The translations under genes were made by a program, and so were the position numbers. The notes below the pieces were generated by a model that saw only the letters and a list, made by a program, of their open reading frames with translations, was not told where the DNA came from and searched no databases. 64,000 bases of DNA. Origin: Halanaerobium praevalens DSM 2228. Lineage in GTDB: Bacteria; Bacillota; Halanaerobiia; Halanaerobiales; Halanaerobiaceae. Location of the stretch: assembly GCF_000165465.1 (NCBI RefSeq), contig NC_017455.1, positions 1,736,001-1,800,000 on the forward strand. The letters are read 5' to 3'. Positions 1 to 64,000 of this stretch are shown here, in pieces (position 1 is the first letter of the stretch; each line of letters opens with the position of its first letter).

Positions 1-1
1 T

Positions 2-652
2 GATTATAAACAAATTATAGCTGAACCAAATAAGTTTAAATTAAGTCTAGAAAAGGCAAATGAAAATGATAATATTTCTTCAATTATGGTCCAGCAGCCT
101 CTCCCTAAAAATTTAGAACATTATCTAGAATTAATTAATCCTCAAAAAGATATTGAAGGCATAACTTCTAATTCTTTAGGTAAACTACTTTTAGGTTTAG
201 ATACTTTAATTCCAGCTACAGCAGAAGCATGTCTAGAAATTCTTAATTATTATCAAATAAAACTTAGTGGAAAAAGGGCAGTTGTTCTTGGTAGAAGTAA
301 TATTGTAGGTAAACCTGTATCTATTCTATTACAACAGGAAAATGCTACTGTAACTATGTGTCATTCTAAAACTAATAATTTAGAGTGGGAATTAAAAAAT
401 GCAGATATTGTTATAGTAGCTATAGGTCAAGCTGAAATAATTAAAGCTGAAATGTTAAGTGAAAATTCAATAATTATAGATGTCGGAACAAATTTTATTA
501 ACGGAAAATTATTAGGAGATGTTGATTTCAAGTCTGCAGCAAATAAAGTTAAAATGATTACTCCTGTTCCAGGCGGGGTAGGAACTGTTACTAATCAAGT
601 TTTAATGCGGAATATAGTAAAATCATTTAAAAAATTAAATAATATTAAATAA
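2..652 (+). CDS. folD: FolD, methylenetetrahydrofolate dehydrogenase/cyclohydrolase (5' truncated)
   Basis: Bifunctional cytosolic enzyme that interconverts methylene-, methenyl- and formyl-tetrahydrofolate with NADP. The reading frame is open from base 2 and has no start in the window, so about the first 70 of the usual 280-290 residues are missing, including the catalytic Tyr/Lys region. Visible family signatures are the VQQPLP substrate motif, the NADP-binding GRSNIVGKPV segment and the C-terminal PVPGGVGTVT motif. An internal ATG at 86 lies within the conserved core and is not the true start. The gene is followed by a clear terminator and nothing downstream is co-oriented, so it ends its transcription unit. 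Identity is very likely. Confidence 0.95.
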   Translation, partial: DYKQIIAEPNKFKLSLEKANENDNISSIMVQQPLPKNLEHYLELINPQKDIEGITSNSLGKLLLGLDTLIPATAEACLEILNYYQIKLSGKRAVVLGRSNIVGKPVSILLQQENATVTMCHSKTNNLEWELKNADIVIVAIGQAEIIKAEMLSENSIIIDVGTNFINGKLLGDVDFKSAANKVKMITPVPGGVGTVTNQVLMRNIVKSFKKLNNIK

Positions 653-658
653 AATTTT

Positions 659-687
659 AATCCTCTCTTTTAATTAGGGAGGATTTT
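659..687 (+). terminator. Intrinsic terminator of folD
   Basis: A 9-bp stem (659-667 pairing with 677-685, one G-U pair) with a 9-nt loop runs into a short T-tract at 684-687, just after the folD stop codon. Confidence 0.8.
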
Positions 688-928
688 AAAGTCTATAATT
701 TAATTAAAAATTACAAATTCCAAAGTTAATTATAATCTTTTTATAAATTTTTTTCAAGTAAAAAACTAAAATGGCTTAATCAGCAACCTAATTTATTTCT
801 TTCTAATAATAAAAAAATTGCCTTCGAACAATCTGTAATATAGTAAGGTTAAATTTTGTTGATGTCGGAAATTATGGATCTATAAATATTATTCATAACA
901 AACCATTAGGTATAATTTCCTAGAGATT
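688..928. other. Gene-free AT-rich intergenic stretch
   Basis: No supported gene lies between the folD terminator and the hairpins near 934. The plus strand carries a stop-bounded frame of about 35 codons around 815-920 without a start or ribosome site. It could be a gene remnant but nothing recognisable is preserved. No promoter, repeat or RNA gene was seen. Confidence 0.5.
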
Positions 929-953
929 AAAAAACTCCCCGGGGGAGGGGAGT
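929..953 (-). terminator. Minus-strand hairpin with T-tract
   Basis: ACTCCCC (934-940) pairs with GGGGAGT (947-953). On the minus strand the stem is followed by five T residues. It is the second hairpin downstream of the 1074-1634 gene and may act as a back-up terminator. Confidence 0.6.
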
Positions 954-984
954 AAATTTGATTTCATTTATAAATTATACATAA

Positions 985-1028
985 TAAAAATAATTCGACC
1001 TTAAGTCATATGACTCATAGTCGAATTA
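985..1028 (-). terminator. Terminator of the YwlG-family gene, with inner palindrome
   Basis: TAATTCGAC (991-999) pairs with GTCGAATTA (1020-1028). The 20-nt loop contains a further palindrome, AGTCATATGACT (1004-1015). On the minus strand the stem is followed by TTTTTATTAT. Its position 46 bp downstream of the minus-strand gene fits an intrinsic terminator with an elaborated loop. Confidence 0.65.
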
Positions 1029-1073
1029 TATAATAAAAAAATTATTTTGTCAATATAATTTAAAGCTTAATTA

Positions 1074-1634
1074 TTATTTGCTATTTTCTGACTTTAAATA
1101 CTTAGCCCTTGCTCCACCTACTAATTTTAATCTTGTAGTAGCTGCAGTTAAATGAGCCGCCCCAATTTCTTTTATTGATAATCGAACAGGAACAGCTATA
1201 TTTTTAAGATGCATTCCAATTAAAGCATCACCAATATCTATTCCCAAATCTGCTTCCATATTTTCCACAGTTACAGGATCTTTAAATTCTTTAAACGCAG
1301 CTGTAGCAAAAGCCCCACCAGCTGCTCGGTGTGGAACTACATTTACCTGCTTAAAATTATATTCTTTTTGTAATTCTTTTTCTATCACCAAGGAGCGATT
1401 AATATGTTCACAACCTTGAACAGCAAGATACAAATCAGATTCAGCTAAAATTATTTTTATTCTCTTAATAATTTGATCACCTAAATCAACATCTGTAGCT
1501 GAACCAATTTTTTCTCCTTGAATCTCACTTGTACTTCCACCTAAAATAAAAATTGATTTTTCTTCAGGTTTAGCAATTTTTATTAGCTCTCTGATAGCTT
1601 TTTCAATATCAGATAATATTTTTTTAGTCTGCAT
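1074..1634 (-). CDS. UPF0340 (YwlG-like, DUF436) family protein
   Basis: A 186-aa soluble protein matching the UPF0340/TIGR01440 family, whose molecular function is not established. The family look is given by the ILGGSTSEIQG segment near residue 30, the AVQGCEHINRSLV block and the NVVPHRAAGGAFATAAF region. Length is normal for the family. The ATG at 1634 is preceded by an AAAGGGGA ribosome site. In B. subtilis ywlG lies near glyA and upp, but no such neighbours are seen here. The gene appears to stand alone and ends at the hairpin near 1028. Family assignment is confident; no function is inferred. Confidence 0.88.
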   Translation of the reverse strand: MQTKKILSDIEKAIRELIKIAKPEEKSIFILGGSTSEIQGEKIGSATDVDLGDQIIKRIKIILAESDLYLAVQGCEHINRSLVIEKELQKEYNFKQVNVVPHRAAGGAFATAAFKEFKDPVTVENMEADLGIDIGDALIGMHLKNIAVPVRLSIKEIGAAHLTAATTRLKLVGGARAKYLKSENSK

Positions 1635-1705
1635 AAAAATCCCCTTTCTAAATCTATATATTTCTATTTTAACTTAAAATTATGCAGATCGCAAATCTCT
1701 ATTTT

Positions 1706-2722
1706 TTAATTAATTAACTTCGATTTTTCTTTTATTTTTGCTTCTAAATCGAAATATTTTGCTTTTGCAGATTCGGATAATTTTTCTAATATTTCTTTTC
1801 TAAATTTAAAAGCAAGTTCTTTTCTATTGTATCTTTGATTATCATTTAAAATTTGAGACCAACTAATTTTATTGTTTTGTTGAAAAAGATCATAATCAAC
1901 AAGTCTTTGTCCTTCATTATTGTATTCAAAAGCAAATAATATTTTTTTGATTTCTAGTGCGGATAAAAAAGTGAAAATTCGAATTTGATAAGCAGTAATT
2001 GAAAAAAGAGCAAAGGCATGATCTTTAGTCCAAGATTCACCTAAAATAATTCCTGCTTCTAAATCTGATAAAATAGTTATTAATCTTTTATATTCTAATT
2101 CATATAATTCATCTGAATCATAAATATTAATTTTTAATTCTGACCATTGGTGAGCTTGTAGACCATGAGTTATATATCTAATCACATCTCTTCTTAATTC
2201 TTCAAAAATCAAGGTAGTATTTTTATTTACTAAAATATTATTTACAACCTTATTAAGTGATTGCAATTTCGATTTTATTGGATCTTCACTAAAAGAAATT
2301 ATTGTACTCTCAGGATTACCTTTATTTATTCCAGCTAAAATAGAAAGCTTTTCTGCTTGATAATTGGCTTTAATTTCTTCAATGATTTTTTCACCATTTT
2401 TAGGGACTCGGACAACTAGCTGACCTGGGCCAGCTGTGATTTTTATTAACTCATTAGTTAAATATTTATTATTTAAAATTTCAACCATAAAAGCAGTTGC
2501 AGATAAATTTAAATATAAAATAAAATTTGAATGCTCTACTTTCAATTTTTTATTTTTAAAATCACCTAAAAAAACAATTACTGATTCTTCAGTGGCCAAT
2601 TGAATAGCACTTTGGAAATCTAAATTTTCTATTTTAAATTTTTGTTTAAGTTTTTGATAAAAAAATTGGGGATTTTCTGTTTTCAAAAATAAATAGCGAG
2701 GACCACCACGAACAAAATTCAT
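1706..2722 (-). CDS. Hypothetical protein, no recognised family
   Basis: A 338-aa protein that I do not recognise. It has no signal peptide or hydrophobic segment long enough for a membrane helix, so it is probably cytosolic. Residues 1-140 read as mixed alpha/beta; residues 165-330 are mainly helical, with a Lys/Glu-rich C-terminal tail. There are no Cys motifs, P-loop or obvious catalytic signature. Its single ATG follows a strong AGGAGGGAG ribosome site at 2724-2732, which supports real expression. It lies between the YwlG-family gene and the phosphoesterase gene with gaps of 71 and 94 bp, so it may be transcribed with the upstream phosphoesterase. Confidence 0.75.
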   Translation of the reverse strand: MNFVRGGPRYLFLKTENPQFFYQKLKQKFKIENLDFQSAIQLATEESVIVFLGDFKNKKLKVEHSNFILYLNLSATAFMVEILNNKYLTNELIKITAGPGQLVVRVPKNGEKIIEEIKANYQAEKLSILAGINKGNPESTIISFSEDPIKSKLQSLNKVVNNILVNKNTTLIFEELRRDVIRYITHGLQAHQWSELKINIYDSDELYELEYKRLITILSDLEAGIILGESWTKDHAFALFSITAYQIRIFTFLSALEIKKILFAFEYNNEGQRLVDYDLFQQNNKISWSQILNDNQRYNRKELAFKFRKEILEKLSESAKAKYFDLEAKIKEKSKLIN

Positions 2723-2816
2723 CTACTCCCTCCTAATTGTCAATTGTTGAAAATTTCTAAAAATTTACTCTAAAATAAATTAGCCAGATTTTTAAAATCT
2801 GACCAAAACTTCTAAT

Positions 2817-3452
2817 TTAAATCATATTAAACCTTTTATACCTTCTGCCTTGATCAACAACCCAAGGATATTCAACCTTATAACTGATTTGAGCTGGTAA
2901 AACTAAATAATTAATATTTGAGATTCCATTAAAATTCTTATTTTTAGATTCAAATTTCTCTAATTTATTATGACCATAAAAATTAAAATCAGTATTTTCA
3001 GGTAAATTTTTGGGATAATGAGCTAATCCTATTTTAGAACCTTGCAGTTCTATAATACTACCCTCATTTAATATCTCACTTCTATTTTTATTAGCCTGCA
3101 AAATATTGAAATTATCATGATTACCAGGAATATAAATTATTCTAGCATTTGTCAACTTCTCTAAATTAGCCATAAATTCAGCCGATTTTTTTCTATAATT
3201 AGCTAAAAATTCAGTCCCAGTATTCTCTAATTTCAAATTATCTACTACATCACCAGTATGAATAATGATATCAGGTCGACTATAGCTAATCATCTTATAA
3301 ATATGAGAATAAATAACTTCTGGAGTATCACTAATATGCATTATTTTTAATTGCTTTGAATTATGATATTTCTCAGGTAGTTTATATCTATTTTTAAAAT
3401 CAATAATCCCATTACTAACATTTTTAAATACTTTCTTAATAACTGAAGTCAT
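2817..3452 (-). CDS. Metallophosphoesterase-like protein with degenerate metal site
   Basis: A 211-aa calcineurin-type phosphoesterase fold is indicated by ISD at residues 40-42, TGDVVDN at 66-72, IPGNHDN at 108-114 and FYGH at 158-161. Several ligands are altered. The first D-x-H motif reads D-T-P (42-44), the usual G-H-G reads A-H-Y (144-146) and the terminal G-H-x-H reads G-H-N-K (160-163). It may bind fewer metals, have a non-canonical activity, or be non-catalytic. The ATG follows a GAGGAG site and a strong promoter lies at 3521-3549. The substrate is unknown. The intact paralogue type in this window is at 15228-15722. Confidence 0.75.
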   Translation of the reverse strand: MTSVIKKVFKNVSNGIIDFKNRYKLPEKYHNSKQLKIMHISDTPEVIYSHIYKMISYSRPDIIIHTGDVVDNLKLENTGTEFLANYRKKSAEFMANLEKLTNARIIYIPGNHDNFNILQANKNRSEILNEGSIIELQGSKIGLAHYPKNLPENTDFNFYGHNKLEKFESKNKNFNGISNINYLVLPAQISYKVEYPWVVDQGRRYKRFNMI

Positions 3453-3520
3453 TTAATCACTCCTCTACTCTAATTCTTTTTGACTTCATACTTCATAATT
3501 GCTAAATTTGATTATTATTA

Positions 3521-3549
3521 ATTATAATACTTTTAAATTTATAATTCAA
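3521..3549 (-). promoter_or_regulatory. SigA-type promoter of the 3452 gene
   Basis: Minus strand: -35 TTGAAT (3549-3544), 17-bp spacer, -10 TATAAT (3526-3521). Predicted start is near 3514, giving a leader of about 60 nt. Confidence 0.75.
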
Positions 3550-3573
3550 GTAACTAACAAATAAATAATCTAA

Positions 3574-3598
3574 TTAAGTTATAACCTCAATAACTTAA
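3574..3598 (-). terminator. Possible weak terminator at the end of the radical SAM gene
   Basis: A 9-bp perfect inverted repeat, TTAAGTTAT (3574-3582) with ATAACTTAA (3590-3598), overlaps the stop codon. It is AT-only apart from one pair, and its U-tract is poor, so termination strength is doubtful. Confidence 0.4.
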
Positions 3599-4551
3599 TC
3601 AAATTTATTTAAAGCTTTACCATCTAAATAATTAAATAGTCTACCTTGATAAGTTTCTCTTTTATTCATCTCTTTAATAATTTTGTCATGTATTTCCCAC
3701 CAAGGTTTATCCCAATTTTCAAAAATACTTTCTTCACCTGGGGCTCTACCAATTAAACGTTGGACAGCTATTTTAGGATCTAAGTATTCTAAAAACAAAA
3801 TAACTCTTTCAATATATTCTGCTAAAGAACAAATCTTTAATTCACCTTTTTTGTATTTTTCAGCAAAAACAGAATTTTCCCTAATATAAAGAGCATGTAA
3901 TTTGACATGATCTACTTTTAAAGCAGATAAAATCCTGGCTCCTTCAATAACATCTTCTTTAGTATCATTTGGTAAGTTTAAAATTAAATGAGTTCCAACT
4001 TCTATTTCTAATTTTTTAGCAGTTAAAACTGCATCAATAAATTCTGCTAATCCATGTTGGCGATTAACTTGTTTTAAAGTTTTATAATTTACAGTTTGAA
4101 GCCCAAATTCAAAAGCAAGCTGAAGCTCTTGATAATTATTTTTTAACATATTTTGTAACTCAACCATATATTTTTCACTAATTGAATCAGGCCTGGTCGA
4201 AAAATAGATAGCCTTAACCCCTTCTATTTGAGCAGCACTTGCAGTATAAGCTTTTATAGCTGCTAAAGGAAGATAGGTATTAGTATAATTTTGAAAATAA
4301 GCAATAAATTGATCTACCCCATAGCGTTCTCCAATATACTCTTTATTTTCTAAAAGCTGCTCTTCAACCGAAATATTATCAGATAACATTTCAAAATCTG
4401 CTCCTTCTTCTCCACAGAAAAAACAGCCAGATTGTGCTAAATTACCATCTCGATTGGGACAAGTTGTTTTTAAATTAACTGGTAACTTATATGTCTTTTT
4501 TCCATATTTGTCTTTTAAAAACTGAGAATATTTATAATAAGGTTCTTGCAT
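3595..4551 (-). CDS. TIGR01212-family radical SAM protein (YtqA/YhcC type)
   Basis: A 318-aa radical S-adenosylmethionine enzyme of the YhcC/YtqA (TIGR01212) family. The cluster-binding cysteines lie in TTCPNRDGNLAQSGCFFCG (C31, C43, C46), whose long spacing is typical of this family and unlike the usual CxxxCxxC. Other family blocks are FEFGLQTVNYKTL, where the family normally has E-x-G-L-Q-S/T, and GTHLILNLPNDTKED. The physiological substrate is not established in general. It ends 11 bp before the PHP gene is reached on the upstream side, suggesting the two are co-transcribed. Its ATG follows an AGGTGG ribosome site. Confidence 0.9.
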   Translation of the reverse strand: MQEPYYKYSQFLKDKYGKKTYKLPVNLKTTCPNRDGNLAQSGCFFCGEEGADFEMLSDNISVEEQLLENKEYIGERYGVDQFIAYFQNYTNTYLPLAAIKAYTASAAQIEGVKAIYFSTRPDSISEKYMVELQNMLKNNYQELQLAFEFGLQTVNYKTLKQVNRQHGLAEFIDAVLTAKKLEIEVGTHLILNLPNDTKEDVIEGARILSALKVDHVKLHALYIRENSVFAEKYKKGELKICSLAEYIERVILFLEYLDPKIAVQRLIGRAPGEESIFENWDKPWWEIHDKIIKEMNKRETYQGRLFNYLDGKALNKFD

Positions 4552-4562
4552 TTAACCACCTC

Positions 4563-5312
4563 TTATACACTTTTTTTTAATTTATTGATTCTTTTATTTC
4601 TTTTTTCTAAATAATCTATAACATGACTAGGACTTCGATTAATTATTAATTCTTTTTCAAAAAATTCGCTTTCAAAAATAAAATTAAGACTAGAATATTC
4701 ACCAATTTCATTATGAAAATGAGCATCACTATTAATTGCTAAATTTACTCGATATTTTTTTGCTAACTGAAGCAGTTTTAAAGATTCACTTTTAATTCCA
4801 CGCGTATAATTCTTTTTGGGACTATAAGAACTAGCATTTAATTCTAAAATAACATTATTTTGAGCTGCTGCTTTTACTACCTCTTCCAAAAACAGTGGAT
4901 ATTCTTGCTGTACAGGGTGAGTAATTAAATCAAGATAAGGATTTTCCATTGCTTGAATTACGGCTTCAGTATATTCTTTTTTATTTTTTAAACTGTGACC
5001 AGTTAAACGATGAATTCCAGCAGCCACAAAATCTAAAAGTGCTAAAATTTCTTGGTCTAAATCTAAATCGCCTGCATCTAAAATATTAGCCTCTACACCT
5101 TTAATAATCTTAACTCCATATAATTTATCGGGAACTACTACAAGATTACCAAAGTGATAAAGATGAGGACCACCTGGCATTTGGGGTCCATGATCGGTAA
5201 TTGCTATTAATTTAATCCCTTTTCTAAAAGCACCTTTTGCCATTTCATCTACTGTAGAATAAGCATGGCCACTTGCAACTGTATGTGTATGTAAATCAGT
5301 ATTTATTCTCAA
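4563..5312 (-). CDS. PHP-domain phosphoesterase (YcdX-like)
   Basis: A polymerase-and-histidinol-phosphatase fold hydrolase of about 249 aa, close to the YcdX family. Metal-binding motifs are visible in order: DLHTHT, ITDHGP, VEAN, AGIH, THP and a final SDAH. These proteins use a trinuclear metal centre; the physiological phosphoester is unknown. The longest frame starts at a GTG at 5321, but that codon is only 1 nt from the AGGAG site (5323-5327). The in-frame TTG at 5312 has 10-nt spacing and gives MRINTDLHTHT, so I prefer it. It lies 11 bp upstream of the radical SAM gene. Confidence 0.9.
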   Translation of the reverse strand: MRINTDLHTHTVASGHAYSTVDEMAKGAFRKGIKLIAITDHGPQMPGGPHLYHFGNLVVVPDKLYGVKIIKGVEANILDAGDLDLDQEILALLDFVAAGIHRLTGHSLKNKKEYTEAVIQAMENPYLDLITHPVQQEYPLFLEEVVKAAAQNNVILELNASSYSPKKNYTRGIKSESLKLLQLAKKYRVNLAINSDAHFHNEIGEYSSLNFIFESEFFEKELIINRSPSHVIDYLEKRNKRINKLKKSV

Positions 5313-5412
5313 AATAAACACACTCCTATTTCTTATTAACTTATAAAAGTTAGTTTTGATTCTAACTAATTATCTGTAAACATTTTAACAGTCCTTAAGC
5401 ATAAAAGCAAAT

Positions 5413-5446
5413 AAAACAACAGCTCCTTAATAGGAGCTGTTGTTTT
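5413..5446 (-). terminator. Terminator overlapping the end of the ABC ATPase gene
   Basis: A 14-bp perfect stem (5413-5426 with 5433-5446) with a 6-nt loop that contains the ATPase stop codon (5427-5429). On the minus strand it is followed by TTTTATTT. The last codons of the transporter gene form one arm of the stem. Confidence 0.88.
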
Positions 5447-6161
5447 GACTTAGTATTTTTGTTAAAAAACTGCGAATTCGCTTTGATTCAGGTTTAACAA
5501 ATATTTTTTCGGGAATACTATTACTTATAATTGCACCTTGATCCATAAAAAATACCCGATCTGAAACATCTCTAGCAAATCCCATTTCGTGAGTTACAAT
5601 TAACATTGTAATATTTTCTGCAGCTAAGTCTCTAATTACTGTTAAAACTTCTCCAACTAATTCTGGATCCAAAGAAGATGTTGGTTCATCAAATAACATA
5701 ATATCTGGCTCCATTGCTAAGGCTCTAGCAATTGCAACTCTCTGTTTTTGACCTCCAGATAAAAATGCTGGATAAATATCTTTTTTATCATAAAGGCCTA
5801 CTTTTTTTAATAGTTTTTTAGCTTTTATTTTTGCAATTTCTTTTTTCTCTCTTTTAACTATAATTGGAGCTTCAATCAAATTATCAATTACTGTTTTATG
5901 AGGGAATAAGTTAAAACCTTGAAAAACCATACCCATTTTCTGATAAACTTCTGTTTTTGATTCTTTGACAGATATTCCCTCTATATATAATTCACCAGCA
6001 TTAATCGCCTCTAAACCAATTAAAGAACGTAAAAGTGTACTTTTACCAGAACCAGAAGGACCAATAATCGAAATCACTTCACCTTGTTTTACTGTAAATG
6101 AAACATCAGCTAAAACTTTTAAATCACCAAATTTTTTACAAATATTTTTTGTTTTAATCAT
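5427..6161 (-). CDS. Polar amino-acid ABC transporter, ATP-binding subunit (GlnQ type)
   Basis: ATPase that powers uptake of a polar amino acid. Motifs are complete: Walker A GPSGSGKST, Q-loop VFQGFNLFPH, signature LSGGQKQR, Walker B IMLFDEPTSSLD and the H-loop VTHEM. The frame is open from a GTG at 6176 that overlaps the AGGTGAT ribosome site. The ATG at 6161 has proper spacing and gives MIKTKNICKKFG, the usual start of this family (244 aa). It is the last gene of the binding protein, permease, ATPase operon. The exact amino acid cannot be told from the sequence. Confidence 0.92.
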   Translation of the reverse strand: MIKTKNICKKFGDLKVLADVSFTVKQGEVISIIGPSGSGKSTLLRSLIGLEAINAGELYIEGISVKESKTEVYQKMGMVFQGFNLFPHKTVIDNLIEAPIIVKREKKEIAKIKAKKLLKKVGLYDKKDIYPAFLSGGQKQRVAIARALAMEPDIMLFDEPTSSLDPELVGEVLTVIRDLAAENITMLIVTHEMGFARDVSDRVFFMDQGAIISNSIPEKIFVKPESKRIRSFLTKILSQNNSSY

Positions 6162-6179
6162 TTCCAAAAATATCACCTA

Positions 6180-6821
6180 TTAATAAACAGAATATTTTGC
6201 TTCTAATTTACGAAAAACAGTTACAATAACTGAACTAATTAATAAATAAAATACAGCAGCTATTATAAACGGAATTATTGAGAAATCTCTAGTAACAGAA
6301 ACCTTAGCTGCTCTTAACAAATCTCCTAATCCGATTACAGCTACTAAAGCACTATCTTTAACCAAATTAATTGCTTCATTACTAGTTGCAGGAAGTACTC
6401 TTTTAATTGTTTGAGGAATTATAATTCGACTCATTGTTTGTCTATAATTCATTCCCAAAACTTTTGCTGCTTCATATTGACCTTGACCAATAGACTCTAT
6501 ACCACCTCTAAATATTTCTGTAAAATAGGCTCCATAGTTGAATATAAAAGTTAAGGCTGCAGCTGGAAATGGATCTAAAGTAATTCCTAAAACTGGTAAA
6601 CCATAATAAGCAAAGAAAAGTTGTAACAAAAGTGGAGTACCTCTAAAAACCCAAGTATAAAAAGATAAAACTGATTCTAAAAAAGGAATTTTGGAAAGTT
6701 TACCTAGGGCTCCTGCAATACCCAAAATAACAGAAAATAAAGCTGTAATTAAGTAAAGCTGAAAAGTAATTAAACTACCTTCTAGTATATAACCTGATAC
6801 ATTAATTATATAATCCAACAA
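6180..6821 (-). CDS. Polar amino-acid ABC transporter, permease (HisM/GlnP family)
   Basis: A 213-aa inner-membrane permease with several hydrophobic segments and the family hallmarks FRGTPLLLQLFF near residue 60 and the EAA loop EAAKVLGMNYRQTMSRIIIPQ near 118-138, which docks on the ATPase. A TTG at 6821 is used, 7 nt after AGGAGG (6829-6834), and that site overlaps the TAG stop of the binding-protein gene. Only one permease gene is present, so the transporter probably uses a homodimer. The ATPase gene follows immediately. Confidence 0.92.
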   Translation of the reverse strand: MLDYIINVSGYILEGSLITFQLYLITALFSVILGIAGALGKLSKIPFLESVLSFYTWVFRGTPLLLQLFFAYYGLPVLGITLDPFPAAALTFIFNYGAYFTEIFRGGIESIGQGQYEAAKVLGMNYRQTMSRIIIPQTIKRVLPATSNEAINLVKDSALVAVIGLGDLLRAAKVSVTRDFSIIPFIIAAVFYLLISSVIVTVFRKLEAKYSVY

Positions 6822-6832
6822 CTAAATGCCTC

Positions 6833-7627
6833 CTATTTAAGCAGTATATCTTCTCCAAACCATTTTTCTGAAATTTGGGCTGCTGTTCCATCTTCAATCA
6901 TTTCAGTTAAAACTTTGTTCAGTGCTTTTCTAAAAGAATCTGCTCCAGCTCGAACTCCAACTCCATATTTTTCAGCCCCAAAATTATCTTTTAAAACTCT
7001 AAATTGTCCTGGACGCTTGCTCATATAATAACGACCTACAATTTTATCTAAGACTACTGCTTCTACTCTACCAGTTCTTAAATCCATTAAAGCCTCTGTA
7101 TTATTAGAAAATTTACGTAGTTCTTTAAAAGAAGCCATTACTTCTGGCTCAGATTCAACTGCGCTAACAGCACTACTTCCAAGCTGAATTCCTATAACTT
7201 TAGCTGCTAAATGACTTTTATTTTTAATTTCACTATTTTTTTGCACAACTATACTCTGAGAATTCTCTAAATAAGGCTGACTAAAATCAATACTTTTTTC
7301 TCTTGCAGGAGTAATTGTTAAACCATTCCAAATAACATCAATCATCCCATTTTTTAAACTTAGAATAACTCCATCCCAGTCAACAGCCTTAAATTCAGCC
7401 TCAACCCCTAATCTTTTAGCAGCTTCTTTTGCCAAGTCTATATCAAAACCAACAATTTCACCATCATCATTTCTAAATCCCATCGGTGGAAAACTATCAT
7501 CAAGTCCAACTACCATTTTACCTTTTTCTTTAATTTCCACTAAAGAATCTGCCGCCATCACAGTACTACTACATAGAAATAAAACTAAAACCAAAACTAA
7601 AAAACTTTTAAATAAATTATTTTTCAT
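6833..7627 (-). CDS. Polar amino-acid ABC transporter, substrate-binding protein
   Basis: A 264-aa secreted receptor of the family 3 solute-binding proteins. Residues 1-25 form a signal peptide ending V-M-A before ADS. The Cys in its hydrophobic core does not fit a proper lipobox, so a free periplasmic protein is more likely than a lipoprotein. Binding-domain blocks are GLDDSFPPMGFR, GFDIDLAKEAAKRLG and TITPAREKSIDFSQPY. It is first in the operon and has its own strong promoter, typical for a protein needed in excess. Start ATG 7627 follows AGGAGGGAA. Confidence 0.92.
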   Translation of the reverse strand: MKNNLFKSFLVLVLVLFLCSSTVMAADSLVEIKEKGKMVVGLDDSFPPMGFRNDDGEIVGFDIDLAKEAAKRLGVEAEFKAVDWDGVILSLKNGMIDVIWNGLTITPAREKSIDFSQPYLENSQSIVVQKNSEIKNKSHLAAKVIGIQLGSSAVSAVESEPEVMASFKELRKFSNNTEALMDLRTGRVEAVVLDKIVGRYYMSKRPGQFRVLKDNFGAEKYGVGVRAGADSFRKALNKVLTEMIEDGTAAQISEKWFGEDILLK

Positions 7628-7656
7628 TATTTTTCCCTCCTAAGCTATTTCAAACT

Positions 7657-7685
7657 ATTATACTTTATTACTTTAACATTGTAAA
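7657..7685 (-). promoter_or_regulatory. Near-consensus promoter of the ABC transporter operon
   Basis: Minus strand: -35 TTTACA (7685-7680), 17-bp spacer, consensus -10 TATAAT (7662-7657). Predicted start is near 7650, about 23 nt before the ATG. Confidence 0.85.
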
Positions 7686-7691
7686 GTAATA
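7666..7691. promoter_or_regulatory. Operator-like inverted repeat over the transporter promoter
   Basis: TATTACTTTA (7666-7675) and TAAAGTAATA (7682-7691) form a perfect 10-bp inverted repeat with a 6-bp spacer. It covers the -35 element and most of the promoter spacer, the usual place for a repressor dimer. As an RNA it would not be transcribed from this promoter, so it is more likely a DNA site than a terminator. The cognate regulator is not identifiable here. Confidence 0.65.
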
Positions 7692-7696
7692 AATCA

Positions 7697-7730
7697 AAAA
7701 AATTTAAAGGGAGCTGAAAATTAGCCCCCT
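7697..7730 (-). terminator. Terminator of the mtrB-pfkA-pyk operon
   Basis: AGGGAGCT (7708-7715) pairs with AGCCCCCT (7723-7730) with one G-U pair and a 7-nt loop. On the minus strand it is followed by TTAAATTTTTTT, 20 bp after the pyk stop. Confidence 0.85.
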
Positions 7731-7749
7731 CTAATTATATCCATTTTTA

Positions 7750-9504
7750 TTATTTTAAGTTTGCATGACCTCTATAAACTAAACCTCTAACTCCATCAAC
7801 AGTAATAATCTCTCCATTTTCAAAATTATCACTGATATCACCGGTATTAACTACCACTGGAATTCCAATGTTAAGTCCAACTATTGCAGGATGGGAAGTT
7901 AAGCCCCCACCAAAAGTAACAACTGCAGCTGCCTTTTTCATTGCAGGAATAAAGTCTCGATCAGTCATAGAAGTAATTATAATATCTCCTTTTTCAATAA
8001 TTTCTTCAGCTTCTGCTGCATCTTTGACAAATTTAGCTTTTCCAATTACAATACCTTTACCAATTCCCTGACCTTCAGCAATTGGTTTTCCAACCACATC
8101 TACTTTAATTAAATTAGTAGTACCAGAAATACCAACTGGGGTTCCAGCTGTAATTGTAACTAAATCTCCTTCTTCAACAAGATTATAGTCTAAAGCTGTT
8201 GAAATAGCATTTTCCATCATTTCATCAGTTGTATTACTTCTAGCTGCAAGTAAAGTAGATACTCCCCAGGTCATTGTTAATTGATGTAAAACTCTTTGAT
8301 TAGGTGTTACAGCAATTATTGGAGTTTGGGGTCTAAATTTAGACACTGTGCGGGCAGTCAAACCAGAGCCAGTAGAAGTTATTATTGCTTCTGCTCCAAG
8401 TTCTTCTGCAGTTTGACAAGTTGCAAGTGAAATTGCAGCTGTAACTGATTCTGCTTTAAATTCATAATTACCTGCAAATTTTTCTTTATAACCTTCAGAA
8501 TTTTCTACTTCATTTGCAATTTGAGCCATAGTTTCTACAGATTCTACTGGATATTTTCCAGCTGCTGATTCTCCAGATAACATAGTAGCATCAGTTCCAT
8601 CAAAAATTGCATTAGCTACATCAGAAGCTTCAGCTCTTGTTGGACGAGGATTTCTAATCATTGAATCTAACATTTGAGTAGCAGTAATAACTGGTTTAGA
8701 TGCTTCGTTACACATTCTAATCATTTTTTTCTGAACAATAGGTACTTTTTCAGCTGGAATTTCTACTCCCAAGTCTCCGCGAGCAACCATAATTCCATCT
8801 GCTACTTCTAAAATACTAGCAAGATTTTCTACTCCTTCTTGATTTTCTATTTTAGCAATAATAAAGATATCTTCATTACCACTTTCTTCTAATATTTTAC
8901 GAATTTCAATAACATCATCAGCTTTACGAACAAAAGAAGCAGCAATAAAATGAATCCCCTGTTCAACACCAAATCTAATATCTGAAATATCTTTTTCAGT
9001 TAAAGCAGGTAAGTTAACTTTAACTCCTGGTAAATTTACTCCCTTACGAGATCCTAGTTCACCACCATTAATTACTTTTGTAATTAAATTATCTGCCTTA
9101 ATTTCTACAACTTCTAGTTCAATTAAACCATCATCTATTAAAATTTTATTTCCAATTTCCATATCTTGAGCTAAGCCTTTATAAGAAACAGATATTTTTT
9201 CTTTTGTACCTTCAACATCTGTTTGAGAAATAATAAGTTTTGAATCTGTCTCTAATTCAATCTTATCACCTTTCATTTCTCCAGTTCTAATCTCCGGCCC
9301 TTTAGTATCAAGCATAATACCAAGTGCCTGACCTGTTTCTTTTTCAACTTCTTTAACTAAATCAATTCTCTGCTTGTGTTCTTGATGATTACCATGAGAG
9401 AAATTCATTCGAGCAACATTCATTCCCGCTTCTACTACTTTCTTAATTATTTCTTTATCATTTGTTGCAGGTCCTAAAGTACATACAATTTTAGTTTTTC
9501 TCAT
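7750..9504 (-). CDS. pyk: Pyruvate kinase with C-terminal PEP-utiliser-like domain
   Basis: Converts PEP and ADP to pyruvate and ATP. At 584 aa it is the long Bacillus/Clostridium form. The N-terminal TIM barrel shows KIVCTLGPA, ARMNFSHG, the IAKIENQEG substrate loop and MVARGDLGVE. Residues from about 475 onward form the extra phosphohistidine-like domain with GGGLTSHPAIVG, which matches the mobile domain of PPDK. It follows pfkA by 21 bp and is the last gene of an operon with mtrB. PPDK, which can run the reverse direction, is encoded at 51437-54058. Confidence 0.97.
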   Translation of the reverse strand: MRKTKIVCTLGPATNDKEIIKKVVEAGMNVARMNFSHGNHQEHKQRIDLVKEVEKETGQALGIMLDTKGPEIRTGEMKGDKIELETDSKLIISQTDVEGTKEKISVSYKGLAQDMEIGNKILIDDGLIELEVVEIKADNLITKVINGGELGSRKGVNLPGVKVNLPALTEKDISDIRFGVEQGIHFIAASFVRKADDVIEIRKILEESGNEDIFIIAKIENQEGVENLASILEVADGIMVARGDLGVEIPAEKVPIVQKKMIRMCNEASKPVITATQMLDSMIRNPRPTRAEASDVANAIFDGTDATMLSGESAAGKYPVESVETMAQIANEVENSEGYKEKFAGNYEFKAESVTAAISLATCQTAEELGAEAIITSTGSGLTARTVSKFRPQTPIIAVTPNQRVLHQLTMTWGVSTLLAARSNTTDEMMENAISTALDYNLVEEGDLVTITAGTPVGISGTTNLIKVDVVGKPIAEGQGIGKGIVIGKAKFVKDAAEAEEIIEKGDIIITSMTDRDFIPAMKKAAAVVTFGGGLTSHPAIVGLNIGIPVVVNTGDISDNFENGEIITVDGVRGLVYRGHANLK

Positions 9505-9525
9505 ATTAACCTCCCAATGTTTTTT

Positions 9526-10524
9526 TTACATAGATAAAATATTCGCTAAATTATAAATATCCATATTAATTGTTTCGGTTTTTTTAATTGCATTTTCTAT
9601 TTCACAAACTCCAATAGAATTATTTAAATAATTAATCATTTTATCCCTTTGACCATCTAACAAAATCTCAACTGCTTTAGCAGCCATTCTGCTAGCAACA
9701 ATTCTATCTGTAGCTGTAGGGCTACCACCTCGCTGCAAGTGGCCTAAAATAGTTACTCGAGTTTCCATACCAGTTTTTTCTCTAATTAAATCTCCCATTG
9801 CCATACCAGGACTACCATGGTATTCTGTGAGATCAGCAAATGGAGCTTTAACACCTTCTGCAATTAAAATTAAACTGTGTAATTTACCTCTTTTAAACCC
9901 TTGTGTAATTTTATCACAAACTTGCTGTGGTGTAAAATCTATTTCTGGTACTAAAATATATTCAGCTCCACCAGCTAAGCCAGTCATTAGTGCTAAATAA
10001 CCAGAATCTCTTCCCATACACTCAATAACAAAAGTTCTTTCATGTGAAGTGGCTGTATCTCTAATTTTATTAATTGCTTCTACAATTGTATTCATTGCTG
10101 TATCAACACCAATTGTATAATCAGTACAAGCTAAGTCATTATCAATAGTTCCTGGGATACCAACTGCTTTAATGTCACTTTCTGCATTTATCTTTTGCAC
10201 CCCTCTTAAAGAACCATCTCCACCGATTACAACTAAACCATCTATACCTTCTTCTTGCATATTTGCATAAGCTTTTTTTCTCCCTGCCTCTGTTTTAAAT
10301 TCTTCACAACGGGCTGAAAGTAAAATTGTTCCTCCCCGCTGAACAATATCTGCTACTGAACCTCTTTTCATTGGAAAAAAATCTTTTTCAATTAATCCCT
10401 TATAACCATGTCGAATACCAACTACTTCTAGACCATGATAAATAGCTGTCCTAACGACAGATCTAATAGCAGGGTTCATACCTGGAGCATCTCCACCACT
10501 TGTAAGCACTGCAATTTTTTTCAT
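9526..10524 (-). CDS. pfkA: ATP-dependent 6-phosphofructokinase
   Basis: Phosphorylates fructose 6-phosphate in the committed step of glycolysis. Visible motifs are the ATP-site TSGGDAPGMNPAIR at the N-terminus, the catalytic GTIDNDL loop, the fructose-site ECMGRDSGYLAL and the effector-site HLQRGGSPTATDR. The Gly of the GGDGS loop, a mark of ATP rather than PPi dependence, is present. Length 332 aa is slightly above the usual 319, from a C-terminal extension. The AGGAGG site at 10531-10536 sits within the 3' end of the small gene before it. It pairs with pyk in one operon. Confidence 0.97.
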   Translation of the reverse strand: MKKIAVLTSGGDAPGMNPAIRSVVRTAIYHGLEVVGIRHGYKGLIEKDFFPMKRGSVADIVQRGGTILLSARCEEFKTEAGRKKAYANMQEEGIDGLVVIGGDGSLRGVQKINAESDIKAVGIPGTIDNDLACTDYTIGVDTAMNTIVEAINKIRDTATSHERTFVIECMGRDSGYLALMTGLAGGAEYILVPEIDFTPQQVCDKITQGFKRGKLHSLILIAEGVKAPFADLTEYHGSPGMAMGDLIREKTGMETRVTILGHLQRGGSPTATDRIVASRMAAKAVEILLDGQRDKMINYLNNSIGVCEIENAIKKTETINMDIYNLANILSM

Positions 10525-10538
10525 TTTAATTCCTCCAA

Positions 10539-10712
10539 TTAAAAAATTTTATTTAAACAGGAATAAGCGGCTTCAGCTTCAAGGGCTGGTACTTTAATTT
10601 GATATTCTCCAGCTTCTGCCTTAATCTGAAGCATAAATCCTTGACTTTCCATTATTTTCAAAATGCTATCAGCTTCTTTTTTATTAGAAGCAATATAGAC
10701 AACTTGCCACAT
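10539..10712 (-). CDS. Small 57-aa protein, DUF2007-like (putative)
   Basis: A short frame starting at ATG 10712 (MWQVVYIASNKKEADSIL) and ending at TAA 10539, 14 bp before pfkA. It has an AAAGGGG site 6-7 nt upstream. The pattern, an opening beta strand, a helix with N-K-K-E-A, then GFMLQIKAEAGEYQIKVP, resembles small DUF2007-like proteins often found beside pfkA in Clostridia. That comparison is from memory. Function is unknown; a regulatory or signal-transducing role has been suggested for related families. It sits between mtrB and pfkA in the same operon. Confidence 0.78.
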   Translation of the reverse strand: MWQVVYIASNKKEADSILKIMESQGFMLQIKAEAGEYQIKVPALEAEAAYSCLNKIF

Positions 10713-10762
10713 TTTGAGCCCCTTTCAAATTAGAATAGACTGAATTTTAGCCTGAAAAAATT

Positions 10763-10984
10763 TTATTTGGCTTCAGATTCAACTTTACCGTGTTTAGTTC
10801 TTAATTCTGCCTGACCTCTAATTTTCATTGCCGAAACATTTTCTGTAAATTGGGCAACTAAAACCTCACCCTTATCTAGCTTTTCTGTATGATTAAATTT
10901 GGTATCTTTTCCTCTTGTTAAACCAATAATCGTTACCCCATCTTCTAAAGCTTTAATCAAAATATAATCAGCATTAACATCCAT
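10763..10984 (-). CDS. mtrB: TRAP, trp RNA-binding attenuation protein
   Basis: A 73-aa protein clearly related to B. subtilis MtrB. TRAP forms an 11-subunit ring which, when loaded with tryptophan, binds GAG/UAG triplets in trp leader RNA and causes termination or blocks translation. The RNA-binding residues equivalent to Lys37, Lys56 and Arg58 are kept (here K35 in TEKLDKGE, K54 and R56 in AMKIRG), as are the GLTRG and AQFTE tryptophan-pocket blocks. In Bacillus it follows mtrA; here it leads a glycolytic operon. No GAG/UAG-repeat target was found in the window. Confidence 0.93.
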   Translation of the reverse strand: MDVNADYILIKALEDGVTIIGLTRGKDTKFNHTEKLDKGEVLVAQFTENVSAMKIRGQAELRTKHGKVESEAK

Positions 10985-11008
10985 GCTTTTTCCTCCTTTA
11001 TCCTCTTA

Positions 11009-11038
11009 ATGATATAATAAGCTAAAAACTGTTGTCAA
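11009..11038 (-). promoter_or_regulatory. Promoter of the mtrB-pfkA-pyk operon
   Basis: Minus strand: consensus -35 TTGACA (11038-11033), 18-bp spacer, -10 TATCAT (11014-11009). Predicted start is near 11002. AGGAGG lies just before the mtrB ATG. Confidence 0.75.
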
Positions 11039-11095
11039 GAAAAAGTGAGCTTTGAATTTTTACTTTTAAAGTAATTATAATTGCAAAAATAGTAA

Positions 11096-14000
11096 TTAAA
11101 TAAAATTGTATTCTTCTTTTTTTAAGGCTCTAGCTAATTCTGTTTTTGTTTTTTGAGAAAAATTAATATTATATTTAGCGGGAGTTATTATTAACTTATT
11201 ATTTCTTTTCAACAGAACAGGAATTTCACCTTCTTTTTTTAATAAATATTTTTTTAATTTAATAATTCTTTTTTGCTTAAAATTAGAAATATTAATAATT
11301 AAAATATTTTGATTTAAAGAGATTATTTTTTTAGCAATTAATTTTTTTTGATCTTTTTCTCCATAAATTAAAAGCCCTTTTGTTTCAGCTAAATCAAAAT
11401 TTAATTTTTTAAATAAATCTGAAAAAACTATTACTTCCATTTTATCCTGATGATCACTAACAGTTAAAAAAGCCATTTTGTTTTTACGTTTAGTTATATG
11501 TTCTTTGTAATTACTTAAATAAGCAGCAGTTAAAACTTTTTTGCCAGAATCAACTGTTAGAGCTTTATTGATTGAATAAAAATTAATTTTATCCAATTTG
11601 GCTTGATATTGATCAAGTGGATGAGCAGAAATATAAATGCCTAAAAACTCTTTTTCTTGTTCTAAAATAGTTTCTGTTTTTAACTCATCTACTTTTTGAT
11701 ATTTTAGATCAGTTTGCATAAACTTATTTTGATCTTCAAATAATTCAGCAAAAGATTGCTGACCTTGAGCTCTATTTTTAGCTAAATTATTATACTTATT
11801 ATAAAGTTCTTCGTAATTTAAAAGCAGTGAAGCCCTATTAACTGCAATTTCATCAAAAGCACCAGCTTTAACAAATGCCTCTAAACTCTGAATATTAATT
11901 TGGGAAATATCAACTCTTTTTAAAAAATCAACAAGTGATTTAAACTTTTCTGATTTTCTTGCTTTTATCACAGCTTCAATTGCAGCAGAACCAACATTTT
12001 TAATTGCTTTAAGCCCATATAAAATTTCATTATCATTTGCTGCAGTAAAATTATGATCACTTCTATTAATATCTGGTGGAATAATTTTAAGTCCAATTTC
12101 TGCTAATGAATTAATATAATCAGCAATTTTATCTTGATTACCCATTACTGACGAAAATAAAGCAGCCATAAACTCAGCTGGATAATGATATTTTAAATAA
12201 GCAGTTTGATAAGCTAAAAAAGCATATGCTGTAGAATGAGATTTATTAAAACCATAACCTGCAAAATATTCCATTTGATCAAATATTTTTTGAGCAATAT
12301 TTTCTTGAATCCCTCTGGCTACTGCTCCTTTAACAAATTTTTCTCTTTCTGCAGCAACTAATTTCAATTTCTTTTTGCCCATCCCTCGACGTAAAAGATC
12401 AGCTTCGCCCATACTATAGCCAGCCAGACTACTTGCTATTTCCATTACCTGTTCTTGATATAAAATCATACCAAATGTTTCTTCTAAAATAGGTTTTAAC
12501 TTTGGATGTAAATATTCTGCTTCTTTTTTTCCATGTCTGATAGCAATAAAATCATCAACAATATTACTCCCTAAAGGTCCTGGTCTCCCTAAGGCTAACA
12601 TAGCAATTAAGTCATTAAATTTTTCTGGTTTCATTTTTTTATTTAAAGATTGAAATAAATAAGATTCCATTTGAAAAACTCCAGCAGTTTTACCTGTACT
12701 TAAAAAGTCATATACATCTTTATCAGTTAGTGGAATATTATCAATATCAATTTTTTTTCCTTTATGTTTTTCTATCAATTGCAGGCAATTTTTAATTACA
12801 GTTAAATTTCTTAAACCTAAAAAATCCATTTTCAAAAGACCGAGAGCTTCTAAATCTCCCATTGGCAGTTGAGTAATTACACTTTGATCCTGCTTTTGTA
12901 AAGGTACAATTTGAGCTAAGGGCTCTGCTCCAATTATAACTCCAGCTGCATGTGTTGAGATATGTCGTGGCAGGCCTTCTACTCCTCTAGCATAATCAAT
13001 TAATTCTTTAATTTGAGAATCTCTTTGATAAAGCTGTTGTAATTTTTCTTGACTTTTTAATGAGGCTTTTATTCCTTTGCGAGAAGAAATAAGTTTTGCA
13101 ACTTGATCCACCTTTTTGTATGGCAGAGCAAGAACTCTTCCTACATCTCTAATGGCTGCTCGAGCTGCCATTGTTCCAAAAGTTCCTATTTGAGCTACTC
13201 TTTCTTTACCATATCTTTTTTTTACATATTCAATAATCTGATCCCGATTTTCATCAAAGTCTATATCAATATCAGGCATTGTTACCCTTTCAGGATTTAA
13301 AAAACGTTCAAAAATCAAACCATATTTTAAAGGGTTAACTTTGGTTATTTTCAAAAGATAAGCTACAAGGCTACCAGCAGCTGAACCCCGACCTGGGCCA
13401 ACCATAATTCCATTATCTTCAGCATATTTTACAAAATCATAAACAATTAAAAAATATGCAGCATATCCCATCTCAAAAATAATATTCAATTCATATTTCA
13501 ATCTCTTTCTAGCTTTAGCGTCTGAATCCATTTCTTTTGCTTTAAGTCCTTCAAAACACAATTTTTGCAAAAGTTCTTCTGCAGATTTCTCTTTACCTAA
13601 ATCTGGATATTTAGGTAAATAAAAATGATTGAAATCTAAATTAAGTTCAACTCTATCTGCAATTTTAACAGTATTTTGATAAGCAGAATTAAGTTCAGGA
13701 AATAGTTTTTTCATCTCTTTTGGACTTTTATAATAAAATTCTTGGCCAGTAAAAGTCATTCTATTTTCATCAGCTAAAGTTGTCCCTGTTTGTAAAGCTA
13801 ATAAAATATCTTGTAATTCAGCATCTTCTTGATTTAAATAATGACTATCATTTGTAATAACAGTGGGAATATTTTCAGCCTGGCTTAATTTTAATAAACC
13901 TTGAGCAACTTCTTTTTCTTTTTGCAAATTATGATCTTGTAACTCTAAAAAAAAGTTATTCTTACCAAAAATAGCCCTATAGTCAGCTGCTGCTTTTTGG

Positions 14001-14452
14001 GCTAAATCATATTGACCTTTAATTAATAATTGTGGTATCTCTCCCTGGAGACAGGCGGATAAACAAATAAGGCCATCACTATATTTAGCCAAAAGTTCTT
14101 TATCTACACGTGGTTTATAATAAAATCCTTCTAGCCAAGCCTTAGAAACCAACTGAATCAAATTATAGTAGCCTTGTTTATTTTGAGCAAGTAAAAGTAA
14201 ATGATATCTTTTTCTATTTTTTTCAAATCTACTCCCAGAAGCCAAATAAAGTTCAGCTCCAATAATTGGCTTAATCCCTTCTTTTTTAGCCTTCCTATAA
14301 AAATCTATCATGCCATAGAGTACACCGTGATCAGTAATTGCAGCTGCTGGCATTTCATATTTTTTTGTTTTTTCTATTAAAGAATCAATTCTAGTTGCTC
14401 CATCTAATAAGCTAAAAGCTGTATGATTATGAAGGTGCACAAAATTAGACAT
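11096..14452 (-). CDS. dnaE: DNA polymerase III alpha subunit
   Basis: Replicative C-family DNA polymerase, 1118 aa. The N-terminal PHP domain starts VHLHNHTAFSLLDGA and keeps its His motifs (ITDHGV, NDSHYL). The polymerase core has the GPGRGSAAGSLVAY block and the catalytic acid pair in MPDIDIDF, followed by the HIST-HAAGV segment and the GYGFNKSHSTAYA helix-hairpin region. The C-terminal third holds an OB-fold-like part around residues 1000-1090. It has no PolC-type exonuclease, so it is the DnaE class. It is divergent from the nfu-type gene, with 85 bp between starts. ATG 14452 follows AAAGGAATGA. Confidence 0.96.
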   Translation of the reverse strand: MSNFVHLHNHTAFSLLDGATRIDSLIEKTKKYEMPAAAITDHGVLYGMIDFYRKAKKEGIKPIIGAELYLASGSRFEKNRKRYHLLLLAQNKQGYYNLIQLVSKAWLEGFYYKPRVDKELLAKYSDGLICLSACLQGEIPQLLIKGQYDLAQKAAADYRAIFGKNNFFLELQDHNLQKEKEVAQGLLKLSQAENIPTVITNDSHYLNQEDAELQDILLALQTGTTLADENRMTFTGQEFYYKSPKEMKKLFPELNSAYQNTVKIADRVELNLDFNHFYLPKYPDLGKEKSAEELLQKLCFEGLKAKEMDSDAKARKRLKYELNIIFEMGYAAYFLIVYDFVKYAEDNGIMVGPGRGSAAGSLVAYLLKITKVNPLKYGLIFERFLNPERVTMPDIDIDFDENRDQIIEYVKKRYGKERVAQIGTFGTMAARAAIRDVGRVLALPYKKVDQVAKLISSRKGIKASLKSQEKLQQLYQRDSQIKELIDYARGVEGLPRHISTHAAGVIIGAEPLAQIVPLQKQDQSVITQLPMGDLEALGLLKMDFLGLRNLTVIKNCLQLIEKHKGKKIDIDNIPLTDKDVYDFLSTGKTAGVFQMESYLFQSLNKKMKPEKFNDLIAMLALGRPGPLGSNIVDDFIAIRHGKKEAEYLHPKLKPILEETFGMILYQEQVMEIASSLAGYSMGEADLLRRGMGKKKLKLVAAEREKFVKGAVARGIQENIAQKIFDQMEYFAGYGFNKSHSTAYAFLAYQTAYLKYHYPAEFMAALFSSVMGNQDKIADYINSLAEIGLKIIPPDINRSDHNFTAANDNEILYGLKAIKNVGSAAIEAVIKARKSEKFKSLVDFLKRVDISQINIQSLEAFVKAGAFDEIAVNRASLLLNYEELYNKYNNLAKNRAQGQQSFAELFEDQNKFMQTDLKYQKVDELKTETILEQEKEFLGIYISAHPLDQYQAKLDKINFYSINKALTVDSGKKVLTAAYLSNYKEHITKRKNKMAFLTVSDHQDKMEVIVFSDLFKKLNFDLAETKGLLIYGEKDQKKLIAKKIISLNQNILIINISNFKQKRIIKLKKYLLKKEGEIPVLLKRNNKLIITPAKYNINFSQKTKTELARALKKEEYNFI

Positions 14453-14477
14453 TTAAATCATTCCTTTAAATTTATGC

Positions 14478-14506
14478 TTGTAAAATCTTGAGTTTTTTTG
14501 TATAAT
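14478..14506 (+). promoter_or_regulatory. Promoter of the nfu-type gene
   Basis: -35 TTGTAA (14478-14483), 17-bp spacer, consensus -10 TATAAT (14501-14506), predicted start near 14513. AGGAGG lies at 14525-14530. I could not define the divergent dnaE promoter. Confidence 0.75.
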
Positions 14507-14537
14507 ATAGTCAAATGTTAATTTAGGAGGTGCAATA

Positions 14538-14759
14538 ATGAAAGAAGAAGTACAAAAATATATTGATAAAATAAGACCAAGTCTACAAGCTGATGGTGGT
14601 GATGTTGAATTAATTGAAGTAACAGAAGCTGGAATAGTAAAAGTGAAACTTTTAGGAGCTTGTAGTGGTTGTCCAATGTCAACCTTAACTATAAAAAACG
14701 GAATTGAAAAAACCTTAAAACAAAATGTTGAAGGTGTCAAAGAAGTACAATCTGTTTAA
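14538..14759 (+). CDS. NifU-like C-terminal domain (Nfu-type) Fe-S scaffold/carrier
   Basis: A 73-aa stand-alone NifU C-terminal domain that holds or transfers a [4Fe-4S] cluster to target proteins. The diagnostic ADGGDVEL stretch and the GACSGCPMS motif with its CxxC cysteine pair are intact. It starts 8 nt after AGGAGG and has its own promoter and terminator, so it is a single-gene unit. No isc or suf genes are nearby. The window encodes many Fe-S clients, including hydrogenases, radical SAM enzymes and the AddB-like nuclease. Confidence 0.93.
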   Translation: MKEEVQKYIDKIRPSLQADGGDVELIEVTEAGIVKVKLLGACSGCPMSTLTIKNGIEKTLKQNVEGVKEVQSV

Positions 14760-14785
14760 TTTAAATTTTAAATAAAATAGATTTT

Positions 14786-14813
14786 AAAAGCATCCCATTT
14801 GGGATGCTTTTTT
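14786..14813 (+). terminator. Bidirectional terminator between nfu and ylbF
   Basis: An 11-bp perfect stem AAAAGCATCCC (14786-14796) with GGGATGCTTTT (14801-14811) and a 4-nt loop, followed by T residues. It lies between converging genes and also offers a T-tract on the minus strand. Confidence 0.9.
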
Positions 14814-14826
14814 AATTAAAAAGTGA

Positions 14827-15228
14827 TTATGATTCACTTTTAACTTCAGACTCCGAATCATTTTCTTGCTTCTGTTTATGCTTTAATTCTGATTCTGAAA
14901 TCCCAACTTTAATATCTGAAAAGATAATTTTTTGGATCTTATTAATCATTTGACTTAAAGCATATTCTGCTTCTAAATATTTTTTAACATTATTATTGAT
15001 TTCAATAAAATTCTGTAAATTTTGTAATTTATCTTTATCTGCTTCTGTTAATTCTTCTCCAGACATTCTTTTAGTCTGCATTTTCATCATTAAATTTTGA
15101 TAGTCCAAAAGCATTTTTTTGGAACCTTCTTTTTCCATTATTTTTTCTCTTAATTCTAGATAATTTTGATATTCTTGAGAATTTTTAAGCTTCTTTTTCA
15201 ACCTTCTTGCAATTGCTTCTACTGACAT
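14827..15228 (-). CDS. YlbF/YmcA family regulator-like protein
   Basis: A 133-aa, mostly helical and charged protein of the Com_YlbF family. In B. subtilis, YlbF and YmcA with YaaT form a complex that affects RNase Y activity, competence and biofilm formation. Heptad-like helical segments fill residues 5-100; the last 25 residues are an acidic, low-complexity tail. I start at the ATG 15228 with a GGAGGAG site rather than the TTG one codon earlier. Its start shares one base with the stop of the phosphoesterase gene (TGATG), so translation is probably coupled. Confidence 0.85.
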   Translation of the reverse strand: MSVEAIARRLKKKLKNSQEYQNYLELREKIMEKEGSKKMLLDYQNLMMKMQTKRMSGEELTEADKDKLQNLQNFIEINNNVKKYLEAEYALSQMINKIQKIIFSDIKVGISESELKHKQKQENDSESEVKSES

Positions 15229-15722
15229 CAAGACTCCTCCTTTAGAATTTTAATTTCAGCTTTTATAGTTTCTCCAATTTCTATTATACCAAATGAATAA
15301 TTTTTTTCCAGCCTTTTATCTGTTGGTGAGCCTGGATTAAAAAATAATTTATCACTAAACCGTTTATTAAAAGGACAATGTGTATGACCAAAAATTATAA
15401 TATCACTATCATTAAAAGTATAATTTAAGCCTTGTAAAATATTGCTACCTCTAAATTGATGGCCATGAATAATTGATATCTTTTGGCCTGCAGCTTTAAA
15501 AGTTAATTTTTCTTTTAATTTTTGCCGCAAATAATAACTATCACTATTTCCAGCAACTGTTTTAACTTCATTAATTAATTTTAATTTATTTAAATATTTT
15601 TCTTCACAGTGATCTCCAGCATGAATTATTAAATCAACTTTTTTTAATTGTTCAATTAATGCTGTCGGAAAATCATTAGCTGCTACTGCTAAATGAGTAT
15701 CAGAAATAACACCTATTTTCAT
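15228..15722 (-). CDS. YfcE/MJ0936-type metallophosphodiesterase (YsnB-like)
   Basis: A 164-aa small calcineurin-like phosphodiesterase of the TIGR00040 family. All metal-site motifs are intact in order: ISDTH at residues 6-10, HAGDHCE, VAGNSD, IHGH and FGHTH. Related proteins hydrolyse artificial phosphodiesters; the natural substrate is unknown. It precedes ylbF with a one-base overlap, so the two form a pair. It contrasts with the degenerate phosphoesterase at 2817-3452. Transcription seems to begin below the strong terminator at 15751-15782. Confidence 0.93.
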   Translation of the reverse strand: MKIGVISDTHLAVAANDFPTALIEQLKKVDLIIHAGDHCEEKYLNKLKLINEVKTVAGNSDSYYLRQKLKEKLTFKAAGQKISIIHGHQFRGSNILQGLNYTFNDSDIIIFGHTHCPFNKRFSDKLFFNPGSPTDKRLEKNYSFGIIEIGETIKAEIKILKEES

Positions 15723-15750
15723 TTTATTTAGGCCTCCAATAATTTAAGAT

Positions 15751-15782
15751 AAATAAAACCGGCCCTAGGGCCGGTTTTATTT
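15751..15782 (-). terminator. Perfect 32-nt palindromic terminator
   Basis: A perfect palindrome (15751-15782) with a GC core of CCGGCCC pairing with GGGCCGG and A/T flanks that give a T-tract in both directions. On the minus strand it ends the FmdB-type transcript and insulates the phosphoesterase-ylbF pair. Confidence 0.9.
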
Positions 15783-15815
15783 ATAATTTTCAAATTTCTA
15801 GCTATAACTTTTTGC

Positions 15816-16031
15816 TTAAGAAATTTTTTCGTTTTTTGATTTAGATTTAGCTGCAGACTTTTGTTCTTGATTTACATAAAAATTAGATCCTTTAAATATA
15901 ATACCTGGAGATCCAATTATTCTTTTAACCTCTGATTTACACTCAGGACATTCATTTAAAGGTTCTTCACTCATATTTTGAAATTCTTCAAATCTCCCAC
16001 ATTTTTCACATTCATATAAATATGTCGGCAT
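15816..16031 (-). CDS. FmdB-family zinc-ribbon protein
   Basis: A 71-aa protein of the FmdB/TIGR02605 putative regulatory family. It starts MPTYLYECEKCGRFEEF and carries two CxxC knuckles (C8/C11 and C28/C31) that should bind one zinc. The SPGIIFKGSNFYVN block is typical of the family. The last 15 residues are a Lys/Ser-rich tail. FmdB proteins were first linked to formamidase regulation, but the general role is unclear. The membrane-protein gene lies 40 bp upstream and may be co-transcribed. Confidence 0.9.
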   Translation of the reverse strand: MPTYLYECEKCGRFEEFQNMSEEPLNECPECKSEVKRIIGSPGIIFKGSNFYVNQEQKSAAKSKSKNEKIS

Positions 16032-16071
16032 TTTTTTATTCCTCCTTCATATCTAGTTTTAAATTTAAAAT

Positions 16072-16344
16072 TTATTCATTAACAATATTTAAATAACCCC
16101 AATAATTATAGAGTTGAATAAACACAAATAAAGCAGCAATTAACCATTTAGCATTATAAATAAAATAACTTAAACCTATTATTGAAGAAATAATTATAGC
16201 TGTCAAAACAAATTTTCTCTTAATTTTAATTTTTAAAATTTGCCATGGAATTAATCCTAGACCAATAAAAACCCCAGAATCAACATTATAAATTAAGCCA
16301 GAAATTCCAACTATTAAAAATATAATTAGTAAAAATAAATTCAT
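16072..16344 (-). CDS. Small membrane protein, unknown function
   Basis: A 90-aa hydrophobic protein with three or four predicted membrane segments (about residues 2-20, 21-35, 46-64 and 67-85) broken by a basic KIKIKRKF loop near residue 38. I do not recognise a family. It has a plausible promoter upstream and is followed by the FmdB-type gene. Confidence 0.7.
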   Translation of the reverse strand: MNLFLLIIFLIVGISGLIYNVDSGVFIGLGLIPWQILKIKIKRKFVLTAIIISSIIGLSYFIYNAKWLIAALFVFIQLYNYWGYLNIVNE

Positions 16345-16402
16345 ACTTTAACCCCCAATTATGGAGCACTTAAATTTTAAATTAAAAATCAAACTTTATA
16401 TT

Positions 16403-16432
16403 AATATACCATAAAACAAACTGTTTTAGCAA
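16403..16432 (-). promoter_or_regulatory. Probable promoter of the 16344 gene
   Basis: Minus strand: -35 TTGCTA (16432-16427), 18-bp spacer, -10 TATATT (16408-16403). A moderate match only. Confidence 0.5.
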
Positions 16433-16522
16433 GTTATTAAATTACATAATAAGGCTTAAACTCCAAACAAAATTGCCATTATAATTTTTAAAGCTTTTTA
16501 AATAAGATCAAAAAGATCAAGC

Positions 16523-17878
16523 TTAAACTTTTAATTTCAATAAAGCTACAGATTCTATATGATAAGTCTGAGGAAAAAGATCAACTGGTTGAATCTCTAC
16601 TAATTGATATTTCTTTTTTAATTTTTTAAGATCTCTAGCTTGAGTAGCTGGATTACATGAAATATAAATTATTTTTTTCAATTCATTTTCTAATAACAAT
16701 TCAATAGTTTTTTGATTTAAACCTTTACGAGGTGGATCAAAAATAATAGTCTCAATTTTGTTTTCTTTTAATAAAACTGGTAATTTAGCTGCAACCATGC
16801 CCAATTTAAATTCTATATTATTAATTTGATTTAATTCAGCATTTTTCTGAGCATCCTCAACAGCAGCTTTTAAAGATTCAATCCCATATATTTTTTTTGC
16901 TTTATCAGATAAATAAATACCGATACTACCTGTACCAGAAAAAGCATCTATAACTTCAGCCTCTTGTTTTGAATCTAAATATTTTGCAGCAGTATCATAT
17001 AATTTTTTAGCTTGCAGAGTATTGACCTGAAAAAATGACCTGGCAGAAATAAAATAGGCTTTGGCTCCAATATATTCAGTAATTTTAGCTTGACCTGCTA
17101 AAAGTATATCTCTTTTTCCGAAAATAACATTTGTATTTTCATTATTTATATTTTGAACTACACCTTTAAGTTCTGGAATTTTACGCATCAAAGTTCTAGC
17201 TATTAAATTTTTATCAATAAAATCATCTCCATTAGTAACTAAAACTAATAAAGCTTGATTTGTACAAGTTCCAACTCTAATCACTAAATGTCTTAAAAGT
17301 CCCTGGAGAGTGTCTTCATTATAAACACTCAACTGAAATTTATTTAATTCCTCTAAAGTTAATTTTAAAATCCTATTAATTAGTGGATGTTGAATTAAAC
17401 AATTATGATTTGGAACAATATCATGACTTTTTCTTTGATAAAAACCAGCAGTTATTTGTTCTTCTTCATTTAATTTTAAAGGAAATTGGGCTTTATTTCG
17501 GTAGCGAAAATCATCATCTGCTGCTAAAACATCTTTTAACTCAAAATTTTCAATTCCTGCAATTCGCTTAAATAACTGTTTAATATTATTTTGCTTAAAT
17601 TCTAGCTCTTTTTGATAATCTATATGTTGAAGCTGGCAACCTCCACATTTATTATAGACAGGACAAGGGGCCTTAATTCTTCCTGGGCCAGCTTCTATAA
17701 TTTCTATTAACTCAGCAAAAGCATAATCTTTTTTAATCTTAGTTAGCTTAGCTTTAACTAAATCACCTGGCAGAGTCCGAGCAATAAAAATCGCCATACC
17801 TGATTTGGTTTTAGCTACTCCATCTCCTCCATGAGCTAAATCTTTGATTTCTAAAGTTTTAATTTCACCTTTTTTCAA
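16523..17878 (-). CDS. rlmD: 23S rRNA (uracil-5-)-methyltransferase, RlmD/RlmCD type
   Basis: SAM-dependent m5U methyltransferase acting on 23S rRNA. An N-terminal TRAM domain (about residues 1-58) is followed by Fe-S cysteines in PCPVYNKCGGCQLQH, the SAM fold with DAFSGTGSIGIYL, the DPPRKGL motif and the catalytic-Cys motif SCNPATQARDL. In Firmicutes one such enzyme (RlmCD) can modify two positions, so RlmC/RlmD specificity cannot be assigned. The frame opens at GTG 17887, which abuts the GAGGAG site; TTG 17878 has 8-nt spacing and is preferred (451 aa). It is divergent from the MATE gene. Confidence 0.92.
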   Translation of the reverse strand: MKKGEIKTLEIKDLAHGGDGVAKTKSGMAIFIARTLPGDLVKAKLTKIKKDYAFAELIEIIEAGPGRIKAPCPVYNKCGGCQLQHIDYQKELEFKQNNIKQLFKRIAGIENFELKDVLAADDDFRYRNKAQFPLKLNEEEQITAGFYQRKSHDIVPNHNCLIQHPLINRILKLTLEELNKFQLSVYNEDTLQGLLRHLVIRVGTCTNQALLVLVTNGDDFIDKNLIARTLMRKIPELKGVVQNINNENTNVIFGKRDILLAGQAKITEYIGAKAYFISARSFFQVNTLQAKKLYDTAAKYLDSKQEAEVIDAFSGTGSIGIYLSDKAKKIYGIESLKAAVEDAQKNAELNQINNIEFKLGMVAAKLPVLLKENKIETIIFDPPRKGLNQKTIELLLENELKKIIYISCNPATQARDLKKLKKKYQLVEIQPVDLFPQTYHIESVALLKLKV

Positions 17879-17925
17879 AATTGGCACTCCTCATTAATTA
17901 TAATTCACTTTTTTCTTCTTTATAG

Positions 17926-17955
17926 AGTTTATCATAAAAAGCTACTTTTTATCAA
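17926..17955 (-). promoter_or_regulatory. Possible promoter of rlmD
   Basis: Minus strand: -35 TTGATA (17955-17950), 18-bp spacer, weaker -10 TAAACT (17931-17926). Confidence 0.5.
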
Positions 17956-17957
17956 GC

Positions 17958-17980
17958 AAAGTTTATTGCTTATAAACTTT
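17958..17980. promoter_or_regulatory. Inverted repeat between divergent rlmD and MATE promoters
   Basis: AAAGTTTAT (17958-17966) and ATAAACTTT (17972-17980) form a perfect 9-bp inverted repeat with a 5-bp spacer. It starts 2 bp from the rlmD -35 and overlaps the MATE -35 by 3 bp, a good place for an operator. The half-site recurs at the promoter of the ArsR-type gene (19891-19899). Confidence 0.55.
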
Positions 17981-18006
17981 ACAGCTTAAATTTTCTATGT
18001 TAGAAT
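17978..18006 (+). promoter_or_regulatory. Promoter of the MATE exporter gene
   Basis: -35 TTTACA (17978-17983), 17-bp spacer, -10 TAGAAT (18001-18006), predicted start near 18013. This leaves a leader of about 125 nt, very AT-rich and without a clear riboswitch fold. Confidence 0.75.
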
Positions 18007-18137
18007 GATTAAATGAGTTATTTATAATTTATAAATAAATTTTAATAGTTAACTTAAGTAATACTTTAAATTAAATTTTTTTAAGTAACTAAAAATAACT
18101 TAATTATATTTTTCAAACTAAACGGAGGTACTAAAAA

Positions 18138-19505
18138 ATGAATAGTAATTCGAAAAAACTAGGTACAGAACCGATAATCCCACTTTTAATGAGGCTTTCC
18201 ATTCCCTCGATTATCGCTATGGCAATTCAGGCTTTATACAATGTAGTAGATAGCATTTATGTTGGTAGGATTAGCACAGATGCTTTATCAGCTCTTTCTT
18301 TAGCTTTTCCAATCCAAATTATTTTAATTGGAATTGGAGTTGGTACAGGTGTAGGAGCTAGTTCTTTAATTTCAAGACGATTAGGTGAAAACAAAAAAGA
18401 AGATGCTGTTAATGCAGCTGAACATAGTATTATGCTCTCTATTTTTTATGGAATAATAGTAGCTATTTTAGGTTTTTTATTTTCTAACCAAATTCTAGAA
18501 TTATTTACTAGTAATCAAACCCTAATTGATATGGGAAGTGAATATATCAAAATTATTTTAATTGGCTCAACTGCCATGTTTTTCCCAATGATAAGTAATA
18601 ATATTTTGAGAGGTGAAGGTAATACTTTTACACCAATGATTGCAATGTTAATTGGATCTATTTTGAATATTGTTTTAGATCCTTTTTTAATTTATGGTCT
18701 TTGGATTTTCCCAGAAATGGGGGTAGCTGGAGCAGCTATTGCAACTGTTGCAGCACGAATAATAAGTGGAAGTTTTTTAATTTATATTTTACTTTTTAGT
18801 AAAAAAAATGAATTACAAATTTCTTTAAAAGATTTTGCTTTTGATTTCCAAATCATTAAAGATATTTATTTAGTTGGATTTCCAGCAATGGTCATGCAGT
18901 TTCTATCAAGCTTTATGCTTGGAGGTATGAATATTATTTTAGCTGGTTTTGGTAGTACAGCAATAGCTGCTGCAGGTATTTATTTCAGATTACAATCTTT
19001 TGTTTTTATGCCTGTTTTTGGTTTAAATCAGGGGTATATGCCAATAATGGGTTATAATTATGGACATAATAATTTAAAACGAATGAAAACTACTTTTAAA
19101 TCAGCACTTTTGGTTGGAATAATTTTTACAACTACTGGCTTTGTTATTTTTCAGACAGTACCTGAATTATTAATTAAAATGTTTAATAATGACCCAGAAC
19201 TAATTAGAATTGGAACTAATGCCTTAAAAAAAATAAGTATTTCTTTTCCTATTGTAGGTCCAGCAATTATTATTTCAACAACTTTTCAGGCTTTAGGAAA
19301 TGGATTTCCAAGTCTAGTCTTTTCCTTTTTGAGACAAATAATTGTACTACTGCCTGTTATGTTCTTACTTGGAAATTATTTTGGTTTAGAATATTTATGG
19401 TTAGCTTTTCCAATCTCAGAAGTAGCAAATATAATTCCTGCCAGTATTTGGCTTAAACTTAAATTTAAAGATATTTATAAAGAAATGGAAAAATCTATTA
19501 TTTAA
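18138..19505 (+). CDS. MATE-family multidrug/cation exporter
   Basis: A 455-aa inner-membrane antiporter of the MATE family with about 12 hydrophobic segments in two halves. Typical sequences are the N-terminal PLLMRLSIPSIIAM, ALYNVVDSIYVGR in helix 1-2, GVGASSLISRRLGE, and the second-half NQGYMPIMGYNYG block. Such proteins expel drugs or other organic cations in exchange for Na+ or H+; Na+ would suit a halophile but is inferred. AACGGAGG precedes the ATG. It has its own promoter with an inverted repeat and converges on the ArsR-type gene, a possible regulator. Confidence 0.92.
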   Translation: MNSNSKKLGTEPIIPLLMRLSIPSIIAMAIQALYNVVDSIYVGRISTDALSALSLAFPIQIILIGIGVGTGVGASSLISRRLGENKKEDAVNAAEHSIMLSIFYGIIVAILGFLFSNQILELFTSNQTLIDMGSEYIKIILIGSTAMFFPMISNNILRGEGNTFTPMIAMLIGSILNIVLDPFLIYGLWIFPEMGVAGAAIATVAARIISGSFLIYILLFSKKNELQISLKDFAFDFQIIKDIYLVGFPAMVMQFLSSFMLGGMNIILAGFGSTAIAAAGIYFRLQSFVFMPVFGLNQGYMPIMGYNYGHNNLKRMKTTFKSALLVGIIFTTTGFVIFQTVPELLIKMFNNDPELIRIGTNALKKISISFPIVGPAIIISTTFQALGNGFPSLVFSFLRQIIVLLPVMFLLGNYFGLEYLWLAFPISEVANIIPASIWLKLKFKDIYKEMEKSII

Positions 19506-19509
19506 AAAT

Positions 19510-19529
19510 AAGGAGCCCTGAGGCTCCTT
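19510..19529 (-). terminator. Terminator between MATE and ArsR-type genes
   Basis: An 8-bp perfect stem AAGGAGCC (19510-19517) with GGCTCCTT (19522-19529) and a 4-nt loop. On the minus strand it is followed by ATTTTTAAA, which suits the ArsR-type gene. The plus side lacks a T-tract but could still stop MATE transcription partly. Confidence 0.8.
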
Positions 19530-19540
19530 AAAATTTATAT

Positions 19541-19870
19541 TTATTTAGTTAAAGTTAATTGACTTAAAGTCTTAATTATTTTTTTAGTTTCTTGATTAAT
19601 AACATAATAATTTCTTTCTAAACCATTTTGCTTACTATTTAAAATACCACTTTCTCTCAATTTAGCTAAATGTTGCGATAAAGTTGATTGAGGAATATTT
19701 AAACAACTCTGCATTTCCGTAACATTACAACCTTCTTCTCTCATTAAACCTTTTACTATTGCCAGGCGAATTGGATGAGCTATAGCCTTTAATAAATTTG
19801 CTTCTTCTTTTAATTTATTAAAATTTTCTTCTAAAATCTTGCTTGAGTTTTGATTTGTAAAAAATGACAT
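19541..19870 (-). CDS. ArsR-family transcriptional regulator with two conserved-region cysteines
   Basis: A 109-aa winged-helix repressor. The fold is clear: LLKAIAHPIRLAIVKGL, then NVTEMQSCLNIPQSTLSQHLAKLRESGIL as the recognition region and NYYVIN in the wing. It lacks the ELCVCDL metal motif. Instead it has C48 in EEGCNVTEM, a layout like BigR/SqrR-type redox or persulfide sensors, plus C56, although the second sensor Cys of those proteins near the C-terminus is absent. The inducer is therefore unknown. It converges on the MATE gene. Confidence 0.9.
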   Translation of the reverse strand: MSFFTNQNSSKILEENFNKLKEEANLLKAIAHPIRLAIVKGLMREEGCNVTEMQSCLNIPQSTLSQHLAKLRESGILNSKQNGLERNYYVINQETKKIIKTLSQLTLTK

Positions 19871-19903
19871 CTAATTAACCTCCACTTCTAAAAGTTTATC
19901 TAA

Positions 19904-19932
19904 ATAATACGATATAGAGCTTAAAAAGTCAA
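19904..19932 (-). promoter_or_regulatory. Promoter of the ArsR-type gene
   Basis: Minus strand: -35 TTGACT (19932-19927), 17-bp spacer, -10 TATTAT (19909-19904), start near 19897. The 9-mer AAAGTTTAT at 19891-19899 overlaps the predicted start and matches the half-site upstream of the MATE gene. Confidence 0.75.
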
Positions 19933-19946
19933 GAATTTTAGGAATT

Positions 19947-20561
19947 TCAATTCTGCAAAATATCAATAAAGGCTTTAGTTAACTCAGCTGTAATTCCCCA
20001 AATAACTTTTCCTTGATAACGATAAATATAAATATCATAACTACCTTGCCGTGGATTATAATTTTCTCCTGCAGGTAAGATATTATAAGGAAAATTATGA
20101 TCAAATTCACTTTTTAAAATTGTCTGATATCTTTCCACTTGATAATTAACTAAAAAATCAAGTGGGACAGTAAAAATATCTTCAACCTCAGAATTATTAA
20201 CTTTAAGCTCTACTAAAGAGTTAAGTTTAACTTTAGCAACAAAAGCATAGATAACAAAATTAAAAGGTGTTATTAAATAATCACTTTCTCCTAAAAGTTC
20301 TATCTTAGATTCTGGAATTAAAAGTTCTTCACTGCATTCTCTAATTGCAGCCTGTGAAAAGTCTTCTCCTCTTTCAACTCTTCCACCTGGAAAAGATATT
20401 TCTCCTGGTTGAGTATTTAGATTTTTAGATCTAATTTCATAAATCAAATTCAATTTTCCCTTGATTTCAATAATAGGAATTAAAACAGAAAAATAATGTT
20501 GAATTCTTGTTGGCCCAGGGATCCTATTTTTAATTTTATTTTTTATATTTTTAATTTTCAA
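19947..20561 (-). CDS. NUDIX hydrolase, CoA-pyrophosphatase-like
   Basis: A 204-aa NUDIX hydrolase. The Nudix box GGRVERGEDFSQAAIRECSEELL is complete apart from ordinary variation, with the RExxEE core present. The preceding IRSKNLNTQPGEISFPGG fits the UPF0035 signature of CoA diphosphatases (NudL/YeaB type), which cleave CoA and its derivatives. The frame is open to 20591, but the AAGGGTG site lies after that point. TTG 20561, 7 nt from it, is the likely start. It is followed closely by the ArsR-type promoter region. Confidence 0.88.
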   Translation of the reverse strand: MKIKNIKNKIKNRIPGPTRIQHYFSVLIPIIEIKGKLNLIYEIRSKNLNTQPGEISFPGGRVERGEDFSQAAIRECSEELLIPESKIELLGESDYLITPFNFVIYAFVAKVKLNSLVELKVNNSEVEDIFTVPLDFLVNYQVERYQTILKSEFDHNFPYNILPAGENYNPRQGSYDIYIYRYQGKVIWGITAELTKAFIDILQN

Positions 20562-20607
20562 ATAAATCACCCTTAAAAATACTATAGTCAATTTTTTAAA
20601 TTTAAAG

Positions 20608-20645
20608 AAACTGACTTTTAGAAGTCAATTCCTAAAAGCCAGTTT
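20608..20645 (-). terminator. Probable terminator of the pcrA-ligA-gatCAB operon
   Basis: A 13-bp stem with one A-C mismatch (20608-20621 with 20632-20645) and 10-nt loop begins 10 bp after the gatB stop. The T-tract on the minus strand is modest. Confidence 0.65.
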
Positions 20646-20654
20646 AATTAATTC

Positions 20655-22100
20655 TTAGTTCATTAATTTATCTCTTAGCATTTGATTAACTAAACCAGGA
20701 TTAGCTTTTCCTCTAGTTTCTTTCATTACCTGACCAACTAAAAATCCAATTGCCCTATCTTTACCATTTTTAACATCTTCAACTGCCTCTGGATTTTCAG
20801 CAATAATTCCACTAACTATATTTTCTAATTCATCTTCATCACTAATTTGCTTTAAACCTTCAGCTTCTACAATTTTTTCTGGATCCGAACCATTATTATA
20901 CATTTTCTCAAAAACTTCTTTTGCAATTTTACCACTTATAACTTCTTGATCAATTAGCTTTAGCATTTTAGCTAAATTAATTGGACTAACTCCTGACTCA
21001 AAAGGACTATGATTATTTTCATTTAATAATTTTAAAAATTCTCCCATCATCCAATTACTTAAATTTTTGGGATCATCATAATCCTTAAGTACTTCTTCAA
21101 AGAAAACTGCCATCTCTTTCTCACCTGTTAAAACTCCTGCATCATATTTAGGTAAACCCAATTCTGAAATAAAACGCTTATATTTTTCTCTTGGCAACTC
21201 AGGAATCTTTTTGCGCATTTCTTCTTTCCAGGCTTCATTAATTTCTAAAGGCACTAAATCGGGTTCAGGGAAATAACGATAATCATGAGCTTCTTCTTTA
21301 CCCCGCATTGAAATTGTTTTGTTTAAAGATTCATCCCAAGTTCTTGTTTCTTGAACTACTTTTTCACCTGCTTCTAAAATCTCATGCTGTCTTTTAATTT
21401 CATATTCTAAACCTTTTTCAACAGCACTAAAGGAGTTCATATTTTTTAGCTCAGCTTTAGTCCCAAATTCTTTTTGACCAACGGGCCTTAAAGAAATATT
21501 TGCATCACAACGTAATGATCCTTCTTCCATATTGCAATCTGAAATATCAAGATATTCCATAATCATTTTTAATTCAGTTAAATAAGCTTTAGCTTGAGCA
21601 GGTGTTCTCATATCTGGCTCACTAACAATTTCAATCAAAGGTACACCTGTCCTGTTATAATCTATTAAACTACCTTTAGATTTATCAATACTACCTTCAT
21701 GAATCAATTTACCAGCATCTTCTTCTAGATGGACTCTAGTGACTCCAATCTGAAAAATTCCATTTTCAGTTTCAATTTCAATCTCTCCAGCTTCAGCCAC
21801 TGGTAAATCAAATTGTGAAATTTGATAAGCTTTAGGTAAATCAGGATAAAAATAATTTTTACGGTCAAATTTAGAGTATTCAGCAATATCACAATTTAAA
21901 GCTAAACCTGCCATAATAGCATAATCAACTACTTTTTTATTTAAAACTGGCAAAGTACCTGGCAAACCAAGGCAAACTGGACATGTATTTTCATTTGGAT
22001 CTTTTCCAAATTCTGTACTACAACCACAGAATATTTTAGACTTTGTATCTAATTGTACATGGACTTCAAGTCCAATTACTGTTTCATATTTAGTGGACAT
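20655..22100 (-). CDS. gatB: Asp-tRNA(Asn)/Glu-tRNA(Gln) amidotransferase subunit B
   Basis: Transferase subunit of GatCAB, which makes Gln-tRNA(Gln) and Asn-tRNA(Asn) by transamidation. At 481 aa it has normal length. It opens with [13 protein letters not shown], carries the zinc-site region [11 protein letters not shown] and CPVCLGLPG, and has the [17 protein letters not shown] core. The C-terminal tail domain ends in [15 protein letters not shown]. It is last in the operon after gatC and gatA, 21 bp downstream of gatA. GatCAB usually means that GlnRS and/or AsnRS is missing, which cannot be checked here. Confidence 0.97.
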
Positions 22101-22121
22101 TTTTTCACCTCTCTCAATAAT

Positions 22122-23564
22122 TTATAATTCTGCTCTTTTATCTTTTATATTCAATAATTTTTCTAAAGTATAAGCTGCTTGAATAATCTTGCCTTCTCCA
22201 AAATGAGGACCAATTAACTGTAGTCCAATTGGCATCTGATTATCATTAAAACCACACGGAATAGACATTGCTGGAACTCCAGCAATATTAACTGGTACAG
22301 TAAAGATATCAGTATGATACATTTCTAAAGGATCTTTCTCTGACTCTAAGTTAAGAGCTGTTGAAGGTGCAGTTGGGGTTACAATTAAATCAAATTCTTT
22401 AAATATCCTATCAAAATCGTCTTTAATTAAAGTCCTAACTTTTTGAGCTTTAAGATAGTAAGCATCATAATAACCTGAACTTAAAGCATAAGTTCCAATA
22501 ACTATTCTTCTTTTTACCTCATCTCCAAACCCCTCAAGTCTAGTATTAGTAAACATTTGATTTATATCATCTGCTTTTTCACTACGAAGTCCATAACGTA
22601 CTCCGTCATAGCGAGCTAAATTAGAACTAGCTTCAGCAGGTGCTATAACATAGTAAGCAGCGAGAGCATAAGACGCATCTGTCATATGTACTTTTTCTAC
22701 TTCAGCTCCTGCTTCTTTTAATTTTTCAATTGCTGATAAAACACTCGCCTTAACTTCTGGATCAATTTTCAACTCAAAATATTCAGCAGGGATTCCAATT
22801 TTCATTCCACTAACATCCTGCTTTAGATATTTAGTATAATCTTCTTTTTTATCTGCAATAGAAGTTGAATCTTTAGGATCATAACCTGAAATCACATTCA
22901 TCATAATTGCACTGTCTTCCACATCTTTAGTAATTGGGCCAATCTGATCCAAGGAAGATGCAAAAGCAACTAATCCGTAACGAGAAACCATACCATAAGT
23001 AGGTTTTAAGCCAACAACACCACAATAAGAAGCTGGTTGTCTAATTGAACCTCCAGTATCTGAACCTAAAGCGGCTGCACATTCTCCTGCTGCTACTGCT
23101 GCAGCTGATCCACCACTTGAACCTCCAGGAGCATGGTCTAAGTTCCAAGGGTTACGGCTAACAAAAAACGCTGAGTTTTCAGTTGTAGATCCCATTGCAA
23201 ACTCATCCATATTTGTTTTTCCCATAGTTAAAGCCCCTGCTTGATTTAGTTTTTCTACTACTGTTGCATTATAAGGTGGCTCATAGTTTTCCAACATTTT
23301 AGAAGCACAAGTTGTTTTAACTCCTTCTGTTGACATATTATCTTTAACTGCAATTGGAATTCCAGCTAATAAAGCATCTTTTTTATTCTCATATTCTTTT
23401 AATTGTTTATTTGCTAATTCTTCAGTCACTGTTATATAAGACTGAACTTGATCTTCTACCTGATTAATTCTTTTTAAATAAGAATCTTTTATTTCAGTTG
23501 GAGTTATTTCTCCTTTATTTAATTTAGCTTTTAATTCGTGAATAGTTAAATCGTAAATATTCAT
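22122..23564 (-). CDS. gatA: Asp-tRNA(Asn)/Glu-tRNA(Gln) amidotransferase subunit A
   Basis: Amidase subunit that releases ammonia from glutamine for GatB. The Ser-cisSer-Lys catalytic triad is visible: Lys in [10 protein letters not shown] near residue 77, and the serines in [11 protein letters not shown] and [13 protein letters not shown]. At 480 aa it has normal length. It lies between gatC (27 bp upstream) and gatB (21 bp downstream), so subunits are made in stoichiometric order. Confidence 0.97.
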
Positions 23565-23590
23565 TTTATTCTCTTACCTCCTTGTCAAAC

Positions 23591-23878
23591 TTACTCTGAC
23601 ATAATTTTAGGTGCTCTAAATTGTCCCTCTTTTTTATCAGGGGCATTTGCTATTGATTTTTCAATTGAAAGAGATTCTTCAACTTTATCTTCTCTTAAAA
23701 CATTTTTCATTGGTACAGTATATGCTGTTGGAATAACATCTTTAGTATCTAATTCACTTAATTTGTCTACATAATCTAAAACTGCCCCAATTTGTTTTGT
23801 ATATTTTTCTATTTTATCTTGATCAAGATTTAATTTTGCCAACTTTGCTGCATGTTCTACTTCTTTTTGATTAATCAT
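23591..23878 (-). CDS. gatC: Asp-tRNA(Asn)/Glu-tRNA(Gln) amidotransferase subunit C
   Basis: A 95-aa linker subunit that wraps between GatA and GatB and stabilises the complex. It shows the usual EVEHAAKLAKLNL opening helix, the YVDKLSELDT segment and the C-terminal FRAPKIM end. The gene lies 18 bp after ligA and begins with an ATG after GAGGAAATTT. Confidence 0.95.
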   Translation of the reverse strand: MINQKEVEHAAKLAKLNLDQDKIEKYTKQIGAVLDYVDKLSELDTKDVIPTAYTVPMKNVLREDKVEESLSIEKSIANAPDKKEGQFRAPKIMSE

Positions 23879-23896
23879 TTAAATTTCCTCCTCACT

Positions 23897-28070
<4,174 letters not shown>

Positions 28071-28124
28071 TCAATCACTTCCTTCTATTATTTAACATAG
28101 TATTAAAGATTCAAAATAGTTTGA

Positions 28125-28565
28125 TTAATTTACAGTTTGAAATTCTTTAGTTAAATTTCTATTCTTAATTAAATTTTCTATAACTTTTTCTCCTTGAGCC
28201 AAAGAAAAATAAATAAGATGGCTATCACATTTGCAATCACTAGCACCAAAGCCATTGATAGGTGTCAAACCACCAGCTTTAATTAAAATTTGAGCCAAAA
28301 AACATTCACCAGCAGCAGTTAACTTAAAACTAAAATCTTTTTCTAAATTTGTTTGAGCTAAAAGATAATCTATATGCCAATGAAAATTTTTAGATTGACT
28401 ATAATGGCGTTTTATTCTTGCTTCAAAATTTGTTTGAGCTGTACCTGTATAGAAATAATATCCGGGAGTAAAAGTTTGGAGACCAAGAGCCCCAATTTTA
28501 ATTTCTTTTTCTTCTTCTAACTTTATTTTTAAAATATAAACTCCACCTGCTGGATAATTTTTCAC
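28125..28565 (-). CDS. DUF123/Uri-type GIY-YIG protein
   Basis: A 146-aa protein of the DUF123 (COG1833, Uri superfamily) group, related to GIY-YIG nucleases. The motif GGVYILKI at the N-terminus is followed by PGYYFYTGTA, with the catalytic Arg/His-type block ARIKRHYSQSKNFHWHIDYLL, and the conserved C-terminal NGFGASDCKCDSHLIYF, where the Cys residues are typical of this group. Its cellular substrate is unknown. GTG 28565 has an 8-nt gap from GGAG, better than the upstream GTG 28574, which overlaps it. It is the first gene before pcrA and has a strong promoter. Confidence 0.85.
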   Translation of the reverse strand: MKNYPAGGVYILKIKLEEEKEIKIGALGLQTFTPGYYFYTGTAQTNFEARIKRHYSQSKNFHWHIDYLLAQTNLEKDFSFKLTAAGECFLAQILIKAGGLTPINGFGASDCKCDSHLIYFSLAQGEKVIENLIKNRNLTKEFQTVN

Positions 28566-28627
28566 TTTTAACACTCCATTATATATTATATTTTAATTCA
28601 AAATAAAGCTTTATTACTTTTTAATAG

Positions 28628-28649
28628 AAAAAATGCCGGTAATCCGGCA
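28628..28649 (-). terminator. Hairpin with T6 at the predicted 5' end of the GIY-YIG/pcrA transcript
   Basis: TGCCGG (28634-28639) pairs with CCGGCA (28644-28649) with a TAAT loop, followed on the minus strand by TTTTTT. It can end transcription of the hydrogenase cassette, whose last stop is at 28755. The promoter at 28655-28683 predicts a start at about 28648, so the same hairpin is also the first thing transcribed for the next operon. Confidence 0.8.
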
Positions 28650-28654
28650 CCTTA

Positions 28655-28683
28655 ATTATAATACATTTATTAACTTTTATCAA
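28655..28683 (-). promoter_or_regulatory. Promoter of the GIY-YIG-pcrA-ligA-gatCAB operon
   Basis: Minus strand: -35 TTGATA (28683-28678), 17-bp spacer, consensus -10 TATAAT (28660-28655). Start is predicted at about 28648, immediately at the GC hairpin. Confidence 0.8.
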
Positions 28684-28754
28684 TTTTTACTAAGATATTT
28701 ACAAGCTTTAAGTTAATTTTATTATAAATACTTAACTTTAGCAACTAAAATAAT

Positions 28755-30170
28755 CTATTTAGCAAAATTTTGCACAAATTTTTTGGCTGCCTTTTGATTA
28801 ATCATTGTTGAAGGACCACCAATACAACCACCGGTACAAGCCATTCCCTCTAAAAAATTATAATCATTTTTACTTGCTTTAATTAAATAAAGTTCCTTTT
28901 TTAATTTGGCTAATCCATCAACCTGTTTACTTTTATAATCTACTGCTATTAATTTGCTTAAAGAATTTTCTAAACCACCAGCAAAAGCAAATTGTCTCCC
29001 TAATTTTCCAGCATCTGTTAAAGCTTCTTCAGCTTCCAATTCAGCTAAATTAATATTATAAGCAGTAAATAAGGCAACTAATTCTGTAAAAGTTATAACA
29101 TAATCAACCTCTTTATTTTTAAGTGCTTCTTCTTTTTTGGCAGTACAGGGACCAATAAATACTGTTTTAGTATTTTTGCTCTCACTTTTAACTGCTCTAG
29201 CTGTCAAAGCCATTGGTGATTCAGTTTCAGAAATCAAATTACTGAGCTCTTTAAATTCTTTTTCTACCATTTTTTTAAAAGCAGGACAGCAAGAAGATAA
29301 TAAAGTTTGATTAAGCTCTATTTTTTCTTTTAACTCTTCAGCTTCTAAATAAGCAGTTTCTTCTGCTCCAGCTGCAACTTCTCTAACTTGAGAAAAACCA
29401 ATTTTTTTTAGAGCATATTTAACTTTAGCTGCACTCTGCTGATAACCAAATTGTCCTACAAAAGCAGGTGCCAAAAGAGCTGCTAAATTACTTTTACCAT
29501 CACAAATTTCAATTGCAACTTGAACTAAATCACTAATTTCAGTTATTGCTCCAAAAGGACAAGCATTAATACAGCTACCACAACTAACACATTTTTCTCG
29601 ATCAATTTTAGCTTGACGATCTGCATTAGAGCTAATAGCTTCTAATTCACAAGCTCTACTACATGGCCTTTGATTTTCCAAAATAGCATTATAAGAACAT
29701 GTTTTAGCACATTTTCCACATTCAATACATTTATGTTGATCAATATAAGCTTTGTTCTGAATGATTACTATAGCATCAACTGGACAAGCATTAACACACT
29801 TATGAGCAACACAATTTCTACAGGCATCTGTCACTATATATTTGTCAATTGGGCAACTATCACAAGCTGTTTCAATTACTTGAACTATCTTATCACTCTC
29901 ATTTTTATGAGGTAATAAAGCTGCTAAGTCTTCTAAACTTTTTTCCTTATTCTCAGCAATATTAAAACCTAAAACTGCTTTAATTCTCTCATCTAAGATA
30001 GCTCTTTCTTTAAACTCACAACAACGATAGCGAGTAGATTCTTTAGTTATCATTTTTTGGGATAAACTAGCTATTTTTTTTACTAGTTCACCAGACCTCA
30101 CAAGTTTTAATAACTCAACATATAGTCTTCTTTTTAATTTAACAACCTCAGAAATAGTATTTTGACCCAT
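28755..30170 (-). CDS. [FeFe]-hydrogenase, group B-like
   Basis: A 471-aa iron hydrogenase. Ferredoxin-type Fe-S cysteines fill residues 103-204 (C117/C120/C125/C129, C148/C151/C154/C158, C170/C174, C194/C197/C200/C204). The H-cluster domain follows with SSCCP (292-296), GPCTAKKEE (340-348) and MACTGGCIGGP (443-453). The adjacent-Cys pair in the first motif keeps the proton-relay Cys, so it could be catalytic. The N-terminal 100 residues have an extra CC pair (50-51). Motifs suit group B rather than the classical group A. It is last in a five-gene operon; no maturation genes (hydEFG) are in the window. Confidence 0.85.
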   Translation of the reverse strand: MGQNTISEVVKLKRRLYVELLKLVRSGELVKKIASLSQKMITKESTRYRCCEFKERAILDERIKAVLGFNIAENKEKSLEDLAALLPHKNESDKIVQVIETACDSCPIDKYIVTDACRNCVAHKCVNACPVDAIVIIQNKAYIDQHKCIECGKCAKTCSYNAILENQRPCSRACELEAISSNADRQAKIDREKCVSCGSCINACPFGAITEISDLVQVAIEICDGKSNLAALLAPAFVGQFGYQQSAAKVKYALKKIGFSQVREVAAGAEETAYLEAEELKEKIELNQTLLSSCCPAFKKMVEKEFKELSNLISETESPMALTARAVKSESKNTKTVFIGPCTAKKEEALKNKEVDYVITFTELVALFTAYNINLAELEAEEALTDAGKLGRQFAFAGGLENSLSKLIAVDYKSKQVDGLAKLKKELYLIKASKNDYNFLEGMACTGGCIGGPSTMINQKAAKKFVQNFAK

Positions 30171-30182
30171 TTTTAACAGCTC

Positions 30183-30422
30183 CTATCTTATATTTTTCCT
30201 TATAATCTTATATAGTTTTTCAGGATTTAAATCTTGATATATTTTTCCATTAAACTTAATTACAGGTGCTTTGTCACAACAGTTATCAATACAGTGGGTT
30301 GTTTTAATTTCAATTTGATTTTTTAAGTCCAAATCTAATTCTTCTACTGCTTCTAATAAATCTGCTGCCCCCATTAAATGACAGGGAGTACCAATACAAA
30401 TTTTCAAAATATTGTCAGCCAT
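30183..30422 (-). CDS. Thioredoxin-like [2Fe-2S] ferredoxin
   Basis: A 79-aa thioredoxin-fold [2Fe-2S] protein of the NuoE/HydC C-terminal type. The four ligands are in a C-x4-C pair (C9, C14 in CIGTPCHL) and a C-x3-C pair (C44, C48 in HCIDNCCDKAP). An extra Cys, C49, adjoins the second pair. It likely passes electrons between the hydrogenase and the phosphatase-linked sensor, an inference from position: it lies 12 bp upstream of the group B-like hydrogenase and 19 bp downstream of the phosphatase gene. Confidence 0.88.
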   Translation of the reverse strand: MADNILKICIGTPCHLMGAADLLEAVEELDLDLKNQIEIKTTHCIDNCCDKAPVIKFNGKIYQDLNPEKLYKIIRKNIR

Positions 30423-30441
30423 TTATTCCACCTCCTTTAGC

Positions 30442-31596
30442 CTAAAACCATTCAATTTTAACTTCTTTTTTTATGCGGCGAAGTTGTTCAGAAATTTGAC
30501 TTATAATTTGACTTCTAATCCCTAAATTGATTGGTAAATTTAAACTTTGGTGTGATTCATTAACTGCTCTTCCGACAAAAAATTTAACACTATCACTTTC
30601 TAATAATAATCTAGTAAAACGAGAAGCTCCATCTTTTCCTTCAACAGGAATCTGGCCGGGCTTATATTTTTTTAATAAAGATAAAACTTTATTTAAAGTT
30701 AATAAACCTTCAGTTAAAAGGTCAAAACCATCCATTTTACTAGTAGGAGGTATATTTTTATCATAATACTTAAGACCTGGTTTTAATTCTTTATTTAATT
30801 CTCTAGCAGCTATTTGAGCTGTTGTTCCACCACTAATTATTTTTTTACCTTCAGCTTGAGAAATTTTTTTAGCCAAAATCTGATCATCTTCTTTTTTTAA
30901 GGGAGGACCACTCCAAATACTTAGCTTTCTCTTTTTTCTATATTTCATTCCAATAATTGTAAAATCATCACCAGCCTGATTATTATAAAAAGCATTAAAA
31001 ATTTTAACCAATTTATTAATACTATATTTTAAATCATTTTTATTTTTATTAACTGTTCTTTGAATCTCTTTGGCCACTCCATCCCAACCTAAACCAAAAT
31101 TTAATAAAGCTCCAATCCCAGCATGAGTAACTCCATCACTAACTAAAAATAGTTGATCTTGTCTTTGAAATTTAAAATTGGATTCTCTTATTTTTTTACC
31201 TTCTAATTCAAATTCATTATAATCTAATTTAATTACTTTATTATTTCTAAACAAAAAGGCAGCTGGAGTGTCAATTTCTATTAGTCTCAGCTGCTGGTCT
31301 TGGTCAATAATTAAAAATGCTAGAGTAGCATAAGCAATTCCCCTTACTTCACAAACTGGTAAGGTTGCTAAAATAGTTGATAATATTTCTTTTAAGGGTA
31401 GTTCCTTATCTAATAAACCAGAAGCTATTTTAGATGTTAGAGTAGATAAAATATTAGCTTTAATTCCACTGCCTAAACCATCAGAAAGCACTATAATCGT
31501 TTTATTTTCTTTTTTTATTATTTCTACATTATCACCACAAACTTCTTCTCCATATTTAGGAATTGAACGATAAAATTCTTCAAAAACTAATTCCAT
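30442..31596 (-). CDS. SpoIIE-type PP2C phosphatase linked to [FeFe]-hydrogenase
   Basis: A 384-aa Ser/Thr phosphatase. The PP2C-like domain (about 1-220) shows the metal Asp motifs CGDNVE (D22), VLSDGLGSG (D39), LVSDGVTH (D154) and AGDDFTI (D210/D211). Residues 225-384 form a further domain that I do not recognise, rich in Lys and with SGGTTAQIAARELN and GKDGASRFTRLLL. Similar phosphatases sit beside PAS-bearing sensory hydrogenases in other anaerobes. Its stop and start connect directly to its neighbours, and its start overlaps the sensory hydrogenase stop by one base. No partner kinase or anti-sigma gene is adjacent. Confidence 0.85.
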   Translation of the reverse strand: MELVFEEFYRSIPKYGEEVCGDNVEIIKKENKTIIVLSDGLGSGIKANILSTLTSKIASGLLDKELPLKEILSTILATLPVCEVRGIAYATLAFLIIDQDQQLRLIEIDTPAAFLFRNNKVIKLDYNEFELEGKKIRESNFKFQRQDQLFLVSDGVTHAGIGALLNFGLGWDGVAKEIQRTVNKNKNDLKYSINKLVKIFNAFYNNQAGDDFTIIGMKYRKKRKLSIWSGPPLKKEDDQILAKKISQAEGKKIISGGTTAQIAARELNKELKPGLKYYDKNIPPTSKMDGFDLLTEGLLTLNKVLSLLKKYKPGQIPVEGKDGASRFTRLLLESDSVKFFVGRAVNESHQSLNLPINLGIRSQIISQISEQLRRIKKEVKIEWF

Positions 31597-33323
31597 TAAT
31601 CTTCACCTGCTTGTAAAAGATCTGAGAGTTCAGTTAAAGCTGTTTTAGTTTCAACAGTTGTTTCTCCTAAAAGACCAGCAATTTCTTGTACTATCTGCAT
31701 TTGTTTATTAACAACCGTATTTGTCTTCTCTACTGCCACTTCTTTCATTTTTTTCATTTTTCGTCTTTGCTTTTCTTGATCACTAATATCAGTTAAAATA
31801 CCAACAATTACTTTATGCTCTCTCAGTGCAAAAATAGTTTGGTCAACCACAATAGCTTTATTCTTATAAGAACACTTTTGATGAATAATTCTTTGGTTCA
31901 AATCCCAAGCTTTTTGGAAATATTTACTGCTAATAAATTTATCTAATTTCATTCCTTCTAATTCTCTACTTTTTCGAGCAAACAATTCTCTAGCAACGGG
32001 ATTAAATTTTTGGATTTCCATTTCATTATTAACTACTATTATTGCATTATGAGAAGATTCGACTATAATTTGTGATAAAGATTCTGCTCTTGCTTTCATA
32101 TATGGAATACACATTTTCTTTTCTGCAAAACCATAATAAACAGCTTTTGCTTTTTCACGGCAGCTGGAATAACCACAACCACCACAATCTTTTTCATCTT
32201 CTTTATTTTCTTTAGCAATTGAAGCCAAAATTTTTCTAATCTCTGTTTCGGGAACTTCAGGTAAAATCATTTGCTTGTTTTTATGTTGCCGAAATAAATT
32301 AATTTCTCTATTTCTCGGTTTAAAGCTTTTAATTTTATTTTTCTTATTAGTTAATAAATAATTATGTACTTCTAATTCTTTAAGGGGAATACTCAAATCA
32401 TTATTAATAGCAGGGCCATTAATACAGCCACCCGAACAGGCAAGAAGTTCTACTAACTCTACTTTTATTTTTTCTTTATCTTTTTTTAGATCTTCTAAAA
32501 AATTTATTATATTATCTAAACCACTTAAATGTAGAGCTTTATTGCCACAGCCTGGATCTGCTTTTAATAAATCAGCTGCTTTAACTGCTCCTCCAGAAAG
32601 AGCATAATCAGCAGTTAACATTGTAGCTGGTAAATCAACTTTCTGCTTTTCTAATTTTGAAATTTTTATTTTTTTCTTTTCTAAAAATAATCTTAAATGT
32701 TCAAAAGTAATTACAATATCTGGTTTATAATCTCTTCTTTTTTCATTTTTAGATTCTTCAATTTTAGCTAAACAAGGCCCAATAAAAACTATTCTCGCTT
32801 TTTTATATTGATTTTTTAGTTCTGCAGTCTGTAACATCATTGGTGATAAAACTGAAGCTAATTGTGGAATTAATTCTGGATAATGTTTTTCAATTAAATT
32901 AACTACCGCAGGACAGCAAGATGTAATTAAAGTGTTGTCCATTTTTCTTCTTTCTCTTTTAAATTCTTGTACAACCCGAGTTGCAGCTTCTGCAGTCTCA
33001 GCAACATAATCAAAACCAATTAATTTTAATGCTTTAATTATTTGTCCAGGTTCAAATTCAGGAAAAGCAGCTACAAAAGAAGGAGCAATTGATGCTATTA
33101 AATAACTATCTGATTCTAAAAAGGCCTCTAATTTTTTTTCTTCAAATAAAGCACTTTTTGCACCTTGGGGACAAGTTTTAATACAATTACCACAATAAAT
33201 ACATTTTTCTTCAATAATAAAAGCCTGATTATCTTTAAAACCAATTGCTGCTACTGGACATTCTCTTAAACATTTATGACAATCTTTACAACTAGCAGGT
33301 TTAACAATTAAAGTTTCATTCAT
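31596..33323 (-). CDS. PAS-containing sensory-type [FeFe]-hydrogenase (group C-like)
   Basis: A 575-aa hydrogenase with a signalling tail. In order: two [4Fe-4S] sites (C12/C15/C18/C22 and C41/C44/C47/C51), the H-cluster domain with TSCCP (134-138), GPCLAK (182-187) and LLACSGGCINGP (293-304), a further four-Cys Fe-S domain (C380, C383, C388, C405), a PAS domain at about 410-520, and a helical tail at 520-575 able to form a coiled coil. No kinase domain is attached. This layout fits group C (HydS-type) enzymes proposed as H2 sensors. The frame is open to 33374, but ATG 33323 gives the normal start and overlaps the ferredoxin gene by 8 bp. Confidence 0.87.
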   Translation of the reverse strand: MNETLIVKPASCKDCHKCLRECPVAAIGFKDNQAFIIEEKCIYCGNCIKTCPQGAKSALFEEKKLEAFLESDSYLIASIAPSFVAAFPEFEPGQIIKALKLIGFDYVAETAEAATRVVQEFKRERRKMDNTLITSCCPAVVNLIEKHYPELIPQLASVLSPMMLQTAELKNQYKKARIVFIGPCLAKIEESKNEKRRDYKPDIVITFEHLRLFLEKKKIKISKLEKQKVDLPATMLTADYALSGGAVKAADLLKADPGCGNKALHLSGLDNIINFLEDLKKDKEKIKVELVELLACSGGCINGPAINNDLSIPLKELEVHNYLLTNKKNKIKSFKPRNREINLFRQHKNKQMILPEVPETEIRKILASIAKENKEDEKDCGGCGYSSCREKAKAVYYGFAEKKMCIPYMKARAESLSQIIVESSHNAIIVVNNEMEIQKFNPVARELFARKSRELEGMKLDKFISSKYFQKAWDLNQRIIHQKCSYKNKAIVVDQTIFALREHKVIVGILTDISDQEKQRRKMKKMKEVAVEKTNTVVNKQMQIVQEIAGLLGETTVETKTALTELSDLLQAGED

Positions 33324-33564
33324 TTTTTTCAGACAGTAAATGCTTTTTAAATATTTCCTGAGCATTCTCCTCATTAACTGCCTCTATTTTTTGACCATTT
33401 ATTTCGATATTAACTCCCTCAGTACAATTACCTTGGCAAAAACTACCAGAAATTTCAACTTGATCTAAATTGTGTTTTTTTATTTCTTCTTTAAAAATTT
33501 CTATCACTTTTTCAGAACCCTTTAAATGACAACTACTACCAACACAAATTATTATTTCTCCCAT
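33316..33564 (-). CDS. Thioredoxin-like [2Fe-2S] ferredoxin, first gene of the hydrogenase cassette
   Basis: An 82-aa [2Fe-2S] thioredoxin-fold protein with ligands C7, C12 (CVGSSCHL) and C43, C47 (FCQGNCTEG). It differs from the 30183-30422 copy in surface charge and lacks the extra Cys. It heads the operon and overlaps the sensory hydrogenase, suggesting translational coupling and a physical partnership. AGGAGG-like sequence (GGAGGC) precedes the ATG. Confidence 0.88.
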   Translation of the reverse strand: MGEIIICVGSSCHLKGSEKVIEIFKEEIKKHNLDQVEISGSFCQGNCTEGVNIEINGQKIEAVNEENAQEIFKKHLLSEKNE

Positions 33565-33642
33565 AATTTTAGCCTCCTTTATTTGAGATTTATATTAAAA
33601 ATTAAATTAATAAGTAAATTTTGGATAAATATAAAAATCACA

Positions 33643-33682
33643 AAAAGATGCTCTGGGGAGAGCACCTTTTGCATAGAGTATA
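33643..33682 (-). promoter_or_regulatory. Leader of the hydrogenase cassette: -10 element followed by hairpin and T5
   Basis: Minus strand: a -10-like TATACT lies at 33682-33677 without a good -35, predicting a start near 33670. Directly downstream, TGCTCT and AGAGCA pair (within 33648-33666, GGGG loop on the plus strand) and are followed by TTTTT. As no minus-strand gene lies upstream, the hairpin cannot simply end an earlier transcript. It may attenuate the cassette or protect the mRNA 5' end. Confidence 0.5.
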
Positions 33683-33689
33683 TTTTAGC

Positions 33690-33960
33690 ATTTGGGCAAA
33701 TTTATTAAAAATCTCTTTTTATTTGAGATTTTAAAGCTTAAAAAATTAAATATGTGAATAATATAACAATAACCAATAAAAAATATAATTATTTTTTAAA
33801 ATACTTAACTAACACCTATAGAATAACATGAGTCCTTATTTATTTCAAGGATTAAAGTTCTTTATTTCACATTATAATAACTTTTTAAATAATATTAACT
33901 CTACTAAGCTTAAATAAGCTTAGACTTCTATCTTTTTTAAACTGTTTTATATCTTTTTAA
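33690..33960. other. Gene-free AT-rich region between hydrogenase cassette and hflX
   Basis: No supported gene. Two weak hairpins were seen: 33708-33715 with 33725-33732 (8 bp), and 33831-33837 with 33847-33853 (7 bp, one G-U). They may be part of divergent regulation of the cassette and hflX, but nothing more specific can be read. Confidence 0.45.
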
Positions 33961-33964
33961 AAAA

Positions 33965-33973
33965 TGTTATAAT
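33965..33973 (+). promoter_or_regulatory. Extended -10 promoter of hflX
   Basis: TGTTATAAT is a full extended -10 (TGn plus consensus TATAAT). The -35 is weak, as usual for this class. The predicted start is near 33980, leaving a leader of about 85 nt. Confidence 0.65.
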
Positions 33974-34065
33974 AAAGGAAAATAAAGACGATTTTTTAAG
34001 ATTATAATTTTTCAGTAGGAGCTGATAATATTAATAATAAATTTCGAATCAACAAAGAAAATGAA

Positions 34066-35295
34066 ATGTACAAAATAAAAACAAAAGCAGAAAAGGCAGT
34101 TCTAGTTGGATTAAAAGAAGAAGAATTAACAGAACTAGAACTTTTAGTTGAAACTGCTGGAGCGGAAACTATTTTAAAAATGACTTATCATGATCGAAAA
34201 ATTGATCCTGCCTATTATATTGGTAGTGGTAAAGTTAAAGAAATTAAAAATGCTGCTGAAACTCTTCAGGCTAATCTAATTGTTTTTGATAATGAGCTTT
34301 CACCTGTTCAACAAAGAAATTTAGAAGATCAAATAGAAATAAAAGTAATTGACCGTTCCCAAGTTATCTTAGATATTTTTGCTCTTCATGCTCATAGTCG
34401 TGAAAGTAAAATTCAAGTAGAATTAGCACAATTAGAATATAGACTACCAAGATTACAAGGAAGAGGAATTGAAATGTCTAGATTGGCTGGAGGGATAGGA
34501 ACTCGGGGACCTGGTGAAAGCCAACTGGAAGTTGATAGACGTCGAATTGAAGAAAAGATTCATCGTCTAAAAGAAAGTTTAAAAGAAATTAAAGCAAGTA
34601 GAAAAGTTCAAAGAAGTAATCGCAAAGATCCTATGGTAGCAATAGTTGGTTATACTAATGCTGGTAAATCAACTCTAATTAATAATTTGGCGGCTGCAAA
34701 TAGCTATACTGCTGATAAATTATTTGCTACTTTAGATTCTACTATGCGCAAATTTGAATTACCTGTTGGACAAAATATTATAATAAGTGATACAGTAGGT
34801 TTTATTAGTAAATTACCACATCAACTCATTGCTTCTTTTAGAACTACTTTAGAAGAAATAGAAAATGCTGATCTTATACTCCATTTAATTGATGCTTCCA
34901 ATTCAGACATAGAAAAAAATATTAAAATTGTAAATCAAGAAATAAGAAAGTTAAAAAAATCAAAAGCAAAAGTTATAAAAGTTTTTAATAAAATTGATTT
35001 AATTAAGAAATCTAAACTAGCTGATTTCAAAATTATTTATCCAAATTCAATATTTATTTCAGCTTTAAAAAAGATTAATATTGAATCTATAATAGATAAG
35101 CTAAATGAAGTTATAAAATCAGAAATGATAGAAATAGAATTAGATCTACCCTATGAAAAAGCTAATTGGGTAGAAAAAATTCATAACCAGGCTCAAGTTT
35201 ATCAAGAAAAATATCAAAAAAATAATATTTATTTAAAAGCTTTAGTTCCCAAAATAATGGCTAATAAACTAAAAAAATATAGCAGAGAAGCTTAA
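34066..35295 (+). CDS. hflX: GTPase HflX
   Basis: Ribosome-associated GTPase that splits stalled 70S ribosomes in stress. An N-terminal nucleotide-binding domain includes DNELSPVQQRNLE and the GIGTRGPGESQLE linker glycines; the GTPase domain has G1 GYTNAGKSTL, G3 DTVGF, G4 NKID and G5 SALKK. Length 409 aa is normal. The ATG at 34066 has no good ribosome site nearby, while AGGAG at 34017-34021 lies 44 nt upstream. The frame stays open to 34000, so a longer form from a non-standard codon such as ATT 34030 is possible. Confidence 0.95.
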   Translation: MYKIKTKAEKAVLVGLKEEELTELELLVETAGAETILKMTYHDRKIDPAYYIGSGKVKEIKNAAETLQANLIVFDNELSPVQQRNLEDQIEIKVIDRSQVILDIFALHAHSRESKIQVELAQLEYRLPRLQGRGIEMSRLAGGIGTRGPGESQLEVDRRRIEEKIHRLKESLKEIKASRKVQRSNRKDPMVAIVGYTNAGKSTLINNLAAANSYTADKLFATLDSTMRKFELPVGQNIIISDTVGFISKLPHQLIASFRTTLEEIENADLILHLIDASNSDIEKNIKIVNQEIRKLKKSKAKVIKVFNKIDLIKKSKLADFKIIYPNSIFISALKKINIESIIDKLNEVIKSEMIEIELDLPYEKANWVEKIHNQAQVYQEKYQKNNIYLKALVPKIMANKLKKYSREA

Positions 35296-35308
35296 TTTCT
35301 CTGCTATA
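35271..35308 (-). terminator. Terminator of hslO, inside the hflX 3' end
   Basis: A 12-bp perfect stem (35278-35289 with 35297-35308) whose 7-nt loop holds the hflX stop codon. On the minus strand it is followed by TTTTTTT. It therefore ends hslO while its arm is hflX coding sequence. The plus side lacks an immediate T-tract. Confidence 0.85.
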
Positions 35309-35315
35309 ATATTAG

Positions 35316-36263
35316 TTAATTTTTATTTTCTTTATTTTCATCTATCAAAATTTGTGCTGTATCAACTTCTGGAATCCCTTTTGCTTTTAATTCTAATTCT
35401 GCTAATAATTTTTCTATTTCCTTTTTTTCGAATTTATAATTTTTATTACAAAAATGACATCTAACTTCGATTTCTCCTTGTTCTGCTAAAGTCGATTTTA
35501 TCTCTTCTGTACCTAAACCAGCTATCAACTCATAACTTCTCTCACGACTACAACGGCACTTAAATTTAACATCTTTTCTAGCCATTATTCTATAATCCAT
35601 ATCCCCAAAAAGTTCTTCTAACAATTCTTCTGGAGTTTTACCAGCTTCAATTAATTTACTAACTGAACTAAGTTTACTAAGATTATTTTCTAAAATCTCA
35701 ATTGTTTCTTCAGAAGCATCTGGTAATAATTGAATAATAAAGCCACCAGCAGCCTTAACACTTAAATCAGTATCTACTAAAACACCTAAACCAACTGCCG
35801 AAGGAACCTGTTCTGAAGCAGTAAAATAATAAGTCAAATCTTCACCTATTTCTCCTGAAACTAAAGGAACATTACCAGTATATGGCTCTTTCATTCTCAT
35901 AATTTTGGTTAAAGATAATTCTCCCGCCCCAACAGCCTTTGCCACATCGAGCTTACCAGATTCTTTTTGATATAAATCAAGATTCGGATTTGCTATATAA
36001 CCTCTTACTTCTCCTTTTTGATTTGCATCTGCAACTATCTTACCAGCAGGACCACTACCTTTTATTTTAAGTACTATTTCATCACCAGATTTAACCAAGG
36101 AACCTGTCAGTAAAGCACCTGTGATTACTCTTCCTAAAGCTGCAGTAGCAACTGGGGTCGTTTGATGTCTTTGTTGGGCTTCTCTGACAACATCTGTTGA
36201 TTTAACAGCTAAGGCTCTAATTTCCTTATTTGTTGTTATTGCTCTAATTAAATAATCATCCAT
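35316..36263 (-). CDS. hslO: Redox-regulated chaperone Hsp33
   Basis: A 315-aa holdase activated by oxidative unfolding. The N-terminal domain begins DDYLIRAIT and contains VATAALGRVITGALL and GEVRGYIANP. The redox switch is intact: CRC, then 30 residues, then CHFC, the zinc-binding four-Cys site that forms disulfides on oxidation. The C-terminus has about 20 residues beyond the usual end. It is a single-gene unit, convergent with hflX, with promoter at 36328-36355. Its presence fits the peroxiredoxin at 45831-46292 as oxidative defence in an anaerobe. Confidence 0.96.
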   Translation of the reverse strand: MDDYLIRAITTNKEIRALAVKSTDVVREAQQRHQTTPVATAALGRVITGALLTGSLVKSGDEIVLKIKGSGPAGKIVADANQKGEVRGYIANPNLDLYQKESGKLDVAKAVGAGELSLTKIMRMKEPYTGNVPLVSGEIGEDLTYYFTASEQVPSAVGLGVLVDTDLSVKAAGGFIIQLLPDASEETIEILENNLSKLSSVSKLIEAGKTPEELLEELFGDMDYRIMARKDVKFKCRCSRERSYELIAGLGTEEIKSTLAEQGEIEVRCHFCNKNYKFEKKEIEKLLAELELKAKGIPEVDTAQILIDENKENKN

Positions 36264-36327
36264 TTAAAATCTCCTCCAAATTAATTGTCTTCAAAATATA
36301 AATACATACTTTATTTATCCATACATT

Positions 36328-36355
36328 ATTTTATTAAAATGAGTTCTAAAGTCAA
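36328..36355 (-). promoter_or_regulatory. Promoter of hslO
   Basis: Minus strand: -35 TTGACT (36355-36350), 16-bp spacer, -10 TAAAAT (36333-36328). Confidence 0.6.
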
Positions 36356-36361
36356 ATTTTT

Positions 36362-37063
36362 TTATTCATCCATCGCTTTCCTTTTTAACTGATAAATATC
36401 ATTTTCTTTTTTAACTGCCTCAATTATAAAATTGAATTTATTTATTTTTAAACAGTATTCAAAATCCTCTTTTGGCATTTCTGACTGAGTTTTTTTATTA
36501 AAAAATCTATCTCCAGCTGGACTTCTTAGTTTATCTTTTATTTGATTTTGAGTCAAAGTCTCTTTACCTTTTAATAATTTTTCTAATTCTTGGGCATAGA
36601 GTTCATCTTCATCGGCTTTAGTGGTCCCATTATTTCCCATTGCAACTAAAGAAACAACAGCTGGATTCTGATTTTTAATATAATCTGCAGTAGCTTTAAG
36701 ATTAACAAAACTTCCAGTTAAAATCTTATCTGCATTTTCTGCAGCAATAATCCCTTTTGTTCCAGCACTTGTACTTAAAATAATTTCTTTATTAAAAAAG
36801 TTTTCCCGGGAAATAAAAAATGGTGAGTTATTAAAATCAAATTCTTTTAATTTTATTCCTTGTCTTTCTCCAATTAAGATAGGTGCTTCTAACTTCTTTT
36901 TTAAATTTTTAGCAGTTTTAATTTGACTCACAATAAAAATTTCATTTGCCTTTTTAGAAAAAAGATAAGCTGCAGTGGTATAAGCTCGAAAAACATCTAT
37001 AATTACTGTTAAACCTTGAGCTTTTTGAGCACCTTCTAAAAATTTTAATTTTTTTATTTTCAT
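36362..37063 (-). CDS. ComB-like 2-phosphosulfolactate phosphatase family protein
   Basis: A 233-aa protein of the ComB family, which in methanogens removes phosphate from 2-phosphosulfolactate in coenzyme M synthesis. Family blocks are VIIDVFRAYTTAAYLF, LIGERQGIKLKEFDFNNSP, ILSTSAGTKGI and VAMGNNG; the acidic pair ADEDELYA is also present. No other coenzyme M genes are in the window, and bacteria with ComB homologues use them for sulfolactate or unknown phosphoesters. ATG 37063 with an AAAGGGTG site is preferred to the GTG at 37072. It lies 12 bp after recJ, so it shares that operon. Confidence 0.85.
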   Translation of the reverse strand: MKIKKLKFLEGAQKAQGLTVIIDVFRAYTTAAYLFSKKANEIFIVSQIKTAKNLKKKLEAPILIGERQGIKLKEFDFNNSPFFISRENFFNKEIILSTSAGTKGIIAAENADKILTGSFVNLKATADYIKNQNPAVVSLVAMGNNGTTKADEDELYAQELEKLLKGKETLTQNQIKDKLRSPAGDRFFNKKTQSEMPKEDFEYCLKINKFNFIIEAVKKENDIYQLKRKAMDE

Positions 37064-37075
37064 TTTCTTCACCCT

Positions 37076-39382
37076 TTATTTAAATTTATAACTTAAATTA
37101 GAATTTAAACTTAATTTTATTTTTTTTAGTTCTTTATTTTGTATAAAATTTCTAAAAGCAATATTTTCTTTTAATAACCTTTTTAAATTCCTGCTGCTTA
37201 TATTTGCCTGACCTGGCTCTTTACTGCCACCTTTTGCTAAAAGCACTTCTTGATAAGAAATATATTCAAAACTAATAATTCCCTTAGCTTCTAAAAATTC
37301 TAAACCTCTTTTAATTGTTATTTCTGTTACTTCTAATAAAATAGCTGCTTCAATTAATTTGAATATAGAATTTTTATTATTTAAACTATATTTAACTAAA
37401 GCTAATAACTTCTTAACAAATGTTTTTAAATTAAAAAAATTATTTTCATTTTTAGTTAAAATTAAAGTCTCAGCTCCAGTTACAATTAAAATCTCTTTTA
37501 AAATAGAAAAAGAAGGAGGAATTGTAATTAAAACTAAATTCTCTGTTTGCATATAATAATTTCTATTAATTAAAGGATAGAAATTGTAATCTAAAAGACC
37601 TTCAGCAAAATAAGCAGTATTTTTCAAACTTGCTTTTAGTTCAGAAATATCTTGATGACGCCAATCGACTAAGTTAAACTTGCTTGAACTTTTTGTTGAT
37701 ACTTTTTTAGTTTTAGCTTTAGTCTTTAAATTTGCTAATGCTTTAATTTCAAGTTGTAAACTCTTATTACCTCGATAAATATTTTCAGTTAAATGAGCAG
37801 CTATTTGCTGACTTTTATTTTTTTCTATTTCTCCAGCCCACCACCAAAGAGCAGTTATTTTGTCAGATTCTGTTCCCAGAATTAATTTTTTATGTCGACC
37901 CGCAGATATTTCGCGGCTGCTTAAAATATTAGTTTCTAAATAAAAAAGTGGTTCTGGATTTCCTTCACCAAAAGGTGCAAAAAGTCTTAATTTCTGATAA
38001 AAATTTTCTGTGATCTCTGCTAATTCAAGCTTTAAATCAGTTTTAATTTCTATTTCTGAATCAATTTTCTTCAGTTTTTGATCAATTAAACGCTGTAATC
38101 TTAATTTGAATTTTTCTAGTCTATCTTTTTTCAAAGAAAAACCTGCTGCAGCTGCATGTCCACCATTTTTTTCTAAAAGATCAGAACATTCAGAGATTAA
38201 CTGGTTAATATTTATATTCTCAATTGACCTAGCTGAACCAGTTATTAAACCACTTTCAGGATTTGAAGTCATTAAAACTGCTGGAACTTGATAATTTTCA
38301 CTAATTCTACCTGCTGCAATTCCAATAACTCCTTGATGCCAATCAGAGTTATAGGCGATTACTGCCTGTTGCTGCTGTGAATCAAGTTGTTGATCAATTT
38401 CTAAATAAATTCTTTGACTAATTTCTTTTCGATATTGATTTATCTGTTTTAATTCTGCTGCTAATCCTGCAGCTTTATCTTTAGCTTGAGCCAGTAATAA
38501 TTCTACTCCTTTGCTTGCTTTATCAACTCTGCCAGCAGAATTTAATAAAGGACCAATTTGAAATCCTAAAGTTTTTTCATTAATTTCTAGTGGATTAATT
38601 TCAAGTTCATTATAAAGAGCCTTTAAACCAATTCGATTTGTATTTTGTAATTTTTTTAATCCAGTTTTAAATAAATAACGATTTTCACCTTTAAGTGGCA
38701 CTACATCAGCTATAATTGCCAGCAATAAAAGATCTAGAAATTCTTTTTCCTCACCTTCTCTCCCTAATTTTTTAAATACTGCCTTAATTAAAAAGTAAGC
38801 CATACCAGCTCCTGGTAGCCAATAAGCCTGATGATCTTCTGGAAGCAGTCGAGGAGAAATCACATAATCAGCTGGTGGTAATTTATTAGGCAGATCATGG
38901 TGGTCTGTAACTACAAAATCTATTCCATTTTTTTTAGCGAATTCAACTTCTTGATAATTACTAATCCCACAGTCACAACTAATAACCAAGTCTACTTTAG
39001 ATTTATAAGAAGCTAAAACTTCTTTGTTCAGTCCATAACCTTCTTTAAAACGATCTGGAATATGATAATCTATATTTTTAGTTAAAGAACTTAAAGCACC
39101 AAATAAAATAGAAGTAGAGGTAATTCCATCTACATCATAGTCTCCATAAATTAAAATTCTACTTCCCTGTTTAATATGAGCTAAAATAAAAGCTACACAT
39201 TCTTTGATTTGAGGAAAATCAAATATATTAAAAGCAGAATATTGATTAGTATCAATAAAATTAATCAATTTTTCTTTAGTATTTAAGCCTCTTTTTTCTG
39301 CTAAAGAAGCTATTTTTTGATTGCCTAAATATTCAACTAATTCTTTTTTAGCTTTAGATTCTTTTGCTTTTTTTATTTTCAT
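37076..39382 (-). CDS. recJ: Single-stranded-DNA exonuclease RecJ
   Basis: 5'-3' ssDNA exonuclease of the DHH family used in recombination and repair. Catalytic Asp/His motifs are visible: YGDYDVDGITS near residue 80, SCDCG, VTDHHDLP and the DHHA1 motif NGGHAAAAGFSL. An OB-type nucleic-acid domain and a long C-terminal region follow. Length 768 aa is near the B. subtilis form. Residues from about 640 show a winged-helix-like pattern that I cannot name. It lies between the membrane-protein gene (1-bp gap) and the comB-like gene. Confidence 0.93.
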   Translation of the reverse strand: MKIKKAKESKAKKELVEYLGNQKIASLAEKRGLNTKEKLINFIDTNQYSAFNIFDFPQIKECVAFILAHIKQGSRILIYGDYDVDGITSTSILFGALSSLTKNIDYHIPDRFKEGYGLNKEVLASYKSKVDLVISCDCGISNYQEVEFAKKNGIDFVVTDHHDLPNKLPPADYVISPRLLPEDHQAYWLPGAGMAYFLIKAVFKKLGREGEEKEFLDLLLLAIIADVVPLKGENRYLFKTGLKKLQNTNRIGLKALYNELEINPLEINEKTLGFQIGPLLNSAGRVDKASKGVELLLAQAKDKAAGLAAELKQINQYRKEISQRIYLEIDQQLDSQQQQAVIAYNSDWHQGVIGIAAGRISENYQVPAVLMTSNPESGLITGSARSIENININQLISECSDLLEKNGGHAAAAGFSLKKDRLEKFKLRLQRLIDQKLKKIDSEIEIKTDLKLELAEITENFYQKLRLFAPFGEGNPEPLFYLETNILSSREISAGRHKKLILGTESDKITALWWWAGEIEKNKSQQIAAHLTENIYRGNKSLQLEIKALANLKTKAKTKKVSTKSSSKFNLVDWRHQDISELKASLKNTAYFAEGLLDYNFYPLINRNYYMQTENLVLITIPPSFSILKEILIVTGAETLILTKNENNFFNLKTFVKKLLALVKYSLNNKNSIFKLIEAAILLEVTEITIKRGLEFLEAKGIISFEYISYQEVLLAKGGSKEPGQANISSRNLKRLLKENIAFRNFIQNKELKKIKLSLNSNLSYKFK

Positions 39383-39383
39383 T

Positions 39384-39971
39384 TTAGTTCTCTCGCTCTC
39401 TATATTTAAATACTATATCTGAATTAAGATAACGAAAATATCTTTTTTTCTTATTTTTTAATTTGCTACTGCCAAAGAAAAAAATTGATAAGGCTTCCCA
39501 CAAAAATATCCAGCCACCTACAAATAATCCCTCCATTAATAATGAAATTAAAATTGATAAATCTTGATTTTCTGGAATTAAATAAGCCATAATCAAGAAT
39601 AAAATTCCCATTATAATATAAATAGCTGTTTTTTTATGATTCTCTTTTAAATTCTGATCAATAAAAAATTGGCGCATTCTAAAATTATTTTTAATAGTGG
39701 CCTTTACATCTGCCTCTAATTTTTTGTTTTTTTCTTTTCGAGGTAAATAAAAACAAAGCTCCACTTTTTCTTTTAAAGGTAGTTCATAACTAGCTCTTGC
39801 CAAAAAATCACTTAGCTCTGGTGCTAACTCTTTTCGATCAAGCTCAGCCCCATCCCAGCTATTAAAAAGGTCACTATACTTATCTAATTTCATTTCAATT
39901 AAATAGGCATCATTTCTCTGATTTGTATGATAAATATAACGAAGTTCATAATCTTTTTGATACTCAAACAT
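39384..39971 (-). CDS. Membrane-anchored protein of unknown function
   Basis: A 195-aa protein with a soluble N-terminal part (1-110) and two hydrophobic segments near residues 114-132 and 138-162. The N-terminal part has a W-D-G-A-x-L-D-R pattern, PELSDFL, and LPLKEKVELCFYLP followed by ADVKATIKNNFRMR. I have no reliable name for it. It directly precedes recJ with a 1-bp gap, so it is translated in the same operon. A link to RecJ is possible only by position. Confidence 0.75.
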   Translation of the reverse strand: MFEYQKDYELRYIYHTNQRNDAYLIEMKLDKYSDLFNSWDGAELDRKELAPELSDFLARASYELPLKEKVELCFYLPRKEKNKKLEADVKATIKNNFRMRQFFIDQNLKENHKKTAIYIIMGILFLIMAYLIPENQDLSILISLLMEGLFVGGWIFLWEALSIFFFGSSKLKNKKKRYFRYLNSDIVFKYREREN

Positions 39972-40057
39972 TATTTGAGAATAAATTTTTTTAATTTATT
40001 CTATAAAAACTCACCTCACCTTAATATTTTTACTTTTTGCAACTATAATCATATTTT

Positions 40058-40855
40058 TTAAAATTCTATTTCTTCAATTGCTTCCCAATCAAGGTTTAAG
40101 TCTAGATCTTCTTCAATTATTGTTTTAGTTTCTGTCTTTTTATCTCTACAAATGGGTCTATATTCACAAAATCTACATTTATTTAAATCAGTAGTTAAAG
40201 CAAAGTCTTTTTCAGCTAAAATTTGATTAATCAATTTTTTAAAATAATTTTTATCCTTTTCAAATTCTGCTTCTTTATATTTAATCTGAACTTTTTGCTT
40301 AGGATAACGAGGATTCCAATAAATAAGCTCTGGCATTTTTTCTAATTTATAATTATTTTTAAAATATTGATAACCAGCTTCAACTAATAGATATAAGTAA
40401 AAACGACTCTGCATTGAATTTTGAATATCTTTTTGATAAAGACTTTTTTTATCTGTTTTCCAGTCAAAAATTAAAAATTTATTTTCTAATTCATTATATT
40501 TTAAAAGATCATATTTAGCTAATAATTTTAAATTCCCTACTTGCAAGCGAAGTTCTTGTTCAGCAGAAACTACATTTTTAGCTTCCGAAAATTTTCTTAA
40601 CCTATTTAGCCAACTTTGCAGCAGTGGCTTTGAATTAAGTACTGTTTGACCAAGTGTCTGACTATAATAACGCTCAGCTAAAAGGTGAAACTGACTTCCT
40701 TGTTTTAAATCTTTTTTTACCTCCTCATTCATTCCCCATTCTGCTGGCCAATAAAGACCATCTAAATAGCGATAGCGAAAACGACGCCGACAATCGTTAA
40801 AAATTGAAAGAGCTGATTGTGAAAAATAAAGTGCTGCCAAATTATTGGCTGCCAT
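40058..40855 (-). CDS. Stand-alone Fe-S PD-(D/E)XK nuclease (AddB/RecB-nuclease-like)
   Basis: A 265-aa nuclease of the RecB/AddB/Cas4 superfamily. Active-site motifs: H57 in SQFHLLAERYY, D116 in KYDLLK, and D131 with K133 in IFDWKTDKK. Four cysteines, C22 near the N-terminus and C227, C230, C236 at the C-terminus, match the iron-staple arrangement of AddB and Dna2 nucleases. The acidic tail ends EIEF. It overlaps the helicase gene by 14 bp and in AddAB such domains are fused to the helicase, so this looks like a split version. A Cas4-like role is less likely, as no CRISPR genes are present. Confidence 0.85.
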   Translation of the reverse strand: MAANNLAALYFSQSALSIFNDCRRRFRYRYLDGLYWPAEWGMNEEVKKDLKQGSQFHLLAERYYSQTLGQTVLNSKPLLQSWLNRLRKFSEAKNVVSAEQELRLQVGNLKLLAKYDLLKYNELENKFLIFDWKTDKKSLYQKDIQNSMQSRFYLYLLVEAGYQYFKNNYKLEKMPELIYWNPRYPKQKVQIKYKEAEFEKDKNYFKKLINQILAEKDFALTTDLNKCRFCEYRPICRDKKTETKTIIEEDLDLNLDWEAIEEIEF

Positions 40856-43067
40856 TTATGTCCCTCCCCTTTTTTACTTCTTTTTTTTGATTTTTTTTAA
40901 TAAACTCTGCTAAGGCTTTAAACATAAAAGCTGGCTCTTTATCCCAATTTCCTTTTTTTAAATGAGTACTTAAAAACAGATTTTTACGAGCTCTGGTCAA
41001 ACCTACATAAAGCAAACGCACTCTTTCAGCAATTAGTTTTTGTCTTGCTTTATAATCTACATTTCTCTCTTTTTTTTCATTTAAAATATATTCCAGTTCA
41101 GCTCTGGCAGATGCTTTAGGATTTTTAATTTCTTCATTTAAATAAAATTTTTCTCCCATAAAATAATCATCATTATCATGCTGAAAATGACTTGAAGTTA
41201 GGCTGCCAATAAAAACAGTATCCCATTCCATACCTTTAGCTTTATGCAAAGTCGAAAGAGTTACTTGATCTGGTTTAGATTCAAAACCTTCCATTTCAGT
41301 TAAAGTCTCTGCAAATTGTTTAATCCTGTCTCTAATTTCTGGCAGTTCAGCAGTTAATTGATCTAATCTCCAGCCCGGATTTTCATTTAAAAGCCTACCA
41401 AATTCTAAAGCTAAATTTTGAGCTAGAGCCAATTTTTTACCACTTAATTTTAATCTTTCAGCTAAAAACAAAACTAATTCATCTGGTGGTAATTCCATTG
41501 AAGCTTCAAGCCAACCTTGAAGCTGAACTAGACTTTTAAATAATGGTTCAAAAGCTGCTCTTTTTTTAAATTCAAGTCTAAAATTATCTCGATTAAGTCC
41601 TGATAAAGGGAAAATAAGATCTTGATTATCTTTTTCTGCTAAAAGGTCTTCTAAAAGTTGAACTAAATCTAAATCTTCTTTTTGAAAAATTTCAACAAAA
41701 AGTAATTTTAAATTTTCAGAAGCAGCAGGAGATGTTAAAAACTTTAAAACAACCTCTAATTCTGTTAAAAAAACATCTTTAGAACTACTGCCAGCTAATT
41801 GAAATTCTCCCCCTAAATTATTAATTTCTCGGGCCAGCTCTTCTAATTGCCAGCCAGTAGGCATTAAGATAGCTGTTGTTTCCTTATTATCTTCTAAAGC
41901 CTTCCGTAAAGCCTGTCTAGCTATAAACTTCTTTTCAGTTTTCCAATCTTTAAAAGCTTTATTTCCAATTCGATAACCACTAACCTTCGGATTTGGAGCT
42001 GGATCATCAGCGGCAGTTGCTTGAATATATTTTTTTTCTAAAGGTTCAATTTCTCTTTCAGAAAATTCTTTTTGACTCCAGTCAACTAAATAATTAGCTA
42101 AATCAATAATATCTTGGCTGCTGCGGCTCGAAACTGCCATAGTTTCTACTTTTACAGCTTCTTTTTTACAATAACTGCGAAATATATCAGGATCAGAGAG
42201 GGTAAAAGTCCCTGTAATAGCCTGATTACTATCTCCAACTCGAACTAAATTATTGTCTTTACCGGCTAAAAGATATAACATCTCTTCCTGAGCCTGATTG
42301 GAATCTTGGGCTTCATCTTCAAAAACAAAAGCATAATTTGAACCAATCCGCTCAGCAAATTCAGGATCTTCTTTTAACATTTTTAAACTCTGCTGAACTA
42401 AATCATCAAAGTCTAATAATCCAGCCTGGGCCAGCCTAAATTCATATTCCGAAAATATTTCAGCAGCAGGAGTTAAAATATTAGCAGCTTTTAAATTAGA
42501 ATATTTAACCATATTTTTCAATTCTTCACCAGCTAAAAGTTTTAACTTAAAATAAGAAATCATAGAAGCTACAAAAGCAGGAAAATCATCTTCTTTCCAT
42601 TTTTTTAAATATTTATCGAATTTATAACTATTTTGCTCCAAATTAAAAAACTGCTTTAATAGATCTCCATTTTCTCCTGCCCATTTTCGGGATAAATCTT
42701 TAATCCAGCGATAACGCCTGCCAGCCTCAATCAACTCAAAATCTTGATTAATTAATCTAGCCTCAGGTTTTTCCTTAATAATTTGTAAAGCAAGTGAATG
42801 TAGAGTTTTGACACTATAACCTCGACTCCTTGGCAATCCTTTAGCTGCCAAAAAATCACCAATCCGCTGTCTAAAATTAGCGACTGCCGAATTCATATAA
42901 GTAACTATTAATAATTTTTGATTATTTTCTAATTCAGAGGCAATTAATTCTGCAGCTAAATGAGCCAATACAGTTGTTTTTCCTGCTCCTGGAACTGCAG
43001 GTACTGCAAGCTGGCCGCCGCGATACTCTAAAACTTCTTTTTGTCCTGGTCTAGGTTTAAAATTCAT
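40842..43067 (-). CDS. UvrD-like SF1 helicase (AddA-like, without nuclease domain)
   Basis: A 741-aa superfamily 1 helicase. Motifs: Walker A VPGAGKTT (residues 25-32), Ia TYMNSAVANF, Walker B with FEDEAQDSNQAQ (249-260), III VGDSNQAITGTF, V STLHKAKGMEWDTVFIG and VI RLLYVGLTRAR. So ATPase activity should be intact. Compared with AddA it lacks the C-terminal nuclease, which is encoded by the following gene. It is distinct from PcrA (25923-28070) in sequence and lacks PcrA's C-terminal Tudor-like domain. Its ATG is two bases after the stop of the AddB-like gene. Confidence 0.88.
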   Translation of the reverse strand: MNFKPRPGQKEVLEYRGGQLAVPAVPGAGKTTVLAHLAAELIASELENNQKLLIVTYMNSAVANFRQRIGDFLAAKGLPRSRGYSVKTLHSLALQIIKEKPEARLINQDFELIEAGRRYRWIKDLSRKWAGENGDLLKQFFNLEQNSYKFDKYLKKWKEDDFPAFVASMISYFKLKLLAGEELKNMVKYSNLKAANILTPAAEIFSEYEFRLAQAGLLDFDDLVQQSLKMLKEDPEFAERIGSNYAFVFEDEAQDSNQAQEEMLYLLAGKDNNLVRVGDSNQAITGTFTLSDPDIFRSYCKKEAVKVETMAVSSRSSQDIIDLANYLVDWSQKEFSEREIEPLEKKYIQATAADDPAPNPKVSGYRIGNKAFKDWKTEKKFIARQALRKALEDNKETTAILMPTGWQLEELAREINNLGGEFQLAGSSSKDVFLTELEVVLKFLTSPAASENLKLLFVEIFQKEDLDLVQLLEDLLAEKDNQDLIFPLSGLNRDNFRLEFKKRAAFEPLFKSLVQLQGWLEASMELPPDELVLFLAERLKLSGKKLALAQNLALEFGRLLNENPGWRLDQLTAELPEIRDRIKQFAETLTEMEGFESKPDQVTLSTLHKAKGMEWDTVFIGSLTSSHFQHDNDDYFMGEKFYLNEEIKNPKASARAELEYILNEKKERNVDYKARQKLIAERVRLLYVGLTRARKNLFLSTHLKKGNWDKEPAFMFKALAEFIKKNQKKEVKKGRDINGSQ

Positions 43068-43069
43068 TC

Positions 43070-45049
43070 TTAGTCTCCTCTCACATCAAGCCAACGATAA
43101 AGAGGTCCTTCCTGCTCTTTACCACTGCTGTTTAAAAAACTATCTGCTATATAAATTCCTTTTTTTACTTTATAAATTAAACTAATTAAAAAGTCACTTA
43201 ATTGATTTAATCTAATTTTTTGATCAAGAAAATCATCCCAATCATTTTCCTGCTGCCATTGTTCAGTATAAATATAGGGATTCACTAATTCTTTAGCAAT
43301 ACTCTGCATCCAATCACTACTGGAAATATCAAGTAAAAATAAATAATCTACTCCAGCTAGCTCTGGTGAAAATAAAAATTTATAGGGTGAAGCTAAAATT
43401 ACTCCTGCTTCTTTTTCCTGACCTTTAAATAATGTTTCAGCAGCTAAAGTACCTTCATAAATCATATTAATATAACGCTCACTTAAATCATCTTTTTCTT
43501 GATGAAAATTTTCCACTGCCTGCTGAAAACGAGCAACTGATTCAATCATTTGTCTACAGGCAAAAATGTCTTCTTGAGAAGGATTTAAAGGTGCTAAAAC
43601 TTCACTAAAAACAAGTTGAAAAAAAACTTCGATTTCTAAATTATCTTCCTTTTTATCCTGGAGCCATTCTTTTAAATAATCATATTTTTCAGCTGCTTGA
43701 AAATTTATTTTTTCTCTTAAACCACTCTGGTCAAGATCAATTAATTTCATCCCGGAAGCAGCTATTTCTTCTGCTAAAAGATATGAACGCAGTGGATCAA
43801 GCTCTAATAACAAAGATAAAGCCTGTTGGAGAGAAGACACTCCAACAATATTAGTCCGCCGACAATAGAAAAGATATAAAATTAAAAGAGCTCTAGCAAA
43901 GGGAATATCTATTAATCTTTTAGAACGATTAAAATTACTTAATTGATAGCCTTTTTGTTTTAAGATTTGTTTTAAACTAAAACTCAAAACTTTATCTATC
44001 TTAGGTGAGATAATAGCAATCTGATCAGGCTTAACACCTTTTTCTAATAAAGAAATAATTTTTTTACCAACTTTAATTAGCATTTCTCCCCTTAACTCAC
44101 TATCTATTTCTTCTAATAATAAGGAAGATTGAACTAAATTAGATTTTCTTTTTTGCACAACATTTTTAATTTCTCCAGCTAATCCTTTACTTGCTTCAGC
44201 TGCTGTATAATTTTTTTCCATTTGTATTATCTGAGCTTCATTCTCAAAAAAAAGTTTTTTGGCTGCAGCAGGATTACCACCAAAAAAACGATTAAATCCT
44301 CCACTTTCGTTAAAAGTAAAAATACCTTTAATCTGATTTTTGCTTAATTTTTTAACCAGATTTTGACCAGCTGGAACTAGTTTTTCTAAATCATCTACTA
44401 ATAAATAGTCATATTTATTTTTTAATTTAACTAAATAAGCTTTATCTGCTAATAAATATTTATTAAATAAAGTTATTGCAGCTGAATAATCAAATAAACG
44501 GTAATTAAAAGAAAAATTTCTAAAGGTTTTCATTATTTCTATTGACTGCTCAGCATATTTTTTTCTTTCTTCATCTTTTTTAGTCCAGCTAAGTAAACGC
44601 TGTTTAAGTTCTTTAAAATTTAACATATTAAAAGCAGCCAGATTTAAATTATCAATTAATTGAACAGCAATTTGAACTGGTCTGGCCTTAATACTGCGAA
44701 AATAGGCTTTATCTTTACGGTATTTAGCAACATAATTGCTCATCAAAAAATGAGAAGTTTCGATATTCATAAAAGTAGGCTCAATTAATTGATTTTCACC
44801 ACTATATTTTCTTTCTACTGCAGGCCAGTGTTTATTTAACTGCTGATTAACAAAACCAAAATATGTATAGATATTTAAATTACCTAATAATTTTAAATCT
44901 ATTTCTTCTCTAAATTGGCTTACGGAACGCGCAGAATTTAAAAATAATAATATTTTTTCACTGCCTTTTTCAGCAGCTAAGTTCTCATATTCTGCTTTTA
45001 ATTTGCTTGTTTTCCCACTACCAGTATTACCACTGTAAATCTTATACAT
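43070..45049 (-). CDS. AddB-like degenerate SF1 helicase subunit
   Basis: A 659-aa protein whose N-terminus has a good Walker A (GNTGSGKT, residues 7-14). The Walker B region reads YLLVDDLEKL (about 215-224) where helicases have VDEYQD, and the motif III region reads TFNESGGFNRF in place of GDPDQ. These changes resemble AddB/RecC-type subunits that bind but do not unwind DNA in the usual way. No Fe-S nuclease domain is fused. It is first of three tightly packed genes with the helicase and nuclease. I regard it as the AddB-equivalent of a split complex, which is inference from order and motifs. Confidence 0.75.
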   Translation of the reverse strand: MYKIYSGNTGSGKTSKLKAEYENLAAEKGSEKILLFLNSARSVSQFREEIDLKLLGNLNIYTYFGFVNQQLNKHWPAVERKYSGENQLIEPTFMNIETSHFLMSNYVAKYRKDKAYFRSIKARPVQIAVQLIDNLNLAAFNMLNFKELKQRLLSWTKKDEERKKYAEQSIEIMKTFRNFSFNYRLFDYSAAITLFNKYLLADKAYLVKLKNKYDYLLVDDLEKLVPAGQNLVKKLSKNQIKGIFTFNESGGFNRFFGGNPAAAKKLFFENEAQIIQMEKNYTAAEASKGLAGEIKNVVQKRKSNLVQSSLLLEEIDSELRGEMLIKVGKKIISLLEKGVKPDQIAIISPKIDKVLSFSLKQILKQKGYQLSNFNRSKRLIDIPFARALLILYLFYCRRTNIVGVSSLQQALSLLLELDPLRSYLLAEEIAASGMKLIDLDQSGLREKINFQAAEKYDYLKEWLQDKKEDNLEIEVFFQLVFSEVLAPLNPSQEDIFACRQMIESVARFQQAVENFHQEKDDLSERYINMIYEGTLAAETLFKGQEKEAGVILASPYKFLFSPELAGVDYLFLLDISSSDWMQSIAKELVNPYIYTEQWQQENDWDDFLDQKIRLNQLSDFLISLIYKVKKGIYIADSFLNSSGKEQEGPLYRWLDVRGD

Positions 45050-45107
45050 CTAAAAACCTCCTTCTTTTAATTTTGCAGCTGAGCAAAAATATTTTTAAAA
45101 GCAGAAC

Positions 45108-45587
45108 TTAATATATTTCAATAAAAAACCAAATCATTAAAAATAACTGCATTCCTAATCTAGCTGCTGTACTGGCTAAAAAAGCAAAAATACTAGCTGC
45201 AGCTAATTTAAATGAGTTTTTCTTGTCTTTACTCTGCCAATATTGAACTATAAAAATAAAGACAAAAGGACCAAGTATGAAACCTAAAGGTCCCAAAAAA
45301 AGACTACCAAAAACCATTCCGATAACTGAGACTACAATTGTTTTAAAATCTCCACCATTTTTTTGAATAAAATATGCATTAGCTAAATAATCTGCTAGAA
45401 AAATAAGTATTGTAATCAAAACTGCTCCTAACAAAAAAGAAGTTGAATAGTTAAGATTTGTTTTAATTAACCGATATAAGATCACTGCTGACCAGAAGAA
45501 AATTGAATCTGGAAGTACTGGTAAAAATATAGCTGTTATTTCAACTATAAATAAAATTGAAATTAAAATAACTAAAAAAATATCCAA
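45108..45587 (-). CDS. DUF456 family membrane protein
   Basis: A 159-aa inner-membrane protein with about five hydrophobic segments and the Gly-rich GMVFGSLFLGPLGFILGPF block typical of DUF456. Its function is unknown. A TTG at 45587, 10 nt after AGGAG, is the start. An extended -10 promoter lies at 45679-45687. The AddB-like gene follows after 58 bp with no terminator, so the membrane protein may share its transcript. Confidence 0.88.
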   Translation of the reverse strand: MDIFLVILISILFIVEITAIFLPVLPDSIFFWSAVILYRLIKTNLNYSTSFLLGAVLITILIFLADYLANAYFIQKNGGDFKTIVVSVIGMVFGSLFLGPLGFILGPFVFIFIVQYWQSKDKKNSFKLAAASIFAFLASTAARLGMQLFLMIWFFIEIY

Positions 45588-45678
45588 TTTTTATTCTCTC
45601 CTATCTATTATCAAATTTAACTTTATTTTAATAATTTAAATCATAAATCTTATTGCTACAGTTTAGAGCTTAAAATTA

Positions 45679-45687
45679 ATTATAACA
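45679..45687 (-). promoter_or_regulatory. Extended -10 promoter for DUF456 and the AddAB-like module
   Basis: Minus strand: TGTTATAAT (45687-45679), a full extended -10 with no clear -35. Predicted start is near 45672, about 85 nt before the DUF456 start. It lies just after the peroxiredoxin terminator. Confidence 0.55.
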
Positions 45688-45696
45688 CAAATTACA

Positions 45697-45750
45697 AAGA
45701 GCAAGCAAAAAACCCTGAAGATAAATATCCCAGGGTCTCTACTTGCTCTT
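45697..45750 (-). terminator. Nested double-stem terminator of the peroxiredoxin gene
   Basis: Inner stem ACCCTG (45712-45717) with CAGGGT (45731-45736) is followed on the minus strand by TTTTTT. An outer 9-bp stem AAGAGCAAG (45697-45705) with CTTGCTCTT (45742-45750) encloses it and includes the sequence just beyond the T-tract. Confidence 0.75.
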
Positions 45751-45830
45751 ATTATTAGAATAAATTAGCTGTGAACTTTTTATTCTATTTATTACTGAAT
45801 AACAGTCTAAAATAAACTCAATCTAAATAA

Positions 45831-46292
45831 TTAAGCATTATCAGCTGCTGCTTCTAATACTTCTTCTATATCAGGTAATTCTGAAATATCATATTCTTTG
45901 GCCCAAAGGACTTCACCCTGATCATCAACTAAGATATTAACTCGACCAGAAGTTCCTATCTTATCTATAAAAATACCAAGTTTTGAGGCTAATTCTCCAT
46001 GAGGCCAAAAATCAGATAATAAACTTAATTTCTTAAGTCCCATATCACGTGCCCAGGCTTTTTTAGCTGGCATCGGATCAATACTAATTCCCAGTGGTAC
46101 AGTATTATTTTTATCAAACTCTTCGTAATTTTCTTCTAAAGCTTCCATTTGGTTGCGACAAACACTTGTCCAAGCAAATGGATGAAAGGATAATAATATA
46201 TTTTTACCTTCAAATTCAGCTAAACTAATTTCTTGATCATTATGATCTTCTAAACTAAATTCTGGAATTTTTTGACCTTTTTTGAATTTCAT
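45831..46292 (-). CDS. Peroxiredoxin, 1-Cys type (AhpC/TSA family)
   Basis: A 153-aa thiol peroxidase that reduces peroxides in the cytosol. The peroxidatic motif HPFAWTSVCRNQ (P-x3-T-x2-C, Cys near residue 45) is present. I see no second Cys, so it is a 1-Cys enzyme like AhpE and must be recycled by an external thiol or thioredoxin-like partner. Length is normal. It has its own promoter and terminator. Confidence 0.92.
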   Translation of the reverse strand: MKFKKGQKIPEFSLEDHNDQEISLAEFEGKNILLSFHPFAWTSVCRNQMEALEENYEEFDKNNTVPLGISIDPMPAKKAWARDMGLKKLSLLSDFWPHGELASKLGIFIDKIGTSGRVNILVDDQGEVLWAKEYDISELPDIEEVLEAAADNA

Positions 46293-46343
46293 TTATTATA
46301 CCTCCTGTTAAATAAATTAAACTTGAGTTATCAACTAATTAAT

Positions 46344-46372
46344 ATTGTATAGCTATTGAGAATAAATATCAA
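46344..46372 (-). promoter_or_regulatory. Promoter of the peroxiredoxin gene
   Basis: Minus strand: -35 TTGATA (46372-46367), 17-bp spacer, -10 TACAAT (46349-46344), start near 46337. Confidence 0.7.
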
Positions 46373-46445
46373 GTTAAAATTTAACAATTATCTAAATTAT
46401 TTAATTTAAATTTTAATTTTCTAAAAATAAAAATAGCAAATAATA

Positions 46446-46499
46446 CAAAATCCCTCCCAGTAAAAACAGATTTTAGCTGTTTTGAATACTAGAAGGGAT
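46446..46499 (-). terminator. Terminator of the FAD oxidoreductase gene
   Basis: A layered stem: ATCCCT (46450-46455) with AGGGAT (46494-46499), AGTA (46459-46462) with TACT (46487-46490), and AAAACAG (46463-46469) with CTGTTTT (46477-46483). On the minus strand it is followed by TTTTG, about 50 bp after the gene stop. Confidence 0.65.
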
Positions 46500-46548
46500 G
46501 ACTTAGGACTTTGTTAAATAAATTTTAATATATTTTTAAATAAATTTA

Positions 46549-47946
46549 TTATTTTTTTAGTTTTTTCAAAATAGAGCGAGCAATAACTATTCCAGAAACT
46601 GAAGCCTGCATTAAACCTCTAGTTATTCCAGCACCATCTCCACCAAAAAATAAGTTTTCAATTTTACTTTCTAAATTATTATCAACTTTTAATCTTGAGG
46701 AATAAAACTTAACTTCTACTCCATAAAGCAAAGTATCTCTACCATAAATTCCTGGAGTTATTTTATCTAAAGCTTTTAGCATTTCAATAATTCCTGTTAA
46801 ATGGCGATGTGGTAAAACTAGAGATAAATCACCAGGGGTAGCATCTTTTAAAGTAGGTTCAGTTACTGATCTTTTAAGTCTTTCTTCAGTTGTTCTTCTT
46901 CCTTCAAGTAAATCACCTAAACGCTGAACTAAAACTCCTCCAGCCAATAAATTAGCTAATTTAGCAATGTCTTTACCATAAGCAATTGGTTCATGGAATG
47001 GTTCTGTAAAAGTTTTACTTACTAATAAAGCAAAATTTGTATTATGAGTCTTAATATCAGAATGACTGTGACCATTAACAGTAATTAAACCTTGGTTATT
47101 TTCACTAACAACTTCTCCATATGGGGACATACAGAAAGTCCTTACTTTATCATCAAAAGTTGGGGTATGATAAATTAATTTTGATTCATACAAGTTATCA
47201 GTCATATATTCGGTTACTGCAGCAGGACATTCTACTCGGACTCCAATATCAACTGGATTAATTGCTGTTTCAATATCTAAGTCCTGAGCCTCATTAGTTA
47301 GCCATTCTGCATTTTCACGACCAGCAGCAGTCATTACATAATTAGCTGAAATTATTTCACCTGCTTTAGTTTTTACAGCTTCAATTTTTTGATCTTCAAC
47401 TATAAATTTTTTGACATTAACTCCAAATCTGATTTCGACTCCCTGTTCAGCTAAATAATCCTGCATATTTTGTAATACTACTTGACTATAACCAGTACCT
47501 AAATGTCTTAATCTAGCTGGAATAAATTTCAATTCCGCTTTAACAGATTTTTTTCTGATTTCATCCTGTTTATCTTCTGCTACTCCAAAAATACGATCTG
47601 GAGCCCCAAATTCCATATAAATATCATCTGCATAAGAAATATTATCAATTAATTCTTGTCGACCAATATAGTTTTCAAGATTGCCACCAATATCAGGAGA
47701 AAGAGAAAGTTTACCATCACTATAAGCTCCAGCTCCACCCCAGCCTGAAACTATAGCGCAGCTGGGACAGTTAACACAGCCCATTCCAGGATTTTCTTTC
47801 ATTGGACAGACTCTTTTTTCTAAATCAGTTCCTTTTTCTAAAATCAGAATATTTAAATCAGCTTCTTTTTTTACGAATTCCATTGCTGTAAATATTCCAG
47901 TTGGGCCAGCACCAATGATAATCACATCATAATCTTTTTTAGTCAT
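46549..47946 (-). CDS. FAD-dependent oxidoreductase, COG2509 family
   Basis: A 465-aa flavoprotein with an N-terminal Rossmann motif (VIIIGAGPTGIFTA). A Cys-rich stretch, CPMKENPGMGCVNCPSCAIVSGWGGAGAYSDGK, lies at residues 47-79 and is typical of this dehydrogenase group. The C-terminal FFGGDGAGITRGLMQASVSG closes the FAD site. The substrate is unknown. It lies alone between the outer-membrane protein terminator and its own terminator. An AGGTTT-type weak ribosome site precedes ATG 47946. Confidence 0.88.
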   Translation of the reverse strand: MTKKDYDVIIIGAGPTGIFTAMEFVKKEADLNILILEKGTDLEKRVCPMKENPGMGCVNCPSCAIVSGWGGAGAYSDGKLSLSPDIGGNLENYIGRQELIDNISYADDIYMEFGAPDRIFGVAEDKQDEIRKKSVKAELKFIPARLRHLGTGYSQVVLQNMQDYLAEQGVEIRFGVNVKKFIVEDQKIEAVKTKAGEIISANYVMTAAGRENAEWLTNEAQDLDIETAINPVDIGVRVECPAAVTEYMTDNLYESKLIYHTPTFDDKVRTFCMSPYGEVVSENNQGLITVNGHSHSDIKTHNTNFALLVSKTFTEPFHEPIAYGKDIAKLANLLAGGVLVQRLGDLLEGRRTTEERLKRSVTEPTLKDATPGDLSLVLPHRHLTGIIEMLKALDKITPGIYGRDTLLYGVEVKFYSSRLKVDNNLESKIENLFFGGDGAGITRGLMQASVSGIVIARSILKKLKK

Positions 47947-48056
47947 TAATTTTTAAACCTCCAGGTTTTAAAATAAAATCTAAATATTATTTTTTAGACA
48001 AACCAATATTATAGTTTCTAGACTAAATACTAAATTCCTGCTTTTAATTATAATTT

Positions 48057-48105
48057 TTTCAAAAAAAAAATAAGAGCAGACCCTTTACAGGCCTCCTCTT
48101 ATTTT
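48057..48105 (-). terminator. Strong terminator of the outer-membrane protein gene
   Basis: AAAATAAGAG (48067-48076) pairs with CTCTTATTTT (48096-48105). On the minus strand it is followed by a run of about ten T residues. It lies 29 bp after the gene stop. Confidence 0.9.
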
Positions 48106-48133
48106 ATAAATTTAATTTTTAAAATAACTTTAA

Positions 48134-49366
48134 TTAGAAACTAATTAAAGTAGATAAACCAAATTTAACGCCTTTAGCATTGTCACTTAAAGCTAAAAGA
48201 TCAGCAATTCCTAAATTGATTTTAAAATTATCACTAATCTGAATACCCATTCCAGCGGCAATTTCAACATCTTCTCTTAAAGATGAATAGTTAACTCCCA
48301 GACGTAGAGGAATTAATTTAGTTCTTCTAAATTCACTACCAAGTGCATAGATATTTTCATCCTGACCACCATCATAGCTTACCCTAGAATAATCAGCATA
48401 TAGAACAGTATTTTCACTATATTCTCTTTTTAATCCCAATCTATATGTTCTCGGCAATTTATAGCTGATTTCTTTTTTAACCAAAGTGTCCTTTATATTT
48501 GTTTCCTTAATCGAATCTTTATTAGGGGTGTATTCTTTTCCATCTTTTATATATTGATTTGCAGAAAGTTCACCAATATTCAGGGCACTAAAAGCAAAAG
48601 TATAATCCCCTTTAGTCTTTAATGCTAAACCAAAGTCAAAAGCATCTCCACTTGCATCTTCAGCTTCATTAGTATAAAATTTTGCGCCCCCAGAATATTT
48701 GACCTTATTGCCGTCTAATTCTGCAGTTATACTTCCATTATCACCATCAAATTCATAAATATCTCCTTCTAAATAGTGATAAGTTGCACCAAAATACAAG
48801 CCTTCTACATTCTTAGAATTCTGAGACCACTCATTAAAAATCTCACGGGCATAACTTAAAGATACATCTGTTGTAGCAGCAGCACCACCTTTAGTTTCAC
48901 CAAATTCAGCCGTAACCTTGCCTTTATCACGCAGAGCATCTAAACTTATTTCTGGAGTATCTCCAGTTATAATTTCAGCTATATCACTATCAGCTTCCAG
49001 CATTCCCTCTCCTCTAGCATTTACTGCAAGAGCAAAGTTTTTATAATAAAACTGAGTGCCGGCAGCTGATTGTCCAGCTAATATCAGATCTTCTCCGGTT
49101 AATTTACTTTCAATTTCATCTTGAGAAAACTCACTGTTTTCAAAAACATTATTCCAAATAGAAAGCCCAAAATTTGCTTTTACAGCAAAATTATTTGCTC
49201 TTAAAGCAAGTCCAGCTGGGTTAGAATAATAAGCTGACTCACCTGTCATAGTAGAGAAATTATCTCCCATTCCAATTGCTTCAGCATCTAAAGCGGCAGA
49301 GGCATTAAACGCTGTTGTTAAAATAATTGTACTAATAATTAATAATATTAATAATATTTTTTTCAT
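48134..49366 (-). CDS. Secreted beta-barrel protein, probable outer-membrane protein
   Basis: A 410-aa protein with a signal peptide (about residues 1-24, ending ASA before ALD). The mature part starts EAIGMGDNFSTM and SAYYSNPAGLAL, a pattern seen in FadL/UPF0164/TraF-like outer-membrane proteins. It then has repeated amphipathic strands, and ends with GVKFGLSTLISF, whose terminal Phe fits the BAM-recognised beta-signal. The role is unknown. Its presence is the best sign in the window for a diderm envelope. It lies 54 bp after yerC, with an unusual palindrome between. Confidence 0.8.
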   Translation of the reverse strand: MKKILLILLIISTIILTTAFNASAALDAEAIGMGDNFSTMTGESAYYSNPAGLALRANNFAVKANFGLSIWNNVFENSEFSQDEIESKLTGEDLILAGQSAAGTQFYYKNFALAVNARGEGMLEADSDIAEIITGDTPEISLDALRDKGKVTAEFGETKGGAAATTDVSLSYAREIFNEWSQNSKNVEGLYFGATYHYLEGDIYEFDGDNGSITAELDGNKVKYSGGAKFYTNEAEDASGDAFDFGLALKTKGDYTFAFSALNIGELSANQYIKDGKEYTPNKDSIKETNIKDTLVKKEISYKLPRTYRLGLKREYSENTVLYADYSRVSYDGGQDENIYALGSEFRRTKLIPLRLGVNYSSLREDVEIAAGMGIQISDNFKINLGIADLLALSDNAKGVKFGLSTLISF

Positions 49367-49388
49367 CTTTATCCCCTTTTTTGTTTTT

Positions 49389-49422
49389 AATAAGAAGAGG
49401 CTAAAATTAGCCTCTTCTTATT
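49389..49422. repeat. 16-bp-arm palindrome between yerC and the outer-membrane protein gene
   Basis: AATAAGAAGAGGCTAA (49389-49404) and TTAGCCTCTTCTTATT (49407-49422) are perfectly complementary with a 2-bp centre. The right arm touches the yerC stop codon. Downstream on the minus strand come A residues, not T, and the plus side lacks a T-tract, so it is not a standard intrinsic terminator. It may stabilise or separate the mRNA segments. Confidence 0.8.
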
Positions 49423-49717
49423 AATTACTATTTTTGTTTAAACGAGCTAAAATTAAATTATAACCATCTTCTCCATATTCTAATGAACGTTTAACTCGAC
49501 TAATTGTTGCAGTACTTACCCCAGTTTCGGCTACAATATGATCATAAGTATAGCCTTCTTTAAGCATTCTGGCTACTTCCAGCCGTTGGCCTAAAGCTTT
49601 AATCTCAGAAATTGTTGCTACATCTTGAAAAAAGTCATAACATTCTGCTTTAGTTTCAAGTTTTAAAATAGCCTCAAATAATTGATCAGTAAATTCATCC
49701 TTGATATTGCGGGACAA
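49421..49717 (-). CDS. YerC/YecD family TrpR-like protein
   Basis: A 98-aa DNA-binding protein of the YerC/YecD (TIGR02531) family. The TrpR-like helix-turn-helix is in the segment RLEVARMLKEGYTYDHIVAETGVSTATISRVKRSL, residues about 43-79. No tryptophan-binding role is established. It follows guaA by 23 bp, so it is likely in the same transcript. Confidence 0.92.
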   Translation of the reverse strand: MSRNIKDEFTDQLFEAILKLETKAECYDFFQDVATISEIKALGQRLEVARMLKEGYTYDHIVAETGVSTATISRVKRSLEYGEDGYNLILARLNKNSN

Positions 49718-49740
49718 AGTTTACACCTCTTTCCTGATAA

Positions 49741-51279
49741 TTACTCCCATTCTATAGTTCCAGGTGGTTTAGAAGTAATATCGTAAACAACTCTATTTAC
49801 TTCTGGCACCTGATTAACTATTCTATTAGAAATAGACTGTAGTAGCTCATAAGGAAGTCTAGCCCAATCTGCTGTCATTGCATCATCACTATTAACAGCT
49901 CTTAAAATAATAGGATAACCATAAGTTCTCTCATCACCCATAACTCCTACACTTCTTAAATCAGGTAAAACTGCAAATGACTGCCATATATCACGGTAAA
50001 GGCCTGCATCTTTTATTTCTTCTTGGACAATAGCATCTGCATTTCGTAATATTTCCAATTTATCCCAATCGATATCTCCAATAATTCTGATGGCAAGTCC
50101 AGGTCCAGGGAAAGGTTGTCTCCAAACAATTTCTTTTGGCAAACCAAGAACCTCACCAATTTTTCTAACTTCATCTTTAAAAAGAAAGCGCAGTGGTTCT
50201 ACTAACTCAAGATTCATTTCTTCTGGTAAACCACCAACATTATGATGACTCTTAATAGTAGCAGCTTTATCAGTTCCACCACTTTCGATTACATCAGAAT
50301 AAATAGTTCCCTGCACTAAATAACCTACATCTTTAATTTTTTCTGCTTCTTCATCAAAGACTTGAATAAACTCATCACCAATTATTTTTCTCTTAGCTTC
50401 TGGTTCAGTAACTCCAGCTAATCTATCTAAAAATCTTTTTTTAGCATCAACATAAATTAAAGGAATATTAAATTCTTCGCCAAAAGTTCTTTTTACTTGC
50501 TCAGCTTCTCCTTTACGAAGTAAGCCGTGATCAACGAAAATACAAGTTAATTGATCTCCAATAGCTTTATGCACTATAGCAGATGCAACTGCAGAGTCTA
50601 CCCCGCCAGAAAGACCACAGATAACTTTACCTTGGCCTACCTGTTTTCTTATTCTTGCTATTTCTTCTTCAATATAATCTGCCATATTCCAATTAGCCTT
50701 CACATCAACAATTTTGAATAAAAAGTTATGGAGCATTGTTTTACCCTGAATTGTATGATTAACTTCAGGATGGAATTGAACTCCATAAAAATTATTTTTG
50801 AAATCAGCCATTGCTGCTGCAGATGTTAATTCTGTTCTAGCAATTATTTCAAAGCCCTTTGGTACTTCTTTTACATGATCACCATGACTCATCCAAGCTT
50901 GTGACTGATTATCAACTTCTTCAAATAAATTCTGAGCTTTAAAAATTTCTAAATCAGCTTTACCATATTCTCCATGTTCAGCTTTTTCTACTTCTCCACC
51001 TTCTAAGAGTTGAGCCATTAACTGCATTCCATAACAAATACCTAAAATAGGTATTCCCAGCTCAAAAACTCCTTGATCAACACCAGGCGCTCCAGCTGTT
51101 GTTACACTGTCAGGTCCTCCAGAAAAAATTATAGCTGCTGGATCAATTTCTTTTATTTCTTCTAATTTTACATTATGACCTCTAATTATAGAGTATACAT
51201 TAAACTCTCTTATTCGTCTTGCAATTAATTGACTATACTGTCCACCAAAATCAAGAATCAATATTTTATCGTAATCCAT
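49741..51279 (-). CDS. guaA: GMP synthase (glutamine-hydrolysing)
   Basis: Converts XMP to GMP with ATP and glutamine. The class I glutaminase domain (about 1-190) has the catalytic [11 protein letters not shown] and the FHPEVNHT His/Glu pair. The synthetase domain has the PP-loop [11 protein letters not shown], and the C-terminal dimerisation domain ends in KPPGTIEWE. At 512 aa it has normal length. ATG 51279 follows AAGGGGA. A good promoter lies just upstream. Confidence 0.97.
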
Positions 51280-51308
51280 CTAATTCCCCTTCCACTTTTA
51301 TTTAATAA

Positions 51309-51338
51309 AGTATACAGTGAATCTGCCATATTTGTCAA
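51309..51338 (-). promoter_or_regulatory. Promoter of guaA
   Basis: Minus strand: consensus -35 TTGACA (51338-51333), 18-bp spacer, -10 TATACT (51314-51309), start near 51302. The 5' leader is too short for a purine riboswitch. Confidence 0.75.
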
Positions 51339-51378
51339 GCATTGAAGCAAAGATAATAATTTTTTAAAATTTAAATAC

Positions 51379-51414
51379 CAAAACTCCCTCCTATTATTTT
51401 GCTTAGGAGGGAGT
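51379..51414 (-). terminator. Terminator of ppdK
   Basis: An 11-bp perfect stem ACTCCCTCCTA (51383-51393) with TAGGAGGGAGT (51404-51414) and 10-nt loop, followed on the minus strand by TTTT. Confidence 0.85.
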
Positions 51415-51436
51415 AATTTATTAATTTGATCCTATT

Positions 51437-54058
51437 TTAATTATTTTTTAAAGCTGCTTGAGCTGCTGCTAAGCGAGCAATCGGTACTCTATAAGGTGAA
51501 CAAGAAACATAATTAAGATTTGTTTTATGGAAAAACTCAATTGAACTGGGTTCTCCACCATGTTCTCCACAAATACCTATTTTAAAATCTGGCTTTTCTT
51601 TTCTTCCTAATTCAGTTGCTTTTTCAACTAATTGGCCTACACCCTCTTGATCTAAGACTTGGAAAGGATCTTTAGCAAAAATTTCTTGATCTAAATATTG
51701 ACTAATAAATTTACCAGCATCATCTCGCGAAAATCCATAAGTCATTTGAGTTAAATCATTAGTTCCAAAAGAAAAGAAGTCAGCCTGAGCTGCAATTTTA
51801 TCTGCAGTTAAAGCAGCTCGAGGAATTTCAATCATTGTTCCAACACTATAATCTATTTTAACACTAGCATTTTCTAATAATTCATCTGCAATTTCAATTG
51901 CATCATTTCGCAGAATAGAAAGTTCTTTTTCTGAACCAACTAAAGGAATCATAATATCAGCTTTAACTTCGTAACCTTCTTCTTCTTTCACTTCTAAAGC
52001 AGCTGATATAATAGCTTTAACCTGCATTTTATAAATTTCTGGATAGCTAATTCCTAAACGACAGCCGCGGTGGCCGAGCATTGGATTCATTTCTTCAAGT
52101 TCATCAATAATTCTTTTTAATTCAGTGATTGGAATTCGAAGCTGATCAGCTAATTTTTGAATATCTCTTTCATTCTGTGGTAAAAATTCATGTAAAGGAG
52201 GATCTAATAATCTAACTGTTACAGTTTTATCCTGCATGACTTTAAAAATACCTTTAAAATCATCTTTTTGATAAGGGAATAGCTTATCTAAAGCCTTTTT
52301 TCTTTTCTTTTTGCTATCTGCAACAATCATTTCTCTAACTGAAATAATTCTTTCACTATCAAAAAACATATGCTCAGTTCGACAAAGTCCTATGCCTTCT
52401 GCCCCAAAATCAACAGCTACTTGAGCATCATTTGGTGTATCTGCATTAGTATAAACTCCCATAGTTCTATACTCATCTGACCAGTTCATTATTTTTTTGA
52501 AATTATCTGTTAGATGAGCATCAGTAGTTTCTACAACTCCAGCATAAACTTCTCCAGTACTTCCATTTAGAGAAATATAATCTTCTTCATTGAAAACTCG
52601 GTCATCTACAAAAAACTTTTTAGATGCTTCATCAACTTGAATATCTCCTGCTCCAGCCACACAGCATTTACCCATACCGCGTGCTACAACTGCTGCATGA
52701 GAAGTCATTCCACCCCTCGAAGTTAAAATTCCATTTGATTCTACCATACCTTCTATATCTTCAGGAGAAGTTTCTTTTCGTACTAAAATTACATCTTCCC
52801 CATCAGCTGCTGCCTGAGCTGCATCTTCTGAATTAAAATAAACTTTACCAGTAGCTGCTCCTGGAGAAGCGGCTAGTCCAGTTGCTAATAAATCAGCCTT
52901 TTCTAATTCTTCTTCTTTAAAATTAGGATGTAATAATTGACTAATATCTTCGGGATCTATTCTCATCACTGCAGTTTCTTTATCAATTAAGCCTTCTTCT
53001 TCCATATCAACTGCAATATTTACTGCAGCATCTGCAGTTCTTTTACCAGTTCTAGTCTGTAATAAATAAAGCTCTCCTTCTTGAATTGTAAACTCAATAT
53101 CCTGCATATCTTGATAGTGATCTTCTAAAGTTTCAGTTACCTCTATAAATTCTTGATAGACTTCAGGCATCAAATTATTTAATTCCTCAATATCTTTAGG
53201 AGTCCTAATTCCTGCTACAACGTCTTCCCCTTGAGCATTAAGCAGAAATTCTCCAAATACCTTATTTTCACCAGTAGCAGGGTTGCGAGTAAAAGCTACT
53301 CCTGTACCAGAGTTATCACCTATATTACCAAAAACCATAGTCTGAATATTCACTGCAGTTCCTAAATCATGTGGGATATCATTGTGATTGCGATAAGAAA
53401 TAGCACGAGCATTATTCCAAGAACTAAAAACAGCTTTAACAGCCATTAATAACTGTTTTTCTGGTGCTTGAGGAAATTCTACATTTTTACGATTTTTAAT
53501 CAAATCTTTAAAATCTTGAATAATCTCTTTTAAATCTTCAACAGTTAGATCTGTATCATTATCATAATCTTTTTCGTCTTTTTTATCTTCTAAATAATTA
53601 TCAAATTCATAGCCTGGAATCCCCAGCACAACATTACCAAACATTTGAATTAAACGACGATAACTATCATAAGCAAAGCGCGGATTTGATGTTTTTTTAG
53701 CAAGCCCTTTTACACTTTGATCATTTAGACCTAAGTTTAAAATTGTATCCATCATTCCTGGCATCGAGATTACAGCACCAGATCGAACCGACACTAATAG
53801 TGGATCTTCAAGATCACCAAACTTTTTATCTAATTTTTCTTCTAAATCTTCCAAATGCTCAAAAATACTCTCTTTTAAACTGTCTTCTAGAACTTCCCCT
53901 ATTTCAATATAGTGGATACAGGCTTCTGTAGTTAATGTAAAGCCTGGAGGTACTGGTAATCCTATTTTACTCATTTCAGCCAGATTTGCACCTTTACCAC
54001 CTAACAATGATTTCATTTCTTTTTTACCTTCTTCGAAAGAATAAACATATTTCTTCAA
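51437..54058 (-). CDS. ppdK: Pyruvate, phosphate dikinase
   Basis: Reversible enzyme joining pyruvate, ATP and Pi with PEP, AMP and PPi. At 873 aa it has full length. The N-terminal ATP-grasp domain starts FEEGKKEMKSLLGGKGANLAEM. The central swivelling domain has GGMTSHAAVVARGMG with the phosphorylated His and, beside it, the regulatory Thr. The C-terminal TIM barrel has the catalytic Cys in GICGEHGG. It follows its regulator by 18 bp. With Pyk (7750-9504), it allows either direction at the PEP-pyruvate step, and PPi use can save ATP in fermenters. Confidence 0.97.
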   Translation of the reverse strand: MKKYVYSFEEGKKEMKSLLGGKGANLAEMSKIGLPVPPGFTLTTEACIHYIEIGEVLEDSLKESIFEHLEDLEEKLDKKFGDLEDPLLVSVRSGAVISMPGMMDTILNLGLNDQSVKGLAKKTSNPRFAYDSYRRLIQMFGNVVLGIPGYEFDNYLEDKKDEKDYDNDTDLTVEDLKEIIQDFKDLIKNRKNVEFPQAPEKQLLMAVKAVFSSWNNARAISYRNHNDIPHDLGTAVNIQTMVFGNIGDNSGTGVAFTRNPATGENKVFGEFLLNAQGEDVVAGIRTPKDIEELNNLMPEVYQEFIEVTETLEDHYQDMQDIEFTIQEGELYLLQTRTGKRTADAAVNIAVDMEEEGLIDKETAVMRIDPEDISQLLHPNFKEEELEKADLLATGLAASPGAATGKVYFNSEDAAQAAADGEDVILVRKETSPEDIEGMVESNGILTSRGGMTSHAAVVARGMGKCCVAGAGDIQVDEASKKFFVDDRVFNEEDYISLNGSTGEVYAGVVETTDAHLTDNFKKIMNWSDEYRTMGVYTNADTPNDAQVAVDFGAEGIGLCRTEHMFFDSERIISVREMIVADSKKKRKKALDKLFPYQKDDFKGIFKVMQDKTVTVRLLDPPLHEFLPQNERDIQKLADQLRIPITELKRIIDELEEMNPMLGHRGCRLGISYPEIYKMQVKAIISAALEVKEEEGYEVKADIMIPLVGSEKELSILRNDAIEIADELLENASVKIDYSVGTMIEIPRAALTADKIAAQADFFSFGTNDLTQMTYGFSRDDAGKFISQYLDQEIFAKDPFQVLDQEGVGQLVEKATELGRKEKPDFKIGICGEHGGEPSSIEFFHKTNLNYVSCSPYRVPIARLAAAQAALKNN

Positions 54059-54076
54059 AAAGAACCCCTCCTTTTT

Positions 54077-54886
54077 TTAGTTAAGATCATTAATGATATC
54101 AATCACTAAATTTGCTGCTTCTTCAACTGCTTTTTTAGTCATATCGATTACTGGACAACCTATTTTTCTCATTATTTTTTCAGCATACTCTAATTCTTCA
54201 TAAATTTTTTCCACCGAAACATAATCAACACTATTATCCAAACCTAAAACTCTGATTCTTTCCCGTCTAATCTCAATTAAATCTGAAGGATCAATCATTA
54301 GACCAATAATTTTTTTGCGAGGAACTTCAAATAATTGTTCTGGCACTTTGGCTCCTTTAACTAAAGGAATATTTACTACTTTATAATTTTTATGAGCTAA
54401 ATACATGCTTAAAGGTGTCTTAGATGAACGTGAAACTCCAATCAAGACTATATCAGCTTTTAAAATACCTCTTGGATCTTTACCATCATCATATTTAACA
54501 GCAAATTCTACTGCTTCAACTCTTTTAAAATAGTCTTCATCTAATTTACGAATTATTCCTGACTCTCTAGTTGGTTCTTCATTTAAAAATTCTGTAAAAG
54601 CATTTAAGCTTTCAGTCATAACATCAATATAATGGATTTCTTTTTCTTGACATATAGCTTGTAAATACTCTGAAATTTCTTGATTAACTATAGTATAAAC
54701 AAAAATTGAATTTTTAGGATCAAGGTCCTCCATAATATTATCGATTTTAAGCTTACTTTCAACATAGGGATATTTTTTAATTTCATAATTTGAAGCTTGA
54801 TACTGTTCTGCTGAAGCACGTGCTACCTGTTCAGCTGTATCTCCAACTGAGTCTGATAATACATAAACTACAAAATCTTTTATCAT
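54077..54886 (-). CDS. PPDK regulatory protein (bifunctional kinase/pyrophosphorylase, DUF299)
   Basis: A 269-aa protein that inactivates PPDK with ADP by phosphorylating the active-site Thr and reactivates it by phosphate-dependent dephosphorylation. The family P-loop GVSRSSKTPLSMYLA lies near residues 149-163. The opening VYVLSDSVGDTAEQVARA and the MIDPSDLIEIRRER block also fit. It directly precedes ppdK, the usual pairing. The CBS/HTH regulator gene often next to it in Bacillus is absent. AAGGTGATT precedes ATG 54886. Confidence 0.93.
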   Translation of the reverse strand: MIKDFVVYVLSDSVGDTAEQVARASAEQYQASNYEIKKYPYVESKLKIDNIMEDLDPKNSIFVYTIVNQEISEYLQAICQEKEIHYIDVMTESLNAFTEFLNEEPTRESGIIRKLDEDYFKRVEAVEFAVKYDDGKDPRGILKADIVLIGVSRSSKTPLSMYLAHKNYKVVNIPLVKGAKVPEQLFEVPRKKIIGLMIDPSDLIEIRRERIRVLGLDNSVDYVSVEKIYEELEYAEKIMRKIGCPVIDMTKKAVEEAANLVIDIINDLN

Positions 54887-54896
54887 ATAATCACCT

Positions 54897-55165
54897 TATT
54901 TAAAGAGCTTAGGCCAAATTAAAACTCTATGTATTTTTGCTACCACCACCTATATTATTTTATTCTTTTGAAAAATTAAATTAATCTTATTAAAAAAAAT
55001 TAAACAAAAATTTAAATAATAAAGTAGTAGAGCTATTCTTAAAATTTAATAAAGCAAATTAGTCCTTTCATTATTATTTTTCGCCTATTTTAATAATTCG
55101 CTATTCGGCAAAAAATTCCTTTTTTTAAACTAATAAAATTCTATTCAAAATAAACTAAATATTAT
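54897..55165. other. Gene-free AT-rich region upstream of the PPDK regulator
   Basis: This stretch between the groEL terminator and the PPDK regulatory gene should hold that operon's promoter, but no strong -35/-10 pair was seen. A weak stem TTTTGCC/GGCGAAA lies at about 55081-55113. No gene is supported. Confidence 0.45.
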
Positions 55166-55201
55166 AAAAAAAGATGTATCCCGATAAAAGGATACATCTT
55201 T
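55163..55201 (-). terminator. Terminator of groEL
   Basis: A 12-bp perfect stem (55170-55181 with 55190-55201) and 8-nt loop, followed on the minus strand by a run of about seven T residues, 31 bp after the groEL stop. Confidence 0.9.
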
Positions 55202-55232
55202 TAAATTCAAAAAGTTATTGAGTGTAATGGAC

Positions 55233-56900
<1,668 letters not shown>

Positions 56901-56977
56901 CTAAATCCCTCCTGTATGATTAAACTGAGTTATTTTTTAAAAGTAAAAGTAAAAATCAAGCTTAAATATTTTCTTCT

Positions 56978-57268
56978 TTAATTAATTACCGCTAAAACAT
57001 CATCCATTGATAAGATTAAGTATTCTTCACTATCAACTTCTATTTTGGTTCCAGCATATTTGTCAAAAACTACTGTATCTCCAACAGCTACTTCTGCTTC
57101 TCCGCCTTCTGGGGCGATATTTTGCCCAACAGCTACAATTTCACCTTGCTGTGGCTTTTCATCTTTAGTTGCTGTATCAGGAAGTACAATACCTCCTTTA
57201 GTTTTTTCTTCACCCTTATCTTCAACAAATTTTACTGCAACTCTGTTATTTAATGGTTTAATACTCAT
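56978..57268 (-). CDS. groES: Co-chaperonin GroES (Hsp10)
   Basis: A 96-aa lid of the GroEL cage. It starts IKPLNNRVAVKF and shows GGIVLPDTATKDEKPQQGEIVAVG (mobile loop and turn) and TVVFDKYAGTKIEVDSEEYLIL. ATG 57268 follows AGAAGGGGG. It is first in the groESL operon, downstream of promoter and CIRCE. Confidence 0.97.
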   Translation of the reverse strand: MSIKPLNNRVAVKFVEDKGEEKTKGGIVLPDTATKDEKPQQGEIVAVGQNIAPEGGEAEVAVGDTVVFDKYAGTKIEVDSEEYLILSMDDVLAVIN

Positions 57269-57321
57269 TTAAAAATAACCCCCTTCTAATATTATATTCT
57301 TTTTTCTGATTAGCTTATTAA

Positions 57322-57348
57322 TTAGCACTCATTTAAGTCGAGTGCTAA
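57322..57348. promoter_or_regulatory. CIRCE operator (HrcA site)
   Basis: Perfect CIRCE: TTAGCACTC, 9-nt spacer, GAGTGCTAA. It lies just downstream of the predicted transcription start (near 57356), the standard place for HrcA repression of groESL in Firmicutes. hrcA itself is not in the window. Confidence 0.97.
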
Positions 57349-57362
57349 CAAGTACTGTAAAT

Positions 57363-57391
57363 ATAATATCTAAGACAGAAGCGAAAATCAA
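57363..57391 (-). promoter_or_regulatory. Promoter of groESL
   Basis: Minus strand: -35 TTGATT (57391-57386), 17-bp spacer, -10 TATTAT (57368-57363), start near 57356, followed by CIRCE. Confidence 0.85.
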
Positions 57392-57394
57392 ACC

Positions 57395-57423
57395 CTCTAA
57401 AATGTCTTAAAAAGCTTTTAGAG
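57395..57423 (-). terminator. Possible terminator of the proB-tsaD-radical SAM operon
   Basis: CTCTAAAA (57395-57402) pairs with TTTTAGAG (57416-57423). It lies between the radical SAM gene end and the groESL promoter. The following minus-strand tract (GGTTTGATTTT) is only moderately T-rich. Confidence 0.4.
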
Positions 57424-57506
57424 TCTATTAAAGTATATTAGAATAAATTAAAGCACTCATTCTTTGATTAACATCAAATATTTTTCAATAGTAACCTAAA
57501 AACATT

Positions 57507-58862
57507 TTAGATTAAAATTACTTCTGCTTTAAAATAGTCTTCTAGTTGATTATAATGTTCTCCTAAAAGATCATTACCATAATAATCATAAATAATTTGA
57601 GGTAAAATAATTCTTTCAATTTTTTGCTTAGAACTAGTTTTAATATTTTGAATTAAGTCTTGATTGCAAAGTAAACCAGCTGCTACAATTGAACCTCCAA
57701 AAAAATTATTTTTTGCTTTTATTAAATCTAAATTGTAATTGCTATTTAAATATTTGGCCAAAAATTCTCTGATAAAATCATAAGCTAGAACAGAAGTTAA
57801 AATTACTGTTGCTTTATTTTGAGCTTTTTTATAACTTTCTTTAATATAAGCCTCTAACTTTCTCTTTTTAGTCAAACTTAAATCATAAGACATAATTAGA
57901 CCTGAACTTTGTTCTTTTTCTTTAATCAATTTTATAACAAATTTTTCATTCCCGTTTTGACATAAAAGGATTGGGTTTTTAGCAGTTTTTATTTTATAAA
58001 AAGCATCAACTCGAGTTTTAACAGCTTGATGATTAACCTCTAAGATAATCATACCACTTTCTAAACCAACTGCATCTGCTGGAGAATTAGCTAAAACTGC
58101 TTTAATTTCAGCTTTTAATGTTTTTATTAATTGAGGTTCAATAATAATTGGATAAGAATAATTTTCTTTTTCAGATTTTATAAATTGATTTAATTTATAA
58201 TATTCTCCTTGGTCAAGAATTAAATTTTCCGCAGCAAAACTACTAAATCCTGGCATAAAAACTCTTAAACTTTGAGGTGGATATGATTCTAAAAAATCAA
58301 AACTAGCTTTTAAATATTTAAAGCCCTTTAAATGGTGCATTGAAACTATACTTGCTTCAAAATTTATTTCATTTTCTTTTAAAGCTGGAATTAATTTAAA
58401 AACATTTTTTGGTCTAGAATCATTCATTAAAAAAACCCGTTCGCTAGGAGCGGGGGCATTTAAAGAAATATTTAGTTCCAAAGGCTTTAAAGATTTAAAT
58501 AATTTTATTTTATTTAAGTCAACAAAAGAACCACTAGTGGTTATTTTAATTTCTATTTTCGGCCAGCGCTGACGCAGGTATTTAAGGATTTGATAAATAT
58601 TAGGGTGAACAAAAGGCTCTCCTTCAATAATTTTACTTGCAGACTCACCGATAAAAACTGGTTTTTGTGGATTTAAAAATTCAATCATAGTTTTAACTAA
58701 TTCAAAATCTAAATGGCCAAAACTATAAGTCTCTACTTCTGGTGGATTATTTTTATGACTACAAAAAATACAATTCAACTTACAAATTGAAGTTATTGGT
58801 AAAATATTATCTTCTCTAACTGTTTTAAATATAATTTCTTCTTTATTTTTCAATTTTATCAC
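57507..58862 (-). CDS. Radical SAM protein with internal PDZ-like segment and DUF512-like C-terminus
   Basis: A 451-aa predicted radical SAM protein. The cluster motif CKLNCIFC (C27, C31, C34) opens the domain. Residues about 255-310 read as a PDZ-like segment (NSPADAVGLESGMIILEVNHQAV). Residues 385-451 (AKNNFFGGSIVAAGLLCNQDL ... ERIILPQIIYD) match the DUF512 type. Standard DUF512 proteins place the PDZ first, so the order here is unusual. The function is unknown. It directly abuts tsaD and is last in the pro-tsa operon. Confidence 0.78.
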   Translation of the reverse strand: MIKLKNKEEIIFKTVREDNILPITSICKLNCIFCSHKNNPPEVETYSFGHLDFELVKTMIEFLNPQKPVFIGESASKIIEGEPFVHPNIYQILKYLRQRWPKIEIKITTSGSFVDLNKIKLFKSLKPLELNISLNAPAPSERVFLMNDSRPKNVFKLIPALKENEINFEASIVSMHHLKGFKYLKASFDFLESYPPQSLRVFMPGFSSFAAENLILDQGEYYKLNQFIKSEKENYSYPIIIEPQLIKTLKAEIKAVLANSPADAVGLESGMIILEVNHQAVKTRVDAFYKIKTAKNPILLCQNGNEKFVIKLIKEKEQSSGLIMSYDLSLTKKRKLEAYIKESYKKAQNKATVILTSVLAYDFIREFLAKYLNSNYNLDLIKAKNNFFGGSIVAAGLLCNQDLIQNIKTSSKQKIERIILPQIIYDYYGNDLLGEHYNQLEDYFKAEVILI

Positions 58863-59888
58863 CTATAATTTTAAAGATGGATCAGCACTCAGACTTAAAG
58901 GAGCAAAATCTTTTTCTAAATATTGATAATAGGCAACTGCTCCAATCATAGCAGCATTATCAGTACAAAGCTCTAAGGGTGGATAATAAAAATCTAAATT
59001 AAAGCTTTTTAATTTTTTACTTATTACTTTTCTTAATCTTTGATTTGCTGCTACTCCCCCTGATAAAACAACACTCTGCACTTCATAATTCTCTACTGCC
59101 TTAATTAAATTAGCAACTAAACTGTCTACGACAGCTGCTTGGAAACTAGCTGCTAAATCATTTTTATCGATTCTATTTCCTCGCTGATCTTCATTATTAA
59201 CATAATTCATAACAGCCGTTTTTAAGCCGCTAAAACTAAAATTATAACTATTGCCTAAATCAGCTCTCGGAAAATCTATAGACTCTGGATCACCTCTAAG
59301 AGCTGCTTTTTCAATCTCTGGTCCTCCAGGATAGCCTAAACCTAAAAAACGAGAAATTTTATCAAAAGCTTCTCCAGCTGCATCATCTATAGTTTTGCCT
59401 AAAATTTTATAGCCTCTTAAATTTTCAAAATATAATAAATTACTATGACCTCCAGAAATAGTTAAACAAATAAGCGGCTTTTTAATTTTAGGATTAGCAA
59501 TGAAATTAGCATAAATATGACCAACAATATGATTAACACCAATTAAAGGTATATCTAAAGCTAAAGAAATAGTTTTAGCTGCAGTTAAAGTAACTAATAA
59601 GCCACCAACTAAGCCTGGGCCATAAGTAGCAGCTACAGCATCTAAATCTTCAAATTTAAGGCCTGCTTCAGCTAAAGCTTGATCAATTACAGGTAATAAA
59701 AGCTCTAAATGTTTGCGTGAGGCAATTTCAGGCACTACTCCCCCAAACTTTTTGTGCAAATCAACCTGAGATGAAACTACATTTGCTAATACTTCTAATC
59801 CGTTTTTGTTAATTGAAGCTGCTGTCTCATCACAAGAACTTTCTAAAGCCAAAATATAAATATCTTCTGTCTTATTTTTTATTTTCAC
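58863..59888 (-). CDS. tsaD: tRNA N6-adenosine threonylcarbamoyltransferase TsaD
   Basis: Transfers threonylcarbamoyl to A37 of ANN-decoding tRNAs with TsaB and TsaE. The Fe/Zn-site motif NHIVGH, the ISGGHSNLLY and DDAAGEAFDK blocks, and SGGVAAN near residue 270 are clear. The frame is open to 59972, but GTG 59888 with 8-nt spacing from GGGAG gives the normal length (341 aa). It overlaps tsaB by 17 bp. No rimI gene is inserted between tsaB and tsaD, unlike many Firmicutes. Confidence 0.96.
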   Translation of the reverse strand: MKIKNKTEDIYILALESSCDETAASINKNGLEVLANVVSSQVDLHKKFGGVVPEIASRKHLELLLPVIDQALAEAGLKFEDLDAVAATYGPGLVGGLLVTLTAAKTISLALDIPLIGVNHIVGHIYANFIANPKIKKPLICLTISGGHSNLLYFENLRGYKILGKTIDDAAGEAFDKISRFLGLGYPGGPEIEKAALRGDPESIDFPRADLGNSYNFSFSGLKTAVMNYVNNEDQRGNRIDKNDLAASFQAAVVDSLVANLIKAVENYEVQSVVLSGGVAANQRLRKVISKKLKSFNLDFYYPPLELCTDNAAMIGAVAYYQYLEKDFAPLSLSADPSLKL

Positions 59889-60603
59889 TATTTCCACTCC
59901 CGTATTTCTGTTCCCAATTAATTTCTGCTTGAGTTTTTTTAAGATAAGCAGGTTTAAGCTGATAAATATCATCTTTTTGATCTAATTCAATATAGTTTTG
60001 ACCTAATCTAGCTAAAACTGCTGCCCGAGGAAAATTATTTTCAGCTGCAGTAGTTTTGATTTTAAAATCATTTGCTCTTAAAACTTTAGCAACTGCTGCT
60101 GTCTTTTCTCCGACAATAGCAATTTCTTTATTTTGATAAGCACTTAAAATTTCAGGTAATTTTTTAATTTCAGTACTTGCTGCCTTTTTTAGCTCTATTA
60201 AAGAATTATTTTCTCTATTATTTAAATTATTATAAAAAGCATAATAGACTCTTTCTCTTCGAGCATCAAGTAAAGGCAAAATATATTTTGCCTCCAGACC
60301 AGCTGCTATAATTTCTAGAGTACTAACTCCTTTAACAGGAATAGAAAAGATTCTAGACAACATTTTAGCAGTTGTAATGCCAATTCTCAACCCAGTAAAA
60401 GAACCAGGGCCTGTAGCAACAGCAATTCCATCTAAGGCTTCAATTTCAATTTCTAAAAGCTGAAAAAATTGCTTAATTAATGGCAGCAGTTTTTCACTAT
60501 GTTTTCTCTTTAAACTTAAATTATATTCCCCTTTAAGCTGCCCTGAATCAATTAAACTTAATCCTAAAATATCGCTTGAAGTATCAATTGCCAAAATTAA
60601 CAT
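59872..60603 (-). CDS. tsaB: TsaB, threonylcarbamoyladenosine synthesis dimerisation partner
   Basis: A 243-aa inactive ASKHA-fold homologue of TsaD that pairs with it. It starts LILAIDTSSDILGLSL and has GIAVATGPGSFTGLRIG, TLEIIAAG and PLLDARRERVYYAFY. Length is normal. It overlaps tsaE by 7 bp and tsaD by 17 bp, so the three are tightly coupled. Confidence 0.94.
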   Translation of the reverse strand: MLILAIDTSSDILGLSLIDSGQLKGEYNLSLKRKHSEKLLPLIKQFFQLLEIEIEALDGIAVATGPGSFTGLRIGITTAKMLSRIFSIPVKGVSTLEIIAAGLEAKYILPLLDARRERVYYAFYNNLNNRENNSLIELKKAASTEIKKLPEILSAYQNKEIAIVGEKTAAVAKVLRANDFKIKTTAAENNFPRAAVLARLGQNYIELDQKDDIYQLKPAYLKKTQAEINWEQKYGSGNSENKK

Positions 60604-61067
60604 TCTTTATTCAACCTTTCTATTATCAATTTACTTTGTTCTCCTTCTCCTCTAACTACTATTTTTCTTTTTTGAGCAGCTATTTTAGTGATTTCTATAA
60701 AAATAAAATCAGCTGGGATAAGGGCTAAGGCTAAATCGGGCCATTCTATAAAGATTACTGCTTCTCGATCTAAATAATCTTCAAAGCCAATATCTAATAG
60801 TTGATCACTCTGCTCTAAGCGATAAAGATCCATATGAATGATCTCAGTTTCAGCTTGATATTCTTGGATTAAATTAAAAGTTGGGCTTGTCACATCATCT
60901 TGATAGCCAAGTTCTGCCGCTGCTGCTTTAGTAATTAATGTTTTACCTGTACCAAGCTCACCTTTGAGCAAAATTAAAGCTGGACTTGTAATTAAATTAG
61001 CTAATTTAGCTGCAAATTTTTTAGTCTCTGCTTCTGAATCTGTAATTAAATCATAAATTGCAGCCAT
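60597..61067 (-). CDS. tsaE: TsaE, ATPase of the threonylcarbamoyladenosine complex
   Basis: A 156-aa P-loop ATPase that drives TsaB-TsaD turnover. Motifs: Walker A KGELGTGKTLITK, TSPTFNLIQEY, the Walker B-like IIHMDLYRL and IFIEWPD. Length is normal. It starts directly after proC (no gap), linking tRNA modification to the proline operon. Confidence 0.94.
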   Translation of the reverse strand: MAAIYDLITDSEAETKKFAAKLANLITSPALILLKGELGTGKTLITKAAAAELGYQDDVTSPTFNLIQEYQAETEIIHMDLYRLEQSDQLLDIGFEDYLDREAVIFIEWPDLALALIPADFIFIEITKIAAQKRKIVVRGEGEQSKLIIERLNKEC

Positions 61068-61871
61068 TTAATTTCCCAGCTCCTCTGAACGCTCTGCTGC
61101 AGCTTTAACAGCTTTAATAACCGTTGAACGGAAGCTATTTGCCTCTAGCTCAGCTAATCCAGTAATTGTGGTTCCAGCAGGAGAAGCCACCATATCTTTT
61201 AATTCAGCTGGATGTTTAGCTGATTTCAAAACCATTTCTGCTCCACCTTTAACAGTTTGAGCAGCTAATTTAAGGGCTGTTTTACGATCAAGACCTTTTA
61301 AAACTCCTGCATCAGCTAAAGCCTCAATAAAAAGATAGACAAAAGCTGGCCCACTTCCACTAAGCCCAGTAACTGCATCCATTTTATCTTCACTAATTTC
61401 TACTGTTTCTCCTAAAGCTCCAAATACTTTTTCAATAAAATCTTTTTCGTGAGGTTTAACTGTTTTAGAATAATAAATTGCACTCATTCCAGAAGCAACT
61501 AAAGCTGGAGTATTCGGCATAACTCGAACTATTTTGGCTTTTTCTCCAAAATATTGACTAAAGAGAGATTTTTTTATACCAGCAGCTACAGAAACAATAA
61601 TCTTATCTTTAGAATCATTTTTTATTTCTTCTAAAACTTTCCTTATAATTTGCGGTTTAACAGCTAAAATAATAAGATCAGCCTTTGCTACTGCCTGAAG
61701 ATTATCAGCAACAACTTTTGTTTTAGAAAACCTAGCTTCTAATTCAAAGTTCGGATCTGAAACTTTTTTATCTGCTACTATAATTTTTTCAGCTTTAATT
61801 ACATCTTTTTCTAAAATACCACTTAAAATAGCTTTACCCATATTTCCAAAACCAATAATTGCTAAGTTCAC
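61068..61871 (-). CDS. proC: Pyrroline-5-carboxylate reductase
   Basis: Last enzyme of proline synthesis, using NAD(P)H. It starts with a Rossmann motif (IIGFGNMGKAILSG), followed by VKPQIIRKVL, RVMPNTPALV, GLSGSGPAFVYLFIEA and SPAGTTITGL. At 267 aa it has normal length. It follows proA by 16 bp, giving the proB-proA-proC order. Confidence 0.97.
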   Translation of the reverse strand: MNLAIIGFGNMGKAILSGILEKDVIKAEKIIVADKKVSDPNFELEARFSKTKVVADNLQAVAKADLIILAVKPQIIRKVLEEIKNDSKDKIIVSVAAGIKKSLFSQYFGEKAKIVRVMPNTPALVASGMSAIYYSKTVKPHEKDFIEKVFGALGETVEISEDKMDAVTGLSGSGPAFVYLFIEALADAGVLKGLDRKTALKLAAQTVKGGAEMVLKSAKHPAELKDMVASPAGTTITGLAELEANSFRSTVIKAVKAAAERSEELGN

Positions 61872-61887
61872 TTAAGCTTCCTCCTTT

Positions 61888-63144
61888 TTATTCTCTAATC
61901 TGACCATTACCCATAATTATATATTTAGTTGTAGTCAATTCTTTTAAACCCATTGGTCCTCGAGCATGAAGCTTTTGGGTGCTAATTCCAGTCTCTGCAC
62001 CTAAACCAAATTCTGAGCCATCTGTAAAACGAGTTGAAGCATTAATATAAACTGCTGCTGCATCAATATCATCTAAAAATGAGAGGGCAGTAGTATAATT
62101 TTCAGTTATTATAGCCTCAGAGTGTTTAGTTCCATAAGAATAAATATGTTCTACAGCTTCTTCATAATTATCTACAATTTTAACAGCCATAATATAATCT
62201 AAAAATTCTTTTTCATAATCTGCTTCAGTTGCTTCTTTAATCTTCGGTACAAGTTCTCTAGTTTTTTTACAACCTCTTAATTCAACCTCACTTTCAGCAA
62301 AAATACGGGCCATCTCAGGTAAAAAATCAGCTGCAATCTCTTGATCAATAAGCAATGTTTCAGCTGAATTACAGACGGCGGGGCGAGAATATTTAGCATT
62401 AAATACTATTTTTTTAGCTTTAGTAAAATCTGCCTCCTTATTTACATAAACATGGCAATTACCCACTCCAGTTTCAATTACAGGTACTTTTGATTCATTA
62501 ACTACTTTTTGAATCAAACCGGCTCCACCACGAGGAATTAAAACATCTAAATAATCATTTAAAGTAAATAAAATATCTACTGCCTTCCGATCAGTTGTCT
62601 CAATCAACTGTACAGCTTCTTGAGCCAAACCAGCAGCTTTTAAACCAGACTGAATAATCTTAGTTAAAATTTTATTTGAATTGAAAGCATTTGAGCCTCC
62701 GCGTAAAATAACACTATTACCTGATTTTAAACACAGACCAGCTACATCAACTGTAACATTAGGGCGCGCCTCATAAATAATTCCGATTACACCTAAGGGA
62801 ACTCTTTTCTTTCCTATTTGCAATCCATTTGGTCTTTTCCACATTTGAGGTATTTCTCCAATTGGATCTTCTTGAGCAGCAACTTCTCTGAGACCTAAAG
62901 CCATTGACTCAATTCTAGCTTCAGTTAATTTAAGCCGATCTAAAAGTGCCTTTGTTAAACCATTATTTTGACCCTTAATCATATCTTTTTCATTAATTTC
63001 TAGTATTTCATTTTTCCTTGCCAAAAGTTTATCAGCAATCAAATTTAAAGCTTTATTTTTCTCTTTAGTTCCAGCTTTTGCTAACTGACGCGAACTTATT
63101 TGAGCTGCTTTGGCCTGTACAATCAAATTTTCTCTAAGACTCAC
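61888..63144 (-). CDS. proA: Glutamate-5-semialdehyde dehydrogenase
   Basis: Reduces gamma-glutamyl phosphate to the semialdehyde with NADPH. Motifs: IYEARPNVTVD, GGSNAFNSN, the catalytic Cys in RPAVCNSAETLL and the C-terminal GRxxxG-like LHARGPMGLKELTT. At 418 aa it has normal length. Its start lies 11 bp inside the end of proB, so translation is coupled. Confidence 0.97.
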   Translation of the reverse strand: MSLRENLIVQAKAAQISSRQLAKAGTKEKNKALNLIADKLLARKNEILEINEKDMIKGQNNGLTKALLDRLKLTEARIESMALGLREVAAQEDPIGEIPQMWKRPNGLQIGKKRVPLGVIGIIYEARPNVTVDVAGLCLKSGNSVILRGGSNAFNSNKILTKIIQSGLKAAGLAQEAVQLIETTDRKAVDILFTLNDYLDVLIPRGGAGLIQKVVNESKVPVIETGVGNCHVYVNKEADFTKAKKIVFNAKYSRPAVCNSAETLLIDQEIAADFLPEMARIFAESEVELRGCKKTRELVPKIKEATEADYEKEFLDYIMAVKIVDNYEEAVEHIYSYGTKHSEAIITENYTTALSFLDDIDAAAVYINASTRFTDGSEFGLGAETGISTQKLHARGPMGLKELTTTKYIIMGNGQIRE

Positions 63145-64000
63145 TTTTATCTCCCCCTACAACCATATTATCTCGATGAATAACTTCACTTTTATTAAAA
63201 TAACCTAAAATCTCTTCAATCTTATTTGAATGAGCACCTTTAATCTTTTTTATTTCTTGAGCACTGTAATTAACAATACCCTTAGCAATTTTTTCTCTGC
63301 CTTGATTAATCAGAACTGGATCACCAGCTTTAAAATCACCCTCAACTTCAGTAATTCCACCAGGAAGTAAACTTTTTCCTCTTTTAAGCAAAGCTGCAGC
63401 TGCTCCCTGATCAATAATCAATTTTCCTGCTGCTGGTAAATTAAAATTTAACCATTGCTTTCTTTTAGACAACCGCTCTTGAGCAGTTAAAAAAGTTGTC
63501 CCAATATTAGATTCATTATTTTCAGCCATCTCAACTATTTTTAAAAGTGAATTTTTTTTCGCTCCAGGACCAATAATCATCATTACCCCTGAGTTAATAG
63601 CAATTTTGGCAGCCTCAATTTTAGTCTCCATACCTCCAGTTCCAACTTTACTTCCTTTACCACCTGCCATTTTCTCTATTTCAGCAGTGATATTTTCTAC
63701 CTTAGAAATAAGTTTTACATTCTCATAATCTCCATTTGGATTAGCATTATAAAGTCCATTAACATCAGATAAATTAATCAATAAATCAGCTTCTACTAAG
63801 CCAGCTACTCTAGCTGATAAAGTATCATTATCACCAACTTTAATCTCATTTGTAACAATAGTATCATTTTCATTAATAATTGGAATTACTTCATGCTCAA
63901 TTAAATTTTCTAAAGTATTAAAAGCATTTAAATAACGATTTCTATTTTCAAGATCACTTGAAGTTAATAAAATTTGAGCACATTTTGCTCCATATTGTCT
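63134..64000 (-). CDS. proB: Glutamate 5-kinase (5' part beyond the window)
   Basis: Phosphorylates glutamate as the first step of proline synthesis and is usually feedback-inhibited by proline. The frame is open to the end of the window (288 residues visible). Visible parts are GAKCAQILLTSS, INENDTIVTNE, KVGDNDTLSARVAGLVEADLL, the GTGGMETKIEAA loop and a C-terminal PUA domain (about the last 80 residues, from PGGITEVEGDF). The TTG at 63781 is inside the conserved region and is not a start. About 80 N-terminal residues are missing. Confidence 0.96.
   Translation of the reverse strand, partial: RQYGAKCAQILLTSSDLENRNRYLNAFNTLENLIEHEVIPIINENDTIVTNEIKVGDNDTLSARVAGLVEADLLINLSDVNGLYNANPNGDYENVKLISKVENITAEIEKMAGGKGSKVGTGGMETKIEAAKIAINSGVMMIIGPGAKKNSLLKIVEMAENNESNIGTTFLTAQERLSKRKQWLNFNLPAAGKLIIDQGAAAALLKRGKSLLPGGITEVEGDFKAGDPVLINQGREKIAKGIVNYSAQEIKKIKGAHSNKIEEILGYFNKSEVIHRDNMVVGGDKSES

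Follow-up and report, generated by a model that had tools for sequence, protein, structure and literature searches.

An hfs-type operon of the halophile Halanaerobium praevalens: a putative sensor [FeFe]-hydrogenase, a PPM phosphatase and a group B hydrogenase

Whether anaerobes ferment to H2 plus acetate or to alcohols depends on H2 pressure, a choice for which few genetic handles exist; the hfs operon is among them. In Thermoanaerobacterium saccharolyticum, hfsABCD encodes a PAS-containing [FeFe]-hydrogenase, a serine phosphatase and a ferredoxin-linked group B-type hydrogenase (Shaw 2009; PMC5707799; PMC11837493). Deletion of hfsA or hfsB increases ethanol and adhE expression, deletion of hfsB raises hydrogenase activity, and the effect requires intact hfsC and hfsD (PMC5707799); hfsD by itself is enough for high ethanol yield, given hydAB and nfnAB (PMC11837493). 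The HydS/HydA2 cluster of Ruminococcus albus (PMC6776011; cited in PMC13277313) likewise joins a PAS sensory hydrogenase, a phosphatase and a ferredoxin hydrogenase; it is adhE-linked and H2-regulated, its sensor, phosphatase, hydrogenase and adhE being co-regulated with H2 (PMC6776011), and a Ser/Thr kinase is reported to adjoin HydS, according to a passage of PMC5707799. Group C3 of HydDB, termed "phosphatase-linked (putative)" (PMC5037454), is characterized by an H-domain, a PAS domain and an adjoining Ser/Thr phosphatase.

A known operon type in a halophile

The window, a 64,000-nucleotide stretch of the H. praevalens DSM 2228 genome, contains an hfs-type operon, a known kind of cassette found here in a halophile. 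Five genes on the minus strand (28755–33564), separated by 12–20 bp or slightly overlapping, form a tight operon in the order TRX1, HfsB-like, HfsC-like, TRX2 and HfsD-like; all five, predicted in a preliminary description of this DNA, were recovered as open reading frames with Pfam or NCBIfam assignments. TRX1 (33316–33564, minus strand; 82 aa, PF01257 32.3 bits) and TRX2 (30183–30422, minus strand; 79 aa, 47.3 bits) both score above the cut-off and contain at least four Cys in each sequence, which confirms the two thioredoxin-like [2Fe-2S] proteins proposed earlier. A terminator-like hairpin 3′ of HfsD (28630–28653, minus strand), identified by consensus match only, would close the operon.

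Sensor, phosphatase and group B hydrogenase follow one another as in hfsABCD, with two differences in the small genes: the additional [2Fe-2S] gene TRX2 lies between hfsC and hfsD, and TRX1, in the hfsA position, is a clear [2Fe-2S] thioredoxin-like protein, whereas published HfsA aligns poorly with known proteins. In R. albus the cluster includes adhE and, in the passage cited above, an adjoining kinase, whereas the window retains an adhE scar and has no kinase next to the cassette; from HydDB group C3 no difference was seen. The preliminary description was right that neither a kinase nor a maturase is adjacent (the maturase HydG is encoded 1.27 Mb from the cassette). Its view of the cassette as new does not stand, as the arrangement is already described as hfsABCD (PMC5707799, PMC11837493) and as HydDB C3 (PMC5037454), and the supposedly unusual built-in second hydrogenase is the HfsD of the known operon. 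What the locus and its relatives add to the hfs picture is a Rex-like operator, the adhE scar, an APH/RIO-type kinase neighbor and an HfsC C-terminal domain outside any Pfam family.

From gene content, class membership, residue patterns, synteny and operator enrichment, we consider it likely that HfsB acts as a sensor upstream of the HfsC phosphatase to set fermentation flux, while HfsD and TRX2 form H2 under probable Rex control. HfsB, a C3 enzyme presumably of low turnover, would use its H-cluster to sense either H2 or the redox state of ferredoxin, and would relay its state through the Fe-S domain, the PAS domain and a conserved C-terminal helix to the adjoining HfsC. HfsC would in turn alter the phosphorylation of a putative target protein that sets flux through hydrogenase activity and adhE expression, the regulatory effect on both being drawn from the T. 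saccharolyticum and R. albus literature. Inferred parts of the model are the contact between HfsB and HfsC, the way the signal runs and the protein on which HfsC acts. A route for electrons through the small [2Fe-2S] proteins to the phosphatase, as put forward in the preliminary description, is hypothetical. Both the hfs knock-outs and the R. albus co-regulation were counted in favor of this model; against it, our literature search found no biochemical report of a C3 hydrogenase controlling an HfsC phosphatase.

The two hydrogenases and the phosphatase

HfsB (31596–33374, minus strand) contains a pair of Fer4 clusters, an H-domain (PF02906, 179 bits) and an FeS domain (PF04060). The orthologue consensus places its probable start at 33323 (575 aa) rather than 33374. 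The C-terminal PAS-like stretch stays below the Pfam cut-off in the window protein (20 versus 27 bits). Among 34 orthologues, up to 29 are matched by PAS models, and in the AlphaFold2 model a PAS-like topology leads into a long helix. Orthologue comparison revealed four invariant tail residues (Q541, Q546, L552 and G553), which together with the PAS domain and output helix argue for the sensor–phosphatase model. In a tree of [FeFe]-hydrogenases resolved into four clades (A, B, C3 and D), HfsB groups with C3, apart from A, B and D, with an SH-aLRT clade support of 99; the labels were set from gene context, the tree being built without HydDB reference rows. The window HfsB is of HydDB C3 type by its H-domain, PAS region, adjoining phosphatase and tree position, with class labels taken from gene context.

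HfsD (28755–30170, minus strand) matches TIGR04105 (FeFe_hydrog_B1) at 525.8 bits against a curated cut-off of 450 and clusters in the group B clade, so the PAS-tailed and group B enzymes proposed in the preliminary description fall into separate clades. The proton-path residues E279, C299, S319 and M497 are kept in 45 of 45 group B enzymes; the window HfsD has all four, together with E282 and a Gly at 353. The group B enzyme CpIII (PMC12138974) shares with HfsD both the Gly at the M353 position and the retained proton-transfer Cys, but reads TSCCCP where HfsD reads SSCCP. HfsD is probably the catalytic H2-forming enzyme of the operon, and with its [2Fe-2S] partner it would be of ferredoxin type; a second group B hydrogenase of the same genome has a partner of the same kind as TRX2.

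In HfsB, the H-cluster ligands C300, C355, C499 and C503 are kept in all 106 sequences, the window included, but E279, S319 and M497 are lost across the relatives, of which only 60 of 106 have Cys at position 299. The adjacent Cys pair had earlier been taken to mean that both hydrogenases may react with H2; given these losses, the argument is valid only for HfsD and is weak for HfsB. Retained ligands combined with a lost proton path, set against full retention in group B, favor the proposed mechanism and are consistent with HfsB as a putative H2 or redox sensor of low turnover.

HfsC (30442–31596, minus strand) matches PF07228 (SpoIIE) over residues 30–219 at 65.8 bits (cut-off 25), and its catalytic or metal-binding Asp residues D22, D39, D154, D210 and D211 are invariant across 35 sequences; this invariance and the four-clade tree also count toward the model. 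Like the SpoIIE/RsbU phosphatases (PMC11418112), HfsC has the PPM fold and invariant metal-binding Asp, but, with the catalytic domain at its very start, it has no counterpart of their N-terminal regulatory part, a point against the model. It is not SpoIIE itself: the TIGR02865 equivalog scores 37.3 bits against a cut-off of 490.8, and only the PPM domain is held in common.

The catalytic part (residues 1–221) is followed by a C-terminal domain (residues 222–384; 30445–30933) specific to the HfsC family, in agreement with the extra domain noted earlier. A Pfam search assigned no family to these ~165 residues, a PDB sequence search gave nothing usable, and Foldseek returned no match at E ≤ 0.001. 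The structure model reaches a pLDDT of 91.8. VIA-align placed it near molybdopterin-type oxidoreductase domains (Z 8–9.5, rmsd 3.0–3.8 over 115–120 residues), close to the level for models without a clear relative; therefore, no function is drawn from this resemblance. The domain is worth a structure.

Gene neighborhoods and candidate kinases

HfsC relatives occur in about one-third of the sampled genomes of the phylum. HfsB lies directly 5′ of HfsC at 107 of 112 loci, which supports the sensor–phosphatase model; a small TRX precedes HfsB at 67, and a group B hydrogenase follows at 42, the remaining loci having HydCBA or none. On this synteny, HfsB–HfsC is the invariant core and the catalytic hydrogenase, group B or HydABC, is exchangeable. 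The same counts bear on an alternative in which HfsB, rather than being a sensor, serves HfsD as a redox subunit or restrains it, and the phosphatase is incidental. Strains deleted for hfsB show higher total hydrogenase activity, and the deletion reportedly deregulates hfsD (PMC5707799, PMC12288451), but HfsB stays with HfsC and not with HfsD, and we give this alternative little credence. Within Halanaerobiales, gene order is conserved where the cassette is present (HfsD adjoins HfsC in 16 of 18 HfsC-bearing genomes), but the cassette is missing from 20 of 38 genomes, which counts against the proposed mechanism.

Both adhE and a kinase are recurrent neighbors of the cassette. adhE lies nearby on the same strand at 19 of 124 loci, three of the genus among them, a further point for the HfsB-to-HfsC model, and an APH/RIO-type kinase sits within 0.7 kb 5′ of HfsB on the same strand at 17 of 124, mostly between adhE and the cassette, with APH and RIO1 above the Pfam cut-off. 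Loci of gut and rumen Clostridia with such a kinase run adhE–kinase–TRX1–HfsB–HfsC–HfsD. HfsC might accordingly oppose a kinase of this type, lost or located elsewhere in Halanaerobium, with a fermentation regulator or an AdhE-branch enzyme as target. The Ser/Thr kinase reported beside R. albus HydS fits this possibility, but neither the window nor the Halanaerobiales loci examined contain an APH/RIO-type kinase, and we consider it rather unlikely. The core, its exchangeable hydrogenase and these neighbors narrow the question of how sensor couples to phosphatase.

A locally encoded RsbW/RsbV-type partner switch is not supported, as no HATPase or DRTGG gene lies beside the cassette (0 of 112 loci) and no STAS gene was found near it. 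A switch split between operons would have HfsC dephosphorylate a DRTGG protein whose phosphate comes from the RsbW/SpoIIAB-type kinase encoded next to it in the distant HydABC operon. Of the two small HATPase_c_2 kinases in the genome, one belongs to a complete STAS/PPM module and the other to this HydABC operon, which lies 34–42 kb from the cassette and has no phosphatase; HfsC, in turn, is a phosphatase that lacks a kinase. The order DRTGG1–HATPase–group D hydrogenase is conserved, and DRTGG1 occurs in 69 of 92 genomes with HfsC versus 59 of 207 without (by family, 31 of 42 versus 18 of 74). However, the kinase is retained in 14 of 20 Halanaerobiales genomes lacking HfsC, DRTGG1 is missing from 23 of the 92 HfsC genomes, the co-occurrence may merely mirror HydABC fermenters, and the 0 of 112 count weighs here too. 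Because the co-occurrence is one-sided, the split switch was demoted and is improbable. A two-operon H2 switch, in which HfsB and HfsC would be opposed by the group D sensor, the RsbW-type kinase and the DRTGG protein so that one phosphoprotein is set from both sides, appears quite improbable.

Rex-like site and adhE scar upstream

A Rex-like operator, TTGTTATATTATTCACAT (33752–33769, no strand assigned), lies 205 nt 5′ of TRX1 with 1 mismatch. Comparison of upstream regions with a relaxed pattern detected such a site at ≤ 1 mismatch in 33 of 123 (control mean 0.88, maximum 4), whereas a strict TTGTTAA-type scan of the whole window stayed at chance level (32 versus 29 expected). Taken alone, the one site in the window is weak, the signal arising only from the relaxed-pattern comparison. 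The NADH sensor Rex probably controls transcription of the hfs operon as well.

Between this site and TRX1, a conserved element (33641–33715, minus strand) is what remains of a lost adhE, namely its final codons and its terminator hairpin. A single Rfam match in the leader, below the gathering score, was taken as chance, the hairpin being better explained as the adhE terminator. The element is near-identical in three relatives (G309, G312 and G313), where it closes an intact adhE adjoining the cassette, and also in G311, where adhE is absent. That adhE no longer adjoins the cassette in the window strain was counted against the sensor–phosphatase model. By this sequence comparison, close relatives carry adhE directly 5′ of the cassette and the window retains only its scar.

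Composition of the cassette and classes of its hydrogenases

The cassette occupies positions 28755–33564 on the minus strand of the window (1736001–1800000 of a single-contig, 2,309,262-base genome) and comprises, as the preliminary description had it, five consecutive genes; they are separated by gaps of 12–20 bp or overlap slightly. Domain and family matches give the transcription order: TRX1 (33316–33564), a small thioredoxin-like [2Fe-2S] protein; HfsB (31596–33374), an [FeFe]-hydrogenase carrying an additional Fe-S domain plus a PAS-like tail, whose likely start is 33323 because the orthologue consensus begins there; HfsC (30442–31596), a SpoIIE/PP2C phosphatase with ~165 extra residues; TRX2 (30183–30422), a second [2Fe-2S] protein; and HfsD (28755–30170), a group B [FeFe]-hydrogenase. 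This type of cassette is already known as the hfs operon (HydDB class C3), to which the comparative data add.

The earlier assignment of the two hydrogenases as group C-like and group B-like is borne out by a 96-hydrogenase tree, labeled by gene context and family model with no external reference rows, which placed HfsB among C3-type sensors and HfsD in group B. Its four groups are separate (SH-aLRT: A (HydA), 100; B, 81; C3-type sensors, 99; D, 100). HfsD exceeds the TIGR04105 cut-off (525.8 bits vs 450) and HfsB falls below it (226.6 bits vs 450). The genome encodes five [FeFe]-hydrogenases: HfsB, HfsD, another group B enzyme accompanied by a [2Fe-2S] partner of its own, and two that belong to a ten-gene HydABC operon.

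Active-site residues were numbered by the CpI sequence from PDB alignments. The H-cluster ligands C300, C355, C499 and C503 are kept in 106/106 HfsB-type sensors; E279 is substituted in the great majority, mostly by Tyr, with Ser at S319 in only 5/106, Met at M497 in only 14/106 and Cys at C299 in 60/106. By contrast, E279, C299, S319 and M497 are kept in 45/45 group B enzymes, all with Gly at 353. Hence the adjacent Cys pair, previously invoked for H2 reactivity of both hydrogenases, argues well for HfsD but poorly for HfsB. Among sensory enzymes, 17% are reported to have Cys at the C299 place; TmHydS is functional without it (PMC10055695).

Conservation and the HfsC C-terminal domain

HfsC relatives were detected in 94/299 sampled genomes of the phylum (E <= 1e-8). 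Among 112 non-identical loci, HfsB lies immediately 5' of HfsC in 107 and a small TRX gene upstream in 67; group B (42) or HydCBA (13) follows HfsB–HfsC, and 18 loci have HydBA at another position close by. The gene order holds within Halanaerobiales, where 18/38 genomes bear HfsC and HfsD, judged by position, follows within ~0.4 kb in 16 of the 18. HfsC and HfsD are both absent from three genomes of the same genus (G307, G308, G310; ~99% complete), which nevertheless retain the HydABC-linked kinase.

The metal-binding residues D22, D39, D154, D210 and D211 of HfsC are invariant across 35 sequences. HfsC is not SpoIIE itself (TIGR02865, 37 vs 490.8 bits). Its C-terminal domain, which matched no Pfam family, is predicted with high confidence (pLDDT 91.8) to adopt a Rossmann-like alpha/beta fold with a conserved GGTT loop, and across 398 genomes is nearly always fused to an HfsC-type phosphatase. 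Solo copies of 156–159 aa lie immediately 3' of HydA in HydCBA operons of three genomes of one genus (L056, 7599–8075; L057, 7623–8102; L058, 7945–8415). Complete HfsB–HfsC is also present elsewhere in these genomes. In HfsB, a strongly conserved helix follows the PAS domain (consensus VAQEIAGLLGETTAETK; residues 531–589 in 592-aa numbering, window 31596–31780) and may possibly contact HfsC.

Proposed signaling scheme and candidate kinase partner

Thermoanaerobacterium saccharolyticum strains lacking hfsA or hfsB make more ethanol and express adhE more strongly, and hydrogenase activity goes up when hfsB is deleted; loss of hfsC, hfsD or the whole operon, by contrast, gives no ethanol rise (PMC5707799). 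In the best-supported scheme, a reading of the literature, HfsB would sense H2 or redox state and act on HfsC, which would change a phosphoprotein setting hydrogenase and AdhE output, with HfsD as the H2 producer; we infer the HfsB–HfsC contact, signal direction and HfsC target.

The ten-gene HydABC operon lies just outside the window, 34–42 kb from the cassette (L076, 7654–15916; DRTGG–HATPase–group D hydrogenase–DRTGG–PHP–HydC–HATPase–TRX–HydB–HydA), and most of the 20 other genomes examined share its gene order. Since HfsC has no kinase and the RsbW-type kinase of this operon no phosphatase, the two could conceivably form a split partner switch; a DRTGG gene occurs in 69/92 genomes with HfsC vs 59/207 without it (31/42 vs 18/74 by family), although DRTGG1 is absent from 23/92 HfsC genomes and 14/20 Halanaerobiales genomes without HfsC retain the HydABC-linked kinase. 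The host genome also carries a compact Rsb-like module (STAS–PPM phosphatase–STAS–HATPase; G000:C1:478181-480729), with HydG 9 kb beyond at 489276.

Upstream region

A Rex-like operator (TTGTKAN6TMACAA, <=1 mismatch) lies upstream in 33/123 loci vs 0.88 expected and a maximum of 4 among 60 Markov controls; the predicted site in the window is 33752–33769. For other clostridia, Rex has been reported to bind upstream of operons encoding [FeFe]-hydrogenases (PMC8457756).

Three close relatives (G309, G312, G313) carry an intact adhE between TRX1 and the divergent upstream gene, whereas the window and G311 lack it and retain a near-identical element, the last adhE codons plus terminator (window 33641–33715). 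In loci L196, L197 and L198 of close relatives, adhE is immediately 5' of the cassette. Overall, adhE shares the cassette strand in 19/124 loci, <=2.6 kb upstream of HfsB in 18 of the 19, and an APH/RIO-type kinase lies just 5' of HfsB in 17/124. These neighbors fit the published hfsB–adhE genetic link (PMC5707799) and the R. albus cluster (PMC6776011). The kinase (~249 aa; L128, 3757–4506, and 16 other loci) is from Clostridia of the gut and rumen and in most cases follows adhE.
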